26,125 bases of DNA from a virus, in IMG/VR virus record IMGVR_UViG_3300027797_000121, positions 1 to 26,125 of that record. One strand, given 5' to 3'. Positions 1 through 26,125 of the stretch are shown one piece after another. Numbering within the stretch: the stretch's first letter is position 1; each line of letters starts with the position of its first letter. The translations under genes and the position numbers were made by a program. The notes under the pieces are model-generated. The model searched no databases, was not told where the DNA came from, and saw only the letters and a list, made by a program, of their open reading frames with translations.

Positions 1-571
1 AGATATCTTCACCAGTAAATTGCTTATTAGCACCTACCTCTGTAAAGAATGGAACTCCAGGTAGTGCTTTCTTAATCCTAGTTATTACATTGCGGTGCAT
101 TAGGCAAAAGCCCATTCCTGCCGCACTTACCTTCATAAAGGTATCTTTAGGTAGAGGGTCTAAACGCCTAATACCTATACCAAACTCTGCCTCAGCAAAC
201 TCATATACTGTAGCAAGTGGCTTCATTAATGGTTGCTCTGGTTCATTACTTGTAAAGTAAACTCCAGTTAATAGTGGTATCTCTTGCGCATCTCTGCGCT
301 TCCACAGTTTAAGAAACTTCTCTGGCGTAATCATTATGTCTGAATCTAGCCATAGTAGCCAATCAGACTTATTGTTATCATACCAACGATTAACTAACAT
401 CTCTCGCTGTTGTGCTATCTGATTACCGTGTGCTCTTAGTGAACCACAGAATTCTACTCCTGAGTTTATAATGGTGTCTACGACACCTTCCATAAACTTG
501 CCATCTACGTTGCCGTTATCACACCAAGCAACTGCTAATCTTTCTTTCTTAGTCTTAGTCCCCTTAGACAT
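1..571 (-). CDS. Glycosyltransferase-like protein, 3' end cut by window edge
   Basis: The frame is open from ATG at 571 to the left edge (190 codons seen), so the C-terminus is missing. Reading the minus strand gives a GT-A-like protein. Residues 70-80 contain WLLWLDSDIM, a DxD motif of the kind that binds the nucleotide-sugar and metal. Near residue 187 there is GED, typical of the acceptor-side acidic motif of family 2-like transferases. The start overlaps the stop of the upstream gene by one base (TAATG), so the two are probably translationally coupled. Phage enzymes of this kind may glycosylate virion proteins, host surface glycans or DNA; the sequence does not tell which. The call as a glycosyltransferase rests on the motifs and general fold pattern, and the substrate is unknown. 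Confidence 0.75.
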   Translation of the reverse strand, partial: MSKGTKTKKERLAVAWCDNGNVDGKFMEGVVDTIINSGVEFCGSLRAHGNQIAQQREMLVNRWYDNNKSDWLLWLDSDIMITPEKFLKLWKRRDAQEIPLLTGVYFTSNEPEQPLMKPLATVYEFAEAEFGIGIRRLDPLPKDTFMKVSAAGMGFCLMHRNVITRIKKALPGVPFFTEVGANKQFTGEDI

Positions 572-861
572 TACTTCTTCCCCTTGTTCCTAGCGGATAT
601 TGCTGCTGCTTTACGTTTAGCATCAGCCTTTGAACTAGCACCCCAGGCTTGCAGGGATAATAGTAATCTTGTTGGTTCACCATTAGGCTTACGTTCTGGT
701 CCTGGCATACCGCCCATACGGGCTAAGAATGAGGCTCTACGGGGGTTATCCCCTGCTTTTACTGGTGCCTTGAGGGTTCCACCCTTATAGGATGCTCTAC
801 CCTTTGCATTTAGGCCACCCTTAGGGTTCTTGCCTTCTTTACGTGTCCACGCTGCGGTCAT
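571..861 (-). CDS. Small basic DUF6321-like phage protein
   Basis: This is a 96 aa, strongly basic protein. It contains the pattern KEGKNPKGGLNAKGRASY near the N-terminus, then LKAPVKAGDNPRRASFLARM, then GEPTRLLLSLQAWG, ending in an A/K-rich helix. I recognise this arrangement from the DUF6321 family of small phage proteins, whose function is not known. It sits in a row of tiny lysine-rich genes downstream of the capsid gene. It overlaps its neighbours by one base at each end (TAATG junctions), so it belongs to the same late operon. A virion-associated or DNA-binding role would fit the charge and the location, but that is inference. Confidence 0.75.
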   Translation of the reverse strand: MTAAWTRKEGKNPKGGLNAKGRASYKGGTLKAPVKAGDNPRRASFLARMGGMPGPERKPNGEPTRLLLSLQAWGASSKADAKRKAAAISARNKGKK

Positions 862-1103
862 TATTTGCCCCTATACTTTGCTGTTTTCTTTGCTATGTTC
901 TTAGGTTGTTTAACGAATTGTTTACCTTTGGCATTACCAGCAGCCTTGGCTTTATTAGTTGCTGCCTTCTCTGCAGGACTTAAAGAATCCCACGCTGCAG
1001 TAGGTAGATATCTCTTCTTACCTTTAGATGGTTTACCATCAGATGTTTTCCATTTTTCGGCAGACCACTTCTTAAGTGACTGTTGAGATTTAGCAAGTGC
1101 CAT
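861..1103 (-). CDS. Small basic phage protein, possibly DUF5872-like
   Basis: This 80 aa protein is rich in Lys and Ala. It has recognisable blocks SLKKWSAEKW, KKRYLPTAAWDSLSPAEKAA and GKQFVKQPKNIAKKTAKYR. The pattern (a tryptophan-containing N-terminal helix, an RYLP..A segment, then KQP..IAKKTAKYR) recurs in small proteins of aquatic phages and large viruses; I tentatively link it to DUF5872. It shares one base with the genes on either side. No catalytic motif is visible. The charge suggests nucleic acid or capsid association, which is only inferred. Confidence 0.65.
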   Translation of the reverse strand: MALAKSQQSLKKWSAEKWKTSDGKPSKGKKRYLPTAAWDSLSPAEKAATNKAKAAGNAKGKQFVKQPKNIAKKTAKYRGK

Positions 1104-1282
1104 TACTTGTAACCTCCGCCTGCTTTCTTATATTGAACTGCAAGTAGTTGTGCTTTACGGGCAGACCATTCTCCTGGGTCTCCACCCTTAGAGCCAGCCT
1201 TAATCTTTTTAAACAAGGATGCTCTCATACCAGGTTTGGTATAGTTGCCAGCCTCATTAACTTTAGACTTTGCCTTTTTCAT
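1103..1282 (-). CDS. 59 aa basic protein with WSARKAQLLA motif
   Basis: This short ORF runs from ATG at 1282 to TAA at 1103, which is shared with the ATG of the next gene. The product contains GNYTKPGMRASLFKKIKAG, then GGDPGEWSARKAQLLA and ends in KKAGGGYK. This motif order is one I know from small uncharacterised proteins in phage genomes, which supports it being a real gene despite its size. It overlaps the upstream 47 aa ORF by four bases (ATGA). Function unknown. The strong positive charge matches the rest of the cluster. Confidence 0.7.
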   Translation of the reverse strand: MKKAKSKVNEAGNYTKPGMRASLFKKIKAGSKGGDPGEWSARKAQLLAVQYKKAGGGYK

Positions 1283-1422
1283 TTAATCCCCTTAATTATA
1301 TCCCCAGTCTTAGGGTCTCTTTGAACTTTGACAGTTCCATCCTTACGCAAGGTAAGGATGAGACCATCCCTCATAATAGATTTATTAAATCTATCGTGAC
1401 GTACAAATTGACCTGATGACAT
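1279..1422 (-). CDS. 47 aa hypothetical protein
   Basis: ATG at 1422 leads to TGA at 1279, giving a 47 aa protein that begins MSSGQFVRHDRFN and contains LILTLRKDGTVKVQRDPKTG. The central part looks like two beta strands joined by a DGT turn. I do not recognise a family. Its stop overlaps the start of the next gene in an ATGA junction, and it begins six bases after the upstream stop. The tight packing argues that it is translated. It is less lysine-rich than its neighbours. Confidence 0.6.
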   Translation of the reverse strand: MSSGQFVRHDRFNKSIMRDGLILTLRKDGTVKVQRDPKTGDIIKGIK

Positions 1423-1427
1423 TTGAT

Positions 1428-1943
1428 TTATTTGCCTGTATTTTTAAATGCAGTCATAAATTTAGCACCAACACTACCAGGTTTAAATCCAGCAACATTT
1501 TTTGATTTTGGTTTTGCCTTAGTAGAACTTTGACCTGTTTGGTAGGTAAAGTTTGATTTAGGTTTTGCACTCATAACGCTACTCTTACCCATACCAACTG
1601 GTCCAGGTGAAGCCTTTGGTGTATAAACAGCATTCTGGTAGCGAGTCTCTCCATATAGGCGACGAACACCTTCACCAAATGAAGCAACGGCTCCGGAATA
1701 AGTTGAACCCCTATTACCTGCAGCAATCTCTAAAGATTTTTTCATACCCAATTTTTTAATTTGGTTGATTTCAGATTGAGATACTTTAATACTTCTATCT
1801 GGGTTTTTAGGGAGCACTGGCTTTGGTTTTGATTTAACAGGTTTAGCATTCTGGCGTAATCTTGCTTCGCTAGATGAATCAGTAGAAGGTCTACCTGCTC
1901 TACTTAAACCTTTTTTCTCGTCATACTCTCTATCTTTTGACAT
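1428..1943 (-). CDS. 171 aa basic protein of the post-capsid cluster
   Basis: The product has a disordered-looking, charged N-terminus (about residues 1-50, rich in K, P, S). A more ordered centre follows (about 53-105) containing KVSQSEINQIKKLGMKKSLE and FGEGVRRLYGETRYQNAV. The C-terminal tail is rich in K, P, G and S. The central 'SQSEI..IKKLGM ... EGVRRLYG..R' pattern recurs in aquatic phage proteins, but I know no function for it. The gene shares one base with the upstream 44 aa gene. Location just after the capsid genes suggests a minor virion component (inference). Confidence 0.7.
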   Translation of the reverse strand: MSKDREYDEKKGLSRAGRPSTDSSSEARLRQNAKPVKSKPKPVLPKNPDRSIKVSQSEINQIKKLGMKKSLEIAAGNRGSTYSGAVASFGEGVRRLYGETRYQNAVYTPKASPGPVGMGKSSVMSAKPKSNFTYQTGQSSTKAKPKSKNVAGFKPGSVGAKFMTAFKNTGK

Positions 1944-2077
1944 TACTTCTTCTTTCCCATTTTCTTCATTGTTGACTTACCCATAACCATTTTCTTACCA
2001 GTCTTCTTGGCTGCTTTCTTAGCCATAGCCATACCTTTTGGACCGTATGAGTATTCTTTCATTCCTACTTTTGGCAT
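1943..2077 (-). CDS. 44 aa Lys/Met-rich protein
   Basis: ATG at 2077 to TAA at 1943 encodes a very basic 44 aa protein beginning MPKVGMKEYSYGPKGMAMAK, followed by repeated K/M clusters. Small proteins starting MPKVG.KE..Y...G...A are common in phage genomes. Both ends form TAATG overlaps with the neighbouring genes, which is strong support for translation in this operon. Composition resembles a nucleic-acid-binding peptide. Function unknown. Confidence 0.7.
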   Translation of the reverse strand: MPKVGMKEYSYGPKGMAMAKKAAKKTGKKMVMGKSTMKKMGKKK

Positions 2078-2529
2078 TATATTCCTGCTTCCTTTAGTTC
2101 TTTCATTACGTGGGCGGTTTTTTTGTCTAACTTCTTTGCTTGTACCATTGTGTTACCATCATACGCTGCACCTAATTTTTCAGATGCATCGTGTGCTGCT
2201 TCTATCTGTTTTCTATTTGTACCATTAGGTTGGATACCTTGTGCTCTAGCACTTCTATATGCTTCAAGTTCAGAGTTCCATTTCTTCTGGGTAGTGCCAC
2301 TTGCTATTACATCGCCCCTGGCATCACCAGTTGCTAACTGTAAATTTTTGGCCTTACAACCAAAGCACTCATCACCACAATTACTATGGTCTACTTCTTC
2401 AGGTTCTGTATGTGGGAATGGTACTAAAGAAGTTTCATCACATCCGCTACATCCATAAAGGGCTGCTTTGTAATTCATCTTCTCATCAAAACCAAATTCT
2501 AAAACTTTACTACAGTGTTCGTGTCCCAT
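2077..2529 (-). CDS. 150 aa putative zinc-binding phage protein
   Basis: The N-terminal 60 residues carry potential metal ligands: H3, H5 and C6, then C27 and C30 in CSGC, then C51, C55 and C58 in CGDECFGCKAKNLQL. The CG..CFGCK...LQL element is one I associate with small proteins in actinobacterial phages. The C-terminal half (about 70-150) is predicted helical and charged. Because it lies between the capsid gene and the basic-protein cluster, a structural or assembly role is possible. No enzymatic motif is visible. Confidence 0.65.
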   Translation of the reverse strand: MGHEHCSKVLEFGFDEKMNYKAALYGCSGCDETSLVPFPHTEPEEVDHSNCGDECFGCKAKNLQLATGDARGDVIASGTTQKKWNSELEAYRSARAQGIQPNGTNRKQIEAAHDASEKLGAAYDGNTMVQAKKLDKKTAHVMKELKEAGI

Positions 2530-2535
2530 ATTTCC

Positions 2536-2811
2536 TTATTCTACCGTGAAGTTAGCCGAAGTAATACCTATACTTGCTGCAATCATTGCAGTTCTAATAG
2601 CCTCACTTATACCAGTATGTTCTCCACCACCAATGTAGTAAGCGGTATAGCCTGCTAAGTCACTATCTAGTGGGTACTGTGTTAGTGAGTATGTACCGCT
2701 CTGATTAATAACTGTATAACTTTTAGTGCGTTGTTTAAAGTGTGAGTGTAAACGGTGCCCACCTATTTGCCCCTGTTCTAGGGTTGGTGTTCTAAATAAA
2801 TATGTTGCCAT
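2536..2811 (-). CDS. 91 aa protein encoded next to the capsid gene
   Basis: The product begins MATYLFRTPTLEQGQIGG and contains YPLDSDLAGYTAYYIGG followed by a helix and a terminal strand (SIGITSANFTVE). It looks like a compact mixed alpha/beta protein. I recognise the MATYLFRTPT...GGHRL...YPLD pattern from related aquatic phages, always of unknown function. It is the first gene after the major capsid gene, separated by a 64-base gap that holds a hairpin. A head decoration or connector protein would suit this position, but that is inference. Confidence 0.65.
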   Translation of the reverse strand: MATYLFRTPTLEQGQIGGHRLHSHFKQRTKSYTVINQSGTYSLTQYPLDSDLAGYTAYYIGGGEHTGISEAIRTAMIAASIGITSANFTVE

Positions 2812-2835
2812 TAGGCTCCTTAATGAACTTACTCC

Positions 2836-2863
2836 GTAGCAGGAATATTTCTACTCCTGCTAC
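2836..2863 (-). promoter_or_regulatory. Perfect 9 bp hairpin between capsid gene and next gene
   Basis: Arms GTAGCAGGA (2836-2844) and TCCTGCTAC (2855-2863) are exact inverted repeats around a 10-base loop. It begins 12 bases after the capsid stop on the minus-strand transcript. No U-run follows, so it is not a classical intrinsic terminator. A partial terminator, RNA-stability element or processing site that favours capsid mRNA is likely. Confidence 0.6.
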
Positions 2864-2875
2864 AGCGTCAGTCAA

Positions 2876-3820
2876 TTACGCTACTGATGAACCGTTTAGG
2901 ATTCGATACAGGGCTGCTTCGCGATAACGCTTGAAGCCAAGTACGCCGTACCAACCCATAGGTCGGAAACGCATCAATTGGTCAATAACTGGACCGATAA
3001 CAATATGTGGCTCTTCAGCAACGGCCTCAGCCAATGCTTCTTTTCCACAAAGAATTGTACGGTATACCTTGGCGCTTGAAGCACCGTCAGTATCATTGAA
3101 CATACGAGCAGACTCTACAAAGTAGGCTCCTTCGTATGAACCGATTTCTCCAGCCCAAATGTTGTCATTTGAGTTGTACTCGTGAGGCAAACGCCATCCA
3201 CCAGCACCAGTCTCAGCACGAAGGTCGTGTGAGATTTCTGGGTGAATACCACACCAGTACATTGAACCCTTGCGAGGTACTGATAAACCAGAACGTAACT
3301 TAGCAACAGCCTTACGGATGTTAGCAGAAGTAATTGTATCTGTAGCAGCGATTGTTACAGTGTTAGTACGTGTACCACCGTAGATGATATTAGTACCACC
3401 ACGAAGTTCAGTCTGTGCAACTGTATCAATTGAGCCTGCAAGGTTGAAAGCGATAATGTTAGCGATTGCAGGGTCTACATCAGCAAGGCTGAATAGTTCC
3501 AACGCACGTGTAACAAGTACAGAGTTACCATACTCAGCAAGAGTAATAGTAACTGATGTAGGAGCAGCGATTGCTACAGAATCTTTCTCTGTAGATTCTG
3601 TCAGAGCAGTTGTTGACTCTGATAGGTCTGCGTATAATTGTAGAATTACGGTTGAGCCAGGATTTGCCAATTTAGCAGGGCGCTTGTCGGCGACACTACG
3701 AATAAGGGGTTCTGAACGCAACGCGAAGTCTAATAGACGGTCGTAGGCTTTTTGGACTACACCGGCTGCACCAGCGGTACCGGCAAGGTTGCCAGTTGAC
3801 GAGGTATATAGATTAGCCAT
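2876..3820 (-). CDS. Major capsid protein, N4-gp56 family
   Basis: This 314 aa protein builds the head shell. It has the layout of the N4-gp56/P22-coat-like HK97-fold family: an N-terminal helix (VVQKAYDRLLDFALRS), a strand pair containing LAEYGNSVLVTRALE at 95-108, and HPEISHDLR at 193-201. GEIGSYEGAYFVES at 224-237 follows, the family's signature 'W..GEIG.YEG..FVE' region. Its length is near the usual size. A strong Shine-Dalgarno (GGAGGTGAAC) lies directly before ATG at 3820, in keeping with a very highly expressed protein. It follows the scaffold gene, the classic order. No N-terminal delta domain or cleavage site is evident. Confidence 0.88.
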   Translation of the reverse strand: MANLYTSSTGNLAGTAGAAGVVQKAYDRLLDFALRSEPLIRSVADKRPAKLANPGSTVILQLYADLSESTTALTESTEKDSVAIAAPTSVTITLAEYGNSVLVTRALELFSLADVDPAIANIIAFNLAGSIDTVAQTELRGGTNIIYGGTRTNTVTIAATDTITSANIRKAVAKLRSGLSVPRKGSMYWCGIHPEISHDLRAETGAGGWRLPHEYNSNDNIWAGEIGSYEGAYFVESARMFNDTDGASSAKVYRTILCGKEALAEAVAEEPHIVIGPVIDQLMRFRPMGWYGVLGFKRYREAALYRILNGSSVA

Positions 3821-3858
3821 TGTTCACCTCCAGGGGTGATTAAGAATTACTATGGATA

Positions 3859-4335
3859 TTAATTGCCTTGAATTATTGAAGTAAGTTCATCTGCGGTAGC
3901 CGCATTCATAACTCTATTCATTAAATCTTGGGCTTTGTCAGGGGTCGTACCAAGTTGAGTAACTACATCCTGTTGCCTTAAGGCTGCACGATTTAGTTCC
4001 TGTTCCTCAGTTGCCGCTGGCTCTTTGGTTAATCCAAACAAATCGCCATTTTCGTCAAGCCAGGTATTAACTGACTCTTCACTAATGTCTTCTAAGTCTT
4101 TAAGGATTAATCTTTGTGCCTTTGGATTGACACCCTTCTTGTCTAGGACCTCTTTGACTACACGCTCACGCTGCGACTTGGATAATCCCTCAAGTTGCTC
4201 AGTAAGTTCCTTAATACGCTTTTCATCGTTACGCTTGGCTTTCCGCAATTTTTTAAGTAAATCGCTTCCGTCCATCTGTGTCTCGTTGTCGGTATCTTGG
4301 TCGTCTTCGTCTTCATCCCAGTAGTTGTTGCTCAT
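3859..4335 (-). CDS. Putative capsid scaffolding protein
   Basis: This is a 158 aa, highly charged protein with an acidic head (DEDEDDQDTDNET, residues 7-19) and a coiled-coil segment (about 22-60, LLKKLRKAKRNDEKRIKELT). Helical segments follow to the C-terminus. Size, acidic/coiled-coil composition and its position immediately upstream of the major capsid gene are typical of phage scaffolds. These guide shell assembly and then leave the head. The start has an upstream purine-rich AAGGGTGGG. The gap before it (4336-4458) holds a structured RNA. No protease signature is present in the protein. Confidence 0.75.
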   Translation of the reverse strand: MSNNYWDEDEDDQDTDNETQMDGSDLLKKLRKAKRNDEKRIKELTEQLEGLSKSQRERVVKEVLDKKGVNPKAQRLILKDLEDISEESVNTWLDENGDLFGLTKEPAATEEQELNRAALRQQDVVTQLGTTPDKAQDLMNRVMNAATADELTSIIQGN

Positions 4336-4368
4336 AGCAACCCACCCTTCTATTCGTTTAGTTTAGTC

Positions 4369-4450
4369 GCAAGCCACAGGTTCCAATCGGGGAATCGGTC
4401 TGGCTCTTGCTACCAGTCTTTTACGCTGTGTGGGCTGGTAGGTCACACAG
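4369..4450 (-). promoter_or_regulatory. Structured RNA: H-type pseudoknot plus bulged hairpin before the scaffold gene
   Basis: On the minus-strand RNA, CUGUGUG (4450-4444) can pair with CACACAG (4432-4426), and CUACCAG (4441-4435) can pair with CUGGUAG (4416-4410). The pairs interleave, giving an H-type pseudoknot with two perfect 7 bp stems and loops of 2, 2 and 9 nt; the 9 nt loop is A-rich. Next to it, GCAAGAGCCA (4410-4401) pairs with TGGCTTGC (4376-4369) except for a 2 nt bulge. The knot begins 8 nt after the TAA of the preceding gene. Roles in translation control of scaffold/capsid or in stop-codon readthrough are possible. Confidence 0.65.
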
Positions 4451-4458
4451 GATTCTAT

Positions 4459-5742
4459 TTAGTACTGTCCCGCTGAGGAGTTTAGAGAAGTCTTAGTTAT
4501 TCCAAGTTTTCCACTTCCAGAAAATTGTGCTTTTTCAGCAGAAACAAGTTTTTCTCTTTTACGCTTTGCTGATGCTAGTTGTTGAAATACTTCTTCTTCT
4601 CCTGTTTGTTGGTTATAACCATCCATTACGTTTCCGTATATGTCACTAAGTTTATTAGCAGTTGGTAATATATCTGCAATTGCTGAGTAACCTTCTTTTG
4701 CTTTTTCTTGAGTAATACCAGTTGTTGCTAAGTATTCAGCATAACCTACTCCAGGAGCACTCAAACCTTGTCTAGATGCCGCGTTACCAATTTCTGCAGC
4801 AGTAATACGTTTTTCAATTTCTGATGTTTGACCACTAGGGTCTAAAGCATATGCAATTAAATCAGTATTATTAAGACCATAATAATTTCTAAGTGTTGTA
4901 GAAACGCCTGGGTCAGCATTCATAATTCGTTGCGATGCCATTTGAACTCTATTATTTAATTCTGTTGATGACATATCGTTGGCAATGAATTGACTAACAT
5001 ATTCATCGGTATCAAACACCTTTAAACCATACGCTCTTAAAACTTGGCGATAAGAATCCTCAACACCAAGGTAATCCCTAGGTGATAGAACTGCTAATCC
5101 TTTTCCTATTCTAGTCTGATTAGCCTTAAATCTTTCTTTGTATGCTTCTGTTTCCTGCAAAGCAAATGTAATGGTTGCTTCGCTAGCACCTTCTAAAACT
5201 AATTTTCTAACTACTTCAACTAAACTTCCTAAACCATATTCAGTATATCTTTGTGCTAAAACATCAAAAGCATTTTTACGTTCTGCAGCAGCAGCCTGTG
5301 TTTCCGCAAGTGTTGCTACTTCTTCTGGAGTTTGTGTTGGGGCTGTATAAGTTGGAGCACCCTCACCATAAGAACTAATATTAGTGCCCCCAGTGTCTGG
5401 TATATCTGGGTCAACTGGTGGCTCTACTGGCTCTACTGGCTCTACTGGCTTTACTGGTTCCGTTGGCTTTACTGTTGGATTTGCCTTAAAGTAAGCATCT
5501 GCTTGTGCTTGCATTCTTTCGGCTGTAATTTTTGTTTGATAGGCTTGTTGATTTGGTGTTAAAGGTACTTTAAAATCTTTAGCAATTGCTGCTGAACTAT
5601 AAATTTTTTGAGGGTTTATTGCACCCGCAGGTATAGAAGTTCCCTTGTTTGATTGAGAAACGGTAGGTTGAACAAGTTTTGTACCTGAGGCTGCCTGTCC
5701 GCCACCTTTAGGTAATGCTCCTGTTGGTTTTTTAACTGCCAT
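4459..5742 (-). CDS. 427 aa virion-region protein with Pro/Glu/Val repeat linker
   Basis: I do not recognise a family. The N-terminal ~90 residues are low complexity (G, A, K, T, Q). A proline repeat (KPTEPVKPVEPVEPVEPP, about 95-112) works as a stiff linker. Residues about 135-400 are mostly helical, with clusters such as VRKLVLEGASEATITFALQE and the tail KRKREKLVSAEKAQF. The repeat is made of tandem 12-base units at 5410-5460. The start overlaps the upstream stop by one base (TAATG). It lies between the giant virion-like protein and the scaffold gene, which suggests an internal head or ejection protein. The TAA stop is followed 8 nt later by a pseudoknot, and the frame stays open for 31 more codons to 4366. 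Confidence 0.65.
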   Translation of the reverse strand: MAVKKPTGALPKGGGQAASGTKLVQPTVSQSNKGTSIPAGAINPQKIYSSAAIAKDFKVPLTPNQQAYQTKITAERMQAQADAYFKANPTVKPTEPVKPVEPVEPVEPPVDPDIPDTGGTNISSYGEGAPTYTAPTQTPEEVATLAETQAAAAERKNAFDVLAQRYTEYGLGSLVEVVRKLVLEGASEATITFALQETEAYKERFKANQTRIGKGLAVLSPRDYLGVEDSYRQVLRAYGLKVFDTDEYVSQFIANDMSSTELNNRVQMASQRIMNADPGVSTTLRNYYGLNNTDLIAYALDPSGQTSEIEKRITAAEIGNAASRQGLSAPGVGYAEYLATTGITQEKAKEGYSAIADILPTANKLSDIYGNVMDGYNQQTGEEEVFQQLASAKRKREKLVSAEKAQFSGSGKLGITKTSLNSSAGQY

Positions 5743-6602
5743 TATGCCATTAATCCAAATTCTTCTAAGGGTCTCATACCGATTGTATCTACCAATTGAA
5801 GTGCTTTTTTAGTAAACGGAAAATCTGTAGTATTTCTAATAGTTCTTTCAACAAGCCATTGTGGCATTATAGCAAACGCATTAGTTTCAGGGTCTTTATA
5901 GCCCATAATTTGTTTGTACACAGGATGTTTCATTGCCATATCTTCATCTATTTCTAAGTCTTCTGAAATGGTTCGTATAACATTTGTATTTAAAGTTTGT
6001 AAAGATTTGCCGCTCATTATGCCATCTGCATATGCAGGATACGCACTGGCAGATAATTTTTTAATTTCTTCTTGAACGTCAGTAATTGTGGTTGTTCCTA
6101 AAAATAAATCTCTGCTTTTTTGAGTCCAGTATTTGTCGCCGTATAGACTACCAACACCCATCTCTGCAGCAAAGAATTTTAATGAGTTTGTATCTCCAAG
6201 AATTTCTCCACCATAACCTGTGACTTTGCTAGAGTTTATAACTGCTTGGTCTACTTGGTCGTCATTTAGACCCCTAGCGTAAGCATCCTCCATTATTTTA
6301 TCAAATGTAGCGGTGTCGACTCTAATGCCAGATTCTACAAGCCTTTTACGAGCAGCAAGTTTATATTTGACTACACTATCAACGTATACTTGTGGTTGTT
6401 CAAGTTTTAACTTTTCACGTGTTTTTACAGTTGAACCTGTATTGCGGTAATATTCGGTTTTAAATAATTCTTCTAACGCTGCACCAATATTGTCTGCTTT
6501 AAATAATTCATATACTTTGCGCAGTTCTGGGTGCGCTGCTAGTAATGCTTCGCTAATACCGTATGCTGCTGCTGTTTCTACACCTGTTGATGTACTAGGC
6601 AC
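5742..6602 (-). CDS. 286 aa helical protein of unknown function
   Basis: A GTG start at 6602 is chosen because a near-perfect Shine-Dalgarno, GGAGGTGA, ends 6 nt before it, and it overlaps the upstream gene by 8 bases. The protein is almost entirely helical and charged. It contains ALEELFKTEYYRNTG, a segment resembling a small helical repeat (FDKIMEDAYARGLNDDQVDQ, about 103-122), and ends LRPLEEFGLMA-like. There are no membrane segments and no cysteine motifs. It sits in a set of three mid-size helical proteins after the giant protein, which suggests co-assembly in the virion, perhaps with the ejection machinery. Inference only. Confidence 0.6.
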   Translation of the reverse strand: MPSTSTGVETAAAYGISEALLAAHPELRKVYELFKADNIGAALEELFKTEYYRNTGSTVKTREKLKLEQPQVYVDSVVKYKLAARKRLVESGIRVDTATFDKIMEDAYARGLNDDQVDQAVINSSKVTGYGGEILGDTNSLKFFAAEMGVGSLYGDKYWTQKSRDLFLGTTTITDVQEEIKKLSASAYPAYADGIMSGKSLQTLNTNVIRTISEDLEIDEDMAMKHPVYKQIMGYKDPETNAFAIMPQWLVERTIRNTTDFPFTKKALQLVDTIGMRPLEEFGLMA

Positions 6603-7371
6603 TCAACTCACCTCCACCCATATTTTGAGTCAAAAAGTTATTAAACCCAATTCTTTTTGCTCTGTCAAAGTCTTCCGGATTTTCGGTCTCAAGTTTTTTG
6701 TCAATAGAGGTTGTCATTTTATTCTGCGAGAAGTCTGATTCTACTGTAGTCACATTTTCTAATTTTCCAGTTTTAGGATTTTTAACTTTTTTAGTTGTAG
6801 TCAATGTTCCTTTTTCAATAGAGTCTTTAAAATCTGCAATGTGTCTTGCTTTTTCCTCTGCTGTTGCTTTACGAAGATATTTTGTTTGATATGATTTATC
6901 AATAATCTCACCAAGAACAAGTGGGTCTTGTTTAGTAATAGTTCTAGATGGAAGGTTTTCTTCTCCAGAACTGCCTAAAGGTATGTACATTTTTTTTAGT
7001 TCGCTTATAAGATTAAAACCAGTGCCGCCAGCAATTACTGCATTAGTGGCAGTTTGTATTAACTCAGGTTCTGTTTTAAATAAATTTTGAATGCTTCCTC
7101 GATTTTCTTTAACCGAGTAACCCATTTTTTTAAGCAATTTACCTAGTTCTGTTAATTGACCAGGACTTAAATTGTTTAAAATAGACACATTAGCCGGAGC
7201 AGCAACTGAACCAGCAGTTCCAATTTGAACTGATTGACCAACTGAGGCTAATCTTTTATTAATTTCTTGTATAAATATAAGGTCTTTTGTAGGCGCAGCG
7301 ATGTTAGGTGAAATCTGAGTACCTGGTTTGTAACCTCCAGTACCTACTACATGATTTGGTTGATGCGGCAC
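6595..7371 (-). CDS. 258 aa protein of unknown function
   Basis: Translation most likely begins at GTG 7371, preceded by GGGAG at a good distance and only 3 bases after the upstream stop. The first ~30 residues are Gly/Pro/Asn-rich. Next comes a helix (KDLIFIQEINKRLASVGQ) and a peptidoglycan-binding-like looking stretch (PGQLTELGKLLKKMGYSVKE) that is too short to assign. The C-terminal half is charged and helical, with KVKNPKTGKLENVTTVE, a likely beta hairpin. No family recognised. Operon position suggests a virion component acting with the 286 and 427 aa proteins. Confidence 0.6.
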   Translation of the reverse strand: MPHQPNHVVGTGGYKPGTQISPNIAAPTKDLIFIQEINKRLASVGQSVQIGTAGSVAAPANVSILNNLSPGQLTELGKLLKKMGYSVKENRGSIQNLFKTEPELIQTATNAVIAGGTGFNLISELKKMYIPLGSSGEENLPSRTITKQDPLVLGEIIDKSYQTKYLRKATAEEKARHIADFKDSIEKGTLTTTKKVKNPKTGKLENVTTVESDFSQNKMTTSIDKKLETENPEDFDRAKRIGFNNFLTQNMGGGELSA

Positions 7372-7374
7372 AAT

Positions 7375-10300
7375 TTACTCCCTAACATATTTGAAATCAT
7401 CATTATCAAAATACCTGTCATAAAACTTACCAAAATTAATATCATTACTTCTTAAGTTTAAAACATAATCATCAACTTCGTTACGTATATCATATGCTCT
7501 ATCTGAAGTAAGTGAAATCCCACCACGACTATCTAATTTATCTTTTATGTAGAATCTAAAGTTTAGATAATCAATAATGCTATGCCATCTTGCTTGTTTT
7601 GATAAATCAGCCCAAAGTTTTTCGTTATTTGCAGCAATGGTTAAATTATCTACAACATTTTTAAGACTTGCATTGGTGTCTCTATCTTGTTTTTCTTCCC
7701 ACCAAATTTGATTGTCTGTTTTCATCTTCTCTATAAATGATTTTTTATATGAGTCTAGGACGGATTTTCCGTAACCACTTGTTGGGCTATATGGAGGATT
7801 GTTCTGTAATAGCATCCCTGAGACTACTTCTTTAAGTTGAGTCCAGTTATTCCAACCTTCGTTAACTAATGAAGAGCGAGCATTCTCTAAAGCGGTTTGG
7901 CTGCCAGTCCATAAATCCTTAGTCCCAGGTATGGTATTAGTTTGTAACCATGCTTGAGCAGAACTTGAGAACGCATAATTCTCATCATTAAAAACAGCAC
8001 CTAAGGTTCTTAAATCTTTGTCAGTACCCATTGCTATAACCATCTCAGTAACAATGTCTGAATTCTTTTTAACTAATTCTTGAGATGTTTTATCTGGATA
8101 GATACCTGATGTTGCATCGGTTAATTTGTCGACTATCATAAAATAATCTGGATAGTCTTCTAAGAATTTTTGAGTTCCTTCTGGTCCACCTAGATTTTCT
8201 TGATACATTCTAAGTTTATCAGAATAAACCTGCAATGGTGAAACGTATCTAGGTTGTTGAGGCAATAAGCCTGAACCAAGGAATCTAATCCAAGCCATAT
8301 ACTTGGCTTCTTTTCCAGATTCTTTTTGTATTATAGCAAAATCTTTTTCGTTTACAAAACGGTCATTATCTTGTTTGAATTCAAATATCTTGTTTTCCAT
8401 TATCATGGCGGTATCTTTATTTAATTGTTCAGAATTACCTTTAAACCATGCTGACCATGCTTGACCTAATCTTCTTACTGTTGTTGGTTCAAGGACAGCA
8501 AGAGAATTCTTTTGAACTCCAAATGGAAGGATAGCATTTTGCATCCATTCTTCTAGTTCAATATTGGTTTCTTTAAGAAGTTGATTTGTAACGGCTGCTA
8601 CATAAGGACTTGTAGAAAATATATTTCCACCTGTTGGATTAAATGGATTAAACCAATCGGTAGACAATCTTGCTTTAATGTTATCTCCAAGAAATGGCAA
8701 AGTTACTTCTACATACTCTTGACCATTAGGGTCAACTTGAACTTCATTCAGTCTTGAGGGAATAGACCTCATCTGCATGGTCTTTAAAATAAATTCTGGA
8801 TTCTCAGATATCAATCTGCCATAAACTTTGTATTGTTCTACTATTGCAGGAAAAAATGCAATAAGGTAATTCATGGCTTCAGGATAGTTTGAATCTCTAC
8901 TAAAAGCGTTTAATTTGCCTCTAAGTTCTTTTAAGGCATATGAATGTGCATTAGCGTGATATGCTTCCATGTTTAATTTACTTGGAATTATACCCTGAGC
9001 ATTTGCTACCGCAACCATGCTTTGTAATTTTTGTTGGTAAGATACGGCATAGTATGGGTTATAGGCTAATTTAGCAGGTGCCCAAGTAGATAAAGAACTT
9101 ACCCAATTTTTCATTACGCTATTAACTTTTAACAACCCTGAACTTTGACCTAATAAATCTAGAGCCATATCGGTAACTATTTCAGGACGTACTTCAACAT
9201 TAGGATACATTTTTTCTAATGTAAGGGCATTAACCTTACCTTCAACAACAAGTTTTTGTAACGCTATGTCTTTTCCAGTAAATTGGTTAACTGCGGTTGC
9301 TATTCTATCGTAAACTGTTTCAACATCAACAGAACGAGGGCTACGACCTAGGCTGGGCATAAAACCAAAACTATCTAATTTTGTTCTATACTCTATAGAT
9401 TTCATGTATTTAAGAATCTCTTTTTTAGAGGTTCCCTGCATTATCTTTACAGCAACTGGGTCAGAAGGTAAAACGTTAACTAAAATATTTTCCCAGGACC
9501 TTAAATGTAAATCTTTGTTTTCTCGCGTTGGCTTGATAAGGTGTCCACCTTCTCTATCACGCCTAATTGCCGCTAATTCTAATTCATTGTTAGATGTCAA
9601 TAAACCACGCAAGTCATCTTTTCCTGTAATTTTTTGCATAGTTATTTTGCCATAGACGCCATCACGATAATCTACAAAAGCGTAATCGGAAATCATGAGT
9701 GGTTTCCTACTAACAATTTTGTTAGGAATATTTGATACTAAACTTTGTTTTCGTTGTTCTAAGGCTGTTACATTATTCTTTACAATATTGTACCAGTCTA
9801 AAGTTCTTTGGACTTCAGGTTTAATCTTTTTAGGAGGCTTATTAAAATTATAACCAAAGTTCCTTAAACTTTGTTCTACTTCGCTTAATACTTTAATGCG
9901 AAGGTCTAATTCTTTACTAGTTCGTTTTAGATTGTAACTTCTGTCAGTTACAATTTTAGTCCAACGATTAATTTTTCCAACAGAATTATTACGATTGGTA
10001 AAATCTTCAAATGTTTGTTTTCCAAATTCTTTTACAACATTAAAGTATTGGCCATCGGCAGCAATACGTAATACGTTATCTCGCATAATGTTTTGTGGGT
10101 AACCAGCACGAAATAAAGTAAGGTTTCTCCAAATGGCATTATACTCGTCACCGAAATGTTTTGCAACATAGTAGGCGGTTTTAATTCCGCCGTGATTTTT
10201 ATTTTGGTGTCTAGCAAATTCTGCAAAGGCTTTATCTAAAACAGCAATATCGGGTAGATAACTACCGTTTGCAAGTTGGCTTACTAATACTGGGTCTGCA

Positions 10301-12312
10301 ACAGCGTCTCCAGTTTTAGGGTCACGCATGTAAGCCCTATTTTCGCTCTTAGCATCAGCCGCTAATTTTCTATTTTCTTTTACTTTTGCAAAATATGTTT
10401 TTATTACATATTCTATTTGTGATTCAGGAATTCCGTGTTTAATGGCAATTCTTTCAAAAATTGTTTTAGTAAAATCTTCAACATATTTTAATTTTTCACC
10501 TTCAAAACGAGTGCCTAAAAATTTATTATATAAATCTTGAACTTCATCTTGTTTTAAGATTCCGTTTTTTACGCCTTCTCTAATAGTTGTACGCATTCTA
10601 GTACTAGATTGAAGCGGGTCATTAAAATTAATTGTGCTATGCGGAGCATCATCGGTCCATCTTTCAACAGCACGTATTACAGGTCCAAAAGTTCCACCCT
10701 GGTATATTCTTTGTGTGACTTTACCACCAAGAGTTTCTCTTGAAGTTAAATCAGTTTTATTAATACCTAATTTGTTTGCAATTCTTTGTTTAGCAATATC
10801 ATTTTTTCTTTTTTCAATTATTGGGAAAATTGAAACAGTTCTTTCCTGCAAAGCGCTATCTAACCTTAATGTTTTTGCAAGGTCGGCATTCTTTCCAGTT
10901 AATTCTTTTAATTCGCCTTCAAGAATTTCTTTTCTATTTTGTAAAGATTTTTTAATGTATTTATTACTTGATGTTGCTGGAAGACTTTTTAATTCAAATT
11001 GATTTAATTTAGATTCTGACCTAAGCAATTGAGCAAAAGTGGATTTATGTTTTGTTGCTAACTCTTCAATAGCCTTTACATCTCCACGACCAACTCTAAA
11101 CAATAGAGCAATTTCAGAATATGATTTACCAGCCATCAATTGAGAAGCCATGTATGAGATTTCGCCACCTAATTGGAACTCTGTGCGCAAACCTACAGTT
11201 GCTGCGTCATTTTTACTGATAAACTCAAACATTGGGGTATAAACTGTTTTTTCACCAGCAGCGGTTCTATTTAATAAATCAACATCTGCTTGCAATCTGT
11301 TTTTAATTTTTTCAGGTGTATCAACTAATTTTTGTATTGCCCCGCCGACCATAGTCTGTTTTGCTGTTGATACTCCACCAATTGTTGCAACTCTGGCAAC
11401 TTTACCAAGAAGTTGAACACCTTTTATGTCTGGCGATGTTGGAAATTCATATGCTATATTAAGGAGCCCAGAAACAACTGCACCAATACCAGTGTCTGTA
11501 TTTTGTAATTCCTTAGAACCGCTGATTCTTCCAGCAGCCTTAGTGGCATCCCTGCCAAAGTTATACATTTCTTGACCTTGTACTGATTGAGCAAACAAGG
11601 CAGAATTTTGAAACTGTGTACCAAGTGCTCCAGTCTCAGATGTTGCTCTTAATGCTTTTCCTCCACCGTAAAATCCTAATACCGCAGCAGTACCTGCAAG
11701 AAAACCAGCAGCATTACCTATTCCCGGTACAACAGAGCCAGCAGCCGTAGCAGCGGCTATAGTACCGACTCCAGCAGCAATTGCTCCGCCAATTTGTGCA
11801 AGACCAGTAAGTAAACCAAAAGATGCATTGGTTTCTAAATTTGCTCTTAAAAATGAATAGTTTGAACGAACACCTTTTGTAGCAGTCATGAGAGCATGGT
11901 TTACTTTACCACCAGATGCTTTATCTAATTGACCAAGTCCATACATAGATGCACCTAAAGCAGCACCTGCTGCCATACCCGCTGGGCCAAAAAATCTACC
12001 TACTACCGCAGCGCCACCAATTGATTTTGCTGGGCTTTGAAGAACTTGTTGTGCAAAATCTAATGTTGCTTCTCTTTTTTTCTCAACATTTTGATTCCAT
12101 ACAGGATTTAAACTAGAGTCATTAATAACTTCTTGTCCCGCTTGGTTAGCAGAAGCATAAGTTCCAGGGTACTTAGGTATATTTGCAGCAATGTCAGAGG
12201 CAAGACCATAATTAACATAACCTTGATTATTATATACTGGTTGTGCAATTTGTTGTCCATCTTTATGCCAGAATATATTTTGTAAATTTGCTATTCTGTC
12301 CCAAAGACTCAT
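7375..12312 (-). CDS. Giant 1645 aa virion-like protein, putative internal/ejection protein
   Basis: The frame is open to 12405, but the first good start is ATG 12312, forming an ATGA overlap with the stop of the upstream 160 aa gene; the product begins MSLWDRIANLQNIFW. Residues about 97-125, 165-195 and 197-220 are Gly/Ala-rich and hydrophobic (for example GGAIAAGVGTIAAATAAGS), the look of membrane-inserting glycine-zipper helices. The rest is a long, helical, charged protein. Near residue 700 a segment has the pattern W.NLTLFRAGYPQNIMRDN, resembling large virion or polyvalent proteins of actinobacterial phages. No transglycosylase or protease motif was found. Size, hydrophobic head and position suggest an internal protein ejected with DNA, in the manner of T7 gp16, but a different fold is likely. 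Confident as a gene, tentative in role. Confidence 0.7.
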   Translation of the reverse strand: MSLWDRIANLQNIFWHKDGQQIAQPVYNNQGYVNYGLASDIAANIPKYPGTYASANQAGQEVINDSSLNPVWNQNVEKKREATLDFAQQVLQSPAKSIGGAAVVGRFFGPAGMAAGAALGASMYGLGQLDKASGGKVNHALMTATKGVRSNYSFLRANLETNASFGLLTGLAQIGGAIAAGVGTIAAATAAGSVVPGIGNAAGFLAGTAAVLGFYGGGKALRATSETGALGTQFQNSALFAQSVQGQEMYNFGRDATKAAGRISGSKELQNTDTGIGAVVSGLLNIAYEFPTSPDIKGVQLLGKVARVATIGGVSTAKQTMVGGAIQKLVDTPEKIKNRLQADVDLLNRTAAGEKTVYTPMFEFISKNDAATVGLRTEFQLGGEISYMASQLMAGKSYSEIALLFRVGRGDVKAIEELATKHKSTFAQLLRSESKLNQFELKSLPATSSNKYIKKSLQNRKEILEGELKELTGKNADLAKTLRLDSALQERTVSIFPIIEKRKNDIAKQRIANKLGINKTDLTSRETLGGKVTQRIYQGGTFGPVIRAVERWTDDAPHSTINFNDPLQSSTRMRTTIREGVKNGILKQDEVQDLYNKFLGTRFEGEKLKYVEDFTKTIFERIAIKHGIPESQIEYVIKTYFAKVKENRKLAADAKSENRAYMRDPKTGDAVADPVLVSQLANGSYLPDIAVLDKAFAEFARHQNKNHGGIKTAYYVAKHFGDEYNAIWRNLTLFRAGYPQNIMRDNVLRIAADGQYFNVVKEFGKQTFEDFTNRNNSVGKINRWTKIVTDRSYNLKRTSKELDLRIKVLSEVEQSLRNFGYNFNKPPKKIKPEVQRTLDWYNIVKNNVTALEQRKQSLVSNIPNKIVSRKPLMISDYAFVDYRDGVYGKITMQKITGKDDLRGLLTSNNELELAAIRRDREGGHLIKPTRENKDLHLRSWENILVNVLPSDPVAVKIMQGTSKKEILKYMKSIEYRTKLDSFGFMPSLGRSPRSVDVETVYDRIATAVNQFTGKDIALQKLVVEGKVNALTLEKMYPNVEVRPEIVTDMALDLLGQSSGLLKVNSVMKNWVSSLSTWAPAKLAYNPYYAVSYQQKLQSMVAVANAQGIIPSKLNMEAYHANAHSYALKELRGKLNAFSRDSNYPEAMNYLIAFFPAIVEQYKVYGRLISENPEFILKTMQMRSIPSRLNEVQVDPNGQEYVEVTLPFLGDNIKARLSTDWFNPFNPTGGNIFSTSPYVAAVTNQLLKETNIELEEWMQNAILPFGVQKNSLAVLEPTTVRRLGQAWSAWFKGNSEQLNKDTAMIMENKIFEFKQDNDRFVNEKDFAIIQKESGKEAKYMAWIRFLGSGLLPQQPRYVSPLQVYSDKLRMYQENLGGPEGTQKFLEDYPDYFMIVDKLTDATSGIYPDKTSQELVKKNSDIVTEMVIAMGTDKDLRTLGAVFNDENYAFSSSAQAWLQTNTIPGTKDLWTGSQTALENARSSLVNEGWNNWTQLKEVVSGMLLQNNPPYSPTSGYGKSVLDSYKKSFIEKMKTDNQIWWEEKQDRDTNASLKNVVDNLTIAANNEKLWADLSKQARWHSIIDYLNFRFYIKDKLDSRGGISLTSDRAYDIRNEVDDYVLNLRSNDINFGKFYDRYFDNDDFKYVRE

Positions 12313-12791
12313 ATTATATTTTGCTCTCCGCTTGACGCTGTGTATTGGGTAAGGTAGTTTGTATATTCTGCTGTAGCCCGCGAAGTTCCAGGCATACTTG
12401 CCCATGTTTGCATAAGAGGTAATTGTTGACGAATCATTTCAATGTCTGGGTCCGCAGAAGGATTACTAGGTAAATTAGGAACATAATTTAATCCCTTACC
12501 AACTGCTGCGCCATCTGTTACAGGTGTGTTAGGTTCTTGAGTTTCATCTAAAATTGATGTTAATGCTGGAGGATTATATGATGTTTCTGCCGCTGCACTA
12601 GTATTCATTGAAGCAATTGCAGCATTTCCTGTTTCTCTGTTTTCATTAATTGTTTTATTTTGACCATAGGTAAACCCACTATAATCACCACTAGTTCCAT
12701 TGCCACCTGCACCATTAACATTAGCAGGATTATTTTGTGGAGCATTTGGTTGGTATCCGCCACGTGTTTCTGGTGAATTCATTGACGACAT
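12309..12791 (-). CDS. 160 aa Asn/Gly/Pro-rich protein
   Basis: The first ~100 residues are low complexity (N, G, P, T, S, A). The C-terminal 45 residues are more ordered, with DPDIEMIRQQLPLMQTWASM followed by a helix. A strong Shine-Dalgarno (GGAGGATAAA) precedes ATG 12791, 9 bases after the upstream stop. Its stop overlaps the start of the giant protein gene (ATGA), which points to translational coupling. Function unknown; it may be a small partner or chaperone for the giant protein. Confidence 0.65.
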   Translation of the reverse strand: MSSMNSPETRGGYQPNAPQNNPANVNGAGGNGTSGDYSGFTYGQNKTINENRETGNAAIASMNTSAAAETSYNPPALTSILDETQEPNTPVTDGAAVGKGLNYVPNLPSNPSADPDIEMIRQQLPLMQTWASMPGTSRATAEYTNYLTQYTASSGEQNII

Positions 12792-12800
12792 TTTATCCTC

Positions 12801-13343
12801 CTACTTAATTTTTCTAGGTTGTTCTTTTGATATATAAGGACCTGCAGTAAATGCAGTAAGTTTAGATGCTATTTCCATTGCTTCAAATGCATCTGCTCCT
12901 GCATACAATGCACCAAGTGCGTATGAGGCTCCAGAACCTGCAGCGTATACTCCGTCTGCAGACTTGCTTATTGATAACTCTTGGTCAATATCAAATATTT
13001 CTCCACCAACAGCCATTATAAACTGGAAGCGACTTTCTTTACTATCTTCTTCAAAATTATAACCATTTGCTGCCATACATTTACGCAAAGATGGCATTGC
13101 CTTTACAATCATAAAATGATAAAGGTCTTCTTTGTCTTGCTTAGTAGGAGTTGGTGGCTCCCAAATATGTTGAGTTATATCACACGGTAATGTTTCTCCA
13201 GAACCAGCAATTAAAAACATTCCATTTTCAGAAATCTTTTTAACTTCAGGGTGTGTATAAATTCTACCATCAGCATCAGTTGTTTGGCTATCAACAACTA
13301 TGAAGCAACGGTCTTTATGTTCTAAACCTATAATTGTTGTCAT
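12801..13343 (-). CDS. Proteasome/HslV-like Ntn hydrolase in the capsid module
   Basis: This 180 aa protein matches the proteasome beta-subunit/HslV layout. It starts MTTIIGLEHKDRCFIVVDSQ, so removing Met exposes Thr1 as the nucleophile. D18 (VVDS) and K35/K36 (HPEVKKIS) fall where Asp17 and Lys33 are expected. AAGSGASYALGALYAG at 134-149 matches the conserved GSG region of HslV. The C-terminal AFTAGPYISKE strand also fits. Its length is close to HslV. It lies directly after the portal gene, a place where phages usually encode the head maturation protease, and no classical prohead protease is seen in the window. It could process head proteins or degrade host proteins; the first is inferred from position. 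Confidence 0.82.
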   Translation of the reverse strand: MTTIIGLEHKDRCFIVVDSQTTDADGRIYTHPEVKKISENGMFLIAGSGETLPCDITQHIWEPPTPTKQDKEDLYHFMIVKAMPSLRKCMAANGYNFEEDSKESRFQFIMAVGGEIFDIDQELSISKSADGVYAAGSGASYALGALYAGADAFEAMEIASKLTAFTAGPYISKEQPRKIK

Positions 13344-13357
13344 TGTCCCCTACTTTT

Positions 13358-15124
13358 TTATCTACGTCTTACACTTCTAACGCTTGCTGATGCTTTTCCT
13401 GAACCTGTTAGTCCAGAAATTAAACTCATAACATCTTGTTCTTGTTGCTGTGGCATTGGAGAAGGAGAGCCTCCTACTGGACCACCAAGGGGAGCAGGGG
13501 ACGTTTGCTCAACCGTTGGATTAGGGGCACCAGCAGGAGGGACCTGTTGTTGCGGTGCAAAGGTAGCCTCAATAGCATCTTCTAATGCTTGTCCCTTTTG
13601 GCGAGCCTTGATTACCGCAGCAATTTTATTTACCATTTCTGACGGGTCTTGTCCCTGTGTTGCCATCGCTGGTATAGCCTGAGCCATTGCTGTAATACCA
13701 CTGAGTAATGCTGTACGCATATCCTCAATTTCAATTTTTTCAAGTTCTTGTGTTACGTTAACAGTAAATGGCAACTCACGCATAGCCATATCTTTAGATA
13801 TTAATTTACCACCAAGAGCCTGTAACATAAAGATAAGACCTTGGGCTGGATTAAGACCAGCAAGCATACCGTATCTAACATCGGCTGAATAGTCATTTTT
13901 AATATCTTTAGTTGGCTTGTAAGTAATTTCATATGGAGAACCAGAGTCTACACCACGAATTGTTTTTTCTTCAGGGTAAATAACTTCATCAACCTCAAAA
14001 CAAAGACCAATTACATCACGAAGTGCTGCAGCAAAAATTGCTTGTGCTGATTTAACCTGTGTGTCAAAGGCTCCCATAAGAGCCTGCACACCTTGACCAG
14101 TAACAATAGAAGCATCAATGTTTCCAGTTCTTGATTCTGGATAACGAGTTCCTACTCTTAACTCTTGGTTAAGAACATTCTGTTCTGTAAATGCACCTTG
14201 TGGTAGGGTAAGTTCTACTCGACGAACACCTGCTGGGTTGGCGGTGCGGATAACCGCATCTCCACCCAGTTGTAATTCTTGTACATCTTGTGGAAGTACA
14301 ATAGGTGCCTGTACTGATTTCTCCGCTGCTTCCATTGCCAATAAGGCGAAACGGTTGCGGAGTAACTGAATTCCAAGTACATCGTCAAACTGTCCACGCA
14401 TCTCACCATCAATAGATGGTTTACGTGCGACAACAACCATTAGTTTACCTAATGGATTATTTGCTTGTGATAAAATTAAATCTTGTTTTGTAGGTACATA
14501 AATAACTGATTGGTCTTTATCGTAATAACGAATCATTTCTATCTGAGCATTTAAATCTTGTTTATAACCTAGTCCACCTAAAAGTTGATATTCGTGTTCT
14601 GGGAACTGGCTTACTAACTCACCTAAGGTAAGTACATATCTTTTAGCAAAAGCAATACAACGACCATAACGGTCAAAATCTGGATAAGAACCAATTGGAT
14701 TTTCTAAACGAATACGAGGTAGTTTTATTTCATCATCTAATTCAATTACAAATGGAACAAAGCCGTAAGTTAGATACCAGTCTGCTCCTTGATACATCTG
14801 GACCGATAGGTCAGAGTTCGAGAAATAATTACTAGCAATACGAGTACGCTTATCGGCAAAAGTACGAGCACGGTCAGAGACCTGATTAGCGGCCGAGCAG
14901 TTAACTGCTGGAAGAGGCGCCATAACTTCTGAAAGGTCCCTGGCAACGATATCAATAAAATTTGCCACGACATTAGCATCTACTCCTTCTGGAAAAAAGT
15001 TAGGGTAGACTTCAGCAATCTTACCTCTACGCACAGCAAGTACGTCAAGGTTGCGACCATCACGCTCTGTGCTTCTATAGCGTAAAGATTGAACTCTTGC
15101 TGCTATTTGTTGGATATCTAACAC
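13358..15124 (-). CDS. Portal protein
   Basis: The 588 aa product forms the DNA entry ring at one head vertex. It has typical portal features. An N-terminal segment contains QIAARVQSLRYRSTERDGR. A middle domain contains NYFSNSDLSVQMYQGADWYLTYG, followed by strands with LENPIGSYPDFDRYGR. A long helical region follows, and the C-terminal tail is Pro/Gln-rich (about 520-565) and ends SVRSVRRR. Length is normal for a portal. The GTG start at 15124 overlaps the upstream stop (TAGTG). It lies between terminase and the capsid genes, the expected order. Call based on position, size and general pattern. Confidence 0.85.
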   Translation of the reverse strand: MLDIQQIAARVQSLRYRSTERDGRNLDVLAVRRGKIAEVYPNFFPEGVDANVVANFIDIVARDLSEVMAPLPAVNCSAANQVSDRARTFADKRTRIASNYFSNSDLSVQMYQGADWYLTYGFVPFVIELDDEIKLPRIRLENPIGSYPDFDRYGRCIAFAKRYVLTLGELVSQFPEHEYQLLGGLGYKQDLNAQIEMIRYYDKDQSVIYVPTKQDLILSQANNPLGKLMVVVARKPSIDGEMRGQFDDVLGIQLLRNRFALLAMEAAEKSVQAPIVLPQDVQELQLGGDAVIRTANPAGVRRVELTLPQGAFTEQNVLNQELRVGTRYPESRTGNIDASIVTGQGVQALMGAFDTQVKSAQAIFAAALRDVIGLCFEVDEVIYPEEKTIRGVDSGSPYEITYKPTKDIKNDYSADVRYGMLAGLNPAQGLIFMLQALGGKLISKDMAMRELPFTVNVTQELEKIEIEDMRTALLSGITAMAQAIPAMATQGQDPSEMVNKIAAVIKARQKGQALEDAIEATFAPQQQVPPAGAPNPTVEQTSPAPLGGPVGGSPSPMPQQQEQDVMSLISGLTGSGKASASVRSVRRR

Positions 15125-15426
15125 TATTTAATCCTTGGTTTTTGTAATTTTAATTTTTCTTTTGCTGCTCTACTAGCAATTTCTGTAGGAGTTGGCTTAG
15201 GTGGTAATCCCATAGCGGCTCTAGCCTTTGCAGCACCTTCTGCATTAATCTGTACCTGACTTTTTACTACTTTAACTGAATTTTTTTGAATAGCATCTGT
15301 TTGATTTCTATAAACTGGATTAACGGTTTTAGCACCCCTACCAGTAATACCAGCAACTGCTCTTGTGGTAAGTTTCTTTGCAACTGCTCTAGCAGCAATA
15401 CCTGCTGCAATTATTGGTAGTGGCAT
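15124..15426 (-). CDS. 100 aa basic protein between terminase and portal
   Basis: The N-terminus is mildly hydrophobic (MPLPIIAAGIAARAVAKKL). The rest is basic and Ala/Lys-rich with VNPVYRNQTDAIQKNSVKV and a proline segment (MGLPPKPTPTE) before a terminal charged helix. No family recognised. It lies 9 bases after the terminase stop and overlaps the portal start by one base, so it is part of the packaging operon. It could be an accessory packaging or head protein. Confidence 0.6.
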   Translation of the reverse strand: MPLPIIAAGIAARAVAKKLTTRAVAGITGRGAKTVNPVYRNQTDAIQKNSVKVVKSQVQINAEGAAKARAAMGLPPKPTPTEIASRAAKEKLKLQKPRIK

Positions 15427-15435
15427 TTTATCTCC

Positions 15436-17304
15436 CTAGTTATAAGTTTCTTGCCATTGCTCTGCAAAGGCTTCATCTAAATTAATTCCGTATCTTTTAC
15501 TCTGTTGCGCTCTGGTAGCCCACCTATTATTTTGGTAGTTACCAACCTTGCTTGACTTTTGCATTAATTCTCTACAGCGTATTATAGCAAACCATAAAGC
15601 CATTACACAGTCGGTTGGGTTCTTAGTATCAGGTTTCCAAATAATTAACTGCTGCACCAAAGACTTAAGTCCTTCAGAGCCTTCATTAGAAGGTAGTTCT
15701 AATATGTTGTTGTCTTGGAATCTACCATCATGCACGGTGCCAAATAGGCTAGCCATAGAGGCAACACCAAAACCAACGTCCCACTTATTCTTGCCAGTAA
15801 AATGCGAATTAAGTTGACAGCCATAGGTTGCTAGGTAGTCTCTAAGTTCTGAGTCCATAGCATAGTACTTTTGGTGGGCGTTAATCTCAACCCTAAACTC
15901 TTGTGGTCTAAACTTCTCTACCCATTCTTTAATAAGAGCATTCTCTTTTTGTGGGGTAGGGTCAACCATGTTAACACAGTCTAAAACATATATACGGCTA
16001 TCAGCACGATTATAAGATACAGCCACAAAGGCTGACCTTCCAGTTACCGCAGGGTCAAAACCAATAATAGTATAAAGTGAATCTACGTTCTTTGGGTGTC
16101 CTGGCGTTTCTGATTTAAGAGGTCCACGCTTTCGCATACCGTTAACACATCCTGCGACAATTGTTGGCGAGAATATGGAATCGGATTGGACGTCTTCTTG
16201 CTGGTAGACCATAGCCCAGACTGACGGAGCAACTTCAGACCGCCTTGTAAAAAGCGAGGGTCCATCCCACTTGGGGTATAGTCCTTGCTCATTAGGTTGG
16301 TCCTGTTCTCCTTCTGCTCTATCTGTCCAAGGCCAGAGTGTTTTCCAGTTCTTGGGGTCTTCATCAAATTCTAATACGGCTGGCATAGCCATGTATGTGA
16401 ATGGAGTCTTGCCACCTGTCCATTGGTCAGGGTCTCTAATCATTTTATATAAATCAATAGGCGCGACACGGGTTCCTACTATAAGCAGTTTTCCATGTCG
16501 CCCTAGGCGGGTGATAACTTCTTTTTGAAGCCATTCAATTTGCTTCTCCCACTCATGGGCATTTGCGTTCATCACCACATCATCAAGGATAATCAGGTCG
16601 GCGCGAGCACCGTAAATCTGGGAACCAAATCCTAAGGCTTGCACCGTAGGGTCTTTCTCTCCAGAGTCTCTTCCTGCTCCTAGATAAATCATGTCGGCTG
16701 ACCAAGTTGGCGAGTCTGCTTTGTAGCCACCGTTAGGTCCAAAAGACACTTGCATCTTGGTCCAGTTAGGGTGGCTTAATCTTGTCTTAATCGCAGATAG
16801 GAACTTACGAGCCATACCTTGCGTCTTTGATACAATAATGATTCTAACGTTAGGGTCTATAGATAACCGATAGGTAACGTAGTTGATGGTAAGTACTGTG
16901 GACTTAGCATGCTCTGGTGGTACGTTAATAAGAATACGATTAGTTGCTGCTTGCTCATAAGTCATACTAGGGTGGATAGACCTTGGTTCTTTACCCTCTA
17001 TTAAATCAATCCAAGTCTTATGATGGTCGAATAACTTAGTCTCTAGGAATTGCTCACTAAAGTCTTCAAAGGATATATCTTTTAGATTGGCAAGGTCTGC
17101 TTTGATACCTTTGCCTGAAAGGCGGGCTTTGTCCGCTTTGTCTTTAAAGTCTGGGTCTGCCATAGACCATTGCCGGAAGGTAGTATCGTTTCTGCCTACG
17201 GCTTTCATAGCGTCTATTACGCTAGCCCCTTGGGCTAACAGTTCTAGTACTTGGGGTTGGGCGCTATCTTTAGGGATGTTCTGTACACCTGGTTTACGAC
17301 CCAA
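15436..17304 (-). CDS. terL: Terminase large subunit with N-terminal HTH region
   Basis: This 622 aa protein packages DNA into the head. Residues 128-136 (VPPEHAKST) form a variant Walker A and DLIILDD (236-242) a Walker B for the ATPase. The nuclease domain shows IIGFDPAVTG with D417, RVEIN with E473 and D565 (TDCVMALWFA), the usual RNase H-like acidic triad. Residues about 15-62 (LLAQGASVIDAMKAVGRND, then FRQW and ADPDFKDKADKAR) look like the HTH of terminase small subunits fused at the N-terminus. No separate small subunit gene is visible. The start is TTG 17304, supported by AGGGGG 5 bases upstream. Confidence 0.92.
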   Translation of the reverse strand: MGRKPGVQNIPKDSAQPQVLELLAQGASVIDAMKAVGRNDTTFRQWSMADPDFKDKADKARLSGKGIKADLANLKDISFEDFSEQFLETKLFDHHKTWIDLIEGKEPRSIHPSMTYEQAATNRILINVPPEHAKSTVLTINYVTYRLSIDPNVRIIIVSKTQGMARKFLSAIKTRLSHPNWTKMQVSFGPNGGYKADSPTWSADMIYLGAGRDSGEKDPTVQALGFGSQIYGARADLIILDDVVMNANAHEWEKQIEWLQKEVITRLGRHGKLLIVGTRVAPIDLYKMIRDPDQWTGGKTPFTYMAMPAVLEFDEDPKNWKTLWPWTDRAEGEQDQPNEQGLYPKWDGPSLFTRRSEVAPSVWAMVYQQEDVQSDSIFSPTIVAGCVNGMRKRGPLKSETPGHPKNVDSLYTIIGFDPAVTGRSAFVAVSYNRADSRIYVLDCVNMVDPTPQKENALIKEWVEKFRPQEFRVEINAHQKYYAMDSELRDYLATYGCQLNSHFTGKNKWDVGFGVASMASLFGTVHDGRFQDNNILELPSNEGSEGLKSLVQQLIIWKPDTKNPTDCVMALWFAIIRCRELMQKSSKVGNYQNNRWATRAQQSKRYGINLDEAFAEQWQETYN

Positions 17305-17715
17305 GATTGCCCCCTATAAACGGTGATTTAACGGTCCCTATTAACGGGCATAACTGTCCCATTATAATTATATATTATAATATTATATATGATAGTTGGC
17401 GGGATTAAAAGGAGCCAACTTGTTATAAGTTATCTACTATAGATAACCTGTTCAAAGTGCTAAAAGCGAACAGATAGGTAATAGTCACGCTCATTCTGAG
17501 CGTATATAAGGGGGTATATATAATATAACAGCAATTTATAGAGAGATACTATATAAGGGCATTGCTTCGCAATTAAAACACCCCCCCTCAAAACTTCGTT
17601 TTGTGTCCCCCCCATAGGGGGATTGTCGTTGCGTGTAGATGTATTGCCAATGTTGAGTAGAAGACTAACTACCTAACTAATTAACGGGCGATGTATAAAT
17701 GTTTTTTTACGGGAG

Positions 17716-17736
17716 AATAAATAAATAAATAAATAA
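17716..17736. repeat. (AATA)n tetranucleotide microsatellite
   Basis: About five tandem AATA units lie in the divergent control region, immediately after a T7 run and ACGGGAG. It could be an unwinding element or simply slippage-prone low-complexity DNA. Confidence 0.8.
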
Positions 17737-17860
17737 GTGGCAAGGGATTAGAGAGGGTCAGATATTGGGGGGCTATGTATTCCCTATCTGCCACCAAACC
17801 CCCCTTACAATCAAACCTCAAGCCAATCGAGCCTACTGTGAAAGATGTCCGATATGTCCG

Positions 17861-17880
17861 ATTCCATATAATATGACAAG
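17861..17880 (+). promoter_or_regulatory. Degenerate copy of the 17 bp palindrome family
   Basis: The right part ATATAATATGACA (17866-17878) is identical to the family consensus, while the left five bases differ (attcc in place of TGTCA). It lies 25 bases upstream of the -35 box of the 211 aa gene's promoter, unlike the other copies, which mostly lie between promoter and start codon. Confidence 0.55.
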
Positions 17881-17905
17881 CCTACAAAATAAATAGCGTT
17901 GGTTG

Positions 17906-17934
17906 TTGACATAGGCAACCTTAACCCCGATAAT
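17906..17934 (+). promoter_or_regulatory. Strong sigma70-type promoter for the 211 aa gene
   Basis: TTGACA (17906-17911), a 17-base spacer and GATAAT (17929-17934) give a near-consensus promoter. The start site would be near 17941, leaving a leader of about 40 bases before ATG 17980. GGTTG (17901-17905) and CAACC (17916-17920) form an inverted repeat over the -35 box, a possible repressor site. Confidence 0.75.
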
Positions 17935-17979
17935 TGAACCAATGGCGAAACCGAGTAGCCATCAAACAAAGGAAACGAA

Positions 17980-18615
17980 ATGACAACAGCAACAAAAGTT
18001 AAAGCACCAAAAGAAATGGTTAAAGAGAATCAACTTATCAAAACCGATTATGCTGAACTAATTGCTAGCGGTGTCGATAGTAATTCTCAAGGAATCCAAT
18101 TTGTGCAACTTGTCGCAAAAGAAATGGCAAGTGGCACAACTGTTCGCGAGGTTAAAGCGTCCATGCAATCACTACTTAAGGATATAAATATAAAGCCAAT
18201 TATCCTTCCAACTCATGCTGAAAGTATTCCCGTTGCTAATTTGATTATTGCGAAATACTCAAATGAAATCGAAGGAATCAAAGTCTCTAAGATTCTTTCA
18301 CTATCTGCTCGAGTATTAGCAGATAAGAAATCAGCAGGTGCAAAATCTCACATCGAGGGAATCAAAACCTTTGATGAGTTAGATACCAAAACCGCTACTA
18401 AGAAAGAATCACAAAACCGAGAAGGCTCAACTAAGCCAAAAGTTGATAAGAAACCAATCTCAAATATCAACGAAATGGTTAGCGCAATCTGTAAAGGAAT
18501 CCTTACCATGAAACCGATAGGTCAATTAGATGCAAAAGGTTTGCACGAAATAAAGACAATCGAATCATGGGTTATGCAATTACAAAAGAATCAAGCAGTA
18601 AAGGTTAAAGCCTAA
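17980..18615 (+). CDS. Unknown 211 aa protein, monocistronic
   Basis: The product is basic and mostly helical and has no recognised family. A segment near residues 49-68 (EMASGTTVREVKASMQSLLK) has helix-turn-helix-like spacing, but not clearly enough to call. Residues 136-160 are a charged linker (KKESQNREGSTKPKVDKKP). The C-terminus has two helices. ATG 17980 is preceded by AAAGGAAAC. It stands alone between a near-consensus promoter and a strong terminator, is the first gene on the divergent side, and its promoter carries inverted repeats. That pattern suits an early regulator or a host-directed protein, which is inference. Confidence 0.7.
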   Translation: MTTATKVKAPKEMVKENQLIKTDYAELIASGVDSNSQGIQFVQLVAKEMASGTTVREVKASMQSLLKDINIKPIILPTHAESIPVANLIIAKYSNEIEGIKVSKILSLSARVLADKKSAGAKSHIEGIKTFDELDTKTATKKESQNREGSTKPKVDKKPISNINEMVSAICKGILTMKPIGQLDAKGLHEIKTIESWVMQLQKNQAVKVKA

Positions 18616-18630
18616 ACAGAAGGAAAGTAG

Positions 18631-18657
18631 CCCCCCGAAAGGGGGGTTATTTTTTTG
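18631..18657 (+). terminator. Strong intrinsic terminator
   Basis: CCCCCC-GAAA-GGGGGG forms a six-GC-pair hairpin with a stable GNRA loop (18631-18646), followed by TTATTTTTTT. It lies 15 bases after the stop of the 211 aa gene and should end that transcript efficiently. Confidence 0.93.
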
Positions 18658-18670
18658 CCCAAAAATTTTT

Positions 18671-18690
18671 CCAACACAAACCAACACAAA
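18671..18690 (+). repeat. Tandem CCAACACAAA, two exact 10 bp units
   Basis: Two adjacent identical decamers follow a T-run. The same core recurs at 18745, 19614, 21688 and 23043 on the plus strand and at 5340-5330 on the minus strand. Probably a protein-binding site. Confidence 0.75.
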
Positions 18691-18700
18691 CTTTTAATGA

Positions 18701-18793
18701 GGCGGTGGCGGTGGCGCGTTGAGGTGTGGGCGGTGCAATTTTTTCAACACAAACTTGCGCTATTGAGGAGGCGGTATTGGGGCGGTGGCGGTG
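18701..18793 (+). repeat. G-rich 13 bp direct repeats GGCGGTGGCGGTG, 80 bases apart
   Basis: Exact copies lie at 18701-18713 and 18781-18793, each inside a longer G/T-rich stretch that stands out from the AT-rich surroundings. The runs could form a two-layer G-quadruplex on the plus strand, or act as iterons. An extra GGGCGGTG at 18728-18735 is a partial copy. Confidence 0.7.
18745..18756 (+). repeat. CAACACAAACTT copy of the dispersed motif
   Basis: This copy follows a T-run like the tandem pair at 18671 and lies 55 bases before the palindrome at 18800. It shares CAACACAAACTT with the copy at 19615-19626. Confidence 0.7.
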
Positions 18794-18799
18794 TCGCCT

Positions 18800-18816
18800 T
18801 GTCATAGTATATGACA
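18800..18816 (+). promoter_or_regulatory. 17 bp palindrome TGTCATAGTATATGACA
   Basis: The 7 bp arms are perfect around a 3-base centre. It is the exact reverse complement of the copies at 18892 and 19274. It lies 14 bases upstream of the -35 box of the next promoter, the position of an activator or auxiliary operator. Confidence 0.8.
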
Positions 18817-18830
18817 GAACTGTGTGGTGC

Positions 18831-18859
18831 TTGACACAGCCATTGTCGTCCATTATACT
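18831..18859 (+). promoter_or_regulatory. Near-consensus promoter of the plus-strand operon
   Basis: TTGACA (18831-18836), a 17-base spacer and TATACT (18854-18859). Predicted start near 18866. It is framed by two palindromes, one before the -35 and one in the leader. Confidence 0.8.
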
Positions 18860-18891
18860 GATGACAACGGGAAAGAACCCCGTAAATGCCT

Positions 18892-18908
18892 TGTCATATA
18901 CTATGACA
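18892..18908 (+). promoter_or_regulatory. 17 bp palindrome TGTCATATACTATGACA in leader
   Basis: Perfect 7 bp arms with centre TAC. It lies 32 bases after the -10 box and 23 bases before ATG 18932. As DNA it is an operator-like site; as RNA it folds into a small hairpin just upstream of the ribosome site. Confidence 0.8.
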
Positions 18909-18931
18909 GGCACTAAACAGAAAGGCACGAA

Positions 18932-19081
18932 ATGGACATCTTAACTGATAATCCAATACTTTCCGCTTTAATGCAAAGTGTGCAAGTAGAACGAAATATA
19001 GAAGCCGAGGCGCAACGCAAGGCTGAGGTTATAGAACGAACTGCTAAGGCTATGAATCGGGCAAATAATGAGTGGCGATGA
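18932..19081 (+). CDS. 49 aa helical protein
   Basis: ATG 18932 to TGA 19081 gives a 49 aa product, MDILTDNPILSALMQSVQVE followed by RNIEAEAQRKAEVIERTAKA, most of it one amphipathic helix. AAAGG upstream is a weak ribosome site. It is the first gene after the palindrome-flanked promoter. No family recognised. Position after a strong promoter and palindrome supports it being real. Confidence 0.6.
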   Translation: MDILTDNPILSALMQSVQVERNIEAEAQRKAEVIERTAKAMNRANNEWR

Positions 19082-19211
19082 TATTGCCTTTGACTTCATG
19101 ACCGAGCAGGAGATAGCCGAGATACTAACAACTGAGGATTTACTTCAGGTCAACATGTCCGACATTGATGACTTACTTGAGGAAGTTGCTTCGGACTCGG
19201 ACTACGAATAG
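19068..19211 (+). CDS. 47 aa acidic protein
   Basis: ATG 19068 lies inside the end of the previous gene (14-base overlap) and the frame runs to TAG 19211. The product is strongly acidic (DDIAFDFMTEQEIAEILTTE, then SDIDDLLEEVASDSDYE). Small, acidic early phage proteins often bind and inhibit host proteins or mimic DNA, but nothing specific shows this here. An internal ATG at 19098 is an alternative start. The ribosome site is weak. Confidence 0.5.
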   Translation: MSGDDIAFDFMTEQEIAEILTTEDLLQVNMSDIDDLLEEVASDSDYE

Positions 19212-19215
19212 CAAC

Positions 19216-19242
19216 TGGACAGCCCACGCTAGACGGCATAAT
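19216..19242 (+). promoter_or_regulatory. Possible weak promoter upstream of 43 aa membrane protein
   Basis: TGGACA (19216-19221) and CATAAT (19237-19242) are separated by 15 bases, a short spacer. The -10 box ends 31 bases before the palindrome at 19274, the same spacing as at the two better promoters (32 and 29 bases), which is why I list it. Confidence 0.35.
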
Positions 19243-19271
19243 CATGGGTGCAATTCCTGTGGTGGGCACGA

Positions 19272-19292
19272 CTTGTCATATACTATGACAAG
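19272..19292 (+). promoter_or_regulatory. Palindrome copy extended to 9 bp arms
   Basis: The core TGTCATATACTATGACA (19274-19290) is flanked by CT on the left and AG on the right, which extends the arms to 9 bp. It lies 20 bases before ATG 19311. Confidence 0.82.
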
Positions 19293-19310
19293 CATTAACG
19301 AAAGGTAATC

Positions 19311-19442
19311 ATGTACATAGAGATAACAGACACGATAGCAATTATTATCGCGCTGACTACTAGCACCACGCTAGTAATCACCACCGCTATAAGAAATGCT
19401 AAACTGACTCGCTTAATCCGTGAGTCAAATGTCCAAAAGTAA
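19311..19442 (+). CDS. 43 aa single-pass membrane protein
   Basis: ATG 19311 to TAA 19442 encodes MYIEITDTIAIIIALTTSTT, then LVITTAIRNAKLTRLIRESN. Residues 8-27 form one transmembrane helix, followed by a basic cytoplasmic tail, so the positive-inside rule predicts the N-terminus outside. AAAGG precedes the start by 7 bases. The gene directly follows the palindrome at 19274. Candidates are a superinfection-exclusion factor or a small lysis regulator; no evidence distinguishes them. Confidence 0.6.
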   Translation: MYIEITDTIAIIIALTTSTTLVITTAIRNAKLTRLIRESNVQK

Positions 19443-19656
19443 TGTAGACTATGCCAATGAGATTATCCTTACGCTCTCTAGAGATGAACTAGAGGTCGTA
19501 AGGGAATCTTTGAGGCAATTTTCCATGTATAATGAAAAGCATGGGTATGTTGGGCGAGCCAAAGCGAGTGATGAGTTACGGAACAAGATTGTCAATATAA
19601 TCTTGGACTCCGTCCAACACAAACTTGACACGCCCACAGTATCGGTGCTAAAATAG
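19420..19656 (+). CDS. 78 aa helical protein of unknown function
   Basis: The frame can start at GTG 19420 or at ATG 19429, both inside the end of the preceding membrane protein gene. The shorter ATG version lacks three residues. The product is helical: ILTLSRDELEVVRESLRQF followed by a second amphipathic helix (ASDELRNKIVNIILDSVQHK). No family recognised. Its 3' end contains a CCAACACAAAC copy and the promoter for the amidoligase gene, so coding and regulatory sequence overlap here. Confidence 0.6.
   Translation: MSQMSKSNVDYANEIILTLSRDELEVVRESLRQFSMYNEKHGYVGRAKASDELRNKIVNIILDSVQHKLDTPTVSVLK
19609..19626 (+). repeat. CCAACACAAAC motif, long version
   Basis: The 16-base string TCCGTCCAACACAAAC is shared exactly with 21684-21699. 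Here it abuts the TTGACA of the amidoligase promoter and lies 70 bases before the palindrome at 19684; at the other copy the distance is 66. Confidence 0.7.
19625..19654 (+). promoter_or_regulatory. Promoter of the amidoligase/GATase pair
   Basis: TTGACA (19625-19630), an 18-base spacer and TAAAAT (19649-19654) give a good promoter inside the end of the 78 aa gene. Start near 19661. The palindrome at 19684 sits about 24 bases into the leader. Confidence 0.65.
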
Positions 19657-19683
19657 CACTACCAGCGAGAGAGATGCTTTTGC

Positions 19684-19700
19684 TGTCATATAATATGATA
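19684..19700 (+). promoter_or_regulatory. 17 bp palindrome, one mismatch, before amidoligase
   Basis: TGTCATATAATATGATA differs from the perfect form at one base of the right arm. It ends 10 bases before ATG 19711, and the ribosome site AAGGATAGG begins directly after it, so a bound protein or RNA hairpin could block initiation. Confidence 0.75.
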
Positions 19701-19710
19701 AGGATAGGAT

Positions 19711-20943
19711 ATGGAAACTGTTGATGAAGTAGAAGTCAAGTGTTGTATCGCTTGCAATACTGAATTAAATAGTGATGATGACGGCACTACTACTAGTAGC
19801 GGAGACCCTGTCTGTGAAAGTTGTATGATAATGTGTATCAAATGTGAGAGTGTTATCACAGTTGATGATGAATACAATGATGTAGAGGGTGAGTTATGGT
19901 GTCGAACATGTACTCGTGATGAGGCTATTTGGTGTGATGTGTGCGATAACTATTTTACTGGTTATTCATACACCGCAGATGATAGTAGTGATACTATGTG
20001 TGAACAATGCTTTGAGAATAACACTTCTTACTGTGAGGAGTGTGATACTAATTATGTAAATGGTTGCGAATATAACCATGAAGATGAAGATGATAGCAGG
20101 ATTATACATGATTATTCGTATAGACCTGACCCTATCTTTCATAGTTCAGAGGATGAGCAGACACGCTTATACTTTGGCATAGAAGTAGAAACAGAAACAC
20201 GAGGTGGCGATTATAACGATAGGAGAAACGCTGCCGAGTATGCAGTTAAACTAGAGAGGCAAGACCTAGCCTATCTCAAATCTGACGGCTCACTAAATTG
20301 TGGGTTCGAAATAGTAACTCATCCATTATCCCATAGTTACTTTATGAATGATGCTAGTTCTCTATGGGATACTATAGAAACACTTAAGAATAATTATAGT
20401 ATGATGGCATGGGGTACAAAAACTTGTGGACTTCATATCCATATATCTCGTAATGGGTTTAGTGGTGGTTCACACCAGCATAGATTCTTACAGTTAGTGT
20501 ACAACAACAAGGACTTCTACGAAGTGCTTGCTGGTAGGTCATCTAGTCATTGGGCTAAGTTTGATGATGTACTTGACCCTATGACTGGTAAGAAAACCTT
20601 TGCACACAAGTTGAATAGAAATCATAGAGATAGCGACAGATACTCTGCCGTCAATACCAACAACAGAAACACACTAGAGATGAGAATCTTTAGAGGTAGT
20701 CTGAACACTAGATTCATCAAGTCATGTATAGACTTAGCGCATGCCAGCGTTGAGTTCACAAGAGTGATGAGTGTTCCCGAGGTCAGGGGGCACAAGTTAG
20801 ATTGTATTAACCTAATACAATATATCCGAGAGAGAGTAGAGTTATATCCTTCTCTCAATCAAAGATTAAATGGTATGTCCAATGTGATAGATAAAATAGA
20901 GAGGAAAGAATATGTGCCTATTGGTAGTAAGTTCCCCGAATAG
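19711..20943 (+). CDS. Amidoligase-family enzyme with N-terminal zinc-binding CxxC region
   Basis: The 410 aa product has two parts. Residues 1-125 hold seven CxxC pairs (C12/C15, C35/C38, C42/C45, C64/C67, C75/C78, C97/C100, C108/C111), like LIM or tandem zinc-ribbon modules. From about 150 on comes the glutamine-synthetase-like COOH-NH2 ligase (Amidoligase_2) pattern: FGIEVETE, SDGS (191-194), CGFEIVTHP (197-205), CGLHIHIS with H242/H244, and N318, E323, R325 in TNNRNTLEMRIFRG. Such enzymes join a carboxylate to an amine with ATP. The next gene is a glutamine amidotransferase that could supply ammonia. The substrate (peptide, cell-wall or DNA precursor) is unknown. A palindrome precedes the start. 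Confidence 0.85.
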   Translation: METVDEVEVKCCIACNTELNSDDDGTTTSSGDPVCESCMIMCIKCESVITVDDEYNDVEGELWCRTCTRDEAIWCDVCDNYFTGYSYTADDSSDTMCEQCFENNTSYCEECDTNYVNGCEYNHEDEDDSRIIHDYSYRPDPIFHSSEDEQTRLYFGIEVETETRGGDYNDRRNAAEYAVKLERQDLAYLKSDGSLNCGFEIVTHPLSHSYFMNDASSLWDTIETLKNNYSMMAWGTKTCGLHIHISRNGFSGGSHQHRFLQLVYNNKDFYEVLAGRSSSHWAKFDDVLDPMTGKKTFAHKLNRNHRDSDRYSAVNTNNRNTLEMRIFRGSLNTRFIKSCIDLAHASVEFTRVMSVPEVRGHKLDCINLIQYIRERVELYPSLNQRLNGMSNVIDKIERKEYVPIGSKFPE

Positions 20944-21733
20944 TACACCCAAGCGTAAAGACCTAGAGTGTGCTTCGTGTAATAATCCGCATGGCTTTGG
21001 CTATGCTGTAATTGCTGGTAATAAAATTATTACTGGCAAGGGTATGTCTGCTAAGAAAATAATCAAAGAGTTCTTAGCGGTGCGTAAGCAATACCCAAAT
21101 AGTTATGCTATGTATCATGCTAGATTTGCTACGCATGGTGTTAAGAATGATGATAACTGTCATCCATTCCAAGTGGGTGGTAGCGACATGACTTACTTAG
21201 CACACAATGGTATTCTTAGTGTGGATATCCCTGCTAATGATAAGCGTAGTGATACGCGTATCTTTGCTGATGATATTCTACCTGCTATGGGTGGTGTCAA
21301 AGCATTAGATGATGTCAATCTATACAGTATGCTAGAAGGCTGGTCTGCTGGTAACAAGATTGCTATATTTACCCTAGACCCTGTGGCTATGTATGATTGC
21401 TACATTATCAACGAGGACTTAGGTCATTGGGATAATGATGGTAACTGGTGGTCTAATGAAACCTACAAGGCTACTGCTTGGAGTACTCTCTTTAAGAGAG
21501 GTAATGATTACTATGACTTAGAGGATATAGGTGGTAGTGAAGATGATTGCATGTGTTATGGGTGTGGTGTACCTAGACTAAGTGATGATAATCCATATTA
21601 TTGCTTTGATTGTGGTACATGTTATGATTGTAGCATGGTCAAAGATGATGGTTGCCTATGCTGGACACCTGAACGGGAGAAATCCGTCCAACACAAACCA
21701 ATATATGACGGACAATATGACTTTGGCTTCTAA
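20912..21733 (+). CDS. Class II glutamine amidotransferase with C-terminal zinc knuckles
   Basis: The 273 aa product begins MCLLVV, so Cys2 becomes the N-terminal nucleophile of an Ntn amidotransferase. Further family marks are GFGYAV, HARFATHG (69-76), NCHPF (82-86) and AHNG (97-100), which shape the glutamine pocket. Residues 213-250 carry C213, C215, C218, C231, C234, C237, C240, C248 and C250, a compact metal-binding knot. It overlaps the amidoligase gene by 32 bases, with GAGGAAAG just before ATG 20912. It probably releases ammonia from glutamine for that ligase. The shared zinc modules suggest the two form a complex. A CCAACACAAAC site lies near its 3' end. Confidence 0.85.
   Translation: MCLLVVSSPNSTPKRKDLECASCNNPHGFGYAVIAGNKIITGKGMSAKKIIKEFLAVRKQYPNSYAMYHARFATHGVKNDDNCHPFQVGGSDMTYLAHNGILSVDIPANDKRSDTRIFADDILPAMGGVKALDDVNLYSMLEGWSAGNKIAIFTLDPVAMYDCYIINEDLGHWDNDGNWWSNETYKATAWSTLFKRGNDYYDLEDIGGSEDDCMCYGCGVPRLSDDNPYYCFDCGTCYDCSMVKDDGCLCWTPEREKSVQHKPIYDGQYDFGF
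21684..21699 (+). repeat. CCAACACAAAC motif inside GATase gene
   Basis: The string TCCGTCCAACACAAAC is identical to 19609-19624. It lies 66 bases before the palindrome at 21754. Confidence 0.7.
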
Positions 21734-21753
21734 GGTAGAAGTCGAATACTGTC

Positions 21754-21770
21754 TGTCATATAATATGACA
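21754..21770 (+). promoter_or_regulatory. 17 bp palindrome TGTCATATAATATGACA
   Basis: Perfect 7 bp arms. It ends 13 bases before ATG 21784, and AAAGGA (ribosome site) follows directly. No good -35/-10 pair is visible upstream; TATGAC at 21716-21721 has the right spacing for a -10 box but lacks a -35. Confidence 0.78.
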
Positions 21771-21783
21771 AGAAAGGATATAG

Positions 21784-22026
21784 ATGACAGGTGAAGTAAC
21801 AGTTAGTGAACTAATGAATAGATACATGATATCATCTGACGGAAAGATGAGTACTGGCTTTGCGAAATCTATCATACTAAATGATGGAACTAATCAATAC
21901 TCAGGTAGATTATACTGGGATTCTCATGACGGCTATGAAATGATTTGGGATGGCACAACACCACCCGAAGCAGACCGCCCTGAGTTTGAATACATACTCG
22001 ACTGCATAACAGACTTGGAGAACTAA
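21784..22026 (+). CDS. 80 aa protein of unknown function
   Basis: The product starts MTGEVTVSELMNRYMISSDG and contains SGRLYWDSHDGYEMIWDG, probably a beta-rich core, and an acidic tail. ATG 21784 is preceded by AAAGGA. It opens the second part of the plus-strand operon right after a palindrome. No family recognised. Its stop overlaps the next start by one base. Confidence 0.65.
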   Translation: MTGEVTVSELMNRYMISSDGKMSTGFAKSIILNDGTNQYSGRLYWDSHDGYEMIWDGTTPPEADRPEFEYILDCITDLEN

Positions 22027-22172
22027 TGGAACTAGAAAAAGATGCAATATGGGCAGCAACAATAAATAAGACTGATATAGGAAATATGGATGAAGCCATG
22101 ATTAATAGAATGATTGTGGAGTTAAATGTAACCTTCCAAAAGATATGTTGGGACTATGGAATACACAACTAG
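22026..22172 (+). CDS. 48 aa helical protein
   Basis: ATG 22026 overlaps the preceding TAA (TAATG), and the frame ends at TAG 22172. The product is MELEKDAIWAATINKTDIGN followed by MDEAMINRMIVELNVTFQKI and CWDYGIHN. It looks like two helices. Its end overlaps the WhiB-like start by 17 bases. The overlaps support translation. Function unknown. Confidence 0.6.
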   Translation: MELEKDAIWAATINKTDIGNMDEAMINRMIVELNVTFQKICWDYGIHN

Positions 22173-22590
22173 ACCTGCTGCAGTTAATCTAACTCATTCT
22201 GTATTCAATTATAAATCTGATGATAAAGAGTTAGACTTAAGCAAGGGGTCATGCGTTGGAAGTGATGACCCTGATATGTGGTTCGCTGGTGAAGTAGACA
22301 TAACTGAACTTAGTAGTTCTGTTAATGGTAGTTCACAAGTAATCAAACTAGAAGTAGATAAGGCTATCAAAGCACTATCTATATGTAAGAACTGTCCCGT
22401 TAAAGATGATTGCTTAGAACTAGGCAAGCATGGTCAGCAACTATACTTCGGTATATATGGTGGCACTATGCCAGGAGAGAGGTTGGCTATGGTTGGTAGG
22501 CTCACAAAGAACTCTATTATCAGACAGAAAGCAAGGTTTGCCATCAAGGTTAGAGATACTATGACAGAAAGGGGGATAGAATGGAGATAA
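22156..22590 (+). CDS. WhiB-like transcription regulator
   Basis: The 144 aa protein has the four cysteines that hold a 4Fe-4S cluster in WhiB proteins: C33 (GSCVGSDDPDMWF), C77 and C80 (SICKNCP) and C86 (DDCLELG). It also has the G[I/V]xGG turn as FGIYGG (98-103), and PGER and a basic C-terminus suited to DNA contact. WhiB proteins act with the primary sigma factor at promoters and occur only in Actinobacteria and their phages. An insert of about 30 residues lies between the first and second cysteines. It overlaps both neighbours. It may control host or phage promoters; binding to the palindromes nearby is untested. Confidence 0.9.
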   Translation: MEYTTRPAAVNLTHSVFNYKSDDKELDLSKGSCVGSDDPDMWFAGEVDITELSSSVNGSSQVIKLEVDKAIKALSICKNCPVKDDCLELGKHGQQLYFGIYGGTMPGERLAMVGRLTKNSIIRQKARFAIKVRDTMTERGIEWR

Positions 22591-22763
22591 AAAGGTACAG
22601 AATAGAGGTTAGAACGCCTGCTACCCTAGTTTATTATATATCAGAGTATGATATAGACACGGCTATAGGTCTAGCGTTGGATGCACCCTACAATGAGTGG
22701 GAAGTGTCTGAGTTCGACATGCCTGCAGATACAGATGTTATAGCAGAGGAAACGAGGCTGTAA
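22581..22763 (+). CDS. 60 aa acidic protein of unknown function
   Basis: ATG 22581 lies 10 bases before the end of the WhiB-like gene, with AAGGGGG just upstream. The product, MEIKRYRIEVRTPATLVYYI followed by an acidic C-terminus, reads as beta-alpha-beta. No family recognised. The start overlap suggests coupled translation with the WhiB-like gene. Confidence 0.6.
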   Translation: MEIKRYRIEVRTPATLVYYISEYDIDTAIGLALDAPYNEWEVSEFDMPADTDVIAEETRL

Positions 22764-22765
22764 GT

Positions 22766-23152
22766 ATGAGAAGATTATTGTTGCTGTTTATAGGTATATT
22801 TTCTCTCTTTGGTGTAACTAGGGTAGAGACTTTACCAGCACCAACGGAATGGACAGTTGATGATAGCAAGATGTACGCTAGGGATTCATTACTGGCATGG
22901 CAGCATAATCAATGGCTATGTTTAGACAAATTATGGACAAAGGAGTCTAATTGGAGACATGAAGCATACAATAAACAACCTGTATATCAGAAAGGTGAGG
23001 CGCGACATGCTGGTGGTATCCCACAGATTCTCGGACTTTCGCCCAACACAAACCCTACGGAGCAGATTGACCGAGGAATGGATTATATAATTTACAGATA
23101 CAAAACCCCATGTGGAGCATGGAAGTTTTGGCAGAAGAATGGCTGGTACTAA
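22766..23152 (+). CDS. Secreted lytic-transglycosylase-like protein
   Basis: The 128 aa product begins with a signal or anchor helix (MRRLLLLFIGIFSLFGV). The rest resembles the SLT/lysozyme-like fold seen in actinobacterial transglycosylases: W50LCLDKLWTKESNW with E60 as the likely catalytic acid, GGIPQ (83-87), NPTEQIDRGMDYIIYRY, and the C-terminal CGAWKFWQKNGWY that often closes this family. The enzyme would cleave peptidoglycan glycan strands outside the membrane. It is short but complete for the minimal domain. It lies in the plus-strand operon rather than a late lysis cassette, so a role in cell-wall remodelling, superinfection control or lysis is open. Confidence 0.78.
   Translation: MRRLLLLFIGIFSLFGVTRVETLPAPTEWTVDDSKMYARDSLLAWQHNQWLCLDKLWTKESNWRHEAYNKQPVYQKGEARHAGGIPQILGLSPNTNPTEQIDRGMDYIIYRYKTPCGAWKFWQKNGWY
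23043..23054 (+). repeat. CCAACACAAACC motif inside transglycosylase gene
   Basis: Sixth plus-strand copy of the motif. No palindrome or promoter is seen near it. Confidence 0.6.
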
Positions 23153-23265
23153 TGCCATCAGTAATAAAGCCATTGAAAAAGTGGAAACGCTCTAAGTTTA
23201 AGAAAAACTATATGAGCACAAGTAAACGCTGGGGTAAGATAACAATTACCCATAAGGATAAATAA
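23152..23265 (+). CDS. 37 aa very basic peptide
   Basis: ATG 23152 overlaps the upstream stop (TAATG) and the frame ends at TAA 23265, itself shared with the next ATG. The product has MPSVIKPLKKWKRSKFKKNY followed by MSTSKRWGKITITHKDK, with about a third of residues basic. Both junctions argue that it is translated. It could bind nucleic acid or membranes. No family recognised. Confidence 0.6.
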   Translation: MPSVIKPLKKWKRSKFKKNYMSTSKRWGKITITHKDK

Positions 23266-23450
23266 TGCCGAACTATGACTTCAAATGCAATACCTGTGGT
23301 GGCACAAGGGAGCAGTTTATACACCACAAGGATTACGAAGAATATATTGTAAGGTGCTTAACCTTAAACTGCTATAAGATAATGGAACGCGTATACACAG
23401 TACCAGGAATCAAATTTAATGGTCCTGGATTCTATTCGACAGGAGGATAA
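23265..23450 (+). CDS. FmdB-type zinc ribbon protein
   Basis: The 61 aa protein starts MPNYDFKCNTCGGTREQF, the classic opening of the FmdB family (Y.F.C..CG...E), with C8 and C11 and a second pair at C31 and C36. The second pair has four residues between cysteines instead of the usual two. These small zinc ribbons are common in phages and bacteria; their function in phages is unclear. Stop and the next ATG overlap (TAATG) just after GGAGG. Confidence 0.85.
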   Translation: MPNYDFKCNTCGGTREQFIHHKDYEEYIVRCLTLNCYKIMERVYTVPGIKFNGPGFYSTGG

Positions 23451-23884
23451 TGAAAAATTCGGATTGGGATTTAGACTTGCGTGATGGGCAAATAGGCGAG
23501 AGTAAACTTGCCGACCTATTACACATGGATACAGTAGAAGTTAAGACAGATAGACGCTGGATGGAGACAGGCAACTTATTTATAGAGGAGTCTTGTTTCT
23601 ATCAAGGGAGTGGTACATGGCAGCCGTCAGGCATAGCCGTAAGCAAGGCTACTCATTGGGCTTTCGTGTTAGATAACAATGTAATCATAACACCAATAGA
23701 CCATCTAATAGATGTGGTAAAACACTTTGGTAAACCAATAGAAAATAAACAACCACCAAATCAATCAAAGGGACACTTGATTAAACCAGCACACTTGATT
23801 AATTATAAGAGGGTTATAAATGAAACCTTCGACAGGGCTGGAGAAGCGTACAAGAACTACATGGAACAGGAGTACCCTATCTGA
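23450..23884 (+). CDS. PD-(D/E)XK nuclease-like protein
   Basis: The 144 aa product begins with acidic residues (DWDLDLRDGQIGESKLADLL) and has TVEVKTDRRW (28-37), where E30-V-K32 fits the ExK of the PD-(D/E)XK superfamily. GNLFIEE (41-47) and SGIAVSKATHWAFVLDN (60-76) supply the following strand-helix core; E17 may be a further metal ligand. Phage proteins of this pattern act on DNA junctions or ends, perhaps in recombination or repair; the exact activity cannot be told. GGAGG lies just before the start. It is the last gene of the plus-strand operon. Confidence 0.7.
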   Translation: MKNSDWDLDLRDGQIGESKLADLLHMDTVEVKTDRRWMETGNLFIEESCFYQGSGTWQPSGIAVSKATHWAFVLDNNVIITPIDHLIDVVKHFGKPIENKQPPNQSKGHLIKPAHLINYKRVINETFDRAGEAYKNYMEQEYPI

Positions 23885-23889
23885 AAGAA

Positions 23890-24630
23890 CTAAGTCAGTT
23901 CGTCCTCATCAGTATTCTTGTCCCTATCATTGTCTTCGGGGTAGTTGTCGGACTCTACAACTTTGTCTGGACTCTCAGTCTCTTCGTTTCGAGAATCTCT
24001 ATCTGACCAAGGTCGGAATCCACCGATTCTAGTTATGAGTTTCTTAACAGCACGATTATGGCGCATACGAGCAGCATCTTCGCTACCTAAATTCATCTCA
24101 GTAGCGACATCGCCATAGTCCATAGATTCAGCGTATCTGTAAAATAGTACCGTCCTATCCTCGGTGCTAAGTTTACGGTACGCTTTATCTATTTCAATCA
24201 TCATTACCATCATATTGCCGCCTTCGGCAGGGGCAGGTGGCTTACTCGGACCAACTAGATTTAACTTATGCGACACACCAAACTCACCCCGTAAAACTGA
24301 GGGTAAGAGTGCTTCAATTACATCTGATTCATAAAAGAATATATCTGAAGTTTCATAGCCAATAGATTTGGCTTTCCACTCTAAACAATAATCCAATGCA
24401 TCATTACGAAGGCTACGATAGATTAGATTTTTAGCATCTTTGTCACTTATTGCTTCCCATTCATTTAACTTATTGGGATGCTCAAGGAACCATTTGTATA
24501 ATGATTGTTTAATATCTTCCAACTCAACCATATCATATTTTCTATGGTACTCAGCAGCAACAGCAATTACTATGTAGTCCCATTTCTTTATGCGTTCCCA
24601 AGGGTAACGCTCAAGGTCTTTGTTTACCAC
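23890..24630 (-). CDS. Sigma-factor-like protein
   Basis: The 246 aa protein has two sigma-like parts. The N-terminal part (about 20-85, AVAAEYHRKYDMVELEDIKQ and a second helix pair with LIYRSLRNDALDY) resembles region 2. Residues 150-203 (AYRKLSTEDRTVLFYRYAES, DYGDVATEMNLGSEDAARMR, HNRAVKKLI) resemble the region 4 HTH that reads the -35 box. A linker lies between them. The last 40 residues are very acidic and lack a known role. GTG 24630 is used and overlaps the upstream gene by 7 bases. It may direct polymerase to phage promoters. Its stop is 5 bases from the converging operon's stop. Confidence 0.72.
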   Translation of the reverse strand: MVNKDLERYPWERIKKWDYIVIAVAAEYHRKYDMVELEDIKQSLYKWFLEHPNKLNEWEAISDKDAKNLIYRSLRNDALDYCLEWKAKSIGYETSDIFFYESDVIEALLPSVLRGEFGVSHKLNLVGPSKPPAPAEGGNMMVMMIEIDKAYRKLSTEDRTVLFYRYAESMDYGDVATEMNLGSEDAARMRHNRAVKKLITRIGGFRPWSDRDSRNEETESPDKVVESDNYPEDNDRDKNTDEDELT

Positions 24631-25364
24631 TTCCAGGTTTTTCCTCCCACAGTAAATGACCTATTTACAATAGGAACTATCTGTGGAACTACAGTTTTAC
24701 CATCAACATGAAGGATACCGAAGCCCTGTTGCCATGTGAATAAACCAGCCTTTATATACTTAGCGTTACTATAATTCATTAGGTTACCCAGTTCCATACC
24801 CCAAATAGTTTTAGGTTTACCGCCACGATAGGTTTGAGTATGATGGGTTAAGCCCATGCGGTGAGTGTGTCCACAGACTACAGACATACCGCTACGCTTG
24901 GCTAATCCAAGGGCTGTAGCACCAGCAGTAGGCTGGACATTACCCTCATCACCATGCATTAACAACCATCCCGGGGCTAGTTCATAAGGGTCTTTGTGAT
25001 ATTTAATTTCTAATTCTTTTAAGCCAAGAAAGTTTTCTAATTCTAATTCAGGTAAACCTAATAGTCCAGGAGAGCGCATCATTACAGTATTAAATAATCT
25101 ATCTGTATGATTGCTACGAACCATATGTTCAATAGTTAAATCGTAAAGTACTTGGCGAGTAGTGTCTCTATCGCGCCCAATAGAACGCTCAAACTCTAAC
25201 TCAGTTCCCTTACTCCAACGACTAATAGTTTGCATATCCATTTCATCACCACAAGAAACTACAGTATCAGGTTGGTAAGCCTTGATAAATTTTGCGATAG
25301 CCTTGACGGCTTCTACATCGTGGTAAGGTACTTGGAGGTCTGATATGCAAACAATAGTCTTCAT
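24624..25364 (-). CDS. Calcineurin-like metallophosphoesterase
   Basis: The 246 aa protein shows the metal-binding blocks of the family: SDLQ (D9; the usual DxH histidine is Q11) with H15 close by, GDEMD (D40), SNHTD (N85, H86), MHGDE (H137) and CGHTHR (H166, H168). These enzymes hydrolyse phosphoesters of nucleic acids or nucleotides. The DxH-to-DxQ change is seen in some phage members and does not prove inactivity. It lies between an HNH nuclease and the sigma-like gene, with short overlaps at both ends (ATGA upstream). Confidence 0.85.
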   Translation of the reverse strand: MKTIVCISDLQVPYHDVEAVKAIAKFIKAYQPDTVVSCGDEMDMQTISRWSKGTELEFERSIGRDRDTTRQVLYDLTIEHMVRSNHTDRLFNTVMMRSPGLLGLPELELENFLGLKELEIKYHKDPYELAPGWLLMHGDEGNVQPTAGATALGLAKRSGMSVVCGHTHRMGLTHHTQTYRGGKPKTIWGMELGNLMNYSNAKYIKAGLFTWQQGFGILHVDGKTVVPQIVPIVNRSFTVGGKTWKW

Positions 25365-25642
25365 TTCTTTTTGGCTCGTCTCTTATTTTCTAAGCCTACA
25401 TTTTTCTTTTTAGATAGAACTCTTAGGTTAGATATCTTATCGCTACCTTTACGACCTTTATTATCTTTATGGTCTACTTCTTGATTACGTGTTAACTTCT
25501 TACCAGTAGCCTTCTTGTAATCAAGACGGGCTTTATTAGTAGAAGTAGTTTCAGTAGTGCCATCTTTTTTCTTACGTTTAATAACAAAGATTGGTCTACC
25601 ACCATTTTGTTTACTACCTTTATATGGTCCAAATATTTTCAT
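25361..25642 (-). CDS. HNH endonuclease-like protein
   Basis: A small basic protein of 93 aa with the HNH beta-beta-alpha pattern: EVDHKDNKGRKG (H58), KISNLRVLS (N72) and N81 in KKKNVGLENKRR. The N-terminal half is a basic strand region (IFVIKRKKKDGTTETTS). AGGAA precedes ATG 25642. It could be a homing-type nuclease or one involved in packaging or host DNA degradation. It stays in the operon by an ATGA overlap with the phosphoesterase gene, which argues against a recent selfish insertion. Confidence 0.78.
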   Translation of the reverse strand: MKIFGPYKGSKQNGGRPIFVIKRKKKDGTTETTSTNKARLDYKKATGKKLTRNQEVDHKDNKGRKGSDKISNLRVLSKKKNVGLENKRRAKKK

Positions 25643-25649
25643 ATTATTC

Positions 25650-25724
25650 CTATCTTAGTAATGCTGCTATCAAAGCCAGCAGGGCTGTTAGTTGTAGTTG
25701 AAATGCAAGTAGTATCTCAATCAT
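25650..25724 (-). CDS. 24 aa hydrophobic membrane peptide
   Basis: ATG 25724 overlaps the upstream TGA (ATGA), with AGGAGAG about 13 bases before it, and the frame ends at TAG 25650. The product is MIEILLAFQLQLTALLALIA followed by ALLR, one short hydrophobic helix with a single acidic residue near the start and Arg at the end. It fills most of the gap between the two flanking genes. Such a peptide could be a lysis or membrane-signalling factor. Small size lowers confidence that it is functional. Confidence 0.5.
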   Translation of the reverse strand: MIEILLAFQLQLTALLALIAALLR

Positions 25725-26011
25725 TTATTATCCCACTCTCCTCTAAGCACTAGCAATCCAATGATTGCATAGTTAGCCATATCCTTGAAAGAATCTTCAA
25801 GGCTTTCATGTTCAGGGTCTCGGTTGTTATCAACCAAGTTATTTATGCGAGCCAACTTGTCATGCATACGAACCCTTAACCCGTTAACTGGTCCACCAGG
25901 TGAATCAGATATATTCTTTGGTCCGTAATCTTTATGTTTGGATAAAAGCAAATCCAAAAGTTCTTGAAATGTTTTTCCAACTTGGTACTCAAACGACTTA
26001 TTATCTTTCAT
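25721..26011 (-). CDS. DUF1599 / nucleotide modification associated domain 1 protein
   Basis: The 96 aa helical protein carries the family's pattern: KHKDYG (25-30), GLRVRMHDKLARINNL (44-59) and ESLEDSFKDMANYAIIGL (69-86). This all-alpha domain is found near nucleotide and DNA modification genes in phages and is thought to act on nucleotides, though its reaction is not established. AAAGGGGGAG precedes ATG 26011. It leads the operon visible here. Confidence 0.82.
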   Translation of the reverse strand: MKDNKSFEYQVGKTFQELLDLLLSKHKDYGPKNISDSPGGPVNGLRVRMHDKLARINNLVDNNRDPEHESLEDSFKDMANYAIIGLLVLRGEWDNK

Positions 26012-26114
26012 TTTCTCCCCCTTTTTCGTTGTTTTCCCTCAAAAAGTCCTTGATTTCATGCTCAAGAACGTCCATTTCTGTGTCTATGATAAAGTCCTCT
26101 ATATATCTTTTCAT
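26001..26114 (-). CDS. 37 aa acidic peptide, start may lie outside the window
   Basis: From ATG 26114 the frame gives MKRYIEDFIIDTEMDVLEHE, then IKDFLRENNEKGGENER, ending at TAA 26001, 11 bases into the DUF1599-type gene. The frame is open to the right edge, so the true start may be outside. It looks like one acidic helix. The ribosome site of the next gene is inside its C-terminal codons. Function unknown. Confidence 0.5.
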   Translation of the reverse strand: MKRYIEDFIIDTEMDVLEHEIKDFLRENNEKGGENER

Positions 26115-26125
26115 TTTTCTTGGAT

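Follow-up and report, generated by a model that had tools for sequence, protein, structure and literature searches.

Close behind the stop codon of one virion-module gene, and ahead of the scaffold gene that follows it, the DNA studied here encodes a predicted H-type RNA pseudoknot. Its position raises the question of whether it acts on the gene it follows or on the gene it precedes. The window, by which we mean the whole 26,125-nt stretch that was analyzed, is an IMG/VR fragment of an actinophage. We assign this origin because it carries genes for a WhiB-like regulator (22156-22590, + strand) and a sigma-70 region 4 protein (23890-24630, - strand), a pair that has been reported in the first cultured ‘Ca. 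Nanopelagicales’ (Planktophila) phages (PMC10202952). The gene order around the pseudoknot is phrog_8424 gene, leader element, phrog_7813 scaffold, major capsid (Table 1). Elsewhere in the window, an HslV-family peptidase (phrog_1040; 12801-13343, - strand), perhaps a prohead protease, adjoins the portal gene; an amidoligase (PF12224) adjoins a class-II glutamine amidotransferase-like gene (19711-21733, + strand), and the two are possible modification enzymes; and a small DUF6321 protein (571-861, - strand) neighbors a small ORF (861-1103).

Table 1. Features of the leader and its flanking genes, in transcript order; positions are those of the window.
Feature	Position	Strand	Evidence or remark
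Upstream virion-module gene, 427 aa, phrog_8424, function unassigned	4459..5742	-	TAA 8 nt before S1
S1 5' strand, CTGTGTG	4444..4450	-	7 S1 pairs with E=0 (R-scape-like test); all S1 pairs changed on both sides
S2 5' strand, CTACCAG, conserved core ACCAG	4435..4441	-	4 core pairs formed in 100% of 64 sequences; two S2 pairs with E=0
L2, CC, conserved, just 5' of the S1 3' strand	4433-4434	-	
S1 3' strand, CACACAG	4426..4432	-	Covariation with S1 5' strand
L3, CGTAAAAGA, conserved as [C/U]GUA..AAG[A/U]	4417..4425	-	98-99% conservation of the A and G that precede the final L3 base
S2 3' strand, CTGGTAG	4410..4416	-	Pairs with S2 5' strand; covariation
P3, irregular hairpin (GCAA/UUGC, GA bulge, GCC/GGC, AG/CU, variable apical stem)	4369..4410	-	7 P3 pairs with E=0, two more with E=0.017
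CCCC apical loop of P3, invariant	4389..4392	-	95-100% C in 87 matches (freshwater and Streptomyces phages, covariance-model hits)
Shine-Dalgarno (SD) of scaffold gene, AAGGGTGG; GGGAG or CUAGGAG in relatives	4342..4349	-	Leader comparison
Start-codon hairpin, GTTGCT-ATG-AGCAAC	4327..4341	-	Stem of at least 4 bp in most representatives; E 0.017-0.1
Scaffold gene, 158 aa, phrog_7813	3859..4335	-	Streptomyces phage Dennebes has a homologue labelled scaffolding protein
Major capsid protein gene, phrog_1357 major head protein, PF13252	2876..3820	-	Profile assignment

The pseudoknot occupies positions 4450-4410 of the minus strand, exactly where the initial annotation had placed it. Its loops measure 2, 2 and 9 nt, and the bulged hairpin that was also claimed does follow on its 3' side (4410-4369); base 4410 could pair in either S2 or P3. 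Scanning both strands, we found a single perfect 7+7 bp H-type pseudoknot with such loops in the window, compared with 0.03 per strand in dinucleotide shuffles, or about 0.06 expected per window. The window pseudoknot is far above chance. Nested folding of the leader misses it (z = -0.9), as expected for a structure that is a pseudoknot.

Two roles had been proposed for this structure, the first being stop-codon readthrough that would add a basic tail to the 427-aa protein. Taken alone, the window fits this reading: S1 begins 8 nt after the TAA and the frame stays open for 31 codons past it, both as originally described, and the readthrough pseudoknot of murine leukaemia virus (MLV) offers a parallel in its H-type fold and 8-nt spacing. 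Unlike in MLV, spacing, stop codon and downstream frame are all unconserved. In 60 relatives, the distance from stop to S1 is 4, 5, 8, 9, 12 or 14 nt, and the frame past the stop runs for 2-34 codons, in different frames; it is not kept open across relatives, an outcome that the initial annotation had itself named as counting against readthrough. The stop context is TAA-A in nearly all of them, TAG-A in four and TAA-G in one, and UAG-G is absent. In Streptomyces-type phages, moreover, a tRNA, and no ORF, abuts the pseudoknot upstream. We reject readthrough because of the variable spacing, the unconserved frame and the tRNA in place of an upstream ORF, and assign it a negligible probability.

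Related leaders were gathered by scaffold search, pattern scan, profile search and a capsid search seeded from Streptomyces phages. This gave 207 distinct leaders (53 after reduction) from freshwater actinophages, Streptomyces phages, Streptomyces genome contigs and actinobacterial prophages. The pattern scan returned one element per contig, 5' of the scaffold start wherever the contig extends that far, and the element lies directly 5' of that start in the freshwater phages, in the Streptomyces phages and genomes, and in most prophage matches. As the isolated Planktophila phages E7 and F5 (OX376640, OX376641) have it too, it is not an assembly artefact.

In total, the leader element spans about 125 nt, with the S1/S2 pseudoknot as its 5' half, followed by P3, the SD and, usually, the AUG hairpin. 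The common layout consists of S1, an L1 of 2-5 nt, S2, an L2 that is mostly CC, CA or C, and an L3 ending in AG[A/U] before the S2 3' strand; then comes P3, whose return strand reads GGC, whose bulge is GA-like and whose loop is a run of C; the SD and the start codon follow, so placed that the pseudoknot ends about 60-85 nt before the AUG. S1 is about 5-11 bp long in relatives, often with one bulge, and the outermost pairs of S2 vary around a conserved core of 4-5 bp. Our leader finder demanded both an L3 ending in AG[A/U] and a downstream CCC, and these traits are thus partly selected for, though they hold in the covariance-model matches as well.

Covariation in homologous phages, the check suggested in the initial annotation, proved to be strong. 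For 35 freshwater leaders in an unfitted MAFFT alignment, both members changed at 22 of 34 pairs; the covariation score was 0.371, compared with 0.162 in shuffles (0/500 as high). In 64 leaders aligned by a covariance model, and hence leaning to the structure, both-sided changes occur at 27/28 pairs and the score is 0.648 versus 0.184. Although the alignment model left out S2, all four core pairs of this helix form in 100% of the 64 sequences, three of them with both-sided changes; the predicted S2 helix covaries independently of the model. We also wrote our own R-scape-like test, in which 60 null alignments preserve the tree and E=0 means less than about 0.02. Column pairs at E=0 number 7 in S1, 7 in P3 and 2 in S2; two further P3 pairs and three AUG-hairpin pairs have E-values of 0.017-0.1, and the 21 best column pairs all lie within S1, S2, P3 or the AUG hairpin.

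A conserved non-coding stretch in a phage genome might also be a packaging, recombination or replication site that is read as DNA. Three properties argue instead that the element acts as RNA: its two interleaved helices show compensatory changes, G-U pairs are tolerated, and the linkage to the SD and AUG is strand-specific. We therefore disfavor a signal at the DNA level and consider it extremely improbable.

To what extent does the element occur beyond the phages in which it was found? A covariance model built from freshwater leaders only (R1) detects the Streptomyces-type elements, and only at the scaffold leader, with E-values, rough as they are, of 2e-6 (L306), 3e-5 (L370, S. himalayensis) and 3e-4 (L371, S. 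hoynatensis). The joint model R2 gave a single match in each of four individually searched genomes; among the 296 bacterial genomes of the class searched, four have R2 matches, one each. An exact core pattern scan of bacterial genomes found no element. Three of the matched sequences, L375, L377 and L378, are contigs of phages or prophages that keep the gene order seen in phages. The R2 match in L379/L380 lies in an actinobacterial genome region that also encodes a phrog_10618 homologue, a serine recombinase and a DNA/RNA non-specific endonuclease, and the gene 3' of this element is coiled-coil-like and not recognisably the usual scaffold. Coordinates of note in this region are L380:8426-8974 and 15047-16450. 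The window has a phrog_10618 protein of its own (1676 aa; 7375-12405, - strand), the homologue of which is near this odd genomic copy of the element.

We found no such element in L288, a gammaproteobacterial phage whose capsid protein is distant. Among Bacillus Pagevirus phages, the scaffold leaders of Pascal, Pony and Palmer (L287:1355-1447, L383:335-435, L384:299-435) have a conserved 3' block in common, and the stretch before that block is swapped: Pascal and Pony have H-type pseudoknots with different S1 helices, and Palmer has a different insert.

At the gathering threshold, the window and the Streptomyces-type leaders match nothing in Rfam except tRNA, and the leaders have no sequence match to known self-cleaving ribozyme classes. 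We found no earlier description of this leader in the open-access literature. Comparison of its relatives shows a new family of structured RNAs in actinophages. Its compact pseudoknot and hairpin, its conserved unpaired bases and the adjoining ribosome-binding site would suit a small-molecule riboswitch that governs expression of the capsid module. Nevertheless, it is found once per genome, in phage modules only and 5' of structural rather than metabolic genes, and Rfam riboswitches give no match even at permissive thresholds, so that we think a riboswitch improbable.

The 3' half of the leader brings the structure up to the ribosome-binding site. The SD is the only conserved G-run near the CCCC loop of P3, and pairing between the two is possible. 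A permutation test across leaders found no loop-SD complementarity overall above that of permuted pairs, and most freshwater phages could form just 3 bp between loop and SD; we therefore reject the idea that all leaders pair in this way. The base flanking the C-run does correspond to the base flanking the SD G-run (non-G matches 17:4 versus 1:7, p=0.0014), in a comparison that covers a minority of leaders and is not phylogeny-corrected. Likewise, CUAGGAG SDs occur together with CCCUAG loops in 7/7 cases versus 0/200 otherwise, which is essentially one clade. In the window's nested MFE fold the SD is sequestered by pseudoknot strands; we rejected this arrangement as a candidate mechanism, as it is not conserved among relatives.

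At the start codon itself, a stem of at least 4 bp flanks the AUG in 85% of the 53 representatives, compared with 9% of capsid-gene starts and 26% of shuffles, although the 85% does not amount to 53 independent observations because the bulk of the representatives are related freshwater phages. The stem differs by clade (GUUGC/GCAAC, GGUC/GACC, GGUUC/GAACC, UGCC/GGCA, GUCAC/GUGAC), and it is weak or absent in the Dennebes/Immanuel3/Manuel clade and in several other clades, several Streptomyces ones included. A hairpin that is kept at the AUG with clade-specific sequences ties the leader to translation initiation.

At the other end of the element, its 5' boundary coincides in some leaders with the end of a tRNA. 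An upstream tRNA was detected for 13 leaders (L280, L282, L283, L289, L292, L294, L298, L300, L306, L313, L316, L317, L320), and in each of them the tRNA 3' end adjoins S1 with essentially zero spacer, whichever of six tRNA types is present (Val, Met, Ile, Asn, Trp, Pro). Overlaps of 1-4 nt between tRNA and S1 arise because S1 can extend into CCA. The same junction occurs in the prophage L377 (1428-1501), where the tRNA ends at 1500 and the element starts at 1501. With S1 at a tRNA 3' end, processing could leave an mRNA that has the pseudoknot at its very start and a nearly blunt 5' end.

This boundary would also suit the main rival to translational control, in which the pseudoknot heads the processed scaffold-capsid mRNA as a 5' stability structure, blocks 5'-end-dependent decay (for example by RNase J) and so raises capsid yield, with translational control secondary or absent. 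A precedent for processing at such a place is the T4 gene 32 mRNA, which RNase E cuts at -71, beside a pseudoknot (PMC3014915). Yet tRNAs in arrays are generally packed with few or zero spacer bases, and such packing may be the simpler reading of the zero spacing. Furthermore, freshwater phages have no tRNA at that site, and stability alone leaves the conserved L3 bases, the GA bulge, the CCCC loop and the AUG hairpin unexplained. We regard a stabilizer in place of translational control as unlikely, though worth keeping in view.

The sharp boundary at tRNA 3' ends could also mean that tRNA processing frees the 5' end of an element that is then excised and works in trans, in a structural or motor capacity, like the pRNA of phi29. 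High conservation of the structure and the capsid genes that always adjoin it would agree with this, whereas the tight coupling to the scaffold SD and AUG and the lack of an Rfam family at the gathering threshold speak against it; we judge such an RNA quite improbable. We hold out equally slim prospects for a combined role, in which the leader would be freed as a discrete RNA and serve capsid assembly in a pRNA-like way in phages beyond the phi29 group, in addition to gating translation of the scaffold gene.

Collectively, these comparisons return us to the second proposal of the initial annotation, a cis element that controls scaffold and capsid translation. Its first part holds up, as position strongly suggests a role in cis at the scaffold mRNA, in agreement with covariation and conservation; the control of translation is what we infer, and we think that the leader probably does control translation of the scaffold-capsid mRNA. 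Most likely, judging from the sequence comparisons, it is a switch or stabilizer that sets the amount of scaffold and capsid protein. In the model we favor, the pseudoknot and P3, with their unpaired conserved bases (L3 GUA..AAGA, the GA bulge and the CCCC loop), would form a recognition platform, and the SD/AUG region with its own hairpin would be the controlled site. The leader would thereby control the initiation of scaffold translation and so also the ratio of scaffold to capsid protein. Our guess, by analogy, is that a protein is the most plausible ligand, with the scaffold or capsid protein as candidates. Autogenous feedback, in the manner of T4 gp32 on its own leader pseudoknot, is a tentative extension of this model that we put at somewhat less than even.

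Post-transcriptional feedback on scaffold expression has a precedent among tailed phages in the scaffolding protein of P22 (gp8). We know of no RNA element of this kind in P22, and found no relevant open-access paper on P22 scaffold autoregulation; here, by comparison, an RNA has been identified and feedback is hypothetical. The pRNA of phi29 is a phage RNA tied to capsid function. Unlike pRNA, the element described here sits inside the scaffold mRNA leader, and it has no Rfam match.

Pseudoknots at translational operators are found in other systems of autogenous control. One, mentioned in PMC3014915, is the operator of S15 (rpsO), from which our leader differs in that its pseudoknot ends about 60-85 nt 5' of the AUG, and another is the leader pseudoknot of gene 32 in T4, T2 and RB69 (PMC3014915). 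In our comparison, the leader would work most like that of T4 gene 32, as both have an H-type pseudoknot in a phage 5' leader before the ribosome-binding site, at or beside a processed mRNA end. We do not class it with the gene 32 type, however. The T4 leader has an unstructured, A+U-rich tract of UUAA(A) repeats between pseudoknot and ribosome-binding site, where ours has the P3 hairpin and lacks the repeats. No SSB gene follows; the leader precedes a scaffold/capsid operon in actinobacterial phages. Binding by the gene's own product, a feature of gene 32, is a candidate here, and the extra bulged hairpin with its CCCC loop and the usual AUG hairpin are unlike gene 32. The actinophage leaders constitute a second, much larger family of phage pseudoknot leaders, this one attached to capsid assembly and spanning abundant freshwater actinobacterial phages and culturable Streptomyces phages. 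They offer a concrete RNA, testable in laboratory strains of Streptomyces, for asking how tailed phages match scaffold to capsid synthesis.

Follow-up and report, generated by a model that had tools for sequence, protein, structure and literature searches.

The window, i.e. the whole stretch of 26,125 nucleotides analysed here, is a 26-kb virus record. Its minus strand carries a gene for a threonine peptidase of the Ntn type directly behind the portal gene, within a region of head and packaging genes. The relevant features are:

2876..3820, minus strand: major capsid protein (MCP), no long N-terminal propeptide apparent (phrog_1357 1e-74, PF13252)
3859..4335, minus strand: probable scaffold, 158 aa, acidic N-terminus, adjoining the MCP gene (phrog_7813 7e-32; weak match to phrog_648, head scaffolding)
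7375..12405, minus strand: 1676-aa virion-region protein, highly variable among relatives (phrog_10618 3e-35)
12309..12791, minus strand: 160-aa protein whose gene bounds the exchange slot on the side away from the portal (phrog_8200 2e-8)
12801..13343, minus strand: 180-aa threonine peptidase of the Ntn type, a group I proteasome homologue with catalytic Thr2, Asp18, Lys36 and Gly49
13358..15124, minus strand: portal protein; 14 bp separate its gene from that of the peptidase downstream (phrog_104 5.6e-30)
15436..17304, minus strand: large terminase subunit; the ORF tool placed its start at a TTG codon (phrog_38 6e-61)
19711-20943, plus strand: Amidoligase_2 (PF12224, E 3e-7)
20912-21733, plus strand: a further Ntn hydrolase, similar to class II glutamine amidotransferases and beginning with MCLLVV; its gene directly follows that for Amidoligase_2
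22156..22590, plus strand: WhiB-like regulator, a marker of an actinobacterial host (PF02467 4e-8)

The peptidase reading frame starts with ATG and is free of stops. The original prediction, made from the letters alone, had described a 180-aa gene adjoining the portal, with Thr directly after Met1, Asp at +17, Lys near +33-35 and a GSGASYALGAL block. All of these were found: Thr2, Asp18 (mature position 17), K35 and K36 (mature 34 and 35) and the block at residues 136-146, in a gene separated from the portal stop by 14 bp. K36 is the invariant one of the two lysines and aligns with the catalytic Lys33 of HslV and the proteasome, its mature position 35 matching this site because a loop is slightly longer in the phage peptidase. 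Gly49 corresponds to the oxyanion-hole glycine. A gap of 9 bp precedes the next gene downstream. The proposed location upstream of the scaffold and capsid genes held as far as gene order is concerned, but five genes and ~8 kb, including the 1676-aa gene, lie in between. In agreement with the original prediction, the window showed no AAA+ partner, and the 25 related records searched contained no match to AAA_2 (ClpX/HslU-type) ATPases; a partner supplied by the host is conceivable. No promoter of its own clearly beyond chance (7 found versus 4.1 expected) and no terminator were found around the peptidase gene.

The peptidase matched phrog_1040, 'peptidase HslV family', over the whole protein (E 6e-27; PHROGs). 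Taken alone it stayed below the cut-off of the Pfam Proteasome model (E 0.048); in a diverse alignment of homologues, with identities to the window peptidase as low as 19%, each of the 17 members had a match to the Proteasome family, with E-values no higher than 0.1 and 2e-6 as the best. The profile built from these 17 phage homologues retrieved HslV (1m4y, 2.5e-15) and BPH, the betaproteobacterial proteasome homologue (5ovs, 2.3e-13), among solved structures, with the phage Thr2 falling on the catalytic Thr1 of both. T2, D18 and K36 were invariant in 361/361 homologues, as were G136 and G138, and G49 was kept in 358. Loss of the Thr nucleophile, one of the two observations that had been named as contrary evidence, thus did not occur. 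The AlphaFold2 monomer model (pLDDT 91.9, pTM 0.87), a check that had been suggested at the outset, adopted the fold of proteasome beta subunits, including the two flanking helix pairs (helices 51-60, 74-92, 139-147 and 152-162). It had neither a propeptide nor a C-terminal S12/H5, the chain ending after strand 171-176. BPH was its best fold match, at Z 18.5 and 24% identity (3.0 A over 167 residues), followed by HslV (Z about 17), proteasome beta and Anbu; the top ranks held proteasome-like proteins only, and other families may occur lower down. Phage proteins with the same fold were common in BFVD.

At the sequence level, the phrog_1040 E-value, the HslV and BPH profile matches and the invariant T2, D18 and K36 lie beyond chance. 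Sequence, profile, predicted fold and active-site conservation all supported an Ntn peptidase of the HslV/proteasome type, and the peptidase is a member of the group I proteasome-like family (HslV/BPH/AAH/PPH group). This family and its occurrence in phages were already known (phrog_1040; Fuchs et al. 2021, PMC8665760). Median dN/dS amounted to 0.06 for the type found in the window and to 0.11 and 0.10 for two other peptidase types. Given this strong purifying selection and the complete, invariant active site, the window peptidase is very probably a functional enzyme.

Since the window holds a WhiB gene and shares its portal with the Streptomyces Beephvirinae (about 44%) and with the phages LanE43AprE7 and F5, which infect 'Ca. 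Planktophila' (PMC10202952), we place its phage, from gene content, among the freshwater actinophages of about 39-40 kb. Scans of bacterial genome contigs with the peptidase and the portal, which need near-exact peptides, gave no match. The 1676-aa protein varies so much that its N-terminal part often had no BLAST match even in relatives whose portals and MCPs are nearly identical.

The portal gene was found directly upstream of 307 of the 362 peptidase genes, at a distance within 40 bp in 305/362. Of the gene order, which the original prediction had proposed to look for in related phages, the placement of the peptidase right behind the portal recurred in about 300 related contigs, and near-complete family members carried exactly one peptidase gene each. 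Portal-anchored scans yielded 103 distinct portals with a readable slot, 72 followed by a peptidase and 31 not, a ratio that is not a prevalence, as the second scan was seeded from a peptidase-free phage. These 31 distinct relatives, with homologous portals, held an unrelated protein of 73-79 aa or one of 86 aa in the slot. The 73-79 aa family occupied the slot at 38 loci, near-copies included, none of which had a peptidase. Its members, with sequences of the type YSKLDQYAIELHEFFKSLRRAGFTVDNAL... and an acidic tail, lie for example at L104:5701-5922, L135:4004-4234, L144:3996-4232 and in L381-L413. No phrog_1040 match was present in the 12 whole records behind peptidase-free loci, among them a 30.5-kb contig and two complete Beephvirinae; several of the other records are short fragments. 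Beephvirinae with homologous portal and MCP had no peptidase genome-wide. Close relatives without the gene had portals 83-86% identical to that of the window, and up to 94% portal identity was observed between a peptidase-bearing and a peptidase-free phage.

The slot, which holds a peptidase of type A, B, C or D or none at all, changed its content 24 times when mapped on the portal tree, and the replacement was mostly another peptidase. Portals 98% identical to each other were followed by peptidases of type A and type D that are only about a quarter alike. In the pair L029/L251 the peptidase reached a relative BLAST score of only 0.24, against 0.96 (portal), 0.86 (giant protein) and 0.80 (160-aa protein) for its neighbours. 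Conversely, near-identical peptidases stood next to different giant proteins in 462 pairs. Judged from these comparisons, the peptidase is swapped independently of its neighbour genes. Either homologous recombination at the portal end swaps the contents of the slot, or the slot has a job that can be filled by the peptidase and by the 75-aa protein. We also considered a coupling of the peptidase to the 1676-aa or the 160-aa neighbour, for instance in the processing of an ejection protein, and rejected it since partial rank correlations were only 0.07-0.09; these values passed a permutation test, but are very small, and there are clear counter-examples.

Outside the window's family, the peptidase was encountered in quite different surroundings. 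Each of the three main portal-linked clades of the peptidase tree also held members from other contexts, which amounts to at least six context changes. The gene lies outside the head genes in DSL-LC01, AAS21, R16F, D'Alembert, XacN1 and MTATph1; it follows a CHAP lysin and precedes a Cas4-like nuclease and a DnaB-like ATPase in L302/L310, is a single gene against the flanking strand in L335/L340 and was found on a 129.5-kb contig in L224. Arthrobacter phage Pitbull has a classical head maturation protease (phrog_193), scaffold and MCP as genes 4, 5 and 6, and an Ntn protease as gene 77, near the right end. L364 carries a peptidase homologue together with an S78 head maturation protease, the latter beside its MCP. 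This S78 domain is part of a 611-aa protein (L364:14352-16184, between portal and MCP) that joins it to ferritin-like and Tudor-like domains. In Vibrio phage R16F two neighbouring genes (L087:8001-8989) both bear the annotation of nucleophile aminohydrolase, and in actinophage DSL-LC01 (L083:10001-10954) a WhiB gene directly follows the peptidase gene among small non-structural genes.

The original prediction had proposed that the peptidase was recruited to capsid maturation. Our data did not support this proposal, as close relatives without the peptidase keep the same scaffold and MCP. We rejected an obligatory prohead protease because of this absence in close relatives and because of the other genomic contexts. 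A prohead protease at least in the carrier phages, degrading the scaffold or trimming portal or MCP inside the prohead, would fit a gene that is co-directional with and located between portal and scaffold/MCP, and fixed in the portal slot of most sampled family members. A classical prohead protease elsewhere in the genome had been named as contrary evidence. In the window's own family, a search of 24 records for S78, ClpP-type and phrog_193 proteases found none, which would agree with a prohead role of the peptidase. Other carriers, however, have an S78 or a phrog_193 protease in addition to their peptidase homologue, and the position between portal and MCP, a property of the window's family, is not shared by these carriers. 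Furthermore, the MCP showed no obvious propeptide, and the scaffold and MCP N-termini of the peptidase-free L104 and L114 resemble those of carriers. HslV-like chambers take unfolded chains, and such a chamber would be poorly suited to site-specific trimming of a folded coat protein. Together with the lack of the gene in Beephvirinae, these points make a prohead protease of carrier phages quite unlikely in our view. We see only a slim chance for a facultative virion-assembly protease in carriers, whose task might be, for instance, to remove scaffold, or portal and late proteins that were misassembled, within the prohead or close to it, with the 75-aa protein as its substitute in sister phages. 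If true, a proteasome fold would serve capsid assembly.

The repeated replacement of divergent peptidase types in the same slot might also reflect an arms race, with the peptidase removing a specific host protein for takeover or counter-defence. The moron-like single-gene settings in L335/L340 and the proximity to whiB in DSL-LC01 are in line with such a role. Selection within types was strongly purifying, however, rather than diversifying, neither a target nor a defence system came to light, and in the window's family the gene is co-directional with the late genes and has no promoter of its own beyond chance. We consider a host-directed function unlikely. One member of the proteasome-like family, connectase, is a ligase (PMC8665760), and the window contains genes for an amidoligase and for a protein similar to class II glutamine amidotransferases; this might point to an Ntn activity other than proteolysis, for instance that of an amidase or of a connectase-like ligase of proteins. 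The predicted model, however, has no long insertion near the active site like that described for connectase. The amidoligase occurred in only 10/25 related records and the peptidase in 24/25; the two are therefore uncoupled, and we regard a non-proteolytic activity as very improbable. Pup-like tagging via the window amidoligase was rejected on the same grounds.

We favor, with a probability of roughly 60%, an accessory, late-expressed compartmental threonine peptidase that acts in the infected actinobacterium and is dispensable for building and maturing the head, because close relatives with the same kind of head lack the gene or carry an exchanged version of it. Met1 would be clipped by the host methionine aminopeptidase, which would turn Thr2 into the nucleophile, and the subunits would form a ring or double ring. 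By analogy to BPH, which degrades proteins without a dedicated ATPase (PMC8665760), this ring might cut unfolded or loosely folded polypeptides on its own or borrow an ATPase from the host. Its position suggests late expression with the portal, and its action would take place in the cytoplasm of the infected actinobacterium and not in the prohead, with clearing or recycling of host or aberrant phage proteins as a likely use. The tight linkage to the portal in its own phage family (305/362 within 40 bp) speaks against a merely accessory role. Linkage and replacement mostly by another peptidase may be a hint that the job is tied to the late operon.

As far as gene content tells, the head module can do without the peptidase, which appears to be an accessory, exchangeable protease at work in the infected cell rather than a capsid-maturing enzyme. 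The fixed portal-linked locus in a large family of freshwater actinophages and its exchange pattern are apparently new, as is the evidence against the obvious prohead reading; our literature search found no paper tying a proteasome homologue to prohead maturation. For a protease adjoining the portal, position alone is thus insufficient for the label of prohead protease. No function is known for the proteasome homologues of phages. This one comes with an informative context: a fixed locus, repeated swaps, many natural comparisons with and without the gene and cultured phage-host pairs make its function directly testable.

Comparison with known systems places the peptidase near several relatives. 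It is a direct member of phrog_1040; the PHROGs entry gives neither function nor context, whereas the gene described here is tied to a fixed place beside the portal in one phage family. With HslV (ClpQ) it shares fold, active site and a profile match of 2.5e-15, but HslV proper was excluded, since the peptidase reached 14.9 bits against a curated HslV equivalog cut-off of 137. HslV moreover works with an HslU-type AAA+ protein, none of which was found in the 25 related records. BPH (5ovs/5ovt/5ovu) shares the fold, the aligned Thr1 and a compact, propeptide-free subunit; it is, however, encoded by a bacterial gene and has a double-ring assembly and a pore loop; the phage peptidase was modelled as a monomer. 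The phage-associated group I homologues AAH, PPH and CPH are, like the window peptidase, phage-borne, with group I features and no known partner or function. PPH has about 140 residues and no helix H2; the window peptidase has 180 residues and, in the predicted model, H2 (74-92) and both helix pairs. Membership in the PPH subfamily is unlikely because of this modelled H2. The survey of Fuchs et al. 2021 included no actinophage AAH and no informative genomic context (PMC8665760), and a study on Salmonella jumbo phages described HslV-like genes without HslU beside prohead proteases (PMC7823757). The closest cultured counterparts are the Planktophila phages LanE43AprE7 and F5 (OX376640, OX376641; PMC10202952), relatives of the window phage that show the same gene order of TerL, portal, peptidase, 160-aa homologue, giant gene, scaffold and MCP. 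They differ from the window by an 84-aa ORF after the peptidase, and their peptidases are only 36-38% identical to that of the window, whereas their portals are 83-84% identical.
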